This document shows, piece after piece, positions 1-64,000 of a stretch of 64,000 nt of DNA (the first letter of the stretch is position 1; the number at the start of each line of letters is the position of its first letter). Source of the stretch: Haloplanus sp. CK5-1 (GTDB taxonomy: Archaea > Halobacteriota > Halobacteria > Halobacteriales > Haloferacaceae); NCBI RefSeq assembly GCF_037201915.1, contig NZ_CP147505.1, positions 3,162,001-3,226,000 of the forward strand, read 5' to 3'. The notes under the pieces were generated by a model. It did no database searches. It saw nothing but the letters and a program-made list of their open reading frames with translations, and was not told the origin of the DNA. The position numbers and the translations under genes are program-made.

Positions 1-2
1 GG

Positions 3-650
3 CCGGCCCGGTAGAGCCGGCGCATGTACTCCCGGACCACCTCGAACGCCGTCTCGGGATTCTCGACGTTCACCTCCGCGAGGCGACGGGCACGCTCCTC
101 GACCAACCCCACGAGTTCCATCACAAGGACGTTGCGCTCGACGGCGATGGGTCGCGGCACCCGGACGCCCGCCGACCGCGCACGCCGCAGGTTGGCGAAC
201 TCCTTTTTCGTCCACGCCAGCACCACCTTCTTCTTGTCCGAGCCGATCCCCTCGAACCGCGGGTCACCCTCGAGGTACTCCCGCATCTGCTGGAAGTTCG
301 AGGCGTTGATGCGGTAGATCTTCACCGCCACGTCGCCCGCCTCGCCCAGCGCCTCGTAGACGTTGGCCTCCTTCCCCGTCGAGATGGGGCCGCCGAAGGC
401 CTCGATGTGACCGTCCTGAACGAGTTTGTAGATGGCCGCGAAGGTGGCGTCGTCGAACACCGACTGCTCGACTTTGAACTGGTCGGCGTCCTTCAGGCGC
501 TTGCGGAACTCGGCGAACTCGCGGTCGCGCTTCCTGGCGATCCGGTCCGCCTCGGTGTCGGAGACGTCGATCTCTTCCCACTCGTCGCCGAAGTCCTCAC
601 CCTCGCCCTCCTCGGGGTTCAGCAGGCCGTACTCCTCGCGGTCACTCATT
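3..650 (-). CDS. rio1: RIO1-type serine/threonine protein kinase (partial, C-terminus outside window)
   Basis: This is the N-terminal 216 residues of a RIO-family atypical protein kinase, a cytoplasmic ATPase/kinase known to act in small-ribosomal-subunit maturation. The RIO1 signature loop STGKEANVY is at residues 90-98 and the ATP-binding lysine follows in VAVKIYRI (K110). The acidic N-terminal region (about residues 12-35) is typical of haloarchaea. The ATG at 650 is the first start after the upstream eIF1A gene, 39 nt away, so the two probably form an eIF1A-rio1 operon, a common archaeal pairing. The catalytic loop and C-lobe lie beyond position 1. Confidence 0.93.
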
Positions 651-689
651 CACCGGAGGTACGTCGTCAGGGCGTAAAAGTCCCGCCGA

Positions 690-980
690 CTACTCGATGT
701 GGCCTTCGCGTCGCAGTTGGTCCGCCTCCGCCTTCTCGTAGCGCCACTCGATGTCCGCCTTCTCGTCCTGCCAGTCCCACGGTTCGACGAGGACGACGTC
801 GTCCTCGCGGATCCAGATGCGCTTTTGCATCCGACCCGGGATGCGGGCGGTGCGCTCGACGCCGTCGGCACACCGCACCTTCACTCGGTTGTCCCCAAGC
901 ATGTCCGTCACGACGGCGAACACCTCGTCGTCGTCGGGCATTCGGAGGTCCGTCCGCCCACCGTTCTCGTCCTCGCTCAT
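690..980 (-). CDS. eif1A: Translation initiation factor 1A (aIF1A)
   Basis: A 96-residue S1-like OB-fold protein that helps mRNA and initiator tRNA bind the 30S subunit. The core reads [19 protein letters not shown] followed by [17 protein letters not shown], diagnostic of the eIF1A/IF1 family, and the length matches archaeal members (about 95-110). The N-terminal 15 residues are polar and likely disordered, as in relatives. It is the first gene of a minus-strand pair with rio1. Confidence 0.96.
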
Positions 981-1032
981 GAGCGCGGGTTTGAGGTCAC
1001 GAGAGTTAAACCCGCCGACGTGTCCTCGACGG

Positions 1033-2028
1033 TTAGGACCGCCACTCCCGCAGTTTCTCCCGACCCGGCGCGATGAGGTCGTCGAGGTAGGTCGCGAGCG
1101 CCCCCTTCGCGTCCGCGGGGTGCAACTCGCCCGACTCCAGATCCGCCGCCAGCGACTCGTAGTCGTCGTAGGACAGGTCGCCGCCGTACTCGTCGGGACG
1201 CTCGACGATGACCGTCTCGAACCGCGGGAAGACGTGGTACTCGAAGATCTGGAGCACCGGGTTCTCCCGCTCGCGCCCCGCTTCGTCGGGGTCGGGGTCC
1301 CTGGTCGGGGGACAGAACGCGCCGTTGACCTTCTCCTCGACCTCCGCGGTCGAATCCTCCATCGAGATGGAGACGCCCTCGCTCGCGGACATCTTGCCGA
1401 CCCCCGTCTCGAGGTCGGCGATCAGCGGCGTGTGCAGGCAGGTCGGTGACTCCTCGCCGATCTTCGGGAGCGTGTCGCGGGCGAGCATGTGGACCTTGCG
1501 CTGTTCCATCCCGCCGACCGCGAGGTCGACGTCGAGGTAGACGATGTCGAGCGCCTGCATCAGCGGGTAGACGGCCTGGGAGACGGTGACCGAGTCACCA
1601 CTCTTGATGTCGGCCATCGACCGCTCGGCCCGCGAGAGCGTCGTCTCCAACTCCAGGGCGTGGAGGTCGAGGACGTACTCGCGGTCGAACTGGAACTCCG
1701 AGCCGAGGACGAACTCCGTCCGCGCCTCGTCGAGGCCGTACGCGAGGAACTGCTCTTTCATCCGGTCGGCCGTCTCGCGAATCTCCTCGAAGGTGCCCTT
1801 GTCGTTGAGGTAGGCGTGGACGTCCGCGAGCAGGACCGTCACCTCGAAGCCGGCCTCCTGCAGGTCGATCAGTTTCGTCGCGGTGAGCATGTGGCCGATG
1901 TGGAGCACGCCCGAGGGCTCGTAGCCGACGTACGCGCGCTTGCCCTCGGGGGCCTCGGCCAACTCGCGCCCTTCCGCCTCGGTGACCACCTCGGACGCGT
2001 TCCGGGTGATTCGCTCGTAGACGTCCAT
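1033..2028 (-). CDS. tyrS: Tyrosyl-tRNA synthetase
   Basis: A class I aminoacyl-tRNA synthetase of 331 residues charging tRNA-Tyr. The HIGH signature is at residues 43-46 (HIGHM) and the KMSKS-type loop is KMSAS at 212-216. The tyrosine-pocket context (YVGYEPSG before [20 protein letters not shown]) fits the archaeal TyrRS type without a C-terminal S4 domain. The ATG at 2028 ([10 protein letters not shown]) is preferred. A longer frame to 2082 would run into the upstream DUF460 gene and adds residues not seen in the family. Confidence 0.94.
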
Positions 2029-2068
2029 ACCCCTACGAACGAGGGCGCGAAAATATGACTTTGGCTTT

Positions 2069-4039
2069 TCAGTCGCCGCCACTCTCGGCGCGGTGCTCGC
2101 TGATGATCTGGTCGACCATCTCCGACGTTTGCTCCTTGGACCGCTCGTCGGCCCGGCACTCCCAGTCGGCGACGGCCGCCTCGACCTCGCTCTCGCGGGC
2201 GACCGCGAGTTCGTCCACCTCCTGGATCGTCACGTCGTCCGCGGGAGCGACGGGGATAGCGTGGTCGAACAGGACCTCGTCGGCGATCTCCGAGAGGTTG
2301 CCGTCCCGGAGGACGACCCGCGGGTCGGTCGCCACCAGCCGTTCGGCGGTCGAGCGACCAGCGCCGCTGGCGTCCCGGAGGTAGACCACGTCGCCGGACG
2401 CGAGGCCGTAGGCCTCCTCGGCGTCGTCGATGGCGTCGCGGGTGAACTGCTCGATTACCTTCACCGGGACGAGGTCCTTCCCCTCGGAGACGTCGGCGAA
2501 GTCGGAGTGATCGAGTTTCCACAGCGTCTTCAGGCGCTCCAGCTTGGCTTCGAGTTCGTCGGCCCGGTCTCGCTCCTCGTCGCGTTCCCGCTCCAACCGG
2601 GTCGTCTCGCGCTCCAGCCGGTTGATCTCGCGGCGCTCGCGGGCCTCGCGGCGCTCCTCGCGACGCGCCTCCGAGAGTTCCTCCTCGTACTCGGCGATGC
2701 GTTCGTCCTTCTCGGTTACCTCCGCTTCGAGGTCGGCGACCTGTCCCTCCAGTCGGTCGACCTGCCGTTCGAGGCGCTTGATGCGCCGTTCCTCCGGCGA
2801 GAGCTCCCGTGGCTCGTGAGTCGACTCTTCGCTCTCCTCGTCGTCGTCGGTCGACAACTCCTCGAGGACCGCCTCCACGGACGCCTCGCCGGTGACGACC
2901 CGGTCGATCACCTCGCCGCGGTCGAACTGGGGCGGGACCTTCCGGGTGATGCGGTCGAACTGGTCCTCGTAGTCGTCGAACGCGAACAGCGCGGCGGCGA
3001 GGGCGTCGCGTTCGTGGTCGTTGTCGTAGCTCAGGTCGCGGGTGCGGTGGAGCTTCTCGTCGACCGGCAGATCCGAGGCGGGTTCCCATCCCGCGGCGTC
3101 GAAGCTCCGGCGGAACTGCTCGACCGTCTCGGGCATCGGCTCCACGTCGGCCGCGACGACGACAGGCCGGCCGCGCTCGACCAACCACTCGATCACCCCC
3201 GCCGTGTCCGCGGTCCGCGTCGAGAGGACGTCGAGGACCTCGCCGTCGAGGGAGACGACGGCCGCCGCCGTGGTCGTCCCGGGGTCGATCCCCACGAGCA
3301 CGCGGTCCCGGCGCTGGACTAGGGGTTCGAACTCGATGCCGTCGCGGCGCTCGCGCTCGATCTCGACGCGGGTGTCGCCGGACCGCGACCGGGAGACCGG
3401 GAGGTCGTCCGGCGCGGCCTCGACCGTGAACGTCGCGTTGGCGTAGCCGCCGTACTTCTCGGTCACCTCCCGTTCGTAGTCGAGGTTCGCCGAGTCGAGC
3501 GCCTCGCCCACCTCGCGGGCGCGCTTCTTGACGTTGCCGTGGATGCGCCGGGTGTAGCGGTCCTGGCTCCAGCCGCCCGACCCGGTCGAGCGCCCGCGAG
3601 ACACCTTCACCGTGGTCGTGTCGGCGAAGGCCGTCACCTCGTGGCCGACGTTCGCGGCCGCGAGGCGGGCGGCGGCCTCGGCCTCCCGCATCGGGTCCTT
3701 GCCGTACGGGACGCCGTGTCGCGAGGCGACCCGCGAGAGCGGTTCCGGCCGCTCCGCGCCCGTCACCTGCACCAGACGCGTCGTGTCGGGGAGCCACCGG
3801 AGGAACCGCACCAGATCGTCGTGGTCGGTCGCGAGTTCGTAGACGTTGTCGGTGGCGACGATCGAGGGCTCTTCGCGCTCGATCAGCCGGCGGAGTTTCC
3901 GGTAGGAGACCACGTCCCGGTCGAAGTTCTCCCCGTCGTAGGCGACCGTCGCGTAGGAGGGTGCGTCACCGCGAACGTCGCCGCTCTGTACGTCGACGCC
4001 GAACACCAGCGCGTCGAGCGCACTCGTCCGGGCGTTCAC
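2069..4039 (-). CDS. DUF460 protein (COG2433) with RNase H-like domain and coiled coil
   Basis: A 656-residue member of the archaeal DUF460 family, whose biochemical role is not established. An N-terminal alpha/beta region is followed near residue 250 by an RNase H/RuvC-like strand with GIDPGTTTAAAVV. A highly charged Glu/Arg coiled coil lies at about 415-520, and a C-terminal alpha/beta domain contains an ASGAGRSTAERL loop. Nucleic-acid processing is plausible but only inferred. The GTG at 4039 (VNARTSALD) is chosen because a TATA-like TTTAT on the minus strand near 4062-4070 sits about 27 nt upstream, fitting a leaderless transcript. The open frame extends to 5299, but its N-terminal part is low-complexity Arg-rich shadow over rnz. 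Confidence 0.85.
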   Translation of the reverse strand: MNARTSALDALVFGVDVQSGDVRGDAPSYATVAYDGENFDRDVVSYRKLRRLIEREEPSIVATDNVYELATDHDDLVRFLRWLPDTTRLVQVTGAERPEPLSRVASRHGVPYGKDPMREAEAAARLAAANVGHEVTAFADTTTVKVSRGRSTGSGGWSQDRYTRRIHGNVKKRAREVGEALDSANLDYEREVTEKYGGYANATFTVEAAPDDLPVSRSRSGDTRVEIERERRDGIEFEPLVQRRDRVLVGIDPGTTTAAAVVSLDGEVLDVLSTRTADTAGVIEWLVERGRPVVVAADVEPMPETVEQFRRSFDAAGWEPASDLPVDEKLHRTRDLSYDNDHERDALAAALFAFDDYEDQFDRITRKVPPQFDRGEVIDRVVTGEASVEAVLEELSTDDDEESEESTHEPRELSPEERRIKRLERQVDRLEGQVADLEAEVTEKDERIAEYEEELSEARREERREARERREINRLERETTRLERERDEERDRADELEAKLERLKTLWKLDHSDFADVSEGKDLVPVKVIEQFTRDAIDDAEEAYGLASGDVVYLRDASGAGRSTAERLVATDPRVVLRDGNLSEIADEVLFDHAIPVAPADDVTIQEVDELAVARESEVEAAVADWECRADERSKEQTSEMVDQIISEHRAESGGD

Positions 4040-4101
4040 GAGCGGAGGTTGGCAGCCGCGGAATAAATACTCCACGGCGAGTGCGAGGCCGAGGGACCGC
4101 A

Positions 4102-4245
4102 GGGAGCGAGGCCTCGAAGCGACACGGCGAGCGGAGCGAGCCGTGGAGCCGAGCCACGGAGCGCTGCGGTCCGAAGACCGACGGGAGCGAGGCCTCGAAG
4201 CGACACGGCGAGCGGAGCGAGCCGTGGAGCCGAGCCGCGGAGCGC
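4102..4245. repeat. Two 63-bp direct repeats, 81-bp period
   Basis: Copy 1 is at 4102-4164 and copy 2 at 4183-4245, with one visible mismatch (A versus G in the GAGCCRCGGAG part). Each copy holds an internal near-palindrome around CGAGCGGAGCGAG and a GGCTC...GAGCC-type arm, so each could fold. They fill the gap between rnz and the DUF460 gene. GGAGCGAG-rich intergenic repeats like these are common in haloarchaea and their function is unknown. Confidence 0.8.
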
Positions 4246-4272
4246 GGGACTGGATCGACAGAGCGAGCGCCC

Positions 4273-5202
4273 TCAGTCGGCGTCCGGGAACGGAACCTCG
4301 ACCGTCTGCCCGTCGCTGGCGACGAAACATTCGCCGTCGAAGGCCTCGCGGGCCTCGCGCTCCAGACGGTCGATCCGGCCGGCGTACCGGGAGGAGACGT
4401 GGGTCAACGCGAGCCGAGAGACGCCGGCGCGGGCGGCTACCTCGGCCGCCTCGCGGGCGGTCGAGTGGCCCGTGTGACGCGCCCGCTCCGCCTCGTCGTC
4501 GGCGAACGTTGCGTCGTGGATCAGGAGGTCGGCGTCCGCGGCGACGTCGACGACGGCGTCGACCGGGCGGGTGTCGCCGGTGTAGACGAACCGCCGCCCC
4601 GGTCGGGGGTCGCCCACCACTTGCTCGGGGTCGATCACCCGGCCGTCGTCGAGTTCGACCGACTCGCCGTCGTGGAGGCGGCCGAACTTCGGGCCGACGG
4701 GGACGCCGAGTTCCTCGGCGCCCTCGCGGTCGAACCGCCCCGGGCGGTCGTCCTCGATCAGTGCGTAGCCCATCGATCGGGTGCGGTGTTCCGTCTCGAC
4801 GGTCCGCACGGAGAGGTCGGCGGCGTCGTAGGCGACGGAGCCGGGGGAAACCTCGTCGATGCGGACGGGGTAGCCGGGCTGGTGTCCGCCGGCGTGGACC
4901 AAGTCCGAGACGTGTTCGCGGGCGCGGGGCGGGACGTGAATGGCGAGCGGGTCGGTGCGGTCGTTGAAGTCGAGCGACTGGATCAAGCCCGGAATCCCGA
5001 GGATGTGATCGCCGTGGAGGTGCGTGACGAAGATGTGAGAGACGTCGAAGCCGGTCCCGAAACGCATCATCTGGCGCTGTGTCCCCTCGCCGCAGTCGAA
5101 CAGGAAGCGCTCGCCCTCGCGGTTGACGAGGACGGCACTCGGGGCGCGCTGGGTCGTCGGGATGGCACCGCTCGTGCCGAGAAACGTCACGCGCATCGAC
5201 AT
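4273..5202 (-). CDS. rnz: Ribonuclease Z (tRNA 3' endonuclease)
   Basis: A 309-residue metallo-beta-lactamase nuclease that cuts pre-tRNA after the discriminator base to free the 3' end for CCA addition. The Zn-binding motif HLHGDH is at residues 61-66, preceded by FDCGEGTQRQ, the RNase Z fingerprint. Further ligands appear in YTGDTRP and in THVSSRYA near the C-terminus. The length fits the short (tRNase ZS) form. MSMRV at 5202 is taken as the start; the second Met at 5196 is equally possible. It is divergent from the SHOCT membrane gene. The cca gene lies elsewhere in this window (53-54 kb). Confidence 0.95.
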   Translation of the reverse strand: MSMRVTFLGTSGAIPTTQRAPSAVLVNREGERFLFDCGEGTQRQMMRFGTGFDVSHIFVTHLHGDHILGIPGLIQSLDFNDRTDPLAIHVPPRAREHVSDLVHAGGHQPGYPVRIDEVSPGSVAYDAADLSVRTVETEHRTRSMGYALIEDDRPGRFDREGAEELGVPVGPKFGRLHDGESVELDDGRVIDPEQVVGDPRPGRRFVYTGDTRPVDAVVDVAADADLLIHDATFADDEAERARHTGHSTAREAAEVAARAGVSRLALTHVSSRYAGRIDRLEREAREAFDGECFVASDGQTVEVPFPDAD

Positions 5203-5287
5203 ACCGACCGATCCGAGCGGCGACGATAAACCGGTGTCGGTGTCGCCGGGACCGAGATTTATGTCGGGATCGACCGTATCCTCGGAC

Positions 5288-5659
5288 GTGAGCGGACACA
5301 CAGACCGAGTCACGACGCTCGTCAGCCTGGCAGTCCTCGGGGTCGGCTTCGTCGCGATGGCACTGGACGTGACGGGGTTCTGGCTCGTCTGGGCCCTCGG
5401 CTTCGGCGTCGTCGTGCCCGCAGTCGCCGTGTTGCGGGGGCGGTCGGCGACGACCGACGGGGCCGGCGACGAGGTGGACGACGCGCTGGCGACGCTTCGG
5501 GAGCGGTACGCCCGCGGCGAACTCTCCGAGTCGGCGTTCGAGGCGAAGGTGGAGGCGTTGCTGGAGACGGAGACGCCGGAGACGGCCCGCGAGCCACCGG
5601 AGACGGCCCGCGAGCGACTCGACCGGGAGCGGGCGGGCGACACCGAGCGCGAGACATAG
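5288..5659 (+). CDS. Two-TM membrane protein with C-terminal SHOCT domain
   Basis: A 123-residue protein with two hydrophobic helices (LVSLAVLGVGFVAMALDV and FWLVWALGFGVVVPAVAV) and then a SHOCT-like short helical motif, DALATLRERYARGELSESAF. SHOCT domains are thought to mediate oligomerisation or signalling; the specific role is unknown. The C-terminal tail contains a short tandem ETARE(P)PETARE repeat. The GTG at 5288 is preferred over the ATG at 5261 because that ATG lies inside a TTTATG box centred about 28 nt upstream of the GTG, as expected for a leaderless haloarchaeal mRNA. Confidence 0.75.
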   Translation: MSGHTDRVTTLVSLAVLGVGFVAMALDVTGFWLVWALGFGVVVPAVAVLRGRSATTDGAGDEVDDALATLRERYARGELSESAFEAKVEALLETETPETAREPPETARERLDRERAGDTERET

Positions 5660-5693
5660 GGATTCTTACCCGGCGACCCGCTAGGGGGACACG

Positions 5694-6704
5694 ATGGACG
5701 CCCCCCTGTGGACGGACGCCCACGCCCCCGCCATCGAGGACCTACCGCAGTCGTCGGTCCGCGACCGGCTCCGGCGTGCGGTCGACGAGCCGATGAACCT
5801 CGTCGTGCAGGGACCGCCCGGTGCGGGCAAGACCGCCGCCGTCCGGGCGCTCGCCGACGCGGCCCACGACGATGCGAACGACCTCGTGGAGATCAACGTC
5901 GCGGACTTCTTCGACCGGACCAAAAAAGAGATCCGGAAGGACCCACGCTTCGAGAGCTTCCTCACCGGTCGCTCCCGGATGGCGAAACGCGACATGATCA
6001 ACCGCGTGCTGAAGGAGTCTGCGAGCTACGCGCCCGTCTCTGGCGAGTACAAGACCATCGTCCTCGACAACGCCGAGGCGATCCGAGAGGACTTCCAACA
6101 GGCGCTCCGGCGGGTGATGGAGCAACACCACCGCACGACCCAGTTCGTGATCGTCACCCGCCAGCCGTCGACGCTCATCGCGCCCGTCCGCTCGCGGTGT
6201 TTCCCGGTGCCGGTCCGGGCACCGACGGCCGACGAAATCGAGGCCGTCGTCGGTGACATCCTCGACGCCGAGGGGGTCGACTACGACGACGACGGTCTGG
6301 AGTTCGTCGCCGGCTACGCCAGCGGCGACCTCCGCCGGGGGATCCTCGGCACACAGACGACCGCCCAGCAAGCCGACGAGGTGACGATGAACACGGTCCA
6401 CGAGACGCTGCAGGACGTCGGCCACGACGACGAACTGGACGCCGTGCTCGCGGCCGCGGAGACGGGCGACATCGTCGAGGCACGAAAGACGGTCGGGTCG
6501 CTGCTGGACGACGAGGGGTACGACGGCCAGTCGCTGCTCGCCGACCTGCTCTCGGCGGCCCGAAAGCGGTACGACGGCGACGACCTCGCGCGCCTCCACC
6601 GCCTCGCGGGCGAGGTCGACCTCGACCTGGTGACCGGGACGGACGACCGCCTCCACCTCGCACACCTGCTGTCGGCGTGGAGCGAGCGGAGAGTGGGAGC
6701 GTGA
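5694..6704 (+). CDS. rfcC: Replication factor C small-subunit-like AAA+ clamp loader protein
   Basis: A 336-residue AAA+ ATPase resembling the second small RFC subunit of haloarchaea, a component of the clamp loader that places PCNA on primed DNA. Walker A is GPPGAGKT at residues 40-47. The Walker B region reads IVLDNAEA (122-129), where RFC proteins normally have DEAD/DEAE, so the catalytic Glu is replaced by Asn. The SRC arginine-finger motif is at 167-169. Its stop overlaps the GTG start of the decarboxylase gene (GTGA), so the two are translationally coupled. Confidence 0.85.
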   Translation: MDAPLWTDAHAPAIEDLPQSSVRDRLRRAVDEPMNLVVQGPPGAGKTAAVRALADAAHDDANDLVEINVADFFDRTKKEIRKDPRFESFLTGRSRMAKRDMINRVLKESASYAPVSGEYKTIVLDNAEAIREDFQQALRRVMEQHHRTTQFVIVTRQPSTLIAPVRSRCFPVPVRAPTADEIEAVVGDILDAEGVDYDDDGLEFVAGYASGDLRRGILGTQTTAQQADEVTMNTVHETLQDVGHDDELDAVLAAAETGDIVEARKTVGSLLDDEGYDGQSLLADLLSAARKRYDGDDLARLHRLAGEVDLDLVTGTDDRLHLAHLLSAWSERRVGA

Positions 6705-7291
6705 CCGGGCTCGCACCCGGGGCACGGCGATTCGCCCTCCCGCCGCTGCTCGCCGCCGTCCCCCTCGCGGTCGTCGCGCCGCCGCTGGGTGCGGGGGCGC
6801 TCGCGCTCGGCCTCTTCGTCGTCTGGTTCTTTCGGGATCCCGAGCGGTCGCCGCCGCCGAACGGGGTCGTCGCGCCAGCCGACGGCCGCGTCTCCGTCGT
6901 CCGCCAGGAGGACGAACGCGTCCGGATCGGCGTGTTCATGAACGTCACCGACGTCCACGTCCTCCGGGCACCCATGGGTGGAACGGTCGAGTCGCGAACC
7001 CACCGACCGGGAGCACACCGACCCGCGTTCTCCAAGGAGTCGGACCGAAACGAGCGGGTCGAGGTGACGCTTGACTCGTGTGAGTTGTCGATGATCGCCG
7101 GGTGGTTCGCCCGTCGCATCTACCCGTACGTCGCGGCGGGCGACGAAGTTGGCCGCGGCGAGCGCGTCGGCCACATCGCCTTCGGGAGCCGGGCGGACGT
7201 ACTCCTCCCGCCGGCGTACGACCGCGACGACCTGCTGGTGTCGGAGGGGGAGTCGGTCCGGGCCGGCGAGACGGTCGTGGCGCTGTCGTGA
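6701..7291 (+). CDS. asd: Archaetidylserine decarboxylase (phosphatidylserine decarboxylase family)
   Basis: A 196-residue pyruvoyl-dependent membrane enzyme that converts archaetidylserine to archaetidylethanolamine. Two hydrophobic segments (about residues 15-45) anchor the N-terminus. The core contains VAPADGRV and FMNVTDVHVLRAPMGG, both family signatures. The self-cleavage dipeptide is Gly162-Ser163 in AFGSRADVLLP, where the Ser would become the pyruvoyl group. The length fits the short archaeal form. In haloarchaea this enzyme is linked to the PGF-CTERM/archaeosortase surface-protein lipidation system. The GTG start overlaps the RFC stop; an in-frame upstream ATG at 6677 lies inside the RFC gene. 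Confidence 0.9.
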   Translation: MTGLAPGARRFALPPLLAAVPLAVVAPPLGAGALALGLFVVWFFRDPERSPPPNGVVAPADGRVSVVRQEDERVRIGVFMNVTDVHVLRAPMGGTVESRTHRPGAHRPAFSKESDRNERVEVTLDSCELSMIAGWFARRIYPYVAAGDEVGRGERVGHIAFGSRADVLLPPAYDRDDLLVSEGESVRAGETVVALS

Positions 7292-8284
7292 CTACGCCAG
7301 CAGGAGGACGTGGCGCGTGAGCGACCGGTGAACCCGGCGTTCGAACGTCGCCTCGACGTCCCACCCCGCGTCGTGGGCGGCCTCGCGCCACGAGCGGTCA
7401 CCGACGACGACGGCCCGCGGGGAGAGTCGCCGGGCCTCCGCGAGCGCGCCGCCGACGAGGTCGGCCAGGTCGTGGCGTGCTATCTTCGACTGGCGGCCGT
7501 AGGGGGCGTCGAAGACGACGCCGTCGACCGCGCCGTCGGCGAGGGGGAGTCGCGTCGCGTCGCCACGCAGGAGAGCGTAGTCGCCGTCGAGATAGGTTCG
7601 GAGGTTCTCGCCGGCCCCGTGGACCATCTTTCGCTGGGCGTCGACGCCGACGGGACGAGCCCCGACCAGTCCCGCCTCGATCAGGGTGCCCCCGGTCCCG
7701 CACATCGGGTCGAGGATCGTTCGCCCGGGGGCTGCGCCGGCGAGGTTGGCGAGTGCCCGGGCGTCGAGAGGGGCCATGCTCCCCGGCTGGAAGAAGGGGC
7801 GGTCGGTCGGTCGGCGGTCGCCGTAGTCTCGGACGCTCTCGGCGGCCAGCCAGCCGACGAGACAGGTGTCCGCCGAGAAGCACGCACGGAGCTCGTGGTC
7901 CGGGTCGTCGAGATCGACGGCGAACCCGCGGTCGACGAGCGCCGACCCCAGTTCCCGCTCGGCGCGCCGGGTGTCGATCCCGGCGGTCGAGCGCACGTCG
8001 CGGGCGCGGACGGCGACACTCCCGGAACGGTCGAGGTCGGCCGCGGCGACCACCGCCCGGGCGGCCGGAACGCTCGCCTCGCATCGCCCGACCAGATGGG
8101 TCATCCGATGAGTGTACGCGAGCGTCCGGAGACGGTCGGCGTCGACGCCGCGAGCGGTCGCGAGACCGGGAGCGACTACGTCGACGGCCGTCGCCGCACA
8201 CGCCGCCTCCCGGGCCGCGAAGGCGTCGTCCTCGCCGGCGAGTTCGAGACCGTACACGCCGCATCCTCGGCGGGCCGACGCCAT
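7292..8284 (-). CDS. trmG10: tRNA (guanine10-N2)-dimethyltransferase (Trm-G10 type)
   Basis: A 330-residue THUMP plus Rossmann methyltransferase that modifies G10 of tRNA using SAM. The SAM-binding loop DPMCGTGGTLIEAGL follows a FFQPGSM linker typical of the family, and the target-amine motif is DAPYGR, an N2-guanine methylase D-P-x-Y variant. The N-terminal ~150 residues form the THUMP/ferredoxin-like part. The ATG at 8284 is used; an internal GTG at 8257 (VYGLELAG) is an alternative and matches how relatives begin. It is divergent from tbp. Confidence 0.88.
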   Translation of the reverse strand: MASARRGCGVYGLELAGEDDAFAAREAACAATAVDVVAPGLATARGVDADRLRTLAYTHRMTHLVGRCEASVPAARAVVAAADLDRSGSVAVRARDVRSTAGIDTRRAERELGSALVDRGFAVDLDDPDHELRACFSADTCLVGWLAAESVRDYGDRRPTDRPFFQPGSMAPLDARALANLAGAAPGRTILDPMCGTGGTLIEAGLVGARPVGVDAQRKMVHGAGENLRTYLDGDYALLRGDATRLPLADGAVDGVVFDAPYGRQSKIARHDLADLVGGALAEARRLSPRAVVVGDRSWREAAHDAGWDVEATFERRVHRSLTRHVLLLA

Positions 8285-8322
8285 GAGGATGTCGGAGCCG
8301 ACCTATCAGTGCATCGCACCAA

Positions 8323-8345
8323 CCTTTTTAAACCTTAAATACGAC
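8323..8345 (+). promoter_or_regulatory. Promoter region of tbp
   Basis: An AT-rich block (CCTTTTTAAACC, then CTTAAATA) sits 20-37 nt upstream of the tbp ATG in otherwise GC-rich sequence. Either TATA-like box would give a very short or absent leader. A CTTAAG palindrome lies next to the start at 8347-8352. Confidence 0.65.
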
Positions 8346-8359
8346 ACTTAAGTCGACAC

Positions 8360-8920
8360 ATGACGGATCCCAAGGGGACGATCAACATCGAGAACGTGGT
8401 GGCTTCCACCGGCATCGGGCAGGAACTCGACCTCCAGAGCGTCGCGATGGACCTGGAGGGAGCGGACTACGATCCCGAACAGTTCCCCGGACTCGTCTAC
8501 CGGACCCAGGACCCCAAGTCCGCGGCGCTGATCTTCCGGTCGGGAAAGATCGTCTGCACCGGTGCGAAGTCGACCGCGGACGTCCACGAGAGCCTCCATA
8601 TCGTCTTCGACGAACTCCGTGACCTGCAGATCCCCGTCGACGACGACCCGGAGATCACCGTCCAGAACATCGTCACAAGCGCGGATTTGGGTCGAAACCT
8701 CAACCTGAACGCCATCGCCATCGGCCTCGGACTGGAGAACATCGAGTACGAACCCGAACAGTTCCCCGGTCTCGTCTACCGCCTCGACGAGCCCGACGTG
8801 GTGGCGTTGCTCTTTGGCTCCGGCAAACTCGTCATCACGGGTGGGAAACAACCCGAGGACGCCGAGGAGGCCGTCGACGTCATCATCACCCGACTCGAAG
8901 AACTGGGTCTGCTCGGGTAG
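8360..8920 (+). CDS. tbp: TATA-box binding protein
   Basis: A 186-residue general transcription factor that binds TATA promoters and recruits TFB. The protein is an internal duplication: INIENVVASTGIGQELDL / EQFPGLVYR / FRSGKIVCTGAKS in the first half matches VQNIVTSADLGRNLNL / EQFPGLVYR / FGSGKLVITGGKQ in the second, the classic TBP saddle. Length and acidic C-terminus are standard for haloarchaea, which often carry several tbp genes. It is followed 15 nt later by a small membrane protein gene that is probably cotranscribed. Confidence 0.97.
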   Translation: MTDPKGTINIENVVASTGIGQELDLQSVAMDLEGADYDPEQFPGLVYRTQDPKSAALIFRSGKIVCTGAKSTADVHESLHIVFDELRDLQIPVDDDPEITVQNIVTSADLGRNLNLNAIAIGLGLENIEYEPEQFPGLVYRLDEPDVVALLFGSGKLVITGGKQPEDAEEAVDVIITRLEELGLLG

Positions 8921-8935
8921 CGGGTCGGCCGACCG

Positions 8936-9304
8936 ATGGTCCCGCTCCAAGTCGAGTCGGCGACACCCCTCGCCGTCGCTGGCACCGCCGCGCTGTTCGC
9001 GCTGTTCCTGTCGGTGACCGCCCACCTCGCCGCACGGAACGTCCTCGGCGACGTGCCGGTCCGGAACGCCTTCGTCGTCGGACCCCTCCCCGCGGCCATC
9101 GCCGTCGTCGCCGCGGCGCTCGAACTCCCCTCGATTCCCGCTGTCGTCGTCGCCGTCGCCGTCGACGCGACGCTCGTCCGCTTCGTCTACGGCCTCGACC
9201 GACGCCTGACCGCCGGGGTCACCGTCGTCCACGCCGTCGTCAGTGTCATCCTCGGGAGCGTCATCTTCAGCCTCTACGTCCTCGTCCTCTCGGCACCGGG
9301 CTAG
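8936..9304 (+). CDS. Small membrane protein adjacent to tbp
   Basis: A 122-residue protein with about four hydrophobic segments (residues ~12-32, 45-65, 68-85 and 95-118) and no soluble domain. I do not recognise a function. Good coding statistics, a 15-nt spacing after tbp and tail-to-tail overlap with the next minus-strand gene support it as a real gene. Confidence 0.75.
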   Translation: MVPLQVESATPLAVAGTAALFALFLSVTAHLAARNVLGDVPVRNAFVVGPLPAAIAVVAAALELPSIPAVVVAVAVDATLVRFVYGLDRRLTAGVTVVHAVVSVILGSVIFSLYVLVLSAPG

Positions 9305-9525
9305 TCGGCCGCCCGGACGACGCCCCGGACGCTCCGGAGCGAGAGCGTCGCGATCACACAGCCGACACCGAGCGCGACGCCGAGCGTCGCCGCCCCGACG
9401 TCGCCGAGGAGCAACCCCCCAGCGTACGTCAGGAGGCCGAGGGTGGCCCCCGCCGTGAGCAGGCCGTCGAGTGCGTCGATCGGTGACTCGAGCGACGGCA
9501 GCGGGTCCGCGGTGGCGGAGCTCAT
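9301..9525 (-). CDS. Small two-TM membrane protein
   Basis: A 74-residue protein (start MSSATADPL) with two hydrophobic helices, LLTAGATLGLLTYAGGLLLG and AATLGVALGVGCVIATLSL. Its function is unknown. The ATG at 9525 is preferred because the longer frame runs into an AT-rich block (9545-9595) that looks like its promoter. The stop codon overlaps that of the convergent gene. Confidence 0.65.
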   Translation of the reverse strand: MSSATADPLPSLESPIDALDGLLTAGATLGLLTYAGGLLLGDVGAATLGVALGVGCVIATLSLRSVRGVVRAAD

Positions 9526-9659
9526 ACCGTGTGGTTCGGTCTCGAGGCACACGTAATTTGTGTATACATTCATTATGTTTTTCATCTATAATTACGTCCG
9601 AGCCACGAGCGACGCGACACACCGGGGTTGATGTGTGACGACACGGAATCGGTAGACGA

Positions 9660-10382
9660 ATGGCTGGGACACTCGTTCAGGCGCTGTCGTATACGGCGCT
9701 AGCCGTCGTCGCCGCGATGGTCGGCGGCGTCGTCGCGGTGTATCGCGCGCCGGGGCCACAGATGGAGAGCAACGTCCAACACTTCGCGGCGGGCGTCGTC
9801 ACCGCCGCCGTCGCGGCCGAACTGTTGCCGAACGTCCACGAGCGCGCGCCGACGGTGGTGGTCGTCGGCTTCGCCGTCGGCGTCGCGGCGATGCTCGGCG
9901 TCCACCGCCTCAGCAAACTCCTGGAGAAGCGCAACTTCGGGGGGAGCTTCGCCGGCGCGGCCGGCCTCCTCATCGTCGTCAGCATCGACATGCTCATCGA
10001 CGGGGTACTCATCGGCGTCACCTTCCTCGCGGAGCCGTCGACGGGGGTCATCATCGCCGTGGCGCTGGCCATCGAGGTGTTGTTCCTCGGCGTCACGGGC
10101 GTCGTCGTCCTGCCGGAAGACATGAGCACGCCCCGAAAGCTCGCGGTCCCGGCGGCCTTTGGCCTCCTGCTGACGACTGGCGTCACCGTCGGCGTCCTCG
10201 CACTCGACGGCGTGACGGGTGCCCCCATAGCGCTCATCCTCGCCTTCGGCGCGGCGGCTCTACTGTATCTCGTCACCGAGGAACTGTTGGTCAAGGCACA
10301 GAAAGTGGCCGAAACGCCGACGTCGACGACGCTGTTTTTCGTCGGCTTCCTCTCGATTTTTCTGCTGGACATGCTGCACTGA
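9660..10382 (+). CDS. ZIP-family metal ion transporter
   Basis: A 240-residue membrane protein with about eight TM helices. The stretch HFAAGVVTAAVAAELLP and the later SIDMLIDGVLIGVTF correspond to the metal-binding transmembrane segments of ZIP/GufA-like permeases, where Asp and Glu replace some of the usual His residues. The likely role is divalent metal (zinc-type) movement across the cytoplasmic membrane; substrate and direction cannot be read from sequence. It stands alone, with an AT-rich promoter region at 9545-9600. Confidence 0.82.
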   Translation: MAGTLVQALSYTALAVVAAMVGGVVAVYRAPGPQMESNVQHFAAGVVTAAVAAELLPNVHERAPTVVVVGFAVGVAAMLGVHRLSKLLEKRNFGGSFAGAAGLLIVVSIDMLIDGVLIGVTFLAEPSTGVIIAVALAIEVLFLGVTGVVVLPEDMSTPRKLAVPAAFGLLLTTGVTVGVLALDGVTGAPIALILAFGAAALLYLVTEELLVKAQKVAETPTSTTLFFVGFLSIFLLDMLH

Positions 10383-10473
10383 GGTCGGGGCTACCGGTCG
10401 GACAGGCAACCGACGCGGGGCCCACCTCGACGGGGGCGTTCGAACCCGCGGCACTACTCCGAGCGGGATCCGC

Positions 10474-11286
10474 TCACCCGACGACGGCGAACAGCAGCAG
10501 GTTGTGGACGCCGGGGCCGAGTCCGACGGCGGCGACGAACCCGAGAAGGAGTCGGCCCTCGGTCGGCGCTTCACGCACCGTCTCCGCGAGGGCGACGACG
10601 ACGGCCCCGGCGACGGCGAGTTTCACGAGGACGAACAGCCAGCCGCTCCCGACGAGCGGGGCGGTCGGGAGTCCGGCCGCGAACTCGATGACCAGTCGGG
10701 AGAGCGGCGTCCGCTCGCCGAACCCCAAGAGGTCGACGCCGACGGCCGTCGAGACGCCATCGAGGGCGTGGGCGGCGATAGCGAGGAGGCCGACCCGTCC
10801 CGTGACCGAGACGCCGGGGCGGGCCCGCCGGACCAGCACCCACGTCGCCGCGGTGACGACGGCCGCGACGACGAGGATGCCGAGGACGGGAGCGAGCGCG
10901 AGCGACCCCCTATCGGCGCCGACGGCGAGGGTCGCGGCGACGGCGGGGAGGACTGCGAGGCCGCCGACGATCCCGAGTCGTCGTGCGGTCCGAGCGGCCT
11001 CGCCTCGGTCGACGGCGAGCCACGTCGCTCCCGCGACGGTGGCGACGGTGAGGTACACGGACGGCGTTCCGGCCAGCGGGCGGACCGCGGCCGGGAGCGC
11101 CTCGACGACGTAGAGGACGTGCAGGGCGGAGCCGAGACCGATCCACGGGACGAGCGCGAGGACGGTCCGCTCGGTCACCGCCGGGCGTCGCCGGACGAGG
11201 AGCCAACCCACGGCGGCGAGGCCCACGAGAAGGGCCAGCAGGTAGGGCAGCGGCGGCAGGGCGAATCCCGCAGGGAGGATTGCCAT
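10474..11286 (-). CDS. DUF63 family membrane protein
   Basis: A 270-residue polytopic protein with about seven TM helices. It has the DUF63-type pattern: an N-terminal helix pair, [29 protein letters not shown] in the middle and a C-terminal [15 protein letters not shown]63 is an archaeal family of unknown function. It is divergent from deoC with a gap of about 60 bp. The ATG at 11286 (MAILPAGF) starts just before the first TM helix. Confidence 0.8.
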
Positions 11287-11345
11287 GGGGGATGGGCGGT
11301 GGGTCGGCGGGAAAGCCTTACGCTCCGAGGGCGCGAGGGGCCGGT

Positions 11346-11987
11346 ATGGAGCGCCACGAGTTCGCTGCCCGCGTCGACCACACCGTCCTCGGACCGGAGA
11401 CGACGCCGGCGGACGCACGTCGAGTCGTCGCCGAGGCGGAGGCGTACGGCACGAACGCCTGTGTCCCACCGTGTTACGTCGCCGAGGTCGCAGACGACGC
11501 CGACGATGCCGGGGTGACGACCGTGACCGTGATCGGCTTCCCCCACGGTCAGCACGCCCCCGAGGTGAAACGCGAGGAGGCGGTCGCCGCCTGGCAGGAC
11601 GGCGCGGACGAACTCGACGTCGTGGTGAACGTCGGCCGGTTGAAAGCCGGTGCGGGCGACGCCGTCGCCGACGAACTGGCCGAACTCGTGGCGGCGGTGC
11701 CGACGCCGGTGAAGGTGATCGTCGAGGCGCCGCTGCTCACCGACGGGGAGAAACGCCGGGCGGCGGAGGCGGCCATCGAAGCCGACGCCGACTACCTCAA
11801 GACCGGAACCGGCTTTTCGGGACCGGCGACGGTCGCGGACGTGGAACTGCTCGCGGAGTACCTCCCCGTGAAGGCCAGCGGCGGGATCGGTACGTACGCC
11901 GAGGCACGGTCGATGCTCGCGGCCGGGGCCGAACGGATCGGCGCGTCCGCCGGCGTCGCCCTCGTCGAGGGGTTCGACTCGGCGTAG
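11346..11987 (+). CDS. deoC: Deoxyribose-phosphate aldolase
   Basis: A 213-residue class I aldolase cleaving 2-deoxyribose-5-phosphate to glyceraldehyde-3-phosphate and acetaldehyde. The Schiff-base lysine is in YLKTGTGF (K152), the catalytic relay lies in [12 protein letters not shown] (D91, K100), and the phosphate loop SGGIGTY is near the C-terminus. The length is typical. The start ATG at 11346 follows a short leader. The next gene begins 56 nt downstream on the same strand. Confidence 0.95.
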
Positions 11988-12043
11988 TTCCGTCCCGGAC
12001 CGTCGCGCTTTTCTCCGCGTGCGCGCAAGCACCGACAACCGAG

Positions 12044-13300
12044 ATGGCTCGCTACCACATCGAGACGTACGGGTGTACGGCCAACCGCGGCGAGAGCCGG
12101 TCGATCGAGCGCCGCCTGCGCGACGGCGGCCACCGCCCCGCCGACGGCCCGGCCGAGGCCGACGTGGCCATCCTCAACACCTGTACCGTCGTCGAGAAGA
12201 CGGAGCGAAACATGCTCCGGCGGGCCGAGGAACTCGAAGCCGAGGCGGGCGACCTCGTCGTCACCGGCTGTATGGCGCTCGCACAGGGCGAGGAGTTCGC
12301 CGACGCGGGCGTCGACGCCGACGTGGTCCACTGGGAGGACGTGCCCGCGGCGGCGATGAACGGCGAGTGCCCCACCACCACGCCGGACGCCGAACCGATC
12401 CTCGACGGCGTGATCGGTATCCTCCCCATCGCCCGGGGCTGTATGAGCGACTGCTCGTACTGCATCACCAAGCGGGCGACCGGACGGATCGACTCCCCGC
12501 CGGTCGAGGAGAACGTCGAGAAGGCCCGCGCACTCGTCCACGCCGGGGCGAAGGAGATCCGCATCACCGGTCAGGACACCGGCGTCTACGGCTGGGACCG
12601 CAACCAAGGTGAGAGCCTCCTCCCCGACCTCCTCGACCGGATCTGCGACATCGACGGCGACTTCCGGGTCCGGGTCGGCATGGCCAACCCGAAGGGCGTC
12701 CACGGCGTCCGGGACGAACTCGCCGACGTGTTCGCCGACAACGAGGAGCTCTACAACTTCCTGCACGCCCCCGTCCAGTCCGGATCCGACGACGTACTGG
12801 CCGACATGCGCCGCCAACACGAGGTCGACGAGTTTCTGGAGGTCGTCGACACCTTCGACGACCGGCTCGACGAGTGGACGCTCTCGACGGACTTCATCGT
12901 CGGCTTCCCCACCGAGACCGACGCCGACCACGAGATGAGCATGGACCTCCTGCGGGAGGTGCGCCCCGAGAAGATCAACGTCACCCGCTTCTCGAAGCGG
13001 CCGGGCACCGACGCGGCCGACATGAAGGGACTGGGCGGGACGGTCAAGAAGGAGCGCTCGAAGGCGATGTCGGCGCTGAAACGCGAGGTGGTGGCCGAGG
13101 CCCACGAGTCGATGGTGGGCGAGCGTCGCGAAGTCCTGGCGGTTCGCCCGGGCACCGGCGACTCCGTGAAGTGTCGCGACGGCGCGTACCGGCAGGTGAT
13201 CGTCCAAGATGCGGAGAGCCGTGGCGTCGACCCGGGGAATCGCCTCGACGTCGAGATCACCGCCCACGAGACGATGTACGCCTTCGGTCGGCCGATCTGA
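12044..13300 (+). CDS. tRNA N6-threonylcarbamoyladenosine 2-methylthiotransferase (e-MtaB type)
   Basis: A 418-residue radical-SAM enzyme that adds a methylthio group to t6A37 of tRNAs. An N-terminal UPF0004 domain carries the cluster cysteines C11, C47 and C76. The radical-SAM motif CxxxCxxC is C133, C137 and C140 (CMSDCSYC), and a TRAM domain ends the protein (about 355-418). This layout is the archaeal/eukaryotic CDKAL1-like subgroup. The Sua5 homologue that makes the t6A precursor is also in this window (62.8 kb). Confidence 0.92.
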   Translation: MARYHIETYGCTANRGESRSIERRLRDGGHRPADGPAEADVAILNTCTVVEKTERNMLRRAEELEAEAGDLVVTGCMALAQGEEFADAGVDADVVHWEDVPAAAMNGECPTTTPDAEPILDGVIGILPIARGCMSDCSYCITKRATGRIDSPPVEENVEKARALVHAGAKEIRITGQDTGVYGWDRNQGESLLPDLLDRICDIDGDFRVRVGMANPKGVHGVRDELADVFADNEELYNFLHAPVQSGSDDVLADMRRQHEVDEFLEVVDTFDDRLDEWTLSTDFIVGFPTETDADHEMSMDLLREVRPEKINVTRFSKRPGTDAADMKGLGGTVKKERSKAMSALKREVVAEAHESMVGERREVLAVRPGTGDSVKCRDGAYRQVIVQDAESRGVDPGNRLDVEITAHETMYAFGRPI

Positions 13301-13354
13301 CTCGCCAACTCCGAACCCGACGGCGTTTTCACCGCACACCGACGACGGGCGGGC

Positions 13355-13633
13355 ATGGCCAAGTGGCTCCGGAGCGGTCTCAGGCGGGACATCTGCGTCG
13401 TCGTCGCGAGCGAGGGGTCGCAGACGGCACAGGAGTGCAAGGCTGCGCTCGAATCCCGCTACGACGAGCGACTCGACCCCGCGACCTTCTACGGCGCCTT
13501 AGAGGCGCTGACCGACGCCGGTCACCTCGACAGGACGGTCGAGGGACTCCACGACCGGTGCGAACTCACCGACGCGGGCGAACGGGCGCTCGCCGACCAC
13601 TACGACTGGGTGCGGTCGTCGCTGTCCGATTAG
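13355..13633 (+). CDS. PadR-like winged-helix protein
   Basis: A 92-residue protein with a winged-helix pattern: a recognition-helix region DPATFYGALEALTDAGHLDRT followed by a wing and ELTDAGERALADHYDW. This matches small haloarchaeal PadR-family regulators or related DNA-binding proteins. The target is unknown. It is convergent with the CDF transporter gene and their stop codons overlap. Confidence 0.75.
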   Translation: MAKWLRSGLRRDICVVVASEGSQTAQECKAALESRYDERLDPATFYGALEALTDAGHLDRTVEGLHDRCELTDAGERALADHYDWVRSSLSD

Positions 13634-14547
13634 CGCGCCGTCGTCGACGCCGAGGAGCGGTCGGCGGCGTCCTTCCACTCGCCGAGTCCGGAGGGGTCGA
13701 GGTGGACGTGCACGTCGGAGACGGGTTCGATCTCGCGGACGCGCTCGCGGAGCTCCGTCTCGATGTCGTGGGCCTCCGCCAGCGAGTGGCTCCCGTCGAT
13801 TTCGGCGTGGAACTCCACCTCGATCACGTGGCCGGAGTAGTACGCCACGAAGTCGTGGACCCCGCGGACCTCGGGGTGGGTTCGGATCGCCGTCTCGATC
13901 CGCTCGCGCTCCTCGTCGGGGGGTGCGCTGTCGGAGAGGTACCGCAGGTTCTCCCGCGAGATGTCGATCCCTTGGTAGATGACGAGCAGGCTCACCACCC
14001 CGCCGGCGATCGGGTCGAGGATCGGGTAGCCAAGCGCCATTCCGCCGACGCCGACGAACGCAGCGAGGGTGGTGTAGATGTCGTTCTTGCTGTCGGCGGC
14101 CAGCGCGCGAAGCCCCGGCGAATCGAGTTCGCGATTGACGAGACAGGTGTACCAGTAACAGGCGTAGCGGTCGACGAGCGCGAACAGGAGGCCGGCGACG
14201 AGGATGGCGCTGTACTCGGCCTCGGGGCCGGTGAGCAGGGCGTTCCCCGAGTCGTAGAGGAGTTTCAGGCCGAGGAGGACGAGGACACCGCCGACGAACA
14301 GCGCCGAGAGGGGTTCGAACCGCTCGTGGCCGTGGGGGTGGGAGGCGTCGGGGTCGTCGTAGACGATCCGACCCCAGACGAGGACCACCGCGCTCGCCAG
14401 CAGGTCGGCGACCGAGTGGGCGGCGTCGGCCATGAGCGCCAGACTCCCCGAGAGGACGCCGAGCGTCCCCTCGACGCCGATCTTGAGGACGTTCGAGGCG
14501 ACGTTGACCCACGACGCCTTGAGAAACCCGGTTCGGTCCTCCGTCAT
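13630..14547 (-). CDS. Cation diffusion facilitator (CDF) metal exporter
   Basis: A 305-residue membrane protein with about six TM helices and a C-terminal cytoplasmic ferredoxin-like domain (HPEVRGVHDFVAYYSG ... DVHVHLDPSG). Metal-site residues fit the CDF pattern: ADAAHSVAD in TM2 (D41, H44, D48) and ADSKND in TM5. It probably exports Zn2+, Co2+ or Fe2+ by proton antiport; the metal is not decided by sequence. The ATG at 14547 is used because a longer frame to 14589 adds residues that do not fit the family. Confidence 0.9.
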   Translation of the reverse strand: MTEDRTGFLKASWVNVASNVLKIGVEGTLGVLSGSLALMADAAHSVADLLASAVVLVWGRIVYDDPDASHPHGHERFEPLSALFVGGVLVLLGLKLLYDSGNALLTGPEAEYSAILVAGLLFALVDRYACYWYTCLVNRELDSPGLRALAADSKNDIYTTLAAFVGVGGMALGYPILDPIAGGVVSLLVIYQGIDISRENLRYLSDSAPPDEERERIETAIRTHPEVRGVHDFVAYYSGHVIEVEFHAEIDGSHSLAEAHDIETELRERVREIEPVSDVHVHLDPSGLGEWKDAADRSSASTTAR

Positions 14548-14620
14548 GTGGGTTCGACGAAGGGGCCATGCGCACATAAACGGTGCCATCGAGCGCGTAC
14601 GGGCCGGGTTTCGACGCGGC

Positions 14621-15172
14621 CTACTCCCCGAACGAGAACGCGACCGCGCGGTCGTCGCCCGTCGTCGTCGCCCCGGATCGGGCGGCGAACGCCTCGTGGA
14701 GGCGGTCGTACGTCTCGTCGACGGCCTCGACGATCACCGTCGTGTCCGCGACGACGGGCATGAAGTTGGTGTCACCCGTCCACCGTGGGACGACGTGGGT
14801 GTGGAGGTGGTCGTCGATCGACCCCCCGGCCGCCGACTCGCCGAGGTTGAGGCCGGCGTTGAAGCCGTCGGGGTCGAACGCCTCGCGCATCGCCGCGAAC
14901 GTCCGCTGTTTGAGGCGGGCGTGATCCAGGAGTTCCGCGTCGTCGAGTGTCTCGTAGTCCCCGTCGTGACGGTGCGGGACGACCATGACGTGGCCGGGGT
15001 TGTAGGGGTAGTTGTTCAGGATGACGAACGCGCGGTCGCTCCGGGCGACGATCAGACTCTCCCGGTCGGCGTCGCGGTCGGGCAGGACGCAGAACGGACA
15101 GCCCTCGATGTCGTCCGCGTCCTCGTCGCGGGTGACCCACTCGATCCGCCACGGGGCGAACAGTTGCTCCAT
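14621..15172 (-). CDS. HIT family hydrolase/phosphorylase
   Basis: A 183-residue histidine-triad protein. The triad motif HLHTHV (H122, H124, H126) is present, and an upstream CPFC pair (C25, C28) resembles the zinc site of the Ap4A phosphorylase-like branch. It likely hydrolyses or phosphorolyses nucleoside 5'-phosphate linkages such as Ap4A; the substrate is inferred only. A divergent promoter gap follows at 15173-15350. Confidence 0.88.
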   Translation of the reverse strand: MEQLFAPWRIEWVTRDEDADDIEGCPFCVLPDRDADRESLIVARSDRAFVILNNYPYNPGHVMVVPHRHDGDYETLDDAELLDHARLKQRTFAAMREAFDPDGFNAGLNLGESAAGGSIDDHLHTHVVPRWTGDTNFMPVVADTTVIVEAVDETYDRLHEAFAARSGATTTGDDRAVAFSFGE

Positions 15173-15244
15173 ACAGAGGTCGAGAGAGCCACTGGCTTAT
15201 ATTATCGGCTCTGAGACGGCCGCCGTCTGACGAACGTCGGACGT

Positions 15245-15310
15245 GTGAGTGATTCTCACGGGTGAAAAGTCGGCTAAAGCGAGAGTTAACCGGACTTAAT
15301 CCGGGTTAAC
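15245..15310 (+). promoter_or_regulatory. Two inverted repeats upstream of a small zinc-ribbon gene
   Basis: A perfect 5-bp arm repeat GTGAG-N5-CTCAC lies at 15245-15259. A longer near-perfect palindrome runs from GTTAACCGGA to TCCGGGTTAAC at 15285-15310, with a one-base asymmetry. They lie 43 to 108 nt upstream of the next gene and resemble operators. The cognate factor is unknown. Confidence 0.5.
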
Positions 15311-15352
15311 GGTCGTCGGGGCTTATGCGGTCACCGTCGAGAGGGAGACTTG

Positions 15353-15553
15353 ATGAAGGCGAAACGACCGGATCCAGACGCCACCCTCGAACCGTGCGCC
15401 GACTGCGGACGCGAGACCAGACACGCCGTCCGGGTGGAGATCCGGACGGAGAATCCCGCGTCGTCGAACGCCGCGTTCTCCCGCGAGCCGTATCGGGTCG
15501 CCGTCTGTGGCGTCTGTGAGTCCGAGTCGATCCAGCGGATGAACGACGCCTAG
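15353..15553 (+). CDS. Small zinc-ribbon protein
   Basis: A 66-residue protein with two CxxC knuckles: CADC (C15, C18) and CGVC (C52, C55). Such tiny zinc ribbons are abundant in haloarchaea and usually have no known function. The ATG at 15353 is preceded by GGGAG, a possible ribosome-binding site, and directly by an in-frame TTG. The upstream region holds two operator-like palindromes. The stop codon overlaps that of the convergent map gene. Confidence 0.8.
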   Translation: MKAKRPDPDATLEPCADCGRETRHAVRVEIRTENPASSNAAFSREPYRVAVCGVCESESIQRMNDA

Positions 15554-16440
15554 GTCGTCGTCACTTCACACCCGTCCTCGGTGACGATGAGGGTGTGTTC
15601 GGCCTGACTGACGAGCCGACCGTCCTCCTCTTTCAACACGGGGTAGCCGTGGATCACGTCGTTTTGCTTGAGACGGCGCAGCGCCATCTCCGCTCGTGAA
15701 GCGTCGAGCCACCGGGCGGCGAAGGGAAGGGTGCGGTACTCCTCGGTCACCTGTTCGAGCACCTGCCGGGCCTGCCGGTTGCGGACCGATCGCTCCCGTT
15801 CGAGCCCGTAAATCTCTTCTTTGCTCCCTTCGCCCACCTTCCCGCGGCCGTCGGTGGCGAACGGTTCGATGGCGATCACGTCGCCGACGGCGAGTTCGTG
15901 GCCCCGGTCGACGCCGCGGTTGGGGACGCTCGGCCCCGTGTGGGCGTCCCACTGCTCGACGCCGTGGCCGGAGAGGTTGAGGACGGGCGTGTAGCCATAG
16001 CCCCGAATCACGTCCTCGATCTCACCGCCGATCGTCCCGGTGTCGACGCCGGGGCCGACGGCGTCGACGGCCACGTCGAGGGCCTCCTCGGCGGCCTCGA
16101 CGAGTTCCGGGGTGCCCGAGAGGTCGACCGTCGTCGCGGCGTCGGCGATGTAGCCGTCGACGTGGACGCCGACGTCCAGACAGACCATGCCGTCGTCGAA
16201 CTCGGTGTCGTCGTCGCGGCCCGGCGTCGAGTGGCTGGCCTCCTCGTCGACGCTGATGTTGACCGGGAACGCGGGGCCGTCGGCCAGTTCGTAGATCCGT
16301 TCCTCGGCGTGTTCCGCCACCTCGAGGTGGGTGACGCCCGGTTCGATCATCTCGGCCGCCTCGTCGAGGACGGTCCGCAGCGCCTCGCCCGCCCGGCGAT
16401 ACTTCTCGACGGTCTCGTCGTCGAGGGGTCCTACGCTCAT
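15550..16440 (-). CDS. map: Methionine aminopeptidase, type II
   Basis: A 296-residue metalloprotease removing initiator Met from nascent proteins. Metal ligands are visible as D89 (CLDVGVHVDG), D100 (IADAATT), H159 (LSGHGV), E192 (AIEPF) and a C-terminal Glu in QAEHTLIV. The inserted helical region (about residues 205-270) is the type II feature shared with eukaryotic MetAP2. The ATG at 16440 gives the family length; the frame upstream is not conserved in character. It is divergent from srp54, another nascent-chain factor. Confidence 0.94.
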   Translation of the reverse strand: MSVGPLDDETVEKYRRAGEALRTVLDEAAEMIEPGVTHLEVAEHAEERIYELADGPAFPVNISVDEEASHSTPGRDDDTEFDDGMVCLDVGVHVDGYIADAATTVDLSGTPELVEAAEEALDVAVDAVGPGVDTGTIGGEIEDVIRGYGYTPVLNLSGHGVEQWDAHTGPSVPNRGVDRGHELAVGDVIAIEPFATDGRGKVGEGSKEEIYGLERERSVRNRQARQVLEQVTEEYRTLPFAARWLDASRAEMALRRLKQNDVIHGYPVLKEEDGRLVSQAEHTLIVTEDGCEVTTT

Positions 16441-16545
16441 GGTTCCCGTTGGCGTGAGCCGGGGAAAGAGGTTGCGGGATCGCCGGTCGTCCCGATCCGG
16501 GGTGAACAAGCCTTTACCCGGGCGGGCGCGTAGCGTGGCGCAACG

Positions 16546-17937
16546 ATGGTACTCGACAACCTCGGGAGTTCCCTGCGGGGTACGCTCTCGACGCTACAGG
16601 GGAAGTCCCGCCTCGACGAGGACGACGTCGAGGAGGTCGTCAAGGAGATCCAGCGCTCCTTGCTCCAGGCCGACGTGGACGTGAACCTCGTGATGGAGCT
16701 CTCGGACTCGATCGAGACGCGCGCCCTTGAGGAGGAGCCCCCCGGCGGCACGAGCGCGCGCGATCACGTCCTGAAGATCGTCTACGAGGAACTCGTCGAC
16801 CTGATCGGCGAGTCGACGGAACTCCCGCTCGAACCCCAGACGATCCTGCTCGCGGGACTCCAGGGATCCGGCAAGACCACCTCCGCGGCGAAGATGGCGT
16901 GGTGGTTCTCGAAGAAGGGGCTCCGCCCCGCGGTCATCCAGACCGACACCTTCCGCCCCGGCGCGTACGAACAGGCCGAGCAGATGGCCGACCGCGCCGA
17001 GGTGAGTTTCTACGGCGACCCGGACGGCGACGACCCGGTGCAGATCGCCCGCGACGGCCTCGAAGCGACGAGTGACGCGGACGTCCACATCGTCGACACG
17101 GCGGGGCGACACGCCCTCGAAGACGACCTGATCGCCGAAATCGAGGAGATCGAATCGGCGGTCGACCCCGACCGCTCGCTGCTCGTCCTCGACGCCGCCA
17201 TCGGGCAGGGGGCCAACGAGCAAGCCAGCCAGTTCGACGACGCCATCGGCATCGACGGTGTCGTCATCACGAAACTCGACGGCACCGCGAAGGGTGGCGG
17301 CGCGCTGACCGCCGTCAACGAGACCGACTCCTCCATCGCCTTCCTCGGTACCGGGGAGACGGTCCAGGACGTCGAGCGGTTCGAACCAGACGGCTTCATC
17401 TCCCGGCTGCTCGGGATGGGGGACCTCAAACAGCTCTCGGAGCGCGTCGAGCGTGCGATGGCCGAGACGACCGAGGAGGACGACGACTGGGACCCCCAGG
17501 ACATCATGGACGGGTCCTTTACCCTCAAGGACATGCAAAAGCAGATGGAGGCGATGAACAACATGGGGCCCCTGGATCAGGTGATGGACATGATCCCCGG
17601 GATGGGCGGCGGGCTGATGGACCAACTCCCCGACGACGCCATGGACGTCACCCAAGATCGGATGCGCACCTTCGACGTCGCCATGGACTCGATGACCGAA
17701 GAGGAGTTGGAGAACCCGCGAAGCATCGGCCAGTCCCGCGTCGAGCGCATCGCCCGCGGCAGCGGCGTCGACGAGGAGTCGATCCGCGAACTCCTCGAAC
17801 AGCACAAGATGATGGACCGCACGATCAAACAGTTCCAGGGGATGGGCGACGGCGACATGCAACGCATGATGAAGAAACTCCAGCAGGGCGAGGGCGGCGG
17901 CGGTGGCGGCATGGGCGGGATGGGACCGTTCGGGTAG
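16546..17937 (+). CDS. srp54: Signal recognition particle 54 kDa protein
   Basis: A 463-residue GTPase binding 7S RNA and signal peptides for cotranslational targeting. The domain order is the helical N domain (1-85), the G domain with P-loop [13 protein letters not shown] (104-116), DTAGR and TKLDG motifs, and a Met-rich M domain (about 300-440) containing [16 protein letters not shown] and many MxxM pairs. The tail is Gly/Met-rich ([14 protein letters not shown]). A T-run just after the stop (17942-17948) may serve both as terminator and as the TATA-like box of the next gene. Confidence 0.97.
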
Positions 17938-17939
17938 GC

Positions 17940-17950
17940 GTATTTTTTTG
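17940..17950 (+). promoter_or_regulatory. T-rich tract: srp54 terminator and MFS promoter box
   Basis: A seven-T run follows the srp54 stop directly and lies about 30 nt upstream of the GTG start of the MFS gene. Its spacing fits a TATA-like box for a leaderless transcript, and a poly-T run is also the typical archaeal terminator. Confidence 0.5.
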
Positions 17951-17974
17951 TGGGAGAGCGCCCCAACGGCTCAC

Positions 17975-19177
17975 GTGTCGCCCGTCTCCCACCGCTGGAT
18001 CGCCCGTCTCCGCACCCTCGACGTCCTCGCGCTGACGGCGCTCCTCTGGTTTCTGGCGAAGTTCCTCCGCTACGCGTTCCCGCCCCTGTTCGGCACCTTC
18101 CAGTCGGCGTACGGCGTCTCCAACACAGAACTCGGGTTGCTGTTCTCGGCGCTCATGGGCGGCTACGCAGTCATGCAGTTCCCGTCCGGCGCCCTCGCGG
18201 ATCGGGTGGGGACCGTCCGCGTCATCGTCGGCGGCGCCGTCGTCGCCTCCGCTGCCGCCCTCGTCCTCTTCGTCACGACGACGTACGCCCTCCTCGTCGT
18301 CGCCGTCGTCGGCATCGGCCTCGGCACCGGTGCACACAAGACCGTCGCCATCACCCTCCTGACGAGCGTCTACACCGATCGATCCGGACGGGCGCTCGGT
18401 CTGATGGACTTCGTCGGCGAATTCGGCGGCGTCCTCGCCCCCGCCGCCGTCGTCGCCGTCCTCGCCGCGGCGCTCCCCTGGGAGTCGCTCTTCCTCGCCG
18501 CCGCCGTCGGCGGCCTCTGTCTCGCCGGGGCGTTCGCGGTGCGGGTTCCCGCCCGCCTCCCCGATGGCGACGCCGACGCCGGCTTCGACGCGGACGACGG
18601 CTTTCGCTCGTATCTCACTGCGTTCGCGGCGCCGCGGTTCTCCGCGTTCGCCTTCGTCGCCGTTCTCCTAGGCCTCGCAATCAGCGGCATCACGGCCTTC
18701 CTCCCGCTCTTTCTGGAGACCCGAGCGGGTATCGACGCCGGCCTCGCGGGCCTGCTGTACAGCGCGTTTTTCGTCGTCTCGGCCGTCCAGCCCGTCACTG
18801 GTGACCTCGCCGACCGGCTGGGACACCTCCGCGTCATCGCCGTCCTCCTCACGCTCGCCATCGTGGCGCTCGTCGTCCTCGTCGTCGCTGGCGTCGGCCC
18901 CCTGACCGTCGGCGCCGCGACGGTCGTGCTTGGCGTCGGTCTGCACGGTCCCCGTCCCGGCCGCGACGCGCACCTGATGAATCTCATCCCCGACGACGTG
19001 GCGGGCGGTACGCTCGGCGTCGTCCGCACGTCGATGGTGGGGATGAGCGCCGTCTCCCCGACCGTCGTCGGCTACCTCTCCGATGTGGCCTCCTTCTCCG
19101 TCGCGTTCGGCGCGATGGCGGCGGTGTTGGCCCTCGCGATGCTCGTCGTCACCGCTCTCGTGCTCACGGAGTCGTGA
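17975..19177 (+). CDS. Major facilitator superfamily transporter
   Basis: A 400-residue permease with about 12 TM helices. The signature loop between TM2 and TM3 is visible as GALADRVGTVRVI, with the equivalent in the second half as GDLADRLGHLRVI. Substrate cannot be inferred; MFS relatives of this size move sugars, drugs or anions. The GTG at 17975 (VSPVSHRW) is chosen on promoter spacing; the longer frame starts inside srp54. Confidence 0.87.
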   Translation: MSPVSHRWIARLRTLDVLALTALLWFLAKFLRYAFPPLFGTFQSAYGVSNTELGLLFSALMGGYAVMQFPSGALADRVGTVRVIVGGAVVASAAALVLFVTTTYALLVVAVVGIGLGTGAHKTVAITLLTSVYTDRSGRALGLMDFVGEFGGVLAPAAVVAVLAAALPWESLFLAAAVGGLCLAGAFAVRVPARLPDGDADAGFDADDGFRSYLTAFAAPRFSAFAFVAVLLGLAISGITAFLPLFLETRAGIDAGLAGLLYSAFFVVSAVQPVTGDLADRLGHLRVIAVLLTLAIVALVVLVVAGVGPLTVGAATVVLGVGLHGPRPGRDAHLMNLIPDDVAGGTLGVVRTSMVGMSAVSPTVVGYLSDVASFSVAFGAMAAVLALAMLVVTALVLTES

Positions 19178-19237
19178 ACCGGCCGCCCTCCGACAGCTCC
19201 GCCTGACTTTTCAGCCCGGCACCCGTTGACCCCGACG

Positions 19238-19819
19238 ATGACCGCCCGCGAGGTTGCGACCGAGGCGTATCGGGAAGCGCTCCCCGCCCTCGGTGCCAGC
19301 CTCGTCGGTGGCCTCCTCGCCGGCCTCGTCCTCGGCGGCATGCGCGGAGAGCTCCGTGCGGTCGAGGGGTTACTCGTCCTCGTTCCCGCGTTGCTCGCCA
19401 CCCGCGGCAACGTCTACGGCTCGCTCGGCACGCGGCTGGCGACCGGGCTCCACCAAGGGTTGATCGAACCGCGGGTTCGGGGGAGCGACCGACGGCTGCT
19501 CGCGGCTGCGGCCGCGGCACTCGCCAACGGCATCCTCACCTCGCTGTTCGCCGCCGCCGCCGTCGTGGTCGTCCTCACGACGCTCGGTGCGCCGGTCGCG
19601 GGACTGGGTCACCTCCTCGGTATCGCCCTCGTCGCGGGCGTGCTCTCCGGGATCACCCTCACCGCCGTCGTCGTCACCGTCGTCTTCGCCGGCTACCGCC
19701 GGGGCCACAACCCCGACACGCTGGTCGGACCGCTCGTCACCACGACCGGCGACGTGTTCGGTGTCCTCTTTCTCCTGATCGCCGTCCGCGTCGTCGCTCG
19801 CCTCCTGGGGGGAATCTGA
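19238..19819 (+). CDS. MgtE-like divalent cation transporter, half-size subunit 1
   Basis: A 193-residue membrane protein equal to one MgtE transmembrane domain. The motif LLVLVPALLATRGNVYGSLGTRLATGLHQG corresponds to the MgtE pore region, and NPDTLVGPLVTTTGDVFGVLF to its second signature. No cytosolic N or CBS domain is present, so Mg2+ gating must differ from bacterial MgtE. The next gene starts one base after its stop, so the two halves are coupled and probably form a heteromeric channel. An upstream TTG at 19226 is an alternative start. Confidence 0.85.
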   Translation: MTAREVATEAYREALPALGASLVGGLLAGLVLGGMRGELRAVEGLLVLVPALLATRGNVYGSLGTRLATGLHQGLIEPRVRGSDRRLLAAAAAALANGILTSLFAAAAVVVVLTTLGAPVAGLGHLLGIALVAGVLSGITLTAVVVTVVFAGYRRGHNPDTLVGPLVTTTGDVFGVLFLLIAVRVVARLLGGI

Positions 19820-20377
19820 GTGTCGACCGCCTGGACCGTCCGTGCCATCACGCGGGCGATGCTCCCCCTGCTCCTCCTGTTGACGCTGGTCGAGATCGGC
19901 AGCGGACTCGTCCTCGGGAGTTTCGAGTCGACCCTGCTTCGCTACCCCTCGTTGCTCGTCCTCGTTCCGGTCACCATCGGCACCGCCGGCAACCTGGGGA
20001 GCATCCTCGCCGCCCGCCTCTCGACGGCCTTCCACCTCGGCACGCTCTCCTTTTCGCTCGACGACGACGCACTCGTCGGGAACGCCGTCGCCACCGTCGC
20101 GCTCGCGGCCTCCATCTTCCCGCTCGTCGGTCTCGGCGCCTGGGGACTGAGCGCGCTCACGGGATCGACCGCCCTCTCGCCGTGGACGGTGCTCGCCGTC
20201 TCGCTCGCGAGTGGCCTCTCGCTTGCCGTCCTCGCGGTGGCCGTCGCCGTCGTCGCCACCTACGCCGCCTACCGGTTCGAGCTCGACCCCGACGACGTGG
20301 TGATCCCCGTCGTCACCAACACCTGCGACGTCCTCGGGGTCGTCCTCCTCTATCTCTCGGTGCTGGCGTTCGTGTAG
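19820..20377 (+). CDS. MgtE-like divalent cation transporter, half-size subunit 2
   Basis: A 185-residue membrane partner of the preceding protein. It repeats the family motifs LLVLVPVTIGTAGNLGSILAARLSTAFHLG and DPDDVVIPVVTNTCDVLGVVLLY. The GTG start abuts the TGA of the first subunit (TGAGTG). Its 3' end overlaps the convergent YjbQ-family gene by 28 nt, an unusually long tail overlap for this region. Confidence 0.85.
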   Translation: MSTAWTVRAITRAMLPLLLLLTLVEIGSGLVLGSFESTLLRYPSLLVLVPVTIGTAGNLGSILAARLSTAFHLGTLSFSLDDDALVGNAVATVALAASIFPLVGLGAWGLSALTGSTALSPWTVLAVSLASGLSLAVLAVAVAVVATYAAYRFELDPDDVVIPVVTNTCDVLGVVLLYLSVLAFV

Positions 20378-20751
20378 CCGACCCGGACGGTCCGCTCGCG
20401 TGGCCCGTCACAGTCGATCACGAGCACCGACTGCCACCGCCCGAGTGCGAGACTCCCGTCGACGACCGGAACCGTCGTCGACGGCCCCAACAGGAGCGCC
20501 CGGAGGTGCGAGTCGGCGTTGTCGTCGATCCGGTCGTGGTTCCACCCCTCGTCCGGGACGAGGCCGTCGAGGAACGCCCGCACGTCGTCGAGCAGTCGCG
20601 GTTCGGCCTCGTTGATCACGACGCCGGCGGTGGTGTGCTCGACGAAGACGGTGAGCGTCCCCGTGTCGGCGTTCTCGGGCACGGCGCCGACGACCCGGTC
20701 GGTCACGTCGACGACATCGAGACGGTCGTCCGTCGAGACGGTGAACTCCAT
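20350..20751 (-). CDS. YjbQ/UPF0047 family protein
   Basis: A 133-residue secondary-thiamine-phosphate-synthase-like protein. Family hallmarks are VFVEHTTAGVVINE, NADSHLRALLLGPS and GRWQSVLVIDCDGPRERTVRV, with the conserved His in EHTTAG. The physiological role is uncertain; some members have weak thiamine phosphate synthase activity. It is the last gene of a minus-strand cluster with the UPF0201 and UPF0200 genes. Confidence 0.9.
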   Translation of the reverse strand: MEFTVSTDDRLDVVDVTDRVVGAVPENADTGTLTVFVEHTTAGVVINEAEPRLLDDVRAFLDGLVPDEGWNHDRIDDNADSHLRALLLGPSTTVPVVDGSLALGRWQSVLVIDCDGPRERTVRVGYTNASTER

Positions 20752-20780
20752 GGTCGAGCGTCGGTCAGGGGCGACAAAGG

Positions 20781-21191
20781 CTATTCGGGGTCGATCGGCC
20801 GCCCCTCCTCAGTCGGCGGGGCGACGTGGTCGACGACCGACTCCACGTCCGGGTCGTGGACCGTCACCTGCACCTCGACGTCGCCGAGTTCGTCGGGGTT
20901 ACCGACGGCGAAGTTGACGAGCCCTTGGAACGCCGCCTGCTTTTTCAGCGCGAACGCGAAGCCGTCCTCGTCGGCCCGCGCGAAGAACTCCCGGCGGGCG
21001 GTGTCGAGTATCTCCTGTTCGTGTAACCGTTCGGAGAACGCCTCCATCGAGTGTGCCTCGCCGACGACCCGCCCCGGTTTCTGGCTGATCTCGGCGTTCG
21101 GGAAGAGGTTCTCCACCGCGTCGACGACGCGGTCGGTGACTTCCGTGTCGCGGACGGGTGCGATCACCCGCACGTCGATCCGGTGGATCAT
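20781..21191 (-). CDS. UPF0201 family RNA-binding-type protein
   Basis: A 136-residue member of the UPF0201/COG1325 group, described as predicted RNA-binding or exosome-associated. The pattern HRIDVRVIAPVRDTE ... LFPNAEI ... FALKKQAAFQGLVNFA is characteristic. Its ATG overlaps the stop of the upstream UPF0200 gene by 4 nt. In some other archaea these two families occur as a single fused protein, which supports a shared function that remains unknown. Confidence 0.83.
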   Translation of the reverse strand: MIHRIDVRVIAPVRDTEVTDRVVDAVENLFPNAEISQKPGRVVGEAHSMEAFSERLHEQEILDTARREFFARADEDGFAFALKKQAAFQGLVNFAVGNPDELGDVEVQVTVHDPDVESVVDHVAPPTEEGRPIDPE

Positions 21192-21757
21192 CGGTCTATC
21201 TCCGCCTCCGCCGGCACGTCGAGCAACTCGCGAATCCGCTCGTGGAACGCGTCGAGCGACCCCGTGTTCTCGACGGTCACGTCCGCCCGCGCCATCACGT
21301 CACCCATGCCGAAGCCGAGTTCGCGCTCCTCGCGGGCTTCGAGTGCCTCCCGGTCGAGGTCGGAGCCGTCGCGACCCCGATCCGCGAGTCGCTCGGCCCG
21401 CGTCTCGAACGGCGCTTCGACGCTCACGAGGACGAACCCGTCGCCGAACGCCGCCTCGAAGCGGTCCGCCTCCGCCGGCGACCGGAGGCCGTCGACGAGG
21501 ATCGTCTCCGACTCCGAGGCCGCGAGCGATTCCTCGATCTTCGGGAGCGACCGCTCGGCGATAGCCCCCGGACCACCTTCCTCGCGGAGCGCCGTCGCCA
21601 CGTCGCCGTGGTGTTGTGCCGGGTCGAGTCCCCGGTCGCGACACGCCTCCCGGATCACGTCGCCCATGGTGACGACGGGCACGCCAGCCTCTCGGGCGAC
21701 GGCCGCGGCCTCGCCCTTGCCGCTGCCCGGAAGTCCCACGGTGCCGAGTACCTTCAT
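21188..21757 (-). CDS. UPF0200 family P-loop kinase-like protein
   Basis: A 189-residue P-loop protein resembling nucleotide or dephospho-CoA kinases. Walker A is GLPGSGKGEAAAV (residues 8-20), followed by TMGDVIREACRDRGL and ILVDGLRSPAEAD, typical of the UPF0200/AAA_18 group. The substrate is unknown. The ATG at 21757 places the P-loop at the very N-terminus as expected. It overlaps the UPF0201 gene, so the two are coupled. Confidence 0.85.
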   Translation of the reverse strand: MKVLGTVGLPGSGKGEAAAVAREAGVPVVTMGDVIREACRDRGLDPAQHHGDVATALREEGGPGAIAERSLPKIEESLAASESETILVDGLRSPAEADRFEAAFGDGFVLVSVEAPFETRAERLADRGRDGSDLDREALEAREERELGFGMGDVMARADVTVENTGSLDAFHERIRELLDVPAEAEIDR

Positions 21758-21837
21758 TACCCCTCCGTACCCGCCTCGCGGCCTTATACTCTCTGACAAC
21801 GCGCCAGCCTTTTGCCCGCGCTCGCCCTCGGAGTCGC

Positions 21838-22215
21838 ATGGCCCAACGCTCCCTCCTGAGCCGCGCCCTGTGGTTTGTTGCCGTCGGCTGGTGGGCGACG
21901 CCCGTCGTCGTCAACGCCGCGTGGTTCCTCTCGGCCACCGTCGTCGGCGCGCCACTCGGCGTCAAACTCGTCAACCTCCTCCCGACGGTGTTGACCCTGC
22001 GGGAACCTGCGTCCATGACTGACCCCTCGTCCGCCCGCGGCCAGCGGTCGCTCGCGCTCCGGGCGCTCTACTTCGTCCTCGTGGGCTGGTGGCTCGGCTG
22101 GCTCTGGGCGAACGCCGCGAGTTTCCTCGCCGTCACCGTTATCGGACTGCCTCTCGCGATTCCGATGTTCGACCGGCTTCCGTACGTCACGTCGCTGTAC
22201 CGGTTCGACGGCTGA
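21838..22215 (+). CDS. YccF-domain membrane protein
   Basis: A 125-residue protein built of two similar halves, each with the pattern ALWFVAVGWWATPVVVNAAWFLSATVVGAPLG and ALYFVLVGWWLGWLWANAASFLAVTVIGLPLA. This is the YccF (DUF307) duplication, with about four TM helices. Its function is unknown. Confidence 0.82.
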   Translation: MAQRSLLSRALWFVAVGWWATPVVVNAAWFLSATVVGAPLGVKLVNLLPTVLTLREPASMTDPSSARGQRSLALRALYFVLVGWWLGWLWANAASFLAVTVIGLPLAIPMFDRLPYVTSLYRFDG

Positions 22216-22255
22216 GCCGAACGGTTTTTGACCGCGCCTCCGTCATCCCCGGTGA

Positions 22256-22354
22256 GGGCACGTAGCTCAGTCCGGATAGAGCGTCGGACTTCTAACCCCG
22301 AGGCCTGCGGGGGGAGTCATCCGACGGTCGTGGGTTCAAATCCCATCGTGCCCG
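22256..22354 (+). tRNA. tRNA-Arg (anticodon TCT) with a 24-nt intron
   Basis: Acceptor arms GGGCACG and CGTGCCC pair with discriminator G at 22354. The anticodon stem TCGGA/TCCGA encloses loop CTTCTA-[intron]-A with anticodon TCT at 22291-22293. The intron is 22295-22318, between positions 37 and 38, the canonical archaeal site for the bulge-helix-bulge splicing endonuclease. The T-arm contains GGGTTCAAATCCC. A partial copy of the 3' half lies about 70 bp downstream. Confidence 0.95.
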
Positions 22355-22448
22355 CTATCCGCGAACGACAGTGAGCGGTAGCGGCATCTGGGATTTGAAT
22401 CAGGGAGCGGCTTCGCCGCGACCGTGGTTCAAATCCCATCGTGCCCGT
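22355..22448 (+). repeat. tRNA-Arg(TCT) trailer cassette: inverted T-arm, hairpin, direct copy of the tRNA 3' end
   Basis: After the tRNA comes a weak CCGC...GCGG stem (22359-22384), then TGGGATTTGAA (22389-22399), the inverse of the T-arm. A GCGGC-TTC-GCCGC hairpin follows (22407-22419), then a direct copy of the tRNA 3' end at 22424-22447, missing one G relative to the tRNA. The inverted and direct T-arm pieces pair perfectly over 11 nt, so the whole unit can fold into one composite hairpin. Confidence 0.85.
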
Positions 22449-22666
22449 ACAGAAACGCTCGGTCACCTGCCTCCGGCGGCTCTCGATCCGGCGATCGTTC
22501 CGACGGTCGAACGGCATCCCCCGCTCGTCGTTGCGCCGGTCCCGTCGGTTTTTTGCATACGATCTCCCCGAGATAGCCGTCGACTTCGCAGTACGGTGTC
22601 GAACGCCGCGAGCACACCTTACAAAACAATTATCAGAGCGGCTGACAATCGACTCCCAGTCAGCCG
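22449..22666. other. Intergenic region before the first histidine kinase
   Basis: No gene is visible. A TTTTTT run at 22549-22554 may terminate the tRNA transcript. An AT-rich ACAAAACAATTATC block near 22622-22635 is a likely promoter for the kinase gene. Confidence 0.5.
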
Positions 22667-24322
22667 ATGAATCCCTCCCTCGTTGGCCACAGCGTACTCT
22701 TTGCTCTGTCCGCGCTCGCCTGTGTGGTCACGATCCCCCGCGCCCGAGCGATCCGGCATCCGGGGACACGGGACGGCCTCGTCGCCCTCCTCGGATCCGT
22801 CGCGCTGTGGTCCATCGGGTATCTCGGGTACCTCCTGGCACCGACACAGTCGGGCAAACTCGCGTTTTACATTCTCGGGTTCGTCTTCGCGTTCGTCGCC
22901 GTCGGTGCGTGGCTCTACTTCTGTGCCGCCTACACCGGTCGGCCACCGCGACACGCCCCGTTCCGGAATCTCCTCCTCGGCCTCTTCGTCCTCTTGACCG
23001 GACTCAAAGTCACGAACCCGCTCCACAACCTCTACTTTACGACCGAGTGGGCCACCGACCCGTTCCCGTACCTCGTCATCCACCACGAACTGCTCTACTG
23101 GCTCGTGTTGGGGCTGTCGTACGCCGTCATCGCGGTGGGCTTTTTCATGCTCGTGGAGCAGTTCCACCACACCGGCAGTGACAGTCGTCCGCTCGTCGTC
23201 CTCGTCGGGCTCTCGGGACTTCCGGCCGTCGCGACGATCGTCGGGAGTCAAGTCGACTGGCTGCTCCCGCTGCTGTACGAGCCACCCGGCGTCGCGCTGT
23301 TCGCCGTCGGGACGCTGTTCTTCTACAGGCAGCGGTTCGAGGCGATCCGACTCACCGGCGACTCCGACGAACCGGCGATCTTCCTCGACCAGGATGCCTG
23401 CGTTCGGGACTACAACCAGGCGGCTCGCAGGCTCTTCCCCGCCCTCGAGGGGTCGTTCGGGAAACCGCTCGACGCCGTGAATACGGCACTCGCGGACCAC
23501 CTCACGAGCGGCGACGTGCTGGCGCTCACGGGGGCCGACGAGACGCGGTTCTACGACGTGTCTCACACGCCGTTCTTGGCTGGCGAGGTGACGACCGGCC
23601 GGTTGGTGACGGTCACCGACGCAACCGAACGGGAGTCGTATCGACAGCGGCTCGAAGAGCGGACCGAACAGCTCGAAGCCCTCAATCGCGTGGTTTGACA
23701 CGACATCCGGAACGATATGGCCGTGATTCTCGGGTGGGCGGAGATCCTCGAAGACCACGTCGACGAAGACGGGAGGGAGCCGCTGGACCGCGTCTTACAG
23801 AAGTCCCGGCACGTGATTCAGTTCACGGAGGTGGCACGCGACTTCGTCGAATCGCTCTCGGAGGAGGGCGCTACCGAGTTGGAAGCGATCGAGTTACGGC
23901 CGCTCCTCGAAGCCGAACTCGCCGCAGTACGCGAGTCGTTCCCGAACGCTCGGTTCCGGAGGACGGGTGAGCTCCCCACGGTATCGGTACGGGCGAACGA
24001 GATGCTCTCCTCGGTGTTTCGGAACATCCTCGAGAACGCGGTCCGGCACAGCGAGAAAGGCTCCCCCGAGGTCACGGTTGCCTGTCGCGTGGGTCCGGAG
24101 ACCGTTCGTGTTCGGATCGCGGACGATGGACCCGGTATCCCCGACGACCGGAAAGATCGAATCTTCGGAAAGGGCGAAAAGGGGATGGACAGTCCGGGAT
24201 CCGGGATCGGGCTGTACCTCGTCCGAACCTTGACCGAACAGTTCGGTGGCGAGGTGTGGGTCGAGGACAACGAGCCACGGGGCGCCGTCTTCGTCGTCGA
24301 ACTCCCCGTGCATACGCCATAG
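22667..24322 (+). pseudogene. Membrane histidine kinase gene split by an in-frame TGA at the H-box
   Basis: Codons 1-343 encode about seven N-terminal TM helices (7TM receptor-like sensor, residues ~5-220) and a PAS-like domain (~230-335) ending LEALNRVV. The next codon is TGA (23696-23698). The frame then continues as HDIRNDMAVILGWAEILEDHV, the H-box expected after an Arg, and on to N, G1 and G2 boxes (FRNILENAVRH, DDGPGIPDDRK, GSGIGLYLV) ending at 24322. A single CGA-to-TGA change explains it. The only downstream ATG (23717) starts after the phospho-accepting His, so the C-terminal half cannot autophosphorylate normally. Sequencing error or readthrough are alternatives. Confidence 0.85.
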
Positions 24323-24615
24323 CACGAGCACCTCACGTCCGGTCACGAGACCACGCTCACACCGCGACGGGACTCGACGCGTCGGCGCGAACCACACCGA
24401 GTCCGGGCCACCTTCCACGTCCGTGGTGGGACGGGGACGGGGCCACGATGTCGCCGCCTCGTTCCGGGTGGTCCGGGGTCGTCGGTCGCACCAGCCGCCC
24501 GTCCCGCCCGCGAGCAGTGTGCCCGTAGCCCGCCGCTGCCCCGTCGTAGCGTGCCGATTCTCACGACCGAATAGCGGAGCACAGGATATATCGTCACCCC
24601 CGCTACACCACCGGT
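24323..24615. other. Intergenic region between two histidine kinases
   Basis: About 290 bp with no credible gene; the open frames here are low-complexity shadows. An ACAGGATATATCG stretch (about 24583-24594) gives a TATA-like box roughly 25 nt upstream of the next ATG. Confidence 0.55.
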
Positions 24616-26046
24616 ATGGCGACCGACGATTCGTTGTCCATCCTCGTCGTCGACGACAGCGACTTCTTCGTCTCGTTTCTCTCGGACAGGCTCGAGTCCG
24701 ACTACGGAATGACGGTCACCACCGCGACCAGCGCCGACGACGCGCTGTCGGAGCTGGCGGCGACCACGGTCGACTGCGTCGTGAGTGATTACGAGATGCC
24801 CGACACCTCCGGGCTGGAACTGTACGAACTGGCCGACGAGCGCCACGACGTTCCGTTCATCCTGCTCACCGGCCACGGCGACGAGGAGGTCGCGAGCCGA
24901 GCGATCCGCATGGGGATCGACGAGTACCTGCTGAAACGATCGATCAGGGAGGACGAGCCGCTCGACCTGCTGGTCAACCGCATCCGGACCGTCGTCGAAC
25001 AGCGTCGGGCCCAGCGGAAGTACGAACGACTGGTGGACAACTCCCCCGACGAGATCGGTCAGGTGACCACCGACGGGGAGATTCTCGCCGCGAACGAGAC
25101 GATGGCGACGGCGTTCGGCGTCTCTCAGTCGGAGTTGGTCGGCGAACAGCTGTCGGCGATTCTTCCCGACGACGTCGCGGCCGGCCGGCTCGAGGAAGGC
25201 AGACGCGCGATCACCGCCGGGAGCGCCGTCACCTTTCAGGACAGCATCGGGGTCAGACACTTTCACAACGTCGCGGTCCCGGTTTCGACGGCCGGCCGGG
25301 GGGAGTCGATCCAACTCGTGAGCCGGGAGATAACGCTGCAGAAGCGAACGGAGCGCGAGTTGGAACGGAAAAGCGAGAAACTCGCCATGATCAACCGCTT
25401 GGTCCGCCACGACATCAACAACGACGTCCAGTTGCTGATGGCGTGGGCGGACCGACTCGACGACCACGTCGACGAGACGGGGACGGACATCGTCGAGCGC
25501 ATCGGCGACACGAGCGGCCACATCGCGGAACTCACGTCGATCGCCGGGAACTTCGTCGAGTCTCTGGAGGACGACACCGACATCGACCTCGAACGCATGG
25601 ACCTCGGTCACGTCCTCGAAACCGAGGTGGAGAAAACGCGGGCGACGTACGGCGACGCGAGGATCGTCGTCGACGACCTGCCACGAGTCGAGGTCCGTGC
25701 CAACGAACTGCTGGCGTCCGTGTTCAACAACCTCCTGAACAACGCGGTCCGGCACAACGACTCGGACGACCCGACGGTTCACGTCGACCTCCGGGAGACC
25801 GAGACGGACGTCGTCGTCCGGGTTGCCGACGACGGACCGGGCGTGCCGGACGACCGAAAGGAGGCGATTTTCGGCAAGGGAAGTCGGGGCGTCGACAGTC
25901 CCGGCACCGGGATCGGTCTCCACCTCGTCTACACGCTGGTCGAGCAGTACGGCGGCGACGTGTGGGTGGAGGACAACGAGCCACGGGGTGCCGTCTTCGT
26001 CGTCGAACTGCCGAAACCCCCGGCCCGACCGGAATCGACCGGCTGA
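24616..26046 (+). CDS. Response-regulator receiver / PAS / histidine kinase hybrid
   Basis: A 476-residue cytoplasmic signalling protein. An N-terminal receiver domain (about 8-125) has the acidic pair DD13-14, phospho-acceptor D58 (VVSDYEMP) and a conserved Lys near 107. A PAS domain follows (about 132-245), then a HisKA dimerisation helix with H265 (RLVRHDINNDV) and a HATPase (N box FNNLLNNAVRH, G1 DDGPGVPDDRK, G2 GTGIGLHLV). No TM segment is present. The C-terminal ~60 residues closely match those of the broken kinase just upstream, suggesting duplication. Receiver-first architecture implies that it both receives and sends phosphate. Confidence 0.93.
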   Translation: MATDDSLSILVVDDSDFFVSFLSDRLESDYGMTVTTATSADDALSELAATTVDCVVSDYEMPDTSGLELYELADERHDVPFILLTGHGDEEVASRAIRMGIDEYLLKRSIREDEPLDLLVNRIRTVVEQRRAQRKYERLVDNSPDEIGQVTTDGEILAANETMATAFGVSQSELVGEQLSAILPDDVAAGRLEEGRRAITAGSAVTFQDSIGVRHFHNVAVPVSTAGRGESIQLVSREITLQKRTERELERKSEKLAMINRLVRHDINNDVQLLMAWADRLDDHVDETGTDIVERIGDTSGHIAELTSIAGNFVESLEDDTDIDLERMDLGHVLETEVEKTRATYGDARIVVDDLPRVEVRANELLASVFNNLLNNAVRHNDSDDPTVHVDLRETETDVVVRVADDGPGVPDDRKEAIFGKGSRGVDSPGTGIGLHLVYTLVEQYGGDVWVEDNEPRGAVFVVELPKPPARPESTG

Positions 26047-26112
26047 TCGTCGGTGTCGACCGCGACCGGATCGGCTCGCGTCGCGACGCGGCGGTGCCGC
26101 CCGCGGCTTCCG

Positions 26113-26481
26113 TCACACACCGTCGACCAGATACGCCCCCAGATACCCGCCCAGAGCGCTCAGCCCGACGGTGTAGGCGACGGCGATCACCCCGGCGACG
26201 AGGACGAAAAACAGACCACCGACCCCGAACGCCATCCCGCCACCGCCCGGCCCGCTCACGGTGAAGACCCCGAGGACGAGGAACAGAAACAGGCCGAACA
26301 GGAGGAGCGGCACCGAGGCGACGACGCCCGAAATCGCGCCGATACGGACCCCCTCGTTCGCGTCGGCCTCGCTCAGGTAGGCGGCGACGCCCCCGCCGAG
26401 CACCGGCGAGAAGGGGATAAAGGAGAGCACTACCGTTACGACGGCACCGATCAGGGCGTGGAGCGAGGAGTCGGAGACCAT
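26113..26481 (-). CDS. DUF5518-like membrane protein
   Basis: A 122-residue protein with three to four TM helices and a Gly-rich loop (SGPGGGGMAFGVGG). The N-terminal pattern ALIGAVVTVVLSFIPFSPVLGGGVAAYL resembles the haloarchaeal DUF5518 family. Its function is unknown. It lies downstream of a zinc-ribbon gene on the same strand but a T-run separates them. Confidence 0.7.
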   Translation of the reverse strand: MVSDSSLHALIGAVVTVVLSFIPFSPVLGGGVAAYLSEADANEGVRIGAISGVVASVPLLLFGLFLFLVLGVFTVSGPGGGGMAFGVGGLFFVLVAGVIAVAYTVGLSALGGYLGAYLVDGV

Positions 26482-26504
26482 ACCTCGACCGTCGCCCGGC
26501 GGTG

Positions 26505-26510
26505 AAAAAA
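26505..26510 (-). terminator. Poly-T terminator on the minus strand
   Basis: Six T residues on the minus strand, directly after a GC-rich stretch, lie between the stop of the gene ending at 26521 and the start of the gene at 26481. This is a typical archaeal terminator form. Confidence 0.5.
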
Positions 26511-26520
26511 CGTCTTCGGC

Positions 26521-27105
26521 CTAGTGCGCCCGCTCGATCACGCGCTTGGCCGCGATGGCCTTCTCCTTCCAGCCGTAGCCCGCCTCGTAGACGTGGCGTT
26601 TCTTCTCGACGAGGGCTTCCGGCGTGGCCTCCTCGAAGCCGCCACGCTCCCACGCGCCGCTGTCGTGGAGCCACTCGACGACGTTCTCTTTCGTCTCCGC
26701 CCAGGAGAGGCCGACCATCTCGTACCACGCGATCATGGCGAAGACAGCGTTGTCGTGACAGCCGGGGACGCTCCCGCGTTCGTAGATAGTCTTGATCGGG
26801 TCGCGGGTCGGCACGGACACCGCCTCGCGGTACTCCTCGGCCGGCAGGAGGCGAAGGCGGTCGTTGGCGTCGTCGACGCGGCCGTCGCGCCGGAGGCGGT
26901 CGAGGGCCGCCTTCCGGAGGGCGTCCCACTCCTCGACGGCCTCGAGGAGGGCGTCGGCGTCGACGACACCACCCGAGAGCACCGCCACCACGTCGACGTA
27001 CGCCGCCTCCACCTCGGCCCACGGCGTCCCCTCGAACCGGCAGTCGCCGTCGTGGAGGCTGTTGGTCGTCCGGCACTCCGGACACGAGTAGTCGAACGTC
27101 GGCAC
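26521..27105 (-). CDS. Haloarchaeal protein with N-terminal zinc ribbon
   Basis: A 194-residue soluble protein. The N-terminus MPTFDYSCPECRTTNSLHDGDC gives C8, C11 and C22, possibly with H18, as zinc ligands. A mainly helical body follows, with a conserved-looking YERGSVPGCHDNAVFAMIAWYEMVG segment. I do not recognise a function. It is divergent from priL with a shared promoter region of about 95 bp. Confidence 0.72.
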   Translation of the reverse strand: MPTFDYSCPECRTTNSLHDGDCRFEGTPWAEVEAAYVDVVAVLSGGVVDADALLEAVEEWDALRKAALDRLRRDGRVDDANDRLRLLPAEEYREAVSVPTRDPIKTIYERGSVPGCHDNAVFAMIAWYEMVGLSWAETKENVVEWLHDSGAWERGGFEEATPEALVEKKRHVYEAGYGWKEKAIAAKRVIERAH

Positions 27106-27201
27106 GACCGGGTCCAGTGCGGGCGCGAACTTAGGTCGTGTGGTCCGGCCCGGTCGCCCACACCGTCGCGCTTATCCACCCCGCTACACAACCGTTCGGC
27201 G

Positions 27202-28299
27202 ATGCGTCCCGACCCGCTCTACGCCCGGTATCCCTTCTTCGACGCGGCACGGGAGGCGGTCCAAGCGGCGGACATCTCCCCGCCGCGACTGGTCACCGAG
27301 GGCGACCCGGCCGTCGACCGCGCACGCGAACGGGTCGAACGCGCGCTCATGTCGGGCACCGTCACCTCGGAGACGCCCGAGCGCTGGAGCGACCGGGACG
27401 AACTCCTCTCGTACCCCATCGCGCGCATCCTCGTCTCGCTGGTCGACGTGCGGGCGGCCGTCGAGAAGTACGCCGAGGCCGAGGCCGCGACCGCGTTCGA
27501 GCGCCTGACCGAGGACTTCGACGCCGACGACGGCGCCGCCCTCCGGAGCGTCTCGACGCCCCGGACCGACTTGCCGACCGTACTCGAGGAGTTCGGCCTC
27601 GACGACGACGTGACGCGCCTCGACGACGACCGACCGGGCGACCGCTTCCGGGTCGACGTGACCGCATATCTGCGGTTGGCCGACCCGGACTGGGGTGCGG
27701 ACTGGCGGCTGGTCAACCGCGACCTCGCGGACGGCGAGGTGTCGCTCGACCGCTCGGAACTCCAGCGTCTCCTCCGGGAGGCGGTCCGCCGACGCGTCGC
27801 CGAGGGGCTCCCCTTCGAGGTCCGGGGCAGTACCGGTGGCGACGCCATCGCGTCGGCTCTCGACGACGACGTGACGGCGCTCCGCGAGCGACTCTCCGAG
27901 CGCGAGCGACTGCCGAGCGTCGAGGTCGTCGCGCCCGAACGGTTCCCGCCCTGTATGCGGGCGATCCTCGACGACGAGGGCGACGGCCTCCCGCCACACA
28001 CCGCCTTCGCGGTGACGGCGTTTCTCGTCTCGCTCGGCCTCGACACCGACGCGATCGCCGAGAGGTGGCCCGCCCTCGACGACGGCACGCTCTCGTACCG
28101 GGTGACGGTCCTCGACGACGGCGGCGCGAGCCAGTACCCCGTCCCCTCGTGTGCGACCATGCAGGCCTTCGGTGACTGTGTCGACCCGGACGAACGGTGT
28201 GAGACCATCGACAACCCGCTGCGGTACTACGCGGGCGCGGTCGCCGATGCCGACGCCGATGCCGACGATGACCTCTCTCGGAGCGAAGCGAGCGACTGA
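27202..28299 (+). CDS. priL: DNA primase large subunit
   Basis: A 365-residue non-catalytic primase subunit that regulates PriS and primer length. An N-terminal domain (LYARYPFFDAAREAVQ ...) is followed by the C-terminal iron-sulfur domain, whose four cysteines are visible at C251 (FPPCMRAIL), C317 (PSCATM), C326 (GDCVDP) and C333 (ERCETI). Spacing and context (HTAFAVTAFLVSLG between the first two) fit the archaeal PriL 4Fe-4S site. The acidic tail is halophile-specific. The ATG at 27202 is supported by the family N-terminus. Confidence 0.93.
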   Translation: MRPDPLYARYPFFDAAREAVQAADISPPRLVTEGDPAVDRARERVERALMSGTVTSETPERWSDRDELLSYPIARILVSLVDVRAAVEKYAEAEAATAFERLTEDFDADDGAALRSVSTPRTDLPTVLEEFGLDDDVTRLDDDRPGDRFRVDVTAYLRLADPDWGADWRLVNRDLADGEVSLDRSELQRLLREAVRRRVAEGLPFEVRGSTGGDAIASALDDDVTALRERLSERERLPSVEVVAPERFPPCMRAILDDEGDGLPPHTAFAVTAFLVSLGLDTDAIAERWPALDDGTLSYRVTVLDDGGASQYPVPSCATMQAFGDCVDPDERCETIDNPLRYYAGAVADADADADDDLSRSEASD

Positions 28300-28332
28300 C
28301 GACCGACGGCCGATCGAGACACGGGAGGGCGA

Positions 28333-28530
28333 CTAATCCGAGAGAACGAACCCGACGCCGGCCATCACGAGGACGAACAGCGCGATGCTCCCGACGAGTG
28401 CGAGCCCGCCGGTCGAGCCCATGCCGCCGTCGTTGTAGACGGTCCCGACGCCGACGACGTAGGCGACGAAAACGCCCACTGCGGCGACTGAGATGGCTAT
28501 TTTTCGGACCATCCCCTCTTCGAGTTCCAT
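28333..28530 (-). CDS. Small two-TM membrane protein
   Basis: A 65-residue protein (MELEEGMVRKI) with two hydrophobic helices, IAISVAAVGVFVAYVVGVGTVY and GLALVGSIALFVLVMAGVGFVL. No function is recognisable. The ATG at 28530 is preferred over the longer frame, whose extra residues have no membrane-protein character. Confidence 0.7.
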   Translation of the reverse strand: MELEEGMVRKIAISVAAVGVFVAYVVGVGTVYNDGGMGSTGGLALVGSIALFVLVMAGVGFVLSD

Positions 28531-28690
28531 GTTCGGGAATCCGCCGGCCACGGCAAAAGGGCTTCGATGAAACTCCGCCCCCGATACCGCCGTCTCACCC
28601 GCCGAACCCCGTCGAGACGAGGGTTTAGGTGTGTCGAGCACCAAGCGAACGTGGACGCACACTCGGACCGCCGTGCCCGTCCGCCCACCC

Positions 28691-29386
28691 ATGACGCACC
28701 CAGAACACACACCCGCGTCACTGCCGGCGACCGCCTCGAAACGAACCTTCCCGCCCGCGGGTCGATCGGGCCGCGCCCGCCGCGCCCGCGTCGAACCGAT
28801 GGTCGTCCGCCCGCTTCGCGACGGCCGGTACGCCGTCGAGACCGACGGCGAGGACGGCGGCTACGTCGTCGACCTCGACGGCGTCAGTTGCACCTGTCCC
28901 GACCACCGTCGACGCGGCGCCCGGTGTAAACACCTCCGTCGGGTGGCCCTCGAAGTGACCGAACGCCTCGTGCCACCACCCGAGGAGCGGACCGCCGTCT
29001 GTGCGGTCTGTGGCGGGCGGACGTTCGTCCCCCTCGCGTTTCGCGGGCCGGCACTCTGTGCCCACCACGACCACGACCTCGGAGCCCTCGTCGCCGACCG
29101 CGAGACCGGCGACCGCCTCGTCGTCGTCGGCGCGGCGGGTGACCGCGCCGACCGCGCCGAGACCGACGACGGCCGACTCGTCGCCGACTACCCGTCGAAC
29201 GCCGCGTACGGCGCACACGAACCCGTCTTTCGGGTCGTCTACCTCGACTCGCTGCGCCGGGACGCCCCGGTTCGGCAGTACGCCTTCCCGGCCTCGCGAC
29301 TGCGGCCGCTCCGCTCCGGCGAGGGTGGGGGCGACGCCGATCCCTCGCCCGCCGCCGACGGGACGGCGCCGCCGACGACCGCCTAG
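28691..29386 (+). CDS. SWIM zinc-finger protein
   Basis: A 231-residue protein with a SWIM motif CxCx(n)CxH at C67, C69, C79 and H81 ([15 protein letters not shown]). A second Cys cluster, CAVCGG with a downstream CAHHDH, could bind another zinc. SWIM domains bind DNA or proteins and occur in recombination-related complexes. The neighbour Hjc resolvase is convergent with overlapping stop codons. A GTG at 28631 is an alternative start, but the ATG at 28691 leaves a cleaner N-terminus. Confidence 0.82.
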
Positions 29387-29805
29387 TGCTCGTCGAGGCT
29401 CGCCTGTGTCGAGTGGCCGACGAGTTCGTCGAAGTCCGTCCCCTCCGCCAGCGCCGTCTCCTTTTTCACCCGGTAGTTGCCCCCGTCGGTCGTGTAACAG
29501 TCGCCGGGGTGGAAGAAGTACCAGTCCTCGCGGTCGAAGCGGACGGCGATCCGGGCGTTCGCGCCGAAGTTGCGGGCGAAGTAGATCAGCGACTCGACCT
29601 CCTCGCCGGTGAGGTAGATCGGATCGCCGGCGCTGGATTTCGCCTCGATGGCGTAGAAGGTGTCGCCGTTCCCGGCGAGGACGTCGGGGAGGTCGCGGTC
29701 GGTCGCACTACCGCTCGCCGGCGCGCGCATGACGGCGAAGCCCGCGGCGTCGAGTTCGTTGACGAGTTCGCGCTCCCGGCGGTCCCCCTTGCGGTTCGCG
29801 GCCAT
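29383..29805 (-). CDS. hjc: Holliday junction resolvase Hjc
   Basis: A 140-residue archaeal resolvase cutting four-way DNA junctions. The nuclease core is complete: E13 (RERELVNEL), D41 (RDLPDVLAG), and the E-x-K motif E54, K56 (YAIEAKSS). The stretch [11 protein letters not shown] is the family fingerprint. The ATG at 29805 gives the usual length; the longer frame upstream is shadow sequence over the divergent kinase gene. Confidence 0.95.
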
Positions 29806-29911
29806 GCCACCGACTCGGCGGCGACGGCTCTTAAGTTGCCGGCCGTGGGGAGTCGGCCCGCCCCGACGCCCAACAAGTTTAACCGCCGAGCCTCGGACCC
29901 GACCCGTTGCC

Positions 29912-31456
29912 GTGTTCCCTGCATCGACGCGTCGACTCCGTGGTGGTGGCTTGGTCGTCGCGGCCGTCGGATTCCTGTTGACCAGATACACCGTTCTCGA
30001 ATCGCTCCGTCCGGACGCGTCGCTGGTCGTGTTCGTCCTGAGCGATATGCCGGTTCTCGTCGCCGGACTCGGCCTCACCGCGTTCGGCGTCGGTCTCGCG
30101 ATGAGTTCCCGCGACCCGGAGGAAACGCTCGTCGTCGCGACGTGGTGTCTGCTCGGCACCGCCGCGATGGGTGCGGTGGTCGGCCTGACGTACGCGACGG
30201 TGTGGCCGGTCGCGCTCTCGACGGCCGAATCGCGGCTGATCACAAACGCCCTCGTCGGCGGTGCGGTCGGTGGGACGTTCACCGGTATCCGGTCGGCCGG
30301 CACCCGACGGCATCGCCGGGACCTCTCCAGACAGACCAACCGCCTTACCGTTCTCAACCGCCTGCTTCGCCACGAGGTGTTGAACAAGGCGAACGTCATC
30401 GAGGGGTACGCGTCCATCGGGGCCGAGGCCGACGACGAGGGGACGTCGACCGACCGGTGGGACACCATCCGCCGACACGCCGACGCCATCGACGACACCA
30501 TCGACGTGGTCGGCCTGCTGACCGAGTCGAGGGAGTCACACCCGGTCGAGCTCCGCCCGCACGTCGAGACCGCCGTCGACGCCGTCCGGACCGAGCACCC
30601 CTCTGCGGTCATCGACGTCGACGACCTCCCGGACGGGACGGTTCGGGGGACCGACCACCTCCATCTTTTGTTCGAACACCTGATCGAGAACGCCGTCGTC
30701 CACAACGACCGGTCGACCCCGGAGGTTCGGGTGACCGCAGAGACGGACGGCCCGACCGACAGCGTCCGCGTTCGCATCTTCGACGACGGTCCGGGCCTCC
30801 CCGCCAAACAGCAACGCGTCGTCGTCGACCGGATGACCCCCGAACACGACGACCCCAGTTCGGGGTTCGGTCTCACGCTCGTCCGACTCGTGCTCGACGA
30901 CATCGAGGCGGATATCGACGTCGAGACGCCAGTCGCCGACGGCCGCGGGACCGAACTGACCCTCGAGTTCCGCGATCCGGCGGCCTCCGACGGCCGGCTC
31001 GGCGTCGCACCGGCCCACCTCAAACGCGGCGCCGCCGCCGGTCTGATCGCGGGTGTCGCCATGGGGCTCCCGACGCAGTTCGTCACCGGGAGGATGGACG
31101 TCATCGGGGCGCTGTACGGCGTCGACAACGTCCCAGTCGGCTGGATCACCCACCAGTATCACAGCGTCTTCTTCGCGCTGTTGTTCGTCGTCGCGACCGT
31201 GACGTGGCTGCGTGACGACGACTGGTGGACGACGACGCTTCTCGGGGGTGGGTACGGCGTCTTCCTCTGGTTCGTCGCCGCCGGCGTCGTGATGCCCCTG
31301 TGGCTCCGGGCGGTCGGCGTTCCGGCACCGGTCCCGAACCTGAACGTTCCCTCCCTCGCCACACATGTCCTCTGGGGAGTCGTCCTCGGCGGCGTCTACG
31401 GGTGGCTCCGCCGGCGGTGGCGACGGCGGGTGCGCGACGGCGGCGTGGCCGCGTGA
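29912..31456 (+). CDS. Histidine kinase with N-terminal TM sensor and C-terminal membrane domain
   Basis: A 514-residue kinase. Residues ~10-135 form about four TM helices, followed by an H-box ([20 protein letters not shown]), N box ([12 protein letters not shown]), G1 ([11 protein letters not shown]) and G2 ([12 protein letters not shown]). Unusually, the HATPase ends near residue 358 and is followed by a further ~150 residues with about four TM helices ([18 protein letters not shown] to [13 protein letters not shown]). The GTG at 29912 is chosen because a TTTAA box at 29878-29882 lies about 30 nt upstream. The C-terminal part resembles small haloarchaeal membrane proteins, so a gene fusion is inferred. 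Confidence 0.85.
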
Positions 31457-31466
31457 GCGACGCCCG

Positions 31467-32744
31467 TCAGGTCCCGTGGTCCCACGAGTCCATGTACTCG
31501 CGTTGCTCGTCGCTCAGGCCGTCGATGGCGATGCCCTCGGCGTCGAGTTTTACCTCCGCCACCTCGCGGTCCAGTCGGTCCGGCACGTCGTGGACGCCGG
31601 CGTCGTAGGCGTCGGGGTTGGCGGCGAGTTCGCGGACACAGACCGCCTGAACGCCGAAGCTCTGGTCCATCACCTCGACGGGGTGGCCCATCGACAGCGG
31701 GCCAGCGAGGTTGACCAGTCGCCCCTCCGCGAGCACGTTCACGCGGCGACCGTCCGGGAGTTCGTACTCCTCGACGCCGTCCCGGACCTCGCGGCGGGAG
31801 ACGGCCATCCCCTCGAGTTGGTCGAGGTTGATCTCCACGTCGAAGTGGCCGGCGTTCGCCAAGAGGACGCCGTCGTCCATCCGCTCGAAGTCCTCGCGGG
31901 TGATCACGTCTCGGTTGCCCGTCGTCGTCACGAACACGTCGCCCTCGCTCGCGGCGTCGACCATGGGCATCACGTCGTGACCCTCCATGTGGGCCTCGAG
32001 CGCCCGCCTGGGGTCGACCTCCGTGACGATCACGTCGGCGTTCATGCCCGCGGCCTTCTTCGCGACGCCGCGGCCACAGTAGCCGTAGCCCGCGACGACG
32101 ACCGTCTTGCCCGCGATGGCGAGGTTGGTCGTCATCGCGATGTTGGTGAGTGCGGACTCGCCGGTGCCGTGGACGTTGTCGAACAGCGTCTTCATCGGCG
32201 TGTCGTTGACGGCGAACATCGGGTACTCCAGCGCGCCGTCGTCGGCCATCGACCGCAGGCGGTGGACGCCCGTCGTCGTCTCCTCACAGCCACCCTTGAG
32301 TTGGGGGATCAGGTCGGGGTGTTCGTCGTGGATGTGGGTCACCATGTCCGCCCCGTCGTCGACGGTGATGGTGGGGTCGACGCCGACGACTGCCTCGATG
32401 GCGTCGTAGTACTCGTCGGTGTCGACGCCGTGGGCGGCGTAGGAGGTGACGCCGTCGACGGCGTGGAGCGCCGCGCTCACGTCGTCCTGCGTCGAGAGGG
32501 GGTTACAGCCGGTGATAGCGACGTCCGCGCCGCCGACAGCGAGGAGTTCGACCAGGACGGCGGTTTTGGCCTCGACGTGCATCGCCATCGCGATCCGCTC
32601 GCCGGCCAGCGGTTCGTCGGCCGCGAAGTCCTCCCGGAGTTCGGCGAGGATGGGCATGTGGGCCTCCGCCCAGTCCATCTTCCGACGTCCCTCGGCGCGT
32701 GCGGCCGCGGGGTCGTCGAGACGCTCGTCTATCGTGCGTGTCAT
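31467..32744 (-). CDS. ahcY: Adenosylhomocysteinase (SAH hydrolase)
   Basis: A 425-residue NAD-dependent enzyme splitting S-adenosylhomocysteine into adenosine and homocysteine, which removes product inhibition of SAM methylases. The NAD loop GYGYCGRGVAKKAAGM is visible, along with the substrate motifs TGCNPLSTQDDV and HGVDTDEYY. The length and C-terminal layout match the archaeal form. The next upstream gene on this strand encodes a deaminase that acts on the same metabolite, so this is a SAH-recycling pair. Confidence 0.96.
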   Translation of the reverse strand: MTRTIDERLDDPAAARAEGRRKMDWAEAHMPILAELREDFAADEPLAGERIAMAMHVEAKTAVLVELLAVGGADVAITGCNPLSTQDDVSAALHAVDGVTSYAAHGVDTDEYYDAIEAVVGVDPTITVDDGADMVTHIHDEHPDLIPQLKGGCEETTTGVHRLRSMADDGALEYPMFAVNDTPMKTLFDNVHGTGESALTNIAMTTNLAIAGKTVVVAGYGYCGRGVAKKAAGMNADVIVTEVDPRRALEAHMEGHDVMPMVDAASEGDVFVTTTGNRDVITREDFERMDDGVLLANAGHFDVEINLDQLEGMAVSRREVRDGVEEYELPDGRRVNVLAEGRLVNLAGPLSMGHPVEVMDQSFGVQAVCVRELAANPDAYDAGVHDVPDRLDREVAEVKLDAEGIAIDGLSDEQREYMDSWDHGT

Positions 32745-32866
32745 ACCCCCCGTAGCGGGAGGCGGGGCAAAACGCTACCGTCTCGAACGCCCGAGCGCGC
32801 CCGCCGCGTCAGGGGTGGGCGCGCTCGACGGGTTCGAGACCGCTGGTCGGTTCCGGACCACCCGTC

Positions 32867-34159
32867 TCAGACGTCCGCCCGCGCCAGCAACCCGTCGGCA
32901 CGCTCCTCGGCCCGCGCCAACACTCGATCCTCGTCCAGCGTCAGCACCTCGCGGTCCCGCATGAGCACGTCGCCGTCACAGACGGTGTGTCGCACGTCGG
33001 ATCCGCGGGCGGCGTAGGCGAGGTGGCTCACGGGGTCGTGATCGGGGGTCAGGTGTGGTGCGTCCAAGTCGACGACCGCGAGGTCCGCGGCCGCGCCGGG
33101 TTCGATCCGTCCGGCGTCGATCCCCAACACGTCGGCACCGCCGGCGGTCGCCATCCGGACCGCGTCGGGGGCTGCGACCGCACTCGCGTCGCCCGCGGCG
33201 AGTTTCCCGAGCATGGCCGCGTCCCGCATCTCGTCGAAGGGGTCGAGGTCGTTGTTCGAGGCCGCGCCGTCGGTGCCCAAGCCGACCGTAACGCCGGCGT
33301 CGAGCAGGCGCTGGATCGGGGCCATCCCCGACGCGAGTTTCATGTTCGAGGCCGGACAGTGGACGACGCCCGTGCCCGTCTCGGCGAGGAGGTCGATCTC
33401 CGCCTCGTCGAGGTGGACGCCGTGAGCGAGGAAATCCGCCTCGTCACAGAGACCCAACTCGCGTGCCCACTCCAGCGGGCGCTTCCCCCACTCCTCGACG
33501 ACCGGGTCGACCTCGTCGACCGTCTCGTTGGCGTGGTAGTGGACGGGGACGCCGGCGTCGCTCGCCCGCTCCGCCGCCAGCTCCAGCAGGTCGGGCGTGA
33601 CGGTGGTGAGGCTGTGGGGCATCACCGCCGTCGAGACCCGACCGTCCGCGCTCCCGTCGAGTTCGCGGGCCATCGCGACGCTCTCCTCGATGTCCGCGCG
33701 GGCCGCCTCGTCGTCCTTGCCCGCCGAGATGGCGCCGTGGCCGAGGACGGCACGGATCCCCGCCCGTTCGACCACCTCGGCGGTGCGGTCGATCTCGAAG
33801 TACATGTCCGCGAAGGCGGTCGTCCCCGACCTGATCATCTCGAGGACGCCGAGCGCAGCGCCGGCCTCGATGTCCGCCGGTTCGAGCGCCGCCTCGACGG
33901 GCCAGATGTCCTCCCGGAGCCACCGATCGAGGGGTTTGTCGTCGGCGTGGCCCCGCAGGAGCGTCATCGCGACGTGGGTGTGGGCGTTCACCAGCCCCGG
34001 CATCACCAGGCTCCCCTCGGCGTCGAGGTCGTCGTCGCCGCCGAGGTCCGGACCGATCTCGACGATTTCGCCCGCGTCGCGGTCCACCAGTACGTCCGCG
34101 TCGACGACGGTCATGTCCGGGCGCAGGACGCGACCGTCGCGGATCGAGAGCGTCGCCAT
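32867..34159 (-). CDS. mtaD: 5-methylthioadenosine / S-adenosylhomocysteine deaminase
   Basis: A 430-residue amidohydrolase deaminating MTA, SAH or 5'-deoxyadenosine to the inosine form. Metal ligands are seen in VNAHTHVAMTLLRG, in HYHANET, and in the GLGTDGAASNNDLD segment (Asp). Other family residues occur in HGVHLDEAEI and HCPASNMKLASG. It sits upstream of ahcY with a gap of about 120 bp. The ATG at 34159 (MATLSIRDGRV) is used; MGDMATL at 34168 is possible. Confidence 0.93.
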   Translation of the reverse strand: MATLSIRDGRVLRPDMTVVDADVLVDRDAGEIVEIGPDLGGDDDLDAEGSLVMPGLVNAHTHVAMTLLRGHADDKPLDRWLREDIWPVEAALEPADIEAGAALGVLEMIRSGTTAFADMYFEIDRTAEVVERAGIRAVLGHGAISAGKDDEAARADIEESVAMARELDGSADGRVSTAVMPHSLTTVTPDLLELAAERASDAGVPVHYHANETVDEVDPVVEEWGKRPLEWARELGLCDEADFLAHGVHLDEAEIDLLAETGTGVVHCPASNMKLASGMAPIQRLLDAGVTVGLGTDGAASNNDLDPFDEMRDAAMLGKLAAGDASAVAAPDAVRMATAGGADVLGIDAGRIEPGAAADLAVVDLDAPHLTPDHDPVSHLAYAARGSDVRHTVCDGDVLMRDREVLTLDEDRVLARAEERADGLLARADV

Positions 34160-34241
34160 GTCTCCCACTCGCTCCCCGACACGTTAAGCGCCGGGGATCG
34201 GCGGAAAGACATTTGCCGATCGCCCCGGAAGCGTGTCGGGA

Positions 34242-34904
34242 ATGCCCTCCCCGACGCGCAGACGTGCCCTCCACGGCGTAGCGGCGGCCCTCGTGGGCGG
34301 CGCGCTCGCCGGCTGTTCCGGCGAGTCGTCGTCGACGTCGACTCACCCGGCCAACGCCACGGCCACCGGCAACGTCGCCTTCGATCCCGAGTCGTACAGC
34401 CTCCGCAACGCCGGTCACGGGCCGATCCTCTGGTCCGACGAGCGGCCGACGACCGAGCCTGGGACGGACGACGGCGAGGGACAGAGACGCCCCTGGGATC
34501 ACCACCTGTTCGTCGCCGACGCCGACGACGCGGCCGCCGTCTCCGTCGCCGACGTTGAGGGGGCCGACGGGGCCCGCGAGTTCCTCGACTCGACCGACTA
34601 CGACGCCGCGACGGTGTACGTCGAACGGGTCGGCATCGGCGAGTGTTACGCACAGGACCTCTGTCGCGTCCGCTGGTCGGCGACGGGGGTAGACACCGAC
34701 TACGCCCGCTACTACCGCGACGCCGACGTGGCCTGCGAGACGGACGCACGAGACGTCTTGGTGACGCTGATCCGCATCCCCGAAGCCTTCGACCCGAGCG
34801 ACGTGAACAGCTACGGATCGAGTCGCGGCTCGGGCACCTGTGAGCGGAGCAACGAACACTTCCGACGCCGGCGAAACGAGACCGCCGACGGTGACTCTCG
34901 ATGA
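34242..34904 (+). CDS. Tat-exported lipoprotein of unknown function
   Basis: A 220-residue secreted protein. The N-terminus has a twin-arginine TRRRALHG followed by a hydrophobic stretch and lipobox LAGC (Cys about residue 25), so it should be exported folded and lipid-anchored. The mature part contains a Cys pair (ECYAQDLC) and a C-terminal Arg-rich tail. No domain is recognised. Its stop overlaps the start of the next lipoprotein gene (ATGA). Confidence 0.78.
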   Translation: MPSPTRRRALHGVAAALVGGALAGCSGESSSTSTHPANATATGNVAFDPESYSLRNAGHGPILWSDERPTTEPGTDDGEGQRRPWDHHLFVADADDAAAVSVADVEGADGAREFLDSTDYDAATVYVERVGIGECYAQDLCRVRWSATGVDTDYARYYRDADVACETDARDVLVTLIRIPEAFDPSDVNSYGSSRGSGTCERSNEHFRRRRNETADGDSR

Positions 34905-36220
34905 CCCGTCTCACTCGCCGCGGTGCGCTCGCCGCTCTCGCCACTCTCGCCGGCTGTGGGGGCGCGAACCCGCTGTCGTCGTCGGACACGACCGAACTCG
35001 ACGCCGCGGCGCTCCGCGCCGCCGTGGCCGACTCGCCACCCTCGGTCCCCGACCGGCTTCCCGTGGGCGTCGGCTCCGAACACCTCCAAGCGAGCGAGCG
35101 GCGTGCTCGGACGCTTCTCGACGCCGTGCCGGCCGACCTCGGTCCCGACGAGATTCCCAACGGGGCGATCCGAGAGGAGGTCCGGCGCGTCCGCGAGGGG
35201 GCGGCCGAGCGTGTCGTACGGGCGACCGAGGCGGCGTCGCCGTTCGAGCGGCTGTCGGCGCTCGCCGGCGCTCGGGCCGACGCCCGGTTCGCCGCCGCCG
35301 CGTGGCGCGCCATCGACGCGGGGCTGACACACGAGGACGTCGCCGACGAGGCGACGGCCGTCCGCGAGGACCGGCGGGCGCTGTGGGAGCGGTGGTCGTA
35401 CGTCGGCGGCGACCCAGTCGACGCGGCGCTGGTTCACGCCGCCATCGAGGACCGCCTCGACACCGCCGACCGCATCGCCAACCTCGGGCGGTCGCGCCAC
35501 TATCGCGCCGGCAATCCACTCGCCGTCGGTGAAGCCGCCGAGGACCTCGAAGACGCCCGCGTCGCCGTCGACGACGCCGCCCACATCTACGACCGACAGA
35601 CGACCGCGGTCGACGATCCGACCGACCTCCGGCCGCGACTGCTAGCCGCCGCCGAGTCGCTCCGCGAGGCGTTCGACGCCGAGCGCTCGGCTCTCGACCT
35701 CGTGGAGCCGGACGCGGACGCCCCCCGACCGTGGGAACCCGAGGGGGTCGACCTCTCGAGAACGCCGGTCGGAGGGGCGCTGGAGGGACTCTACCGGTCG
35801 ATCCGTCCCGGGGCGCCACGGGATCCACCCGACGGGCAAACCGTCGCTCGGTCGCTGTTGCACCGCCACGAGTCGTTCGCCTCGCTGTGGGCGTTCGAGT
35901 CGCTCCGCGCCCGGGTAGCCGACGACAGTGGCGAGGCGTTCGCCGTCGACTCCGCGGACGACGTGGCGACGATCCGGGCCGACGCGGTCGCGGCGCTCCG
36001 CGCGGCCGACGCGGAACCGCGGGTGCCCGCGCTGACGCGGGCGGCGCTCGTCGACCTGACGCGGCAGGTTGCGTGGGTCGACGGCGACATCGCCGACCGC
36101 GACCGTGACGTCCCGGTTCGGGCCCTCCACCACGAGGTGTCGACCTACCTCGTCGTCGGCGCTCGGGCCCGAGAGGTTCCGCGGGCGAGCGAACGGGTCG
36201 CCGAGGCGTTGCGGTCGTAA
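34901..36220 (+). CDS. Tat-exported helical lipoprotein of unknown function
   Basis: A 439-residue protein with a short Tat signal (LTRRGALAALATLAGC) and lipidated Cys near residue 19. The mature part is almost entirely Ala/Arg/Glu-rich helix with no recognisable domain. The 4-nt overlap with the upstream lipoprotein gene suggests that the two products are made in fixed ratio and may work together at the cell surface. Confidence 0.75.
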   Translation: MTRLTRRGALAALATLAGCGGANPLSSSDTTELDAAALRAAVADSPPSVPDRLPVGVGSEHLQASERRARTLLDAVPADLGPDEIPNGAIREEVRRVREGAAERVVRATEAASPFERLSALAGARADARFAAAAWRAIDAGLTHEDVADEATAVREDRRALWERWSYVGGDPVDAALVHAAIEDRLDTADRIANLGRSRHYRAGNPLAVGEAAEDLEDARVAVDDAAHIYDRQTTAVDDPTDLRPRLLAAAESLREAFDAERSALDLVEPDADAPRPWEPEGVDLSRTPVGGALEGLYRSIRPGAPRDPPDGQTVARSLLHRHESFASLWAFESLRARVADDSGEAFAVDSADDVATIRADAVAALRAADAEPRVPALTRAALVDLTRQVAWVDGDIADRDRDVPVRALHHEVSTYLVVGARAREVPRASERVAEALRS

Positions 36221-36242
36221 GGGGATTCGGTCGATTCGAGGG

Positions 36243-36420
36243 CTCGCGGGCCGCGGACCCGTTCGATTCGAGGTCACAGTTCCCTGCGGTCGCGCTCTCC
36301 CGCCCCTGCTCCGCGGTTCGTCCCTCACCGCTCCGCGTCGAGGGCTCGGTCCCTGCGCCCTCGCCGTTCTCGCGGGCCGCCGGCCCGCTCGATCCGAGGT
36401 CGCGGTTCCTTGCGGTCACG
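36243..36420. repeat. Two diverged ~52-bp direct repeats
   Basis: Copies at 36243-36294 and 36369-36420 share CTCGCGGGCCGC at the 5' end and GGTTCC/AGTTCC...TGCGGTC at the 3' end, with about 80% identity by eye. They fill the GC-rich gap between the lipoprotein gene and hisG. No gene is seen here. Confidence 0.6.
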
Positions 36421-36469
36421 CGACCTCGCCCCCGAAAAACAGTTCCCCCCTGCCCTCGACAGTCCGACA

Positions 36470-37315
36470 ATGCGCATCGCCGTCCCCAACAAGGGCCGCC
36501 TGCACGATCCGTCGATCGACCTGCTCGAACGCGCCGGCCTCCACCTCGAAGGCGGCGCGGACCGGAAACTCTACGCCGACACGGTCGACCCGGACGTGAC
36601 CGTGCTCTTCGCCCGTGCCGCCGACATCCCGGAGTACGTCGCCGACGGTGCGGCCGCGGTCGGCATCACCGGACTGGATCAGGTCCACGAGTCGGGCCAC
36701 GACCTGGTCGAACTGCTGGATCTGGAGTTCGGCCGGTGTCGCCTCGTCGTCGCCGCGCCCGAGGACGGCGCTATCGCGTCGGTCGACGACCTCGATGGCG
36801 GCACCGTCGCCACCGAGTTCCCGCGGATCACCCGCGACTTCTTCGCCGATCGGGGCGTCGACGCCGACGTGGTCGAGGTGACGGGGGCGACCGAACTCAC
36901 GCCACACGTCGACATGGCCGACGCCATCGTCGACATCACGTCGACGGGGACGACGCTGCGGGTGAACCGCCTGACCGAAATCGCGGAGGTGTTGTCGAGT
37001 TCCGTCCGCCTGTTCGCCCACCCCGACGCCGTCGACGGCGAGAAGGTCCAGCAACTGGTGACGGCCTTCGAGTCGGTTCTCGCGGCCGAGGACAGGCGAT
37101 ACGTGATGTTGAACGTCCCCGAGGACCGCCTCGACGACGTGCGCGACGTGTTGCCGGGGATGGGCGGTCCGACCGTGATGGACGTGGCGGGCACCGACGA
37201 CGTTGCCGTCCACGCCGTCGTCGAGGAGCGGTCGGTCTTCGGCGTCATCAACGACCTCAAGGCGATGGGGGCGAGCGACGTTCTGGTCACCGAAATCGAG
37301 CGGCTGGTGGAGTGA
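36470..37315 (+). CDS. hisG: ATP phosphoribosyltransferase, long form
   Basis: A 281-residue first enzyme of histidine biosynthesis, joining PRPP and ATP. The N-terminus [15 protein letters not shown] and the PRPP loop [13 protein letters not shown] are diagnostic. The length shows the long (HisGL) form with a C-terminal ACT-like regulatory domain (about 205-281) that mediates histidine feedback inhibition and hexamerisation. No other his genes are adjacent. Confidence 0.95.
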
Positions 37316-38379
37316 TCAGGGCGTCGGCTCCCACCGGTCGGGATCCACGTCGTCCTCCCCGCTCTCGCGGCCCCGCAGGTCGGGGGTCGTCACCGCGAGC
37401 GAGACCTCCAGCCGTCCGGTTTGCCACCGCACCCAGGCGACGATGGCGGCGGTGCCGAGTACCATCGCACACACCCCGAGCAGTCCGGCTTCGGGGCCGA
37501 ACGCGCCCCCAGTGACCCACCGCGGGCCCGTCACCTCGACGGCGATCAGGCTCACGTCGACCCCGAGCCCCGAGACGGGGAAGCCGTACACCCCGCCTTG
37601 GAACAGGTTCCACGTCGTGTGGGGGCCGATGGGGACCGCGAGTTCCCCCGTCAGCACGTAGCCCGCGGCCAGCATCCCGCCGGCGAGGACGATTGAAACC
37701 GTCGAGAGGAGCGTGGCGTTCGGGTTGTTGGCGTGTGCGACGCCGAACAGAATCGAGGAGAGGCCGACCGCACCGGCGACGGCCCCGCGCTCGCCGACAC
37801 AGCCGACGAGTCCCTCGGCGGCGTTCGTCAGGAGATACCCCGGATCAGCAGTTCCTCGTACACGCCGACGACGACGAAGGTGGCGACGAGGCCGAGAACG
37901 CGGACGGCGACGCCGGCAGTCGGGCGAGCACTCCCCGTCACGCGGATCCAGTCGGCGGCGACACCGACGGCGAACACCAGCGTGATTGACTTCCTCCCAC
38001 GACTGAAGTCGTGGGCTCTCTCCTCGTCTCTCTGTAGGGCCGCACCGAGGGCGAGGCCGAACCCGCAGTCGACCCACCACCGTCGGTCAAACCGGAGGCC
38101 GAAGTCCCGCAGGTGGCGGCGGTCGACGTACCGCCCGGCGATCAGTATCGACAGCGTGACCGTCCCGCCCGCGAGTGCGACGCTCGTGACGGCGCTTGCG
38201 GCCGACGCGACTGTCTCGCCGACGACGGCCGCGAGGCGTGCACGGAGCCCCGTCCCGACGCTCGCCCCGGCACTCGTCCCCGTGGCGAGGAGGGCCGTCA
38301 CGACGATCAGGAGGGCGACCCGGAACGGGGCGAGGGGTCGGCGCTCGGCGTCGTTCCACACGAGGGCGCGGGGGTCCAT
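37316..38379 (-). pseudogene. CPBP-family intramembrane protease gene, frameshifted and carrying a palindromic insertion
   Basis: The N-terminal part (start MDPRALVWND, 38379) has several TM helices and reaches the catalytic-type motif VYEELLIRG, then hits a stop at 37828. The expected continuation YLLTNAAEGL ... SSILFGVAHANNPNA ... LTGELAVPIGPHTTWNLFQG lies in another frame ending at 37316. One missing base near 37838-37842 accounts for the shift. Between GLALGAAL and LVFAVGVAADW, 18 extra codons come from an insertion around a perfect palindrome (37996-38015). CPBP proteins are CAAX-type membrane endopeptidases or immunity-related proteins. The gene is probably inactive unless the shift is a sequencing error. 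Confidence 0.82.
37986..38037. mobile_element. Palindromic scar resembling an IS200/IS605-type end
   Basis: TTGAC (37986-37990) is followed by TTCCTC and the perfect palindrome CCCACGACTGAAGTCGTGGG (37996-38015), then a CT-rich tail. Together they make a 54-bp in-frame insertion in the CPBP gene. TTGAC-type target motif plus a subterminal hairpin is how IS200/IS605 ends look, so this is read as a solo end or miniature derivative. Confidence 0.6.
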
Positions 38380-38463
38380 GGCCGGCAGGTGTACGGGGGC
38401 GGTAATAGGGGTTGGGTCCCCCACGGGGACGAGTATAAGTCACCGTGGACCCAACGCCGGGCG

Positions 38464-39438
38464 ATGCACAGGCGTGCGCTCCTTCGAGGGACGGCCGCGG
38501 CGGTCGCTGTGGCGACGAGCGGCCTCGCCGGTTGTTCGGAGTCCGACCCGTCGGCGACGGCGACGGACACGACGACCCCGACGGACACGACGACCCCGAC
38601 GGCAACCGCGACTCCGACTCCGACTCCGACGCCCGGCGACCGGTCGCTCCAGCCCTACCCTTCGTGGTTGATCGCCCCGACGGAGCCGACGCCACACACC
38701 TACGAGTTCACGCACCTGTCGCTGGCTGCCGTCCGCGCCGACGCCGACCCGACCTTCGCCGAGCAACTCGACACCTACTGGGAGCAGCGTGCCGAGTCGT
38801 ACTTCGGTGTCGCGGTGCCCGTAGACGACATCGACGCCGTCCTCACCGTGAACCACTCGACGGTCGCCAACGAGTCGTTTCGCGTTCTCGGCGGCGAATT
38901 CGACCCCGGCGCGTTGCGGCCCGCGCTCCGCGACGCCGGCTTCGAGGCCGACGGTCGAGTCGACGACTTCCAACGGTTCGTCCGCACCATGGAGGGGCGC
39001 ACCCGCGCCTTCGGCCTCCACCCGGACGTGATCGTCACGATCGGTGCGAGCGAGGGAGCGACCGACCCGCTGGCGTCGGCGGTCGAGCAACACGCGGCCG
39101 GCGATCACCGCACTGGCACCGACGAGGGGTTGGCGACGCTGATCGACCACTTCGGCGATGCCGACTACCTCACCGGCCGCGAACTCGAAGCCGACATCGA
39201 CGAGGACTTCCCGCTGAACGCGGCGGTGGCAACCGGTCGTCGGCTGGACGTCCGGGGCGAGACGACCTGGTCCGAGCGGACCTACGTATTCGACCCGGCG
39301 GCGACGGTCGACCGCGAAGGGATCGAGGAGGGGATCCGACGACGACACGTCGGCCAGCCGATCGAGGAGTACAGCCGCGACGGACGGATCGTCACCGTCG
39401 CCGGCGAAGTGGAGAACTCGCTGATCCGCCTGCTGTAA
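38464..39438 (+). CDS. Tat-exported lipoprotein with Thr/Pro linker
   Basis: A 324-residue protein. It has a Tat-like signal MHRRALLRGTAAAVAVATSG and lipobox LAGC, followed by a low-complexity TDTTTPTDTTTPTATATPTPTPT linker encoded by short tandem DNA repeats (about 38563-38635). Such linkers are often glycosylated in haloarchaea. The folded region (about 60-324) is not recognised. Confidence 0.75.
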   Translation: MHRRALLRGTAAAVAVATSGLAGCSESDPSATATDTTTPTDTTTPTATATPTPTPTPGDRSLQPYPSWLIAPTEPTPHTYEFTHLSLAAVRADADPTFAEQLDTYWEQRAESYFGVAVPVDDIDAVLTVNHSTVANESFRVLGGEFDPGALRPALRDAGFEADGRVDDFQRFVRTMEGRTRAFGLHPDVIVTIGASEGATDPLASAVEQHAAGDHRTGTDEGLATLIDHFGDADYLTGRELEADIDEDFPLNAAVATGRRLDVRGETTWSERTYVFDPAATVDREGIEEGIRRRHVGQPIEEYSRDGRIVTVAGEVENSLIRLL

Positions 39439-39483
39439 ACCGGAGGCCGGAAGGCCCTCACCCCCGAGGATCGAAGCCGCGCC

Positions 39484-39828
39484 ATGCACACCAGACGGAC
39501 CGTCGTCGGCGGAAGCGGAACGGAATTGACGGTCGGACTGGCCGGCTGTGGGGCGCTCGCCTCGCCGGAGCCGAGCGTCACCGAGACGGAGGTCGACGGC
39601 GGACTCGACACGCTGATCGGCGAGACGGAGGTGTACGTCGTCGTCCGGAACGACGGCGCGGCCGGTGACGTGGACGTGACGCTGGAACTGCTCGACGAGG
39701 ACGGGGTCGTCCTCTACGAGGACAGCCAAACGGTGGCGTTCGAGGCCGACGAGAGCAAACGCGTGACGTTCTCGGTCGACGTGCCGGAGGAGACCGAGGA
39801 GGTCACGGCGACGGCGAGTGCGGCGTAA
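39484..39828 (+). CDS. Small lipoprotein with beta-sandwich-like domain
   Basis: A 114-residue exported protein. The N-terminus MHTRRTVVGGSGTELTVGLAGC gives a twin arginine and lipobox. The rest is an alternating beta pattern (TEVYVVVRNDGAAGDVDVTLELLDEDGVVLYE ... KRVTFSVDVPEE) like FxLYD/CARDB-type extracellular domains in haloarchaeal proteins. The partner is unknown. Confidence 0.72.
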   Translation: MHTRRTVVGGSGTELTVGLAGCGALASPEPSVTETEVDGGLDTLIGETEVYVVVRNDGAAGDVDVTLELLDEDGVVLYEDSQTVAFEADESKRVTFSVDVPEETEEVTATASAA

Positions 39829-39881
39829 GGTGGGGTTGGCTCAGTAATCGAACACGCCTCGCTGTCGCTCGGCGGTTCTCA

Positions 39882-39955
39882 TGGGCTCGGGCGGAGTCGA
39901 ACCACCGATCTCGGCCTTGTAAAGGCCGCGTCATAACCAACTAGACCACGAGCCC
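39882..39955 (-). tRNA. tRNA-Val (anticodon TAC)
   Basis: Read on the minus strand, acceptor arms GGGCTCG and CGAGCCC pair with discriminator A. The anticodon stem CGGCC/GGCCG encloses TTTACAA, giving anticodon TAC. The T-arm is GGTGGTTCGACTCCGCC. No intron. Unlike three other tRNAs in this window, it has no downstream copy of its 3' end. Confidence 0.95.
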
Positions 39956-40046
39956 TCGTCGCAAACACCGTCCCCCGGCGGAATAACGGTTTCTGTCTCG
40001 GATCGCGAAACGCTTACGCCCGCCGCAGCCGACCTCCCACCAGACA

Positions 40047-40625
40047 ATGCACCGCCGAACCGTCGCCGCACTCGCCCTCGCCCTCGTCGCCGTCCTCGGT
40101 GGCTGTGCCGGGTTCGGGACGGTGCCGGACGGGAGCGCCACCGAAACGCCCACGCCCGGCGGAGACGGGACGCCCGCGGCCGACGACGCGACGCCGACGC
40201 CGACGCCGACGCCGACCACCCCGGTCTCGACCCCCGGCAGCGACTACGAGACGACGACCGTCGACCTCGTCGACGAGGACGGGACACGGCTGGCGGCGGT
40301 CGACGTCTGGATCGCGGACTCGTGGCCGAAACGATACACGGGACTGAGCGACACGACCGCGCTCGAAGACGGACAGGGGATGCTGTTCGTCCACGACCAG
40401 GAGGGGACCCACGGCTACGTGATGCGGGAGATGGCCTTCCCGCTGGATATGGTGTTCGTCGCCGGGAACGGCACGATCACGACGATTCACCACGCGCCGG
40501 TGGAGTCGGACGGCGACCTCACGCAGTACTCGGGGCGCGCGAAGTACGTCCTCGAAGTGCCGATGGGGTACACGAACGAGACGGGCGTCGAGGTGGGCGA
40601 CCGGGTCGTGATCGAGGACGCGTGA
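40047..40625 (+). CDS. DUF192 lipoprotein
   Basis: A 192-residue exported protein with signal peptide and lipobox LGGC, a Thr/Pro linker (ATPTPTPTPTTP), and a C-terminal DUF192 domain (about 70-190). The domain shows WPKRYTGLSDTTALEDGQGMLFV, REMAFPLDMVFV and SGRAKYVLEVPMGY, all typical. DUF192 proteins are small beta-barrel secreted proteins of unknown function. Confidence 0.88.
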   Translation: MHRRTVAALALALVAVLGGCAGFGTVPDGSATETPTPGGDGTPAADDATPTPTPTPTTPVSTPGSDYETTTVDLVDEDGTRLAAVDVWIADSWPKRYTGLSDTTALEDGQGMLFVHDQEGTHGYVMREMAFPLDMVFVAGNGTITTIHHAPVESDGDLTQYSGRAKYVLEVPMGYTNETGVEVGDRVVIEDA

Positions 40626-40662
40626 CCGAAAGAGCCACCGGCGGCAGGCACCACGCGTTCGC

Positions 40663-40944
40663 ATGAGCGACGACGCACGGAGCGAACTCGAGGCACTGAC
40701 CGAGCGCGAGGGGTGGCGAGTCGAGGGGTTCGCCGCCCGGGTCCACTACCGTGGCGAGGGCGACCGGTACGCGGTCGAGTACTACGCTCCGAGCGACTGC
40801 GTCCTCTACTGGAAGGTGAAAGGCGACGGCGAGACGGCGGTTCCAGTGGGCCGGGGGACGGTGCCCGACCCCCTCCGAGAGCGGGTGCGGATCGACCTCG
40901 ACGCGGCGGGAATCGACCCGACGATCGAGGGGCGGTCGCTATAG
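40663..40944 (+). CDS. Small conserved-type haloarchaeal protein
   Basis: A 93-residue acidic protein, mainly beta after an N-terminal helix ([26 protein letters not shown] ... [11 protein letters not shown]). No family function is known to me. It lies 37 nt after the DUF192 gene and may be cotranscribed. Its stop adjoins that of the convergent transducer gene. Confidence 0.7.
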
Positions 40945-41886
40945 GTCCGCAACCAAGTCGTCGACGAGTCGATCGATCTCCTCGATCTCCTCGGTCTGGT
41001 CGTCGACCTCGTCGGCGATCTCCTCGGTCTCGTCGACGATGCGTTCGGCGTCGTCGGTGACGTTCTCGGTCATGCTGGCGATCTCCTCGTGGCTCGCGGC
41101 CTGTTCGTCCGTCGCCTCCGCCACCTCGTCGATGCCGTCGCTCACCTCCGAGACCGACGAATCGATGTCGTCGAGGATGTCGAGGGCGTTGTCGGCCGCG
41201 TCGACACCCTCGTCGACGGCGTGGCGCGTCTCGTCCAGACTCTCGGCGGCGGTCGACGTGGACTGCCTGATCCCCTCGACCCGGCGTTCGATGTCGGCGG
41301 CGTGGTTCTGGGAGTCCTCGGCGAGGGCCTTGACCTCGTCGGCGACGACGGCGAACCCCTCGCCGGCCTCGTCCGCCCGGGCTGCCTCGATATTGGCGTT
41401 CAGCGCCAGCAGGTTCGTCTGGTCCGCGATGTCGTTGATGATCTCGACGACCTCGTCGATCTCCGCGACGGCCTCCTCGACAGCGCGGACGTCCTCGACG
41501 ACGTTCTCGGTCGCTTCCTGGATCTGTTCCATGGCGGTCGCGACGCTCCGGACCGACTCGTGACCCTCGCTCGTGAGGTCGGTCGCCCGTTCGCTCGCCG
41601 TCGCCACCTGTTCCGCCGACGACGCCACCTGCTCGACCGCGGCACTCAGGTTCGATATCTCGCTCGCGACCTCCGTCATGCGCTCGTACTGCTCGGTCGT
41701 GTGGTCCGTGATATCGCGGGTCCGTCCGGCGATGTCCTCGGAACTCTCCTGGAGTTCGGCGAGTGAGGTCTGGATCTCGCTGGCCGCCTGGTGGCCGTAT
41801 CCGGACTGCCTGTCGATCTCTTGTTCGATCTCGCCATCGATCTGCTCGTCGAGGGACGCATCGAGGTCGGTGGCGTGTTCCGACAT
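40939..41886 (-). CDS. Soluble methyl-accepting chemotaxis-type transducer
   Basis: A 315-residue, entirely cytoplasmic coiled-coil transducer. The CheA/CheW-binding hairpin is intact ([19 protein letters not shown] followed by [18 protein letters not shown]). Flanking heptads contain Glu/Gln pairs suitable for methylation. There is no TM helix, HAMP, PAS or globin domain; only about 40 N-terminal residues precede the coiled coil, so the input probably comes from a partner protein. The ATG at 41886 is used. A TTTTTT run on the minus strand at about 41907-41912 lies 23 nt upstream and could be its TATA-like box. Confidence 0.9.
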
Positions 41887-41996
41887 GCTCACCGGTCGTC
41901 GGGGATTTCAAAAAAGCCGACGGGGTAGTTATTCACAGTGATATTCGGGGACTCCGGCGAGTCAGGCTTTTGTCCGTCGGCCGCCGAAACACGGTG

Positions 41997-43958
41997 ATGG
42001 AGGTCCCCGGCGACGACGACCCCTTCGAAGAGCAACGGGAGCGGACCGACAACCCGATGCGTCGCCTGTTCACCACGTACGGGCGGGATCGAGCGGGACT
42101 GCTCTCGGTCAGCGCCGTCGCCAGCCTCTTCGCCCGCGTGCTCGACTTGCTCCCGCCGTTGCTGTTGGGCATCGCCGTCGACGCCATCTTCCTCGACGAG
42201 GGGCCGTTCTCGCTCCCGCTGGTGCCCGACCGGTGGCTACCGACCGACCCGGAACGGCAGTTCTGGCTGATCGTCGGCATCGTCCTGTTCTCGTTTCTGG
42301 GTGGGGCGGGACTTCACTGGCTGCGAAACTGGGGGTGGAACCGCTTCGCCCAGTACGTCCAGCACGCCATCCGGACGGACGCCTACGACGCGATGCAACG
42401 GCTGAACATGACCTTCTTCGCCGACAAGCAGACCGGCGAGATGATGTCCGTTCTTTCGAACGACGTGAACCGGTTGGAACGCTTCCTCAACGACGGGCTG
42501 AACTCCGCGTTCCGCCTGGGCGTGATGGTCGTCGGTATCGCAGCCATCCTGTTCTGGATGAACCCGCAACTCGCCGTCGTCGCACTGGCACCCGTCCCGC
42601 TGATCGCCTTTTTCACCTACCGGTTCGTCGAGAACATCCAGCCCAAGTACGCCGAGGTGCGGTCGACGGTCGGACAGGTCAACTCCCGACTGGAGAACAA
42701 CCTGGGGGGCATCCAGGTCATCAAGACGTCGAACACGGAGGGGTACGAGGCAGAGCGTGTCGAGGAGGCCTCGGGGGACTACTTCGACGCCAACTGGGAC
42801 GCCATCGAGACGCGGATCAAGTTCTTCCCCGGCCTCCGGGTGCTCGCCGGAGTGGGCTTCGCACTCACCTTCACGGTCGGTGGCCTCTGGGTGTTTCGCG
42901 GCGAGGGGCCGTGGCTCTTCACCGGCACCCTGCGGCCCGGCGAGTTCGTCTCTTTCATCCTCTACACCCAGCGGTTCATCTGGCCGATGGCCCAGTTCGG
43001 ACAGATCATCAACATGTACCAGCGGGCGTACGCCTCCGCGGCCCGCATCTTCGGGTTGATGGACGAGAACGCGGGCATCGACGAGCGCTCCGGCGCCGAG
43101 GACTTGGTCGTCACCGAGGGTCGCGTCGAGTACGACGACGTGACCTTCGGCTACGACGAGGAGGCGATCATAGACGGTGTCTCCTTCGCGGCCGAGGGCG
43201 GGGATACCCTCGCGCTGGTCGGCCCCACGGGGGCCGGGAAGTCGACCGCGTTGAAACTCCTCCTCCGGATGTACGACGTCGACGGCGGCGAGATCAGGAT
43301 CGACGGCGACGATATCAGCGAGGTGACCCTGGCGAGCCTCCGGGACGCCATCGGCTACGTCAGTCAGGAGACGTTTCTCTTCTACGGCACCGTCCGCGAG
43401 AACATCACCTACGGCACCTTCGACGCCGACGACGAGGCGGTGATCGAGGCAGCGAAGGCCGCGGAAGCCCACGAGTTCGTCACCAACTTGCCCGACGGCT
43501 ACGACACCATGGTGGGCGAACGGGGCGTGAAACTGTCGGGGGGTCAGCGCCAGCGCCTCACCATCGCGCGGGCGATGCTCAAGGACCCCGAGATCCTGAT
43601 CCTCGACGAGGCGACCAGCGACGTCGACACGGAGACGGAGATGCTGATCCAGCGGTCGCTCGACCGGTTGACCGCCGACCGGACGACGTTCGTCATCGCC
43701 CACCGGCTCTCGACGGTGAAAGACGCCGACCGGATCGTCGTCCTCGACGACGGTCGGGTGCGGGAGCGTGGCACCCACGAGGACCTACTGGCCGCGGACG
43801 GTCTCTACGCCAGTCTCTGGGGCGTGCAGGCGGGGGAGATCGACGACCTACCCGAGGAGTTCGTCGAGCGAGCGACCCGGCGGGGGGCGCGGGCGGACGT
43901 CGACGGGGAGGGAGACGCCGCGGGCGGGCGGCCGACCGTCGGCGACGGCGACGACTAG
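41997..43958 (+). CDS. ABC transporter, fused permease and ATPase (type IV exporter)
   Basis: A 653-residue MsbA/MDR-like half-transporter. Six TM helices span about residues 35-345. The ATPase follows, with Walker A GPTGAGKST, Q-loop YVSQETFLFYG, signature LSGGQRQR, Walker B ILILDEATSDVD and H-loop IAHRLST. It works as a homodimer exporting an unknown, probably lipidic or drug-like, substrate. The acidic tail is disordered. The ATG at 41997 is chosen. The TnpB element lies just after its stop codon. Confidence 0.93.
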   Translation: MEVPGDDDPFEEQRERTDNPMRRLFTTYGRDRAGLLSVSAVASLFARVLDLLPPLLLGIAVDAIFLDEGPFSLPLVPDRWLPTDPERQFWLIVGIVLFSFLGGAGLHWLRNWGWNRFAQYVQHAIRTDAYDAMQRLNMTFFADKQTGEMMSVLSNDVNRLERFLNDGLNSAFRLGVMVVGIAAILFWMNPQLAVVALAPVPLIAFFTYRFVENIQPKYAEVRSTVGQVNSRLENNLGGIQVIKTSNTEGYEAERVEEASGDYFDANWDAIETRIKFFPGLRVLAGVGFALTFTVGGLWVFRGEGPWLFTGTLRPGEFVSFILYTQRFIWPMAQFGQIINMYQRAYASAARIFGLMDENAGIDERSGAEDLVVTEGRVEYDDVTFGYDEEAIIDGVSFAAEGGDTLALVGPTGAGKSTALKLLLRMYDVDGGEIRIDGDDISEVTLASLRDAIGYVSQETFLFYGTVRENITYGTFDADDEAVIEAAKAAEAHEFVTNLPDGYDTMVGERGVKLSGGQRQRLTIARAMLKDPEILILDEATSDVDTETEMLIQRSLDRLTADRTTFVIAHRLSTVKDADRIVVLDDGRVRERGTHEDLLAADGLYASLWGVQAGEIDDLPEEFVERATRRGARADVDGEGDAAGGRPTVGDGDD

Positions 43959-43965
43959 GCGTCAA

Positions 43966-45324
43966 CTGCCCCGCGCACGGTGGCGCGGGGCTTGTCAGTG
44001 AACTCGACCTCTGCCGGCGTTAGTCGGACGGGACGAATCCCCGATTCGGCGTCACCGTTCCTGACTTCAGGGCGAGTTGACTGTCGCCCGTCCGCCGCGA
44101 GGACTGTAGCCCGCGACGGACGTACCGCCACCCAACATTCTTCGCACCCACGTAATCTGCATTCTGAGTTGCACCGCACGATTCACACTCGAACTCCGCC
44201 TGTCGCACTCGGTTCCCCTTGCTCGTATGCCCGCATTCAGGACACCGCCGACTCGTGTTTTTCGGGTCTACAAACTCGACGCTAATCCCCTCGGCTTCCG
44301 CTTTGTACTCCACGAGGTCAACGAGCTGCCGGTGCGCCCACTGGTGGAACTCTTTGACGGGCGGCGCACGCTCCCTGATGTGTTTCAGATTCTCGAACGC
44401 GATGTACTCACAGTCGTGTGTTCGTGCTTCTTCAAGAATCTGGTTAGCGACTTGATGGAGGTGGTCACGGAGATACCGTGATTCCCTACCGCTCATCTGC
44501 CGAATTGTCCGATGGGCGGATTGTGTACCAGTCTGCTGGAGATCACCGCGAATCCGCTCGAACTCTCGATGTCGGTGCCTGAGTTCTCTCCCCGATGCGA
44601 AGTGCGCTGTGCTGGTGGTAGCGATGTTGACGATGCCGAGGTCAACGCCGAGAACTGTCCTGTCCTCGTCGTCACCCTGTGTTTCAACCTGTTTCTCGGG
44701 CTTATCTTTGCGAAACCCGAGGTGCAGGTAGTATTCGCCATCACGCTTTGATAACGTAGACTCTGTTACTTCCCACTCGTCATCGGTGAGGTATTCGTGT
44801 TGATACCCGTCTTCTTCGTCGGGAAGGGTCAGGTCACACCGAATCCGGCCCTCGACGGTAGAAAGAGACACAGACCCGTCATCGAACAGCGTCATCGTCC
44901 GGGTATCGTATTTTACCGTGTTACTGGTGAACTCCGGTCGGGACGTTTTGTAGTGTTCATCAAGGTCTTCGATTGCGTCGACACCATCGAGTGCGGCTGC
45001 AGCCTGATGGGTGGCGAGAATTGCGTGCTGACTCCCGAGGTGTGTCTCCTCCAACACCGTGTCGTAGGCGAGGTCTTGGAGGTAGGTTTTCCGCGTCTCA
45101 CCTGTGTCCCATCCGATGCGACTGCTGATGTTACAGGCATCTTTCCACTCGTTGATGGTGACATCGAGCAAGTCCTGTTGCTCGTCGGTGAGGATAGGAC
45201 GGGTGATTGCGGTACGCCTCAGGTAGCCGTCTGCCACGAGTTTCAATAGATAGTAGAGGTAGTTAATAGTCCGTGGATTGTGGCAGCGAGTGTCGGCTTC
45301 AACCCCGCCCACGGTGGGGCGGGG
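43966..45324 (-). mobile_element. IS1341-type (tnpB-only) IS200/IS605-family element
   Basis: A tnpB gene on the minus strand is flanked by matching hairpins. At the right end there is an 8-bp stem of CCCCGCGC around ACGGTG (43969-43990); at the left end a CCCCGCCC-type stem lies at 45303-45324. Both share the loop core CCACGGTGG-like on one strand. A TTGAC lies just outside the right hairpin (minus strand, about 43961-43965). No tnpA is present, so mobilisation would need a transposase in trans. Exact ends are not certain. Confidence 0.75.
44020..45237 (-). CDS. tnpB: TnpB RNA-guided nuclease
   Basis: A 405-residue TnpB with an intact RuvC active site: D199 (GVDLGIVN), E282 (AFENLKHIRER) and D361 (NADYVGAKN). 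The zinc finger has C332, C335, C351 and C354. TnpB proteins cut DNA next to the element's target motif, guided by an omega RNA encoded over the tnpB 3' end and the right end, here expected on the minus strand ending around the 43969-43990 hairpin. The GTG at 45237 (VADGYLRRTAITRP) is preferred; the frame upstream is translated element end. The intact active site suggests it could still be functional. Confidence 0.9.
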   Translation of the reverse strand: MADGYLRRTAITRPILTDEQQDLLDVTINEWKDACNISSRIGWDTGETRKTYLQDLAYDTVLEETHLGSQHAILATHQAAAALDGVDAIEDLDEHYKTSRPEFTSNTVKYDTRTMTLFDDGSVSLSTVEGRIRCDLTLPDEEDGYQHEYLTDDEWEVTESTLSKRDGEYYLHLGFRKDKPEKQVETQGDDEDRTVLGVDLGIVNIATTSTAHFASGRELRHRHREFERIRGDLQQTGTQSAHRTIRQMSGRESRYLRDHLHQVANQILEEARTHDCEYIAFENLKHIRERAPPVKEFHQWAHRQLVDLVEYKAEAEGISVEFVDPKNTSRRCPECGHTSKGNRVRQAEFECESCGATQNADYVGAKNVGWRYVRRGLQSSRRTGDSQLALKSGTVTPNRGFVPSD

Positions 45325-45373
45325 AATCCGCCTCGCTACCTAGTTTGAAACCCCTCCGGCCCGGACGGACGGT

Positions 45374-46099
45374 ATGCGCCTCACCGACGCCACCTGGACG
45401 GACGTCCGGGACGCCGACGCCGACCTCGCCGTTCTGCCGGTCGGCAGCACCGAACAGCACGGCCCGCACGCACCCCTCGGCACCGACGCTCTCCACGCCG
45501 AGACGGTCGCCGACGCGGGCGCGGAGCGGTACGACGGCGACGTGGCCGTCGCGCCGACGATTCCGGTCGGCGTCGCGGAGGAACACCGCGACTTCGCGGG
45601 GACGCTCTGGGTGTCGCCCGACACCTTCCGGAGGTACGTTCGTGACGTGATCGGCAGCCTCGCTCACCACGGCATGGATCGGGTGGTCGTCGTCAACGGG
45701 CACGGGGGAAACGTCCCCGCGCTGGGTGAGGTGACCGCGACGGTCTCGCGGCACGACGACGCCTACGCCGTCCCCTTCACGTGGTTCGAGGCGGTCGGCG
45801 ACCACGGATCGGAGATGGGCCACGGCGGGCCACTGGAGACCGCGCTGTTGCGCGCGACCCACCCCGATCTGGTGCGGGAAGAGCGGATCGAGGAAGCCCG
45901 CGAAGAAGCGAGCGACGGTTGGGGCGACTGGCTCTCGGGGACGAACCTCGCCCACGATTCGGCGGAGTTCACCGAGAACGGCGTCGTCGGCGATCCGGGC
46001 GCGGGCGACGCCGACCTCGGAGAGGAACTGCTGGATCTGTCGGCGGACGCGCTGGCGGAACTGCTAGAGGGTGTCGAGAAACGAGCCGTCCCGCGGTGA
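45374..46099 (+). CDS. Creatininase-family amidohydrolase (ArfB-like)
   Basis: A 241-residue metal-dependent hydrolase. The metal motifs E27, H29 (STEQHGPH) and D38 (GTDALH) are present, with VVVNGHGGN and the Glu in GHGGPLET further on. In archaea this family includes ArfB, the deformylase acting on the GTP-derived pyrimidine intermediate for riboflavin and F420. That role is plausible because mptD, another pterin-type gene, lies about 500 bp away, but specificity is inferred. It starts 49 bp beyond the TnpB element. Confidence 0.85.
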   Translation: MRLTDATWTDVRDADADLAVLPVGSTEQHGPHAPLGTDALHAETVADAGAERYDGDVAVAPTIPVGVAEEHRDFAGTLWVSPDTFRRYVRDVIGSLAHHGMDRVVVVNGHGGNVPALGEVTATVSRHDDAYAVPFTWFEAVGDHGSEMGHGGPLETALLRATHPDLVREERIEEAREEASDGWGDWLSGTNLAHDSAEFTENGVVGDPGAGDADLGEELLDLSADALAELLEGVEKRAVPR

Positions 46100-46510
46100 T
46101 CACTCGTCGCCGGCCTCGCCGCCGTCGAGGTCCTCCAGCGTCCCGCGGAGTTCGGGCACCGCGTTCGTGAGGTCGCTCACGTCGTCGTGGGCCCCGCCGA
46201 TCGACTCGATCAGTTCCTCCAACTCCTCGATGGCTTCCGCGAGGTCGGCAGCGTCCTCGAAGGCGTCGGCGCGGTCGCCCATCGTGTACCACTTTTTCGC
46301 CTGCCGGAGGTGCTCCTCGGCCTCGCCGGCGTCGAGTGCCGATCGGAGGCCGTTCAACACCCCGAGGACGTTGTCGGCGTCGGCCGCCCAGATCTCGTCC
46401 GGGTCGGGGAGTTCCGCGCGGGCCTTCCCGAGATGTTCCTCCACGTCCGCGCGCACCTCGGCCGCCGCCTCGCCGAAGAGTTCGTCGTCGCCGAGCGTCG
46501 TCTGACTCAT
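46100..46510 (-). CDS. Haloarchaeal helical protein (DUF5790-like)
   Basis: A 136-residue acidic all-helical protein starting MSQTTLGDDELFGEAAAEVRADVEEHL. The pattern resembles a small haloarchaea-restricted family (DUF5790); its function is unknown. Its stop abuts that of the creatininase-family gene. Confidence 0.72.
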   Translation of the reverse strand: MSQTTLGDDELFGEAAAEVRADVEEHLGKARAELPDPDEIWAADADNVLGVLNGLRSALDAGEAEEHLRQAKKWYTMGDRADAFEDAADLAEAIEELEELIESIGGAHDDVSDLTNAVPELRGTLEDLDGGEAGDE

Positions 46511-46584
46511 ACCCGACGATTCGCCGCCGTGTGAGTTAAACGCACGCCCGAAAGTGAAAGTGAAATTCGAGCGTCGCCACGCCG

Positions 46585-46920
46585 TCACTCGACGGACACC
46601 GGGCGCATCAGCGGGTAGCCATCGGTCATCGTCATTTCGGTGTCGACGACGACGTCCTCGTACTCGATGCGCATCTCCACCTCCATGAACCGCCCCGTGA
46701 GTTCGACGTAGCCGTGGTCGCCGGCCGCGTCGAACAGCGCTGCCTCGTCGATGTCGACGTCGACCGACGCACAGAAGGGTTGGTTCTCGATAGCCTCCTC
46801 CATCGCGCGTTCGAGGCTCGCCACGCTGCCGGGCGAGACGGGCGTGCCGGCGAACTGGTGGTAGAGCGATCCGAACTTGATGCCCGCCTCGAAACAGGCC
46901 TGCTGGGTGTCGGTGACCAT
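46585..46920 (-). CDS. mptD: Archaeal dihydroneopterin aldolase
   Basis: A 111-residue protein of the archaeal MptD family, which cleaves 7,8-dihydroneopterin to 6-hydroxymethyl-dihydropterin for folate or methanopterin-type cofactors. The family pattern CFEAGIKFGSLYHQFAGTPVS and the C-terminal EMTMTDGYPLMRPVSVE are clear. It is unrelated in fold to bacterial FolB. Its gene is divergent from azf. Confidence 0.86.
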   Translation of the reverse strand: MVTDTQQACFEAGIKFGSLYHQFAGTPVSPGSVASLERAMEEAIENQPFCASVDVDIDEAALFDAAGDHGYVELTGRFMEVEMRIEYEDVVVDTEMTMTDGYPLMRPVSVE

Positions 46921-47006
46921 GGTGGCTCGACGGGCCGGTCGGGGTAAGGCCTGTCGCCGTACCGAATCGGTTGTTACTTGGGGTCGGTGGTCCCAGTACC
47001 GTCCGA

Positions 47007-47795
47007 ATGGACGACCCGGTGTTACTGACTGGCGCGGGTGGGCGCGTCGGGCAGGCCATCCTGCACGGGATCGGCGACACCTACGACTGGCGACTGCTCG
47101 ACCGGGAGCCGCTGTCGAGCGACCGCCTCCCGCTGGGCGTCGACGAGGACGACGTCGTCGTCGCGGACGTGACCGACGAGGCAGCCATGGCCGACGCGAT
47201 GGAGGGCGTCGGGGCCGTCATCCACCTCGCGGGGGATCCCCGACCGGAAGCGCCGTGGAACTCGGTGCTCTCGAACAACATCGACGGCACGCAGACGGTG
47301 TTCGAGGCGGCGGTCGGGGCCGGCGTCGAGAAGGTGGCCTTCGCCTCCTCGAACCACGCCGTCTCGGCCTACGAGACCGAGACGCGAAAGCCCGAGATGT
47401 ACCGCACCGACGACGACTACCGCCTCGACGGGAGCGAACTCCCCCGCCCGGGCAACCTCTACGGCGTGAGCAAGGCCGCGGGCGAGACGCTCGGCCGCTA
47501 CTACCACGACACCGAGGGCCTGTCGGTGGTCTGTGTCCGCATCGGCAACCTGACCGAGGGCCACCCGCCGCGCAACTACGAACGCGGGCAGGCGATGTGG
47601 CTCTCGCATCGCGACTGTGCCCACCTCTTCGACTGCTGTGTCCGGGCCGACTACGACTACGAGGTCGTCTACGGCATCTCGGACAACGAGCGCAAGTACT
47701 ACTCCATCGACCGCGCCCGCGAGGTGCTCGGCTACGACCCCGAGGACGACTCGGCGGAGTACACGCTGGCTGGCGACCCGAAAGACGAGGCCTGA
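47007..47795 (+). CDS. azf: NAD-dependent glucose-6-phosphate dehydrogenase of the SDR type (Azf-like)
   Basis: A 262-residue extended SDR protein. The NAD loop is GAGGRVG (residues 9-15) and the catalytic Tyr/Lys pair is Y152/K156 (YGVSKAAGE). The sequence resembles the haloarchaeal zwischenferment Azf, the first enzyme of the oxidative pentose phosphate pathway in Haloferax. Other SDR epimerase or dehydrogenase roles remain possible. The ATG at 47007 sets the NAD loop at the N-terminus. Confidence 0.82.
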   Translation: MDDPVLLTGAGGRVGQAILHGIGDTYDWRLLDREPLSSDRLPLGVDEDDVVVADVTDEAAMADAMEGVGAVIHLAGDPRPEAPWNSVLSNNIDGTQTVFEAAVGAGVEKVAFASSNHAVSAYETETRKPEMYRTDDDYRLDGSELPRPGNLYGVSKAAGETLGRYYHDTEGLSVVCVRIGNLTEGHPPRNYERGQAMWLSHRDCAHLFDCCVRADYDYEVVYGISDNERKYYSIDRAREVLGYDPEDDSAEYTLAGDPKDEA

Positions 47796-47845
47796 CACCC
47801 GTCGAGTGCCGAAAGCTACTCGGTGCTCACGCCGGAGGGGTTCGT

Positions 47846-47929
47846 ATGGACCGCCAACAGATCATGGCCCTCGTGCTGGTCTTCCTGATGGTGTTCTCGT
47901 CGCTGGCGTACGCCGTCTCGATGTTCTGA
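47846..47929 (+). CDS. 27-residue single-TM microprotein
   Basis: A short frame starting MDRQQIMALVLVF and ending AYAVSMF encodes a single TM helix with a charged N-terminus. A strong ribosome-binding site GGAGGGG (47834-47840) lies at the right distance from its ATG. In this region Shine-Dalgarno sequences are uncommon, which supports translation. It sits 50 nt after azf and may be cotranscribed. Its function is unknown; similar tiny membrane proteins are common in haloarchaea. Confidence 0.72.
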   Translation: MDRQQIMALVLVFLMVFSSLAYAVSMF

Positions 47930-47938
47930 CCGCCGGGA

Positions 47939-48556
47939 TCAGTCGAACAGGCCGGCCACGTCGTCGTACTCCCGGTCCCGGCGGTCGACGTGCCGGCCCA
48001 GTCGCCGGGCGACCAGCGCCCGGTGGGGTTCGTCGGCGGTGACGAACTCGAAGAGCGGACCGGTGAACAGCGTCCGGCCGCCGTCGGCGACTTCTTTGCG
48101 GGCGTACGCGACCGCCCGGTCGACCGTCGCCTCGTCGTAGCCGTGTTCGGCCGCGAGCGCCGGTGCGACGACGGCGACGCACTCGAAATCCAAGTCGTCG
48201 AGGCCCAGCGTCCGCCCCTCGTACCGAAGCGGCGGCGGACGGCGGCGCTCGATCACCTCGGGGTCGGCGGCGAGCGTCGCCATGGCGCGGCGCGGGGCCG
48301 CGACGTCGACACCGTGGGACGGGGAATCGAGACCGGCGAGGTAGTCGGCGGCGCTCTTCGCGAGTCCCGTCGCCCCGCCCCAGTTTCGAGTCCGGGCGTG
48401 GTGGATCGCCGCGGTGAACTGGATGAGGCCGTGGAGCAGTCGCTCGTCGTCGGTCCCCGTCGTCAGGCCGAGCCACTCGGCCTCCCACGGATCGTGTGCG
48501 GCGTGGTGTTCGCCGGCGTTGTAGAGGGCGATTCCGGACCGGAGCGCCGCGTCCAT
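47939..48556 (-). CDS. DUF309 domain protein
   Basis: A 205-residue soluble helical protein. The N-terminal half has the DUF309 signature GIALYNAGEHHAAHDPWEAEWL and LLHGLIQFTAAIHHARTRNWGGATGL. DUF309 proteins have unknown function. The C-terminal half (about 110-205) is a haloarchaeal extension. Confidence 0.87.
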   Translation of the reverse strand: MDAALRSGIALYNAGEHHAAHDPWEAEWLGLTTGTDDERLLHGLIQFTAAIHHARTRNWGGATGLAKSAADYLAGLDSPSHGVDVAAPRRAMATLAADPEVIERRRPPPLRYEGRTLGLDDLDFECVAVVAPALAAEHGYDEATVDRAVAYARKEVADGGRTLFTGPLFEFVTADEPHRALVARRLGRHVDRRDREYDDVAGLFD

Positions 48557-48632
48557 ACCCGACCGTTGACCGCCGAGACTGAAAAGTCACCGCGCCGTAA
48601 CGCCCATACCTTGTGGAATAGTACCATGTATT

Positions 48633-49049
48633 GTGACCGAATCCGAACCGGACGACCTGACCGACGCGGAACGCGAGGCGCTTCACGAGGTAGAACTGGG
48701 GGTCGAGCACCTCCACCGGGCGCACGGCCACCTCGTCTCCTTCCACCACAGCACCGGTCGGGCGATGGACCACCTGGCGGCCGCCGAGGGATCGCTTCGC
48801 GAGGCCGGCCACGAGCGGTTGGCGAACCGGTTGCGCGAGGAACACCTACCGCGGGGTGTCCTCCCGTCGTGTGGGGACGACCCGTCCGGCCGGTGGTCGT
48901 ACGACGTCCTCGAGACGTTCCAGTCGACGCTCCTCGACGACGTGGTGACCTTCGGCGACCGCGTCCACGAACGGGTCGCCGACGGGCGGCGACACGTCGC
49001 CGAGCGCCGACAGGAGGCGGCGTGGAAGCGTCGTTCGGAGTCGGAGTGA
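48633..49049 (+). CDS. Haloarchaeal helical protein, function unknown
   Basis: A 138-residue His-rich helical protein (ELGVEHLHRAHGHLVSFHHSTGRAMDHLAAAE). The GTG at 48633 follows an AT-rich ATAGTACCATGTATT stretch. No domain is recognised. It lies next to the repeat-rich trailer of tRNA-Arg(GCG), at a place where accessory genes often sit. Confidence 0.65.
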   Translation: MTESEPDDLTDAEREALHEVELGVEHLHRAHGHLVSFHHSTGRAMDHLAAAEGSLREAGHERLANRLREEHLPRGVLPSCGDDPSGRWSYDVLETFQSTLLDDVVTFGDRVHERVADGRRHVAERRQEAAWKRRSESE

Positions 49050-49102
49050 ACGGTCGGCGAAGCGACGGGAGCGTCCGTTCGGGGGTCGACCGTAGAACGG
49101 CG

Positions 49103-49391
49103 GCTACGCTCGTCGACGTAGTGTCGGCAGAAACGTCCTGACTGAGTCCCACGCGAGCAGCGAGGGACCGGAGGTCTCGCGTGTAGCCGGTCGACTGCGT
49201 CGACCGGCGACGGAGTGAGCGTGGGGCACGTCAGGTCGCGAACGAAGTGAGCGTCCTGACGGAGATTTGAACTCGCCGAGACGGTCGGCCTCGCTCCGCT
49301 CGGCCGCTGCGACTCGTCTGCTCAAATCTCCGTGTTCCCGTTTCTGCCGACGGTCGACTCGCTACGCTCGTCGACGTAGTGTCGGCAGAAA
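49103..49391 (-). repeat. tRNA-Arg(GCG) trailer cassette with two extra copies of the tRNA 3' end
   Basis: On the minus strand the order after the tRNA is: a hairpin formed by TTTCTGCCGAC and GTCGGCAGAAACG; inverted T-arm GGAGATTTGA (49322-49331); a GGCC...GGCC hairpin; a direct copy of the tRNA 3' end (49252-49274); and a third, shorter 3' copy (49134-49142). The third copy is followed by the same trailer as the real tRNA, giving a perfect 40-bp direct repeat (49103-49142 and 49361-49400). The inverted and direct T-arm pieces pair over 10 nt. Confidence 0.85.
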
Positions 49392-49464
49392 CGTCCTGAC
49401 GGAGATTTGAACTCCGGTCCCTGGCTCCGCAAGCCAAGAGGATAGTCCACTACCCTATCAGGAC
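49392..49464 (-). tRNA. tRNA-Arg (anticodon GCG)
   Basis: Minus-strand acceptor arms GTCCTGA and TCAGGAC pair with discriminator G. The anticodon stem TTGGC/GCCAG (one G-U pair) encloses TTGCGGA, anticodon GCG. The T-arm is CCGGAGTTCAAATCTCCG-like. No intron. Its downstream side carries partial copies of its own 3' end. Confidence 0.93.
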
Positions 49465-49580
49465 TCACTTCTCTCTACCGGGGAACGGGTTAAGACGGTT
49501 ACGATCCGCGGGCGACGGTCGGTGAAAGGGATCTTTGAGAGTACGGAAGGGGTATGTCCCCGCCGACCGACGCGGGCGGT

Positions 49581-50012
49581 ATGAACCGGCGAACCCTGCT
49601 CCGGACGGCTCCCCTGACCGCGCTCTGTGGGTGTGTGGGTGCGCCGAGCGATACCGACGACGGGATCGACGAAGTGAGCGAGCGGACGCTCCGCGACACG
49701 GGTCGGTGCGAGGATCCCGAAGCCGCGACGGTGAGCGTCTCGGGGACGCAGGTTCGGATCGAGGGTTGTGTCACGGGGCCGAACGGCTGTTCGGTCTCCA
49801 GTCTCGGGTCGGCGACGGTCGAGGAGAACCGATTGACGGTGGTCGTCACGACGCGGCGCGACGCACCACCCGACACGGCCTGCACGGAGGCGCTCGTCTA
49901 CCGTGGGTACGTCGCGACGGTCGAGACGGACGGCGAACCCGCGGGAGTGCGGGTGCTCCACGAGACGCCGGAGGGGCGGCGGACGGTCGCCGAGTGGCCC
50001 GAGGATTCATAA
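49581..50012 (+). CDS. Small Cys-containing lipoprotein
   Basis: A 143-residue exported protein. The N-terminus MNRRTLLRTAPLTALCGC has a twin arginine and lipobox-like LCGC. The mature domain has four further cysteines (RCEDP, EGCVTG, NGCSV, TACTE) that could form two disulfides. The pattern recalls other short haloarchaeal lipoproteins of unknown function. An upstream ATG at 49554 (MSPPTDAGG) is an alternative start. Confidence 0.75.
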   Translation: MNRRTLLRTAPLTALCGCVGAPSDTDDGIDEVSERTLRDTGRCEDPEAATVSVSGTQVRIEGCVTGPNGCSVSSLGSATVEENRLTVVVTTRRDAPPDTACTEALVYRGYVATVETDGEPAGVRVLHETPEGRRTVAEWPEDS

Positions 50013-50122
50013 CCGAAGCCGGGACGAGAGTCGGCCGTGACCACGCACGGATCGGGAGACGGGAGCGCCGCGTTCGGGCAAGGACAACGCTTAACCGGAG
50101 GGTTCGCCTGTTGCACGGTACG

Positions 50123-51622
50123 ATGGGTGTAATCGAGGACGTGTACGAGGACCTCGACACCGACGTGGAGTTCGAGGAGTTCGAGGCCGCCGTCCACGAC
50201 AAGGTCGAGCAGATGGGGGGGCTCGCCGACGAGGAGACGGCGGCGATGCTCATCGCCCACGAACTGGAAGACGAGGAGGTGAGCGGCATCGCCGACATCG
50301 AACCAGGGATGGACGAGGTGAAGTTCCTCGGGAAGGTCGTCGGTATCGGCGAGTTGCGGACGTTCGAACGCGACGACACGGACACGACCGAGGACGACGA
50401 GCGCGAGGATGCCGAACGCGACGACGACGAGGGAGGGCCCGCAGATGGGGAGGGCCGCGTCATCAACGTGGAGGTGGCCGACGAGACCGGACAGGTCCGC
50501 GTGGCCTTCTGGGACCGAGTGGCGCAGTCGGTCGCGGACGGCGAACTCGAGGTCGGCGAGGTCCTCCGAATCAAGGGTCGGCCACAGGAGGGGTACAGCG
50601 GCGTCGAGGTGAGCGCGGATCAGGCGGAACCTGATCCGGACGCCGAGGTCGACGTCCAGATACGCGACACCTACCGCGTCGAGGACCTCTCGCTCGGCCT
50701 GTCGGACGTGAACCTCCAGGGTCGGGTACTGTCGACGGACTCGGTCCGGACGTTCGACCGCGACGACGGGAGCGAGGGACGGGTCGCGAACCTCACCCTC
50801 GGCGACGAGACTGGCCGCATCAGGGTGACGCTGTGGGACGAGAAGGCGGATCGGGCCGAGGAACTCGATCCTGACACCTCGGTCGAGGTGGTGGACGGCT
50901 ACGTCCGCGAACGCGACGGCGACCTCGAACTCCACGTGGGGTCGCGGGGTGCAGTCGAGGGGATCGACGAGGAGATCAGTTACGACCCCGAGACGGCGAC
51001 GATCGACGACCTCGAACTCGGCGAGACGGCCGATCTTGCCGGCGGCGTCATCGAGACCGACCCCAAGCGGACGTTCGACCGCGACGACGGGAGCGAGGGG
51101 CAGGTCCGGAACGTGCGGATCAAAGACGAGACGGGCGACATCCGGGTGGCGCTCTGGGGGGAGAAAGCCGACCTCGACGTCGACCTCGCCGACTACGTCG
51201 TCGTCACCGACGCCGAGATCCAGGAGGGGTGGCAGGACGACCTGGAGGCCTCGGCCGGGTGGCGGTCGACGGTGACCGTGACCGATCCGCCGGCGGACGC
51301 GGCGGGGGCCGGCGTGGATGCCGACGCCGAAACGGGCTCGGCGACGGGGGACGGGAGTCCGGGACTCGACGCCTTCGGCGACGATGTGGGCGGGGCGGAG
51401 ACTGGCGGCGGGACCGGGAGTGCGACGGGCGCCGCCGCCGGAACGGACGACGGACCCGTCCAGTTCACGGGGACGGTCGTCCAAGCGGGCGACCCGGTCG
51501 TCCTCGACGACGGGACGGAGACGCGGAGCGTCGAGACGGACGCGAACCTCCGTCTCGGCGAAGAAGTGACGGTCCGCGGGCCGCTCCGTGACGGGCGGAT
51601 CGACGCCGACGAAGTACACTGA
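50123..51622 (+). CDS. RPA-like single-stranded DNA-binding protein with multiple OB folds
   Basis: A 499-residue replication protein A homologue. An N-terminal helical segment (1-60) precedes three OB-fold units beginning near GKVVGIGELRTFER, GRVLSTDSVRTFDRDDGSEG and GGVIETDPKRTFDRDDGSEG; each ends with a T/VxVxLWxxKA-type strand. A Gly/Asp/Ala-rich linker (~400-450) leads to a short C-terminal OB-like tail (FTGTVVQAGDPVVL). It protects ssDNA in replication and repair. It is followed 50 bp later by the histone gene and then by a histone-deacetylase-family gene. The ATG at 50123 is the first consistent with the family. Confidence 0.9.
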   Translation: MGVIEDVYEDLDTDVEFEEFEAAVHDKVEQMGGLADEETAAMLIAHELEDEEVSGIADIEPGMDEVKFLGKVVGIGELRTFERDDTDTTEDDEREDAERDDDEGGPADGEGRVINVEVADETGQVRVAFWDRVAQSVADGELEVGEVLRIKGRPQEGYSGVEVSADQAEPDPDAEVDVQIRDTYRVEDLSLGLSDVNLQGRVLSTDSVRTFDRDDGSEGRVANLTLGDETGRIRVTLWDEKADRAEELDPDTSVEVVDGYVRERDGDLELHVGSRGAVEGIDEEISYDPETATIDDLELGETADLAGGVIETDPKRTFDRDDGSEGQVRNVRIKDETGDIRVALWGEKADLDVDLADYVVVTDAEIQEGWQDDLEASAGWRSTVTVTDPPADAAGAGVDADAETGSATGDGSPGLDAFGDDVGGAETGGGTGSATGAAAGTDDGPVQFTGTVVQAGDPVVLDDGTETRSVETDANLRLGEEVTVRGPLRDGRIDADEVH

Positions 51623-51672
51623 CCGCTGTACCGACGGAAAGGATTATACGCGCCACGGACGGGTATCGGGGT

Positions 51673-52104
51673 ATGAGCGTCGAGTTACCGTTCGCCCCGG
51701 TAGACACGATCATCCGTCGGAACGCGGGGGACCTCCGCGTGAGTGCGGGTGCGGCGGAGGAACTCGCCCGGCGCATCCAGCGCCACGGGGCGGACCTCGC
51801 CGTCGACGCCGCCGAGGACGCGACGGCGGACGGTCGAAAAACGCTGATGGCCGCCGACTTCGGCGTCGAACGGGTGGTCAACCGCGACTCGCTCGAACTG
51901 CCGGTCGCGCCGGTCGATCGGATCGCACGGCTCGACATCGGTGACCGCTACCGCGTCTCGATGGACGCACGGATCGCGCTCGCCGACATCCTGGAGGACT
52001 ACGCCGACAACGTCGCCTCGGCGGCGGCGACGCTCGCCGATCACGCCGACAGGCGGACGATCCAGGCCGAGGACATCGAGACATACTTCTCCCTCTTCGA
52101 ATAG
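51673..52104 (+). CDS. hstA: Archaeal histone, fused doublet
   Basis: A 143-residue protein made of two histone folds in one chain (about 1-68 and 74-143), as in other haloarchaeal histones. Each fold has the RxxA(G/D)xxRVS pattern (IIRRNAGDLRVS and IARLDIGDRYRVS), and the loop 2 residues before the last helix (ADFGVERV; AEDIETYF). The protein is acidic, unlike methanogen histones. Its stop is immediately followed by the ATG of the deacetylase gene. Confidence 0.95.
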   Translation: MSVELPFAPVDTIIRRNAGDLRVSAGAAEELARRIQRHGADLAVDAAEDATADGRKTLMAADFGVERVVNRDSLELPVAPVDRIARLDIGDRYRVSMDARIALADILEDYADNVASAAATLADHADRRTIQAEDIETYFSLFE

Positions 52105-53109
52105 ATGCAGTTCGGCTACAGCGAGACCTGTCTCGACCACGACACCGGCGACCGACACCCGGAGACGCCCGACCGCTTGCGGGCGATCCGCCGACAGCTC
52201 GCCCGCCGTCACGGTGTCGAGTACGTGTCGGCCGATCCGGCGTCGGCCGACGCGGTGTCGATCGTCCACGACGACGACTACGTCGACGAACTCCAGTCGT
52301 TCTGTTCCGAGGGAGGGGGCGACTGGGATCCCGACACCGTCGCCTCGTCGGGGACGTGGGAGGCCGCACTGACGAGCGCGGGACTGGCACAGTGGGCCGC
52401 GGAGCGGGCTCTCGCCGGCGACGACGGCCGTGAGACCCCCTTCTCGCTCGGTCGGCCGCCGGGCCACCACGCCGTCACCGACGACGCGATGGGGTTCTGT
52501 TTTTTCAACAACGCCGCCGTCGCCGCGGGGACGGTCGTCGATCGGGGCGACGCCGACCGCGTGGCGATCTTCGACTGGGACGTCCACCACGGCAACGGTA
52601 CCCAGGATATCTTCTACGACCGTGGGGACGTGTTCTACGCGTCGATCCACGAGGAAGGGTTGTTCCCGGGCACGGGCGCGGTCGACGACGTCGGGACGGG
52701 CACGGGCGAGGGGACGACGCTCAACGTCCCGCTCCGGTCCGGCGCGGGGGACGCGGATTATCTGGCGGCGTTCGAGACTGTCGCCGCGGCCCTCGACCGG
52801 TTCGACCCCGACCTCCTCGTCGTCAGTGCGGGCTTCGACGCCCACCGTCACGACCCGATCTCGCGGCTGCGGGTCTCGACCGAGGGGTACGCCGCCCTCA
52901 CCGATCGGGTCCGCGAGGCGGCCCGCGAGATGGACGCCGCCCTCGCGTTCGTCCTCGAAGGCGGGTACGGACTCGACACGCTCTCCGAGAGCGTCGCGAC
53001 GGTCCACGAGACGTTCGACGGTCGGACGCCCGTGGCCGTCGACGACGACGACCCGACCGACGCCACCCGCGACCTGCTCGACCGGGTGCGGTCGACCCAC
53101 GACCTCTAG
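52105..53109 (+). CDS. hdaI: Histone deacetylase / acetoin-utilisation family protein
   Basis: A 334-residue zinc amidohydrolase. The active-site pair H121/H122 (RPPGHHAV), zinc ligands D159, H161 (DWDVHHGNGT) and D245 (AGFDAH), and the catalytic Tyr288 (EGGYGLD) are all present, so it should be active on acetyl-lysine or acetylpolyamine. It starts directly after the histone stop codon, so the histone and the candidate deacetylase are translated in tandem. That the histone itself is the substrate is inference. Confidence 0.93.
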   Translation: MQFGYSETCLDHDTGDRHPETPDRLRAIRRQLARRHGVEYVSADPASADAVSIVHDDDYVDELQSFCSEGGGDWDPDTVASSGTWEAALTSAGLAQWAAERALAGDDGRETPFSLGRPPGHHAVTDDAMGFCFFNNAAVAAGTVVDRGDADRVAIFDWDVHHGNGTQDIFYDRGDVFYASIHEEGLFPGTGAVDDVGTGTGEGTTLNVPLRSGAGDADYLAAFETVAAALDRFDPDLLVVSAGFDAHRHDPISRLRVSTEGYAALTDRVREAAREMDAALAFVLEGGYGLDTLSESVATVHETFDGRTPVAVDDDDPTDATRDLLDRVRSTHDL

Positions 53110-54455
53110 GGCGTGGGGTCGAAGTAGCGCGCGAGGGCGACGCCGAACTCGTCGGCCAGCGACGCAACTGCCTCGCCGACCAGCAGGTCGTAGCCGTCGT
53201 CGAGGGCGCGTTCGACGTGTGTGCCGAGAGCCACGTCGAAGACGGCGTCGCTCTCGAGGAGGGCTTCGGGCGTGGTGAACTCGCGGTCACGCTCGACGAC
53301 GTAGCGGTCGCCGTCGACGAAGGGACCGTACGCGTCGCCGTCGGCGTAGGCGTCGTAGAAGCCGGTCGCGTGCTCGCGGACGTGGACCGGCGGGCCGCGG
53401 TGCCGGCGGACGGCCGGGAGTTCGTCGACCGCGAGTTCGACGAACAGGACGGCGCGATCGGCGGCCAGGGTCGTCGACCGGATGGGTACGAAACCACGGC
53501 GGTCGAGTTCGTCGGCGATCCCGTCGAGGGACTTGCGTAACTGGGGGTAGAGTTGGTCGTCGACGATGTCGGGCGTCTCGAAGACGACGGCCACGGGGGT
53601 CGTCCCCCGGCGGTCGAGGTGAGCGCGGACGGCGTCGGCGTCGATCGGATCGGGATCGGCGGGGACGAAGAGGTCGTCGCGGGGGTCGGCTACGAGGTCC
53701 CGGGCGTAGTGTTGGAGGCGAGCGACGTTCTCCGGGGCACAGACGGCGGCGACGTTGCGCGTGGGATCGGTGGGATCGATCACGACGAGCGGGTCGTCGA
53801 ACGACTCGGTGCCGTGGTCCTCTGGATCGAAGCGAACGGGCGGGTGCCAGTCGGCGGCCCCGCGGAGCAGTTCCTCGAACCCGCCGTACTCGAGGACGAG
53901 CAGTTCCGAGAGGTAACCCGAGAACCCGCGGGTCCTGAGGTCGCTCCCGTAGGCACCGATTCCGGTGAGGAAGGCCTTGAACAGGCGCACGTCGCCGGCG
54001 AGAGTCGGATCGAGGCGCTCCTGTAGGTAGGCGTCGTGGAAGGGAGTGCGATCGACCGCCGACTGGATCGCAGTCGCGTCGTCGACGTCGTAACAGGGGA
54101 CGAGGTCGACCTCGAACCCCTCGAACTTGCCGGTGACGTAGGGGTGTTCCGCGTACTCCTCGCGCCCGTCGGGGAGCGCCGTCCGACCGACGGACAGGCC
54201 GTAGGCCTCCAGATCGGCGCGGTCGAGGTCGGGAGGAAAGCAGACGAACAGGTCGATGTCGCGGTCGGCGGCGAGCCACGTCCCGCGGGCGGTCGAGCCG
54301 ACCTGTACGATCCGCGCGTCGACCGGGAGGTCGGCGAGGGCCTCCCGGACCCGGTCGGTCAGTGCGTCGACCGCCGATCGGAGCGCCTCGCGCTCCGCCT
54401 CGTCCGGCGTCACGCGGTCGGAGACACGCGCGACGACGGCGTCGAACTCGCTCAT
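53106..54455 (-). CDS. cca: CCA-adding enzyme (archaeal class I tRNA nucleotidyltransferase)
   Basis: A 449-residue enzyme adding CCA to tRNA 3' ends. The nucleotidyltransferase motif GSTARGT (53-59) precedes the catalytic aspartates D66 and D68 (DRDIDLF), with D117 (FEVDLVP) as the third. The rest has the archaeal body/tail arrangement (GFSGYLSELLVLEYGGFEELL; GRTALPDGREEYAEHPYVTG). Most tRNA genes here do not show an encoded CCA, so the enzyme is needed after RNase Z cleavage. Confidence 0.95.
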   Translation of the reverse strand: MSEFDAVVARVSDRVTPDEAEREALRSAVDALTDRVREALADLPVDARIVQVGSTARGTWLAADRDIDLFVCFPPDLDRADLEAYGLSVGRTALPDGREEYAEHPYVTGKFEGFEVDLVPCYDVDDATAIQSAVDRTPFHDAYLQERLDPTLAGDVRLFKAFLTGIGAYGSDLRTRGFSGYLSELLVLEYGGFEELLRGAADWHPPVRFDPEDHGTESFDDPLVVIDPTDPTRNVAAVCAPENVARLQHYARDLVADPRDDLFVPADPDPIDADAVRAHLDRRGTTPVAVVFETPDIVDDQLYPQLRKSLDGIADELDRRGFVPIRSTTLAADRAVLFVELAVDELPAVRRHRGPPVHVREHATGFYDAYADGDAYGPFVDGDRYVVERDREFTTPEALLESDAVFDVALGTHVERALDDGYDLLVGEAVASLADEFGVALARYFDPTP

Positions 54456-54566
54456 GTGACACCGATCCGCCCGTGCGGGCGAAAGCGTGTCGGTCGCCCC
54501 CGACCGACCGACGGGAGCGGGTGAAAGCGAAAGCCCTTTGGGCCGACTGCGACTACGACGAGTCGA

Positions 54567-54639
54567 GCCGTCGTAGCTCAGATGGTAGAGCACCTCGCTG
54601 TTAACGAGGTGGTCCCAGGTTCGAGCCCTGGCGACGGCG
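54567..54639 (+). tRNA. tRNA-Asn (anticodon GTT)
   Basis: Acceptor arms GCCGTCG and CGACGGC pair with discriminator G. The anticodon stem CCTCG/CGAGG encloses CTGTTAA, anticodon GTT. The T-arm is CCAGGTTCGAGCCCTGG. No intron and no downstream repeat of its 3' end. Confidence 0.96.
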
Positions 54640-54676
54640 CTTCTTCAGGACTCGCCCCGATGAGCGGTGCGATCCG

Positions 54677-55099
54677 TCACCCCCACGTCCACCGCGATTC
54701 GAGGAGATAGCGGTAGACACCGCTGATCACGATACCGACGCCGTTGGCGACGAGGTAGGGGACGGCCGCGGCCGAGACGAGGGCGTACAGGACGCCGAGT
54801 TGGATCGGGATGGCAGAACCACGGACGATGTTCGTCTGCAAGAGGCCGTTGGCGTACTCCCGCCAGCCGTCGTGTCGTGAGGCGTGGAACGTCCACCGGT
54901 TGTTGACGCCGTACTGGAGGATGATAGTCGTCTCGATGGAGAGGGCGGCGGCCAACAGGTACTGAAGGTCACCCACCTCGACGAGCGTGCCGAGCATCGC
55001 CGTCTGAAACGCCGCCGCCGCGGTGCCGACGAGGAAGAACCGGCGGATCTGCGGGGCCTCGGGACCGACGAGTATCGCCCGCAGGAAGCGCCGAAGCAT
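54677..55099 (-). CDS. GtrA-like membrane protein
   Basis: A 140-residue protein with four TM helices. It has the GtrA pattern RRFFLVGTAAAAFQTAMLGTLVE ... IETTIILQYGVNNRWTFH ... NGVGIVISGVYRYLLESRWTW. GtrA proteins are thought to flip or support transfer of polyprenyl-linked sugars. The adjacent sulfatase-fold gene on the same strand, 7 bp upstream, suggests a cell-envelope operon. Confidence 0.88.
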   Translation of the reverse strand: MLRRFLRAILVGPEAPQIRRFFLVGTAAAAFQTAMLGTLVEVGDLQYLLAAALSIETTIILQYGVNNRWTFHASRHDGWREYANGLLQTNIVRGSAIPIQLGVLYALVSAAAVPYLVANGVGIVISGVYRYLLESRWTWG

Positions 55100-55106
55100 C
55101 GACGAG

Positions 55107-56549
55107 TTACCGGTAGCCGAGGGCCTCGAGCCGGGTCTCGATGTCGTCGTCGATACCAACGCCTTCGTCGTCGGGGTCGACGGCCTCCAGTGTGGCCACG
55201 TGGTCGCGAACGGCGTCGCAGAGACGGTCGTGGGCACGAGCGGCGGGAGTCTCGGAGTCGACGGCGTCGCCGTCGGCAAGGAGGTCCGTTCGCTGTTCCG
55301 GATCGGCCCGTCGGTCGTACAGTTCCTCGACGTCCGTGACGGTGTTCCGAATGTACACCCAGTCACGCTCTCGGGCACTCACCAGCAGATCGCCCTCGTC
55401 GAGGCGCCGCGGAATCGGTTGCTGGGTCACGTCCTCGCCGCGGACGGCAACGCTCACCACGGGATCGGCCCGCGGCGCGACGCCGTCCCGGATCGTCGGC
55501 ACGAGACTCCGCCCCGTCCAGTCGTCGGCAGGATCGACGCCGAGCAGGTCACAGATCGTCGGAGGGATGGAGTCGAGGCCGACGTGGTCGGCTACCCGAC
55601 CGGACTCCACGCCCGGCAGGTCGACCACGAGCGGGACGTGGATCAGTTCGTCGTAGAGCTTCGGATAGTGCGAGAGGTGACCGTGGTCCATGAACTCCTC
55701 GCCGTGGTCTCCGGCGACGACGACGGCGGTGTCGTCGCCGACGCCGGCGTCGTCGAGCGACGACAGGAGTCGGTCCAGACTGGCGTCGATCTGTCGGACC
55801 GCCCCCTGATACAGGGTGCGGAGGTCGGCGAGGGTTCGGTCGCCGACCGACCAGCCCAGTCCGGTCCTGACGTGTGCGACCAGCATCCGGACCTTGCCGA
55901 CGCGCCGGTCGGATATCTCCCGGAGGTACCGCGGCGCGGGGACGTACGGCGTGTGTGCGTCCATGTAGTGGACCCACAGGAAGAACGGTTCGTCGGTCTC
56001 CTCGACGAAGGAGGTAGCGCCACGCTCGACGTCGAGCATACGTGAGGCGTCGGTGAAGGGCTGTTCGTCCGATCCGCCCCGCAGGATGCTTCCGGCCCGA
56101 CGGAACGGCGACGTGAGGAGTTGCAGCCACGCTCCCCAGGTGGGGTGGGCAGCCACAAACTCCCCTGCTCGGCCGTCCCCGCCGCCGCCGACGAACGCGT
56201 CGAAGTCGTCGAAGCCGTCGTCGTACCCCCAGTGTTCGGTCAAAAAGCCGTTCGCGGCGTTGAATCCGCCGGTCGCGATTCCAGCGTCGTGAAGTCGCTC
56301 GGCGAGGGTCGTCGCACCGTCGACGCCGATCCGTCCGGTGTCGGCGAAGGCCGGACGCGACGCGAGGATGGAGGGAAAGGACATCGGTGTCCAGTTACCG
56401 TGGGCGAAGGCGTTCTCGAAGACGGTGCCTCGGTCGGCGACGGCGGAGAGCGTGGGCGTCTCGTACTCGCCGCCGTACGGTTCGATTGCGTCGGTCCGCA
56501 GGGAGTCGACGGTGACGAGAAGGACGTTCGAGACGGGCGTGTCTGTCAT
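55107..56549 (-). CDS. Sulfatase / alkaline phosphatase superfamily protein
   Basis: A 480-residue hydrolase. The metal site is seen as LLVTVDSLRTDAI at the N-terminus and VVVAGDHGEEFMDHGHLSHYPKLYDELIHVPL in the middle. The usual formylglycine motif C/S-x-P-x-R is replaced by W-T-P-M-S in HGNWTPMSFPS, so the nucleophile would be Thr or absent. It may be a phosphoester transferase or hydrolase acting on envelope glycans rather than a true sulfatase. No signal peptide is visible. It lies 7 bp upstream of the GtrA gene. Confidence 0.85.
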   Translation of the reverse strand: MTDTPVSNVLLVTVDSLRTDAIEPYGGEYETPTLSAVADRGTVFENAFAHGNWTPMSFPSILASRPAFADTGRIGVDGATTLAERLHDAGIATGGFNAANGFLTEHWGYDDGFDDFDAFVGGGGDGRAGEFVAAHPTWGAWLQLLTSPFRRAGSILRGGSDEQPFTDASRMLDVERGATSFVEETDEPFFLWVHYMDAHTPYVPAPRYLREISDRRVGKVRMLVAHVRTGLGWSVGDRTLADLRTLYQGAVRQIDASLDRLLSSLDDAGVGDDTAVVVAGDHGEEFMDHGHLSHYPKLYDELIHVPLVVDLPGVESGRVADHVGLDSIPPTICDLLGVDPADDWTGRSLVPTIRDGVAPRADPVVSVAVRGEDVTQQPIPRRLDEGDLLVSARERDWVYIRNTVTDVEELYDRRADPEQRTDLLADGDAVDSETPAARAHDRLCDAVRDHVATLEAVDPDDEGVGIDDDIETRLEALGYR

Positions 56550-56698
56550 AGATGGGCGCGGCGTCGGGGCCGTCGGTGGGTCGATCCGCCGACGGTGGCC
56601 GTGGTTGTCCCTCTAATGGGGGAAGGTCGTACTCAACCTTTTGGTCTGCCGCTACAGTCCGGCACGTTCAAGATGACGGCGACGGGACGTCGGGATAC

Positions 56699-56804
56699 GG
56701 GCCCTTAGCTTAGTCCGGTTAAAGCCCCCGGCTCATACTGGTAGACGACTCCGTCGTCGCCATGGGACACCGGGTGATCGCTGGTTCGAATCCGGCAGGG
56801 CCCA
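56699..56804 (+). tRNA. Elongator tRNA-Met (anticodon CAT) with a 31-nt intron
   Basis: Acceptor arms GGGCCCT and AGGGCCC pair with discriminator A. The anticodon stem CCCGG/CCGGG encloses CTCATA-[intron]-A, anticodon CAT at 56734-56736. The intron is 56738-56768 at the canonical 37/38 site and contains a perfect GACGAC-TCC-GTCGTC hairpin. The T-arm TTCGAAT and 3' acceptor begin a seven-copy tandem array. Confidence 0.94.
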
Positions 56805-57612
56805 TCCCACTTTTTCCTCGGTCGTTTCACTCCCTCGCAAAAACGTGGGGAAAAAGACCGCAAGAAGGATTCGAGCCCAGAGGACGAACGAAGTGAAGTC
56901 CTCGCGGTTCGAATCCGGCAGGGCCCATCCCACTTTTTCCTCGGTCGTTTCACTCCCTCGCAAAAACGTGGGGAAAAAGACCGCAAGAAGGATTCGAGCC
57001 CAGAGGACGAACGAAGTGAAGTCCTCGCGGTTCGAATCCGGCAGGGCCCATCCCACTTTTTCCTCGGTCGTTTCACTCCCTCGCAAAAACGTGGGGAAAA
57101 AGACCGCAAGAAGGATTCGAGCCCAGAGGACGAACGAAGTGAAGTCCTCGCGGTTCGAATCCGGCAGGGCCCATCCCACTTTTTCCTCGGTCGTTTCACT
57201 CCCTCGCAAAAACGTGGGGAAAAAGACCGCAAGAAGGATTCGAGCCCAGAGGACGAACGAAGTGAAGTCCTCGCGGTTCGAATCCGGCAGGGCCCATCCC
57301 ACTTTTTCCTCGGTCGTTTCACTCCCTCGCAAAAACGTGGGGAAAAAGACCGCAAGAAGGATTCGAGCCCAGAGGACGAACGAAGTGAAGTCCTCGCGGT
57401 TCGAATCCGGCAGGGCCCATCCCACTTTTTCCTCGGTCGTTTCACTCCCTCGCAAAAACGTGGGGAAAAAGACCGCAAGAAGGATTCGAGCCCAGAGGAC
57501 GAACGAAGTGAAGTCCTCGCGGTTCGAATCCGGCAGGGCCCATCCCACTTTTTCCTCGGTCGTTTCACTCCCTCGCAAAAACGTGGGGAAAAAGACCGCA
57601 AGAAGGATTCGA
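56783..57612 (+). repeat. Seven-copy 123-bp tandem array of the tRNA-Met 3' half and trailer
   Basis: Units start at 56783 (inside the real tRNA), 56906, 57029, 57152, 57275, 57398 and 57521; the last diverges at about 57613. Each unit holds the T-loop and 3' acceptor strand (GGTTCGAATCC, then GGCAGGGCCCA), a CTTTTTCC/GGAAAAAG stem with a T5 run, an inverted T-arm GGATTCGA, and a GAGGAC/GTCCTC hairpin. Units look identical in sequence. Because 123 is divisible by three, several frames stay open, which creates false repetitive ORFs. Confidence 0.95.
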
Positions 57613-57935
57613 AGCAGGGCCACCCAGAATTTGCACGATGCTGGGCCACCGGGTTCGAACGTGTGACTCCCTGAAATACATATTTCCGCCTTTGAATATA
57701 TGAATATGAATGTCGATCAGCCTGGAGTTCAATCATACTGTGAATGCGGGTCGCCGCTGTCGTGCCTTCGCCGACGACCGAGAGCGATGCCTCCGTAATC
57801 ATTCGCTCGTTGTGGGGGCAACGCGTGGATCGTGATTGAGGGTGGATCCGATACCGAGCGAGACGACGGATAGACGACGCACGGTAGTGGTCGGTCGCGT
57901 CGTCGGAATCGAGACATCGGTAGGTCTCTGCCCGC
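57613..57935. other. AT-richer gap between the tRNA-Met array and the kinase remnant
   Basis: No convincing gene is seen in about 320 bp. The first 50 bp contain GCAGGGCCA and GGGTTCGAAC pieces that look like decayed tRNA T-arm and acceptor fragments. An AT-rich block (about 57676-57712) follows. A 30-codon frame from 57708 with a CECG knuckle is too short to call. Confidence 0.55.
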
Positions 57936-59311
57936 TCACGAGCTGGGATTCGCCACAACACTTTGATCTACACTTGGTAATTGGAACGTCAGCACGCTTC
58001 CCCGTGGGTCGTTATCACTAATCGTCAACTCCCCACCGAGCGTCGTTACCACCCAATTCATCATCCAAAGCCCGATACCGAGACTGTGCTGGAGCGGCGT
58101 CTCCTCTCTCGATTCGATCACACGCCGTTCGAGGTCCGGGATACCGGGACCATTGTCCGCTACGGATATATACACGTAATCGGGATCCGACTCCCGGTCA
58201 ATCGTCATAGTTACTTCTGGCGGTGACCGATCACCGTGGTCGACTGCATTCTCGACAGCCTCATCCATGGCTTGCTCGAACAGGTCTGCATTTCGAACAT
58301 AGATCGGCTCGTCACCATCGATCGATGTCGTGAGTTCTGCGTCCGAATATTGCCCCTGATACGCTTCGAAAAGCGCCTCGATATTGAGACGATCCCATCG
58401 CTGTTCGTCCGTCGGGTCGTAGATCTCGCGGATGTTGTCGGTCGTTCGCGCGATCTTATGCATCGACTTTGCTTGACGCCGAATTGCTTCGATCGACGCC
58501 TGTCGGGTTTCTGCGTCTATCTCGTCAGATGCTAACAGTTCTGCGTGACCGTCGATCGCGGTCACGGAGTTTCGCAGATTGTGCCGCACCACCCGGTTAA
58601 GCACATCAATCGTCTGTCTCGTGAGCATTTTCTCGCTGATGTCCTGCATGATAGCCACGAACTGCGTTATCTTCCCGTGCTTGCCCGTCGCAGGGATGAT
58701 CTTCAGTGTGACCTCGAACAGCTCTCCGTGCTTGGTCTGGTTCGTCAGTTCGGCGTCCCACACGTCGCCAGCCGTGATCTGCTCCCACAGGTCCGCATAG
58801 AACGCGTCGTCGTGTTGCCCGGATTTGAGAATGCGTGGATTGCGTCCGGTCGCCTCGGACGCCGTATATCCGGTCATCCGTTCGAAGACAGGGTTGACAT
58901 ACTGGATCGTCCCGTCCGGGTCGGTTATGAAAATGACTTTCTCAGATCCTTCAGCCGCCTTCTTAAACAGGGTGAGATCTTGTTTGAACCGCTTTTCGTC
59001 GGTCACGTCTTCCTGATAGCCGAGGTAACTGGTGACGGCCCCCGACTCGGCTCGAATCGGAACGATCGTCACGCGATTCCAGAACATCGCGCCTTCTTTT
59101 CGGTAGTTCCGGAGTTCGACGGTCACGGGCTCTTTGGCTTCGATTGCGGTTCGCATCTGTGCAACTGGCTCTTCACGTGTGGCGTCGCCCTGTAGGAACC
59201 GACAGTTTTGGCCGAGAATCTCGTCACGAGAATAGCCGGTGAGTTCGCAAAACCCATCGTTGACGTAAATCAGAGGGTTGTCGGGTTGAGATGGGTCTGC
59301 AATTGTGATAC

Positions 59312-59397
59312 CTATAGTAGCGTTTGTAACTGTCCGCACACCTGATCGAACGCAGTCATGCGATCAGGTGTGTGATGACTTACAAAGGCTACTATAG
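59312..59397. mobile_element. 86-bp hairpin element (MITE-like)
   Basis: The ends are inverted repeats, CTATAGTAGCGTTTGTAAC at 59312 and its near-complement ending CTACTATAG at 59397. A second nested pair CACACCTGATCG/CGATCAGGTGTG lies inside. The nested palindromes and small size resemble miniature inverted-repeat elements. It interrupts the kinase gene between the DEAP and GITIAD codons and supplies the first codons of the downstream frame. Confidence 0.75.
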
Positions 59398-59533
59398 CGG
59401 GGCTTCGTCCATTACTGTATTGCGGAGCAGACGCCCAACCGCAGAATCAGGATCAACAATTGGAAGCACAGAGGCCAGAACCTGTTGGGTGCCACCCCAC
59501 TGTATCAGTGAGTTCACGATGATAACCCGTTGA

Positions 59534-60602
59534 GAGGGTGTCATAGAACAGTTCGCATACCAAAGAGCAGGGTGAACGCTGAGGTGGAATGAGTTCAGCG
59601 ACCCTGCAAGATGATCCTTCGGTAGAATCGTTCTTCAATGCCGTGGAAACGGAGACGTTGGCGTTGTTCGAGCACCTCTCCTTCGAGTTTCTTGAAGGGT
59701 TCGACGTGTTCGCCCCGGCGGAGACGGGGCGAACACGAGATCTTGAGCCGCCCGAGATGATGCGTGGCTTTCTCCATTGCTATTACAAGAACATCGACGG
59801 TATCCGTCCGGTTGCACGAGAACTGAACAACACCGTTGTCTGGCTCAGCTGTAGCTTCGATCGACCGCCGTCGAGAGACGCGGTCGATCGATTCCTCACT
59901 GATCTTGAGCACGTTGTTGACCGGGTCTTCGACCATCTCGTCGAGCAGGCCGCCTTGCGGGGCCTGCTCGACTTGACGTATTCTATCGATTCAACCGACG
60001 TGAGAGCGATGCCCGCCGATCCAGACGCATCGAAGTGCTATGATCCAACCGATGACGAGTACTACTACGGCTACGGCTGCACGATCGTCTCAACCGGGCA
60101 AAAGATCCCGATTGCAGCCGAGTTCACCGAGAGCAAACAAGCACCAGAAGAGACGGCGATGCGCGTCACGCGTGACGCGCTCGCCGTCGGGAAACCGATG
60201 TGGATGCTTGGAGACAGTGCCTACGACACGCTCGACTGGCACGACCACCTGCTGGCCGCAGGGGTCGTGCCAGTCGCTCCGTACAATCCACGAAACACCG
60301 ACGACCCGAAAGATATCGAGTACAGGGTAGAAGACCGCATTGAAAAACACAGCAACGACGTTCAGCTGAAGCAATCAACGCTAGACGAGACGTACAACCG
60401 CCGGAGTGGCGTCGAACGAACCAACGAATCAGTCAAGGGCTGCGGCCTCGGGCGAACGCACGCCCGAGGCCGCGTCCATGCACGAGCGCAGGTGTTCCTC
60501 GCGTTGTGTCTGCGCCTCGTCGTCGCAATCACCAACTACGAACGCGGAGACAATCCGGGAAGCACAATCATCACGGTGTGAGAAGAGTTCTATGACACCC
60601 TC
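59534..60602. mobile_element. 1069-bp DDE insertion sequence with 16-bp terminal repeats
   Basis: Perfect 16-bp terminal inverted repeats, GAGGGTGTCATAGAAC at 59534-59549 and its complement at 60587-60602, flank one transposase gene. A 6-bp target duplication CGTTGA is present on both sides (59528-59533 and 60603-60608). Perfect ends and target duplication indicate a recent insertion. Confidence 0.92.
59589..60581 (+). CDS. DDE transposase (IS4/IS5 superfamily)
   Basis: A 330-residue transposase. The DDE residues are visible: Asp in YSIDSTDVRAM, Asp in MLGDSAYDTLD and Glu in NRRSGVERTNESVKG. The N-terminal region (1-130) is helical, as in haloarchaeal IS4/IS5-like enzymes. The frame is full length and undamaged, so the element may be active. 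The exact IS group was not determined from sequence alone. An alternative view as an ISH-type named element needs an ISfinder search. Confidence 0.9.
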   Translation: MSSATLQDDPSVESFFNAVETETLALFEHLSFEFLEGFDVFAPAETGRTRDLEPPEMMRGFLHCYYKNIDGIRPVARELNNTVVWLSCSFDRPPSRDAVDRFLTDLEHVVDRVFDHLVEQAALRGLLDLTYSIDSTDVRAMPADPDASKCYDPTDDEYYYGYGCTIVSTGQKIPIAAEFTESKQAPEETAMRVTRDALAVGKPMWMLGDSAYDTLDWHDHLLAAGVVPVAPYNPRNTDDPKDIEYRVEDRIEKHSNDVQLKQSTLDETYNRRSGVERTNESVKGCGLGRTHARGRVHARAQVFLALCLRLVVAITNYERGDNPGSTIITV

Positions 60603-60853
60603 CGTTGAGACTGATTGGCAGGCATCAGTAGTTCCACGGCGAGCGCCAACACGGGTTCGTCTTCAGCTTCGATTCGCGTCACTTGCTCCCGGAGCGTGGC
60701 GTGATACTCCGGCTTCACGATGTCCGTCAAAGATAGGCCGACAAGTTGGTCTTGAGACTCCGCCCCAAGAAGTGTACGGAACACGGGATCCGCATACGTG
60801 ATCTCCATACCCGAGTGGATCAGAAATGAGTCCGGAACACTCTTAGATGGCAT

Positions 60854-61313
60854 AATTGACTATTAACCGCATTAGCAGAAAACTTGGGGGTCCAGAGTTC
60901 CGAAAGGCAGTTCAGTATATGTCGTTGGGCAGTCTCGGGCAAAGAGCACATTGAGAGACCGGTTCTGGAACTCTCGTCTGGACGTCGAACCGCGGAAAAT
61001 ACGTGCCCTGTACTCAATACGGACGTTTTGACGTGTCACCGATCGACGGTTCAACCGGACCACTTTCGTCTCGGTCGTCGCCCTGCGGAGAGATACCGTG
61101 GAAACCGAACCGAGCGACCGACGACGACAGTGATAATATCGATCGTCAGGGATGGGTACTGTTTTAATTCCTAAGTCACGACCGGGCGCGGATCGGGTAA
61201 ATTTCGTCGGTTCGAGGGATCCAGCGGCGAATTCCCTATTCAATATTTCGGTCGCGCCGAAAATGACACGATAGATAATATCAAATGGGGTGTCGGTCGT
61301 AGCGGCGTCCGTC
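60854..61313. other. AT-richer intergenic region without a gene
   Basis: About 460 bp with lower GC than the core genome. All frames here are short and show no haloarchaeal codon bias or recognisable motif. It may be decayed mobile DNA. TGTTTTAATTCC near 61161-61172 and ATAGATAATATC near 61270-61281 are possible promoter boxes; the latter lies about 35-40 nt upstream of the next gene. Confidence 0.5.
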
Positions 61314-61520
61314 ATGGTTCGAGACAGGACCATCGCATCGAGCATCGGCATGGCACTGGGTATGGTCATCGTCACCGGATCGGCGCTGGCCGCCGGGATC
61401 ACGCTGTTCCCGGCGCTCGCCCTGTCGCTGATCGGCCTGGCCTTCGGCGGGTGGCTGGGCGAGCGACAGTACCTGAAGCGCAGTTCGGGAGACAGTACGC
61501 GCAGCGCACGGACGGCCTGA
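61314..61520 (+). CDS. Small two-TM membrane protein
   Basis: A 68-residue protein (MVRDRTIASSIGMALGMVIVTG) with two TM helices and a GGWLGERQYLKR cytoplasmic tail. Its function is unknown. It marks the return to normal high-GC coding sequence after the AT-rich island. Confidence 0.65.
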   Translation: MVRDRTIASSIGMALGMVIVTGSALAAGITLFPALALSLIGLAFGGWLGERQYLKRSSGDSTRSARTA

Positions 61521-61561
61521 GTCGCGGAGCGATTCCATCGAGCGACGTGTTCTGTGAGCGA

Positions 61562-62047
61562 TCAGTACCGAACGACCGCATCGACGATGCCGGCCGTCTG
61601 TCCGACGCCGACGAGTCCGAGTCCGGCGACTGCGAGCGAGGGCGCGGCCGCGTAGACGCCCACACCGAGCAGAGCGGCCACGCCGCCACCGAGATAAGGG
61701 GCCGAGTCGCCGACGGCGCGGCCGGTGTAGAGCAGTCCGAGCGCCGGGAGCGCCATCCACGCGTACAGCGAGACGGAGAGTAGGGGATCGGCGTCGACGA
61801 CGAACCCCACGACCCCGAGAGCCGTCGCGCCGAAGCCGACGACGACGGTCGTGCGCCAGACCCGGAGGACCCCATCGGACATGTCGCGCCACCCTGTAAC
61901 CGCGAAGGTCGCCAGGAGGAGACTCATCACGACGTGCGCGACGAAGATGGCGTGAGAGGAGACAGTATCGAGGTGGGCAGCGACGACGACGGTCCAGGCG
62001 AACGGAACGAGCGCGGCGGGGGCAGTCTCGCGGAAGCGACGGAGCAT
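61562..62047 (-). CDS. Polytopic membrane protein, function unknown
   Basis: A 161-residue protein with about five TM helices (ALVPFAWTVVVAAHL, FVAHVVMSLLLATFAV, TTVVVGFGATALGVVGFV, LYAWMALPALGLLY, GGVAALLGVGVYAAA). The ATG at 62047 (MLRRFRETAP) is chosen because the longer frame reaches into the promoter of the divergent Cas4-like gene. Confidence 0.72.
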   Translation of the reverse strand: MLRRFRETAPAALVPFAWTVVVAAHLDTVSSHAIFVAHVVMSLLLATFAVTGWRDMSDGVLRVWRTTVVVGFGATALGVVGFVVDADPLLSVSLYAWMALPALGLLYTGRAVGDSAPYLGGGVAALLGVGVYAAAPSLAVAGLGLVGVGQTAGIVDAVVRY

Positions 62048-62130
62048 ACGACGTGGCTCGGTGTGGAGGGGCAAGAACGTGACCCAGCGCGGCCGGAGGT
62101 TCAAGGCGGATCGGGCGACCACCGCCATCC

Positions 62131-62799
62131 GTGCTCACCTTCGGTTCGCTCGCCCGCGCGGCGTACTGTCCGCGGCAGTGGTACTACGCACGGCGGGAAG
62201 GGGAGGACGACCGACCGCCGCCGGAGGTCCGCGACTGCCAGTCGCTGGCTTTCAGATACCCGACACTCAGGACGGCCGACGACGCGACGCTCAACGACGA
62301 ACCGATCGACGTGTCACCGGCGGCGTACCGGGCGAGACTGGATCGGCTGGCAAAACGAGAGGAGTGGCCAGGACTCGCCGATCCGGTGGCCCGCGAGGTT
62401 CATCTGGAGGGGAAGGAGTGTCGGGGTATCGCACACAAAATTGTCGAGGGGGAGGAGGGCGAGCCACCGACGCCGACCTTCGTCTCACCGGGACAGCCAC
62501 CCGAGAGGGGCGTGTGGCGCCCACAGCGGGTACGGGCAGTGGCGATGGCGAAGGCGCTCGCGTGGGAACGGGAGCAGACAGTGCCGTCGGCACTGGTGGA
62601 GTACCCGGCTCACGGCGTCGTCCGGCGGGTGGCGCTGACGACGCGCAACCGGGCGGCCTACCGGAAGACGGTCCGGACGGTCAGGGATGTCGACGGCCCG
62701 CCGCCACGAACCGACGACGAGGCCAAGTGCGACGCCTGCGACTATCGGGAGCGGTGTGGGGTTCGGACGCGGTCGCTGCGGTCACTCCTCGGTCTGTAG
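62131..62799 (+). CDS. Stand-alone Cas4-like iron-sulfur protein with degenerate nuclease motifs
   Basis: A 222-residue protein with Cas4/RecB-like layout. The N-terminal YCPRQWYY supplies the first cluster Cys (C13), and the C-terminal CDACDYRERC supplies three more (about C198, C201, C207), so a 4Fe-4S cluster is likely. The nuclease motifs look degenerate: where Cas4 has GxxD, this has GIAHK, and the E-x-K motif position reads VSPG. It is probably not an active exonuclease. No CRISPR array or other cas gene is in the window. The start is GTG at 62131. Confidence 0.78.
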   Translation: MLTFGSLARAAYCPRQWYYARREGEDDRPPPEVRDCQSLAFRYPTLRTADDATLNDEPIDVSPAAYRARLDRLAKREEWPGLADPVAREVHLEGKECRGIAHKIVEGEEGEPPTPTFVSPGQPPERGVWRPQRVRAVAMAKALAWEREQTVPSALVEYPAHGVVRRVALTTRNRAAYRKTVRTVRDVDGPPPRTDDEAKCDACDYRERCGVRTRSLRSLLGL

Positions 62800-63372
62800 C
62801 CAGTCGTCGATCCGATCGGCCAACGCTCCACGCCGGTGGATCACGCCCCGTCCGGGGTCGACGACGGTGCTCTCGGTCCCGGGCGTCTCGCCGCCGTCGA
62901 CCACGGCGGCGACGCCAGACCGAATTCGGTCGTCGAGGTCGGCGATCCGAGTGACGCTCCCCGCACCGGACCGGTTGGCGCTGGTGGCGGTCAGCGGCGG
63001 CGTCCGGTCGAGGAGGGCGAGCGCAGTCTCGTGGTCGGGGACGCGGACGCCGACGCGGTCGCGGCCGGCGGTGAGGGCGTCCGGGAGGGAGGGTCGGCGC
63101 TCGACGACGACCGTCACGGGACCGGGGAGAAACCGGCGCATGAACCGGACCTCGCGGTCGGTCGGTCGGGTGTGTTCGAGCGCAGCGTCCACATCGGGGA
63201 CGGCGACCGAGAGGGGATTCCCACGGGACCGCCCCTTCAACTCGAATACCCGTTCGACCGCGTCGGTGTCGGTGGCGTCGGCACCCAGCCCGTACACCGT
63301 CTCGGTCGGGTAGACGACCGCACGCCCGTCTCGGGCGGCGTCGACGGCGACATCGAGGGTGTCGGGACTCAT
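62782..63372 (-). CDS. sua5: Threonylcarbamoyl-AMP synthase (Sua5/YrdC/YciO family)
   Basis: A 196-residue enzyme making threonylcarbamoyl-AMP for t6A37 in tRNA. The active-site motif VYPTETVYGLG is followed by ELKGRSRGNPLSV, with TATSANRSG and DGG..GTESTVVD near the end. The length indicates the YrdC domain only, without the Sua5 C-terminal domain. Its 3' end overlaps the Cas4-like gene by 18 nt. Its ATG abuts the stop of the redoxin gene upstream, so the two are likely cotranscribed. Confidence 0.92.
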   Translation of the reverse strand: MSPDTLDVAVDAARDGRAVVYPTETVYGLGADATDTDAVERVFELKGRSRGNPLSVAVPDVDAALEHTRPTDREVRFMRRFLPGPVTVVVERRPSLPDALTAGRDRVGVRVPDHETALALLDRTPPLTATSANRSGAGSVTRIADLDDRIRSGVAAVVDGGETPGTESTVVDPGRGVIHRRGALADRIDDWLQTEE

Positions 63373-63885
63373 TCAGTCGACGAGCGTCCGGATCTCGTCT
63401 TCGAGGTCGTCGTACGGCGGGAAGTCGGGCCACTCCTCGGCGACCCACGCGTAACGGACGGTGCGGTCCCCGTCGAGGAGGAAGGTCGCGGGACGAGCCT
63501 CCTCGATACCGGCCATGCCGTCGAGGTCGTTGGCGACGCCGTAATCGCGGGCGACGCCGTTTCCGGGGTCGGCGAAGAGGTCGAAGTCCATGCCGCGCTC
63601 CTCGATGAGTCGCTTGTGGGCGTACGGAGTCGAAATCGAGACACCGACGACGGTGAGCAGGTCGCCCAAGTCACGGTCGCGGAGTTCGTTCCAGATGTAC
63701 GTCGCGGGGAAGGAGCCGTCCATGGGGTAGAAGACGAGACAGACCGGCCCCTCGTCGGTCAGGTCGGAGAGGGCGGCGTCCTCCCAGAACTCCTCGTTGA
63801 CGAGCGGGCGGGTGAAGTCGGGGGCAGTCTCGCCCTCGGCGACGTGGTCGGTGTCGGGTAGGTCGACGACGTCGAAGTCGACCAT
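63373..63885 (-). CDS. Redoxin-domain protein lacking the peroxidatic Cys
   Basis: A 170-residue thioredoxin-fold protein of AhpC/TSA type (GETAPDFTRPLVN ... VCLVFYPMDGSF ... TVVGVSISTPYAHKRL ... FDLFADPGNGVARDYGV). The position where peroxiredoxins carry their catalytic Cys (PxxxTxxC after FYP) reads PMDGSFPATYI, with no Cys. The only Cys is in VCLVFYP. Direct peroxidase activity is therefore unlikely; a chaperone-like or altered redox role is possible. It overlaps the upstream GST-like gene by one base (TGATG) and abuts sua5. Confidence 0.82.
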   Translation of the reverse strand: MVDFDVVDLPDTDHVAEGETAPDFTRPLVNEEFWEDAALSDLTDEGPVCLVFYPMDGSFPATYIWNELRDRDLGDLLTVVGVSISTPYAHKRLIEERGMDFDLFADPGNGVARDYGVANDLDGMAGIEEARPATFLLDGDRTVRYAWVAEEWPDFPPYDDLEDEIRTLVD

Positions 63886-64000
63886 CAGCGCGCACCCCTG
63901 TTACCGTCGCCGTACGTCGATTCGAGATACTCGACGACGTTGGCGGACTCGGACATCGTCACGCCGGTTCGCTCGTCGACGATGGCGGGCACCGGACGGG
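63885..64000 (-). CDS. Glutaredoxin / GST N-terminal-domain protein (partial, 3' end only)
   Basis: Only the last ~37 codons are in the window. They read RPVPAIVDERTGVTMSESAN and then VVEYLESTYGDGNRGAR, the typical end of a thioredoxin-fold GST_N domain (cis-Pro VP, then D..G..M.ES..I..YL). The stop TGA shares a base with the ATG of the redoxin gene, so these two and sua5 form an operon. The CxxC or catalytic region lies outside. Confidence 0.7.
   Translation of the reverse strand, partial: RPVPAIVDERTGVTMSESANVVEYLESTYGDGNRGAR

Follow-up and report, generated by a model that had tools for sequence, protein, structure and literature searches.

In the genome assembly of Haloplanus sp. CK5-1, a functional-looking, intron-containing tRNA-Met gene (56699–56804) leads into a tandem array of a 123-bp unit, with six full copies, 92 bp of a seventh and no mismatch among them (56783–57612; 6 × 123 + 92 = 830). 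The unit exemplifies a widespread and apparently undescribed class of element, here called the tRNA-tail hairpin cassette, which occupies 50–160 bp directly 3′ of a tRNA gene and terminates with a copy of the 3′ end of that same gene. Positions refer to the window, meaning the whole 64,000-nt stretch analysed (3,162,001–3,226,000 of a genome that forms a single 3.24-Mb contig).

Structure of the tRNA-Met array

Unit 1 starts within the T-arm of the tRNA-Met gene and is opened by the gene's last 22 nt (56783–56804; Table 1). The order within the unit is the tail GGTTCGAATCCGGCAGGGCCCA, the T5C motif, a spacer rich in inverted sequence, the antisense T-arm GGATTCGAGCC, a palindrome and then the next tail. 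The 22-nt tail occurs exactly seven times, compared with none in 100 shuffles, and TRF called the array at 56778–57612 with a period of 123. The original prediction of seven apparently identical 123-bp copies that start inside tRNA-Met, each with a tRNA tail and a T5 run, therefore stands, and an antisense T-arm and a hairpin are to be added to the content of each unit. This hairpin, formed by the antisense and sense T-arms, has a folding energy of −32.4 kcal/mol (z −5.08) and recurs at +123, six in all. The array thus belongs to the cassette class: immediately downstream of the tRNA gene, its own tRNA tail supplies the 3′ arm of a hairpin.

The T5C motif is a transcription terminator in vivo in Haloferax volcanii (PMC7237163). 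Because this motif follows the gene, transcription from the tRNA promoter probably does not extend into the extra Met copies. The suggestion that the array is a decoy for tRNase Z or other tRNA 3′ processing was rejected, because the copies can form neither the T-stem nor the acceptor stem, whose 5′ strands are absent, the tail is locked in a competing hairpin of 11 + 6 bp (z −5.1) and T5C lies upstream. A CRISPR array was also discarded, the whole 123-bp unit being identical, without variable spacers.

Table 1. Features of the tRNA-Met locus and the adjoining island, in window coordinates.
Feature	Position	Strand	Basis
tRNA-Met (CAU) gene with intron	56699–56804	+	Rfam RF00005, 54.9 bits; missed by ARAGORN
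Unit 1, 123 bp: tRNA tail, T5C, spacer, antisense T-arm, palindrome	56783–56905	+	
TTTTTC (T5C) terminator motif, just after tRNA-Met and in every unit	56811–56816	+	Sequence
Hairpin GGATTCGAGCC ... GGTTCGAATCC, 11 + 6 bp, 3′ arm being the T-arm of the next tail copy	56867–56916 (unit 1)	+	Fold z; covariance model R1
Unit 2, identical to unit 1	56906–57028	+	
Unit 3, identical to unit 1	57029–57151	+	
Unit 4, identical to unit 1	57152–57274	+	
Unit 5, identical to unit 1	57275–57397	+	
Unit 6, identical to unit 1	57398–57520	+	
Unit 7, first 92 bp identical, break inside antisense T-arm motif TTCGA	57521–57612	+	
Degenerate eighth tail GGATTCGAAGCAGGGCCACC, at join to mobile-element end	57605–57624	+	Comparison with relatives
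Putative conserved end of integrative element	57625–57830	+	Also after tRNA-Met or its cassette in G001, G004, G006, G010
PAS-histidine kinase, in island	57936–59339	−	Pfam PAS, HisKA, HATPase_c
DDE transposase, in island	59589–60581	+	PF01609
Cas4-like/DUF83 backbone gene, right of island	62131–62799	+	PF01930; also downstream of tRNA-Met in G006, G011

Hairpin cassettes at haloarchaeal tRNA genes

Copies of a gene's own tail were found within 300 bp downstream of 16 of the 44 tRNA genes detected in this genome, at a score threshold of at least 14 that about 1% reached when its tails and flanks were swapped. Across six haloarchaeal genomes from four families, 53 of the 129 tRNA genes examined (~40%) were followed by a copy of their own last 14–24 nt, compared with 1.8% (~2%) in the swap null for this survey and one of 52 tRNA genes in other archaea of the phylum. 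The copy usually runs from the base before the T-loop (G53) to the last base of the gene, i.e. the mature 3′ end, and in 47 of 51 cases it forms the 3′ arm of a stable hairpin (median z −4.9). The 5′ arm is complementary to the T-loop/T-stem of the same tRNA, and the antisense type agrees with the T-loop type of that tRNA by 38:2 (Fisher p = 1.6e-8). Two-sided changes in the paired arms were found in 33 cells against 9.9 in shuffled data, above both controls, in rows that were chosen for pairing and hence are not proof alone. At sites where the tails of genes for one amino-acid type vary from species to species, the copy agrees with its own gene in 256 of 258 cases, a figure drawn from copies preselected for similarity to their own gene and from pairs that are not independent. 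One cassette revealed a tRNA-Arg(CCG) gene absent from the Rfam-based list (G000:C1:2650980-2651060, L242).

A covariance model of the hairpin was trained on haloarchaea, without location beside tRNA genes being built in; its E-values are rough. It gave 21 matches at E < 1e-3 in the Haloplanus sp. CK5-1 genome, 20 of them immediately downstream of a tRNA gene and on its strand. In two other genomes, 25 of 26 and nine of nine of the matches listed lie 3′ of tRNA genes. The hairpin was detected in 57 of 59 haloarchaeal genomes, with up to 39 matches each, and in 26 of 28 genera, whereas none of 50 other genomes of the phylum gave a match. Both haloarchaeal genomes without a match (G016 and G044) also had unusually few candidates at first look. 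A match in G046 (L254) was counted as false, having no tRNA gene beside it and probably lying within a protein gene.

The remaining match in the Haloplanus sp. CK5-1 genome, at 2,052,491, adjoins an integrase gene, and the tRNA-Val gene at 1,991,271 is 61 kb away. Between this tRNA-Val and its hairpin cassette there are ~61 kb (G000:C1:1991271-2052544; L245, L246, L003), with a tyrosine recombinase gene beside the far tail and one 408-aa transposase recurring close to each end. The match also precedes the CBS-domain gene that in G006 borders a tRNA-Val and its cassettes, so gene and cassette have probably been driven apart by a large integrated element.

Turnover of the locus and origin of the array

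Arrays are found at other tRNA genes of the same genome. At tRNA-Gly, a 65-bp unit is repeated 7.5 times with 100% identity (G000:C1:653201-653690, L038), its tail copy starting at the 3′ strand of the T-stem and hence representing a second cassette subtype. A 92-bp unit at tRNA-Glu is repeated 2.2 times perfectly, and tRNA-Lys is followed by two tails spaced 137 bp apart. Other haloarchaea carry arrays at tRNA-Pro, Val, Arg, Gly, Gln and Ser, some of them near-perfect.

The comparison of the tRNA-Met locus in relatives, which had been proposed as a check, returned zero to three tail copies, and in Haloplanus relatives one to three close together; some relatives have mixed units, and the hairpin can be inverted. 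Tandem tRNA-Met tails, two or three in number, occur in Halorubrum, Natronosalvus, Halomarina, Halapricum and Natronomonas, among others, and a search of 194 genomes of the order for exact tails, which misses variant tails, found no other genome with more than two. Two differing units stand in tandem in G005 and G007, and in G009 the hairpin stretch flanked by the T-arm motifs has the opposite orientation to that in other Haloplanus genomes (L007 1670-1722), therefore inversion occurs at these short inverted repeats. Because copy number, mixed units and the inverted hairpin differ between genomes, the locus turns over, which agrees with the earlier suggestion of a recombination hot spot; SNJ2-like elements also use the same site. 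The zero mismatches among the copies, together with the few tails in relatives, likewise accord with the recent expansion or conversion that had been suggested.

Large mobile elements also enter this locus. The AT-rich mobile DNA predicted just after the array proved to be an island (~57625 to ~61230) that carries genes for a sensor kinase and a DDE transposase as well as a MITE-like repeat. Its first ~200 bp, after the worn eighth tail, look like the end of an integrative element, which in the window adjoins the last tail and not the tRNA-Met gene. No integrase or recombinase gene was found among the ORFs and Pfam hits of the island (57.6–61.2 kb). The MITE-like repeat (59310–59398, 90 bp) has CTATAGTAGC ends and a long palindrome and adjoins the PAS-kinase gene, with close copies downstream of tRNA-Met in G009 (L007) and G005. 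The kinase gene seems to be interrupted by the repeat and the transposase gene, a PAS-like fragment following at 60590–60853. Elsewhere in the window, a palindrome-rich 81-bp repeat (4095–4245, 1.9 copies, 95% match) is linked to no tRNA gene.

In G006, tRNA-Met and a hairpin unit are separated by a 6-kb element encoding a tyrosine recombinase, and another element comes after the unit. This recombinase shares 69% identity with its counterpart in the betapleolipovirus SNJ2, whose attachment tRNA is tRNA-Met. The SNJ2 att site is a short (13–14 bp) tRNA 3′ end (PMC8371274). Viruses of this kind, as SNJ2-like elements, use tRNA tails as attachment sites, inserting either at the gene or at a cassette copy. 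The attP regions of SNJ2 and HHPV4 contain the short tail and neither a T-arm copy nor a hairpin, hence the hairpin units are not remains of such viruses. Viral contigs were also scanned with a 16-nt tail; three matched, and a hairpin was present in none of the flanks examined. The idea that the array is a footprint of repeated integration is therefore only partly right, in that large elements do integrate here, but the units belong to a separate hairpin class present at many tRNA genes.

We consider that the array probably arose by local, recent amplification of one cassette through unequal recombination or slippage, with conversion keeping the copies identical to the gene. Replication slippage and unequal exchange classically act on direct repeats around a palindrome. 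In the cassette, the tail copies would act as the direct repeats bracketing the palindrome, and slippage or unequal recombination would duplicate or delete one unit each time. Conversion between gene and copy would hold the copies identical to the gene and make the arrays perfect. If recent, slippage or unequal exchange would account for the exact 123-bp steps and the perfect identity, and conversion for the matching of copies to their own genes. The perfect arrays of other periods at tRNA-Gly and tRNA-Glu in the same genome support local expansion. Two observations sit less easily with it: the differing adjacent units in G005 and G007 are not expected from simple duplication and count against this account, and the retention of the hairpin in 26 of 28 genera suggests a function beyond it.

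The mixed units of G005 and G007 would fit with site-specific insertion, whereby a tyrosine recombinase puts small circles into the T-loop/3′ end of the tRNA gene, each unit entering separately as in an integron and the hairpin being the folded recombination site. The inverted hairpin of G009 agrees with this, as do the use of the locus as an att site by SNJ2-like integrases and the boundaries of the copies, which begin at the T-loop and in nearly all cases end exactly at the mature 3′ end. Insertion is nevertheless fairly unlikely, given that the island has no recombinase, that the attP of SNJ2 and HHPV4 is the short tail alone and that the units contain no gene. Moreover, seven identical units would require seven identical circles, whereas duplication requires none.

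The breadth of the hairpin's distribution (57 of 59 genomes) raises a different reading, that selection maintains it at tRNA genes for a role at the RNA or DNA level, as a 3′ trailer structure, a terminator or a spare attachment site for viruses, with the array as a dosage variant. The two-sided changes that keep the arms paired argue for this, and in the window, G006 and G010 elements have inserted at cassette copies. In Haloferax volcanii, hairpins are present upstream of termination sites (PMC7237163). Selection as the explanation of the array is nonetheless quite improbable: over half of tRNA genes have no cassette, paralogues within one genome among them, the Met array sits behind T5C, and the last 8 nt of the copy are conserved though mostly outside the hairpin, which favours repeat homogenisation.

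A wrong repeat number from assembly, which the perfect identity of the units might suggest, is very unlikely for a single-contig genome in which the 830 bp fit within one long read, and perfect arrays with other periods occur at other tRNA genes and in other assemblies. A repetitive protein gene can practically be dismissed: 123 bp are 41 codons and frames stay open through the array on both strands (56733–57623 and 56705–57961 on the minus strand, 56845–57666 on the plus strand), but a frame open in one unit stays open at any period divisible by three, and units elsewhere of 65, 92, 105, 113 and 137 bp keep no frame.

Beyond local amplification of the array itself, a broader proposal falls slightly short of an even chance in our judgement: as many as about half of the tRNA genes of haloarchaea may carry a lineage-wide cis element, a hairpin built from, and continually re-matched to, the 3′ end of the neighbouring tRNA, with arrays as the expansion product and with maintenance by dedicated recombination or by a function in tRNA expression or in handling tRNA-targeting viruses. 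Archaeal viruses and plasmids land preferentially at the 3′ ends of tRNA genes, which haloarchaea appear to ring with custom-matched copies. If confirmed, the cassettes would be a natural system in which to measure how archaeal genes undergo conversion, how palindromes drive slippage and how repeats expand, would help to explain some of the "partial tRNA genes" and of the displaced att sites annotated in haloarchaea, and would pose the testable question of why about two fifths of tRNA genes keep an own-tail hairpin. The arrays are also candidate loci for strain typing.

Comparison with known systems

The open-access papers searched yielded no description of the hairpin class, hence its novelty is provisional. 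In Haloferax gibbonsii LR2-5, partial tRNA genes beside full ones have been termed remnants (PMC7921747). These are very probably the same cassette class in one genome; we found no hairpin, own-gene matching, arrays or haloarchaea-wide pattern in main-text passages of that paper.

Several mobile systems share single features with the cassettes. Att sites of the SNJ2 type likewise use a tRNA 3′ end, and tRNA 3′-end direct repeats bracket each unit of the array; however, the 123-bp units are too short for an integrase and carry neither this nor a viral gene, an integrase being present solely in the separate elements of relatives. The PATEs, MITEs and other small mobile repeats of Haloquadratum are also short, palindromic, non-coding haloarchaeal repeats (PMC3119063). 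They are scattered and mobile, whereas the cassettes lie almost solely 3′ of tRNA genes and match the neighbouring gene. Integron attC sites may resemble the cassettes as imperfect inverted repeats with conserved ends, a variable middle and tandem units, but the island in the window has no integron integrase, there are no cassette genes, and the ends of the array unit are a tRNA T-arm.

In Escherichia coli, the tyrT distal repeats, which give rtT RNA (RF00391), also form a tandem series immediately downstream of a tRNA gene, each unit containing the tRNA 3′ end, in this case 3.14 copies of 178 bp with 19 nt of the tRNA. To our knowledge, no matched hairpin accompanies them. Salmonella strains differ in the copy number of a tyrT-type 175-bp VNTR (PMC2658671). 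The array matched tRNA alone in Rfam at E ≤ 1, without RF00391, and a search of the whole Haloplanus sp. CK5-1 genome with RF00391 gave no match while the E. coli positive control was detected. The tyrT repeats differ from the Haloplanus array in phylum, period and sequence, and they occupy one locus as opposed to about two fifths of tRNA genes; they are the nearest analogue by architecture, not by family.
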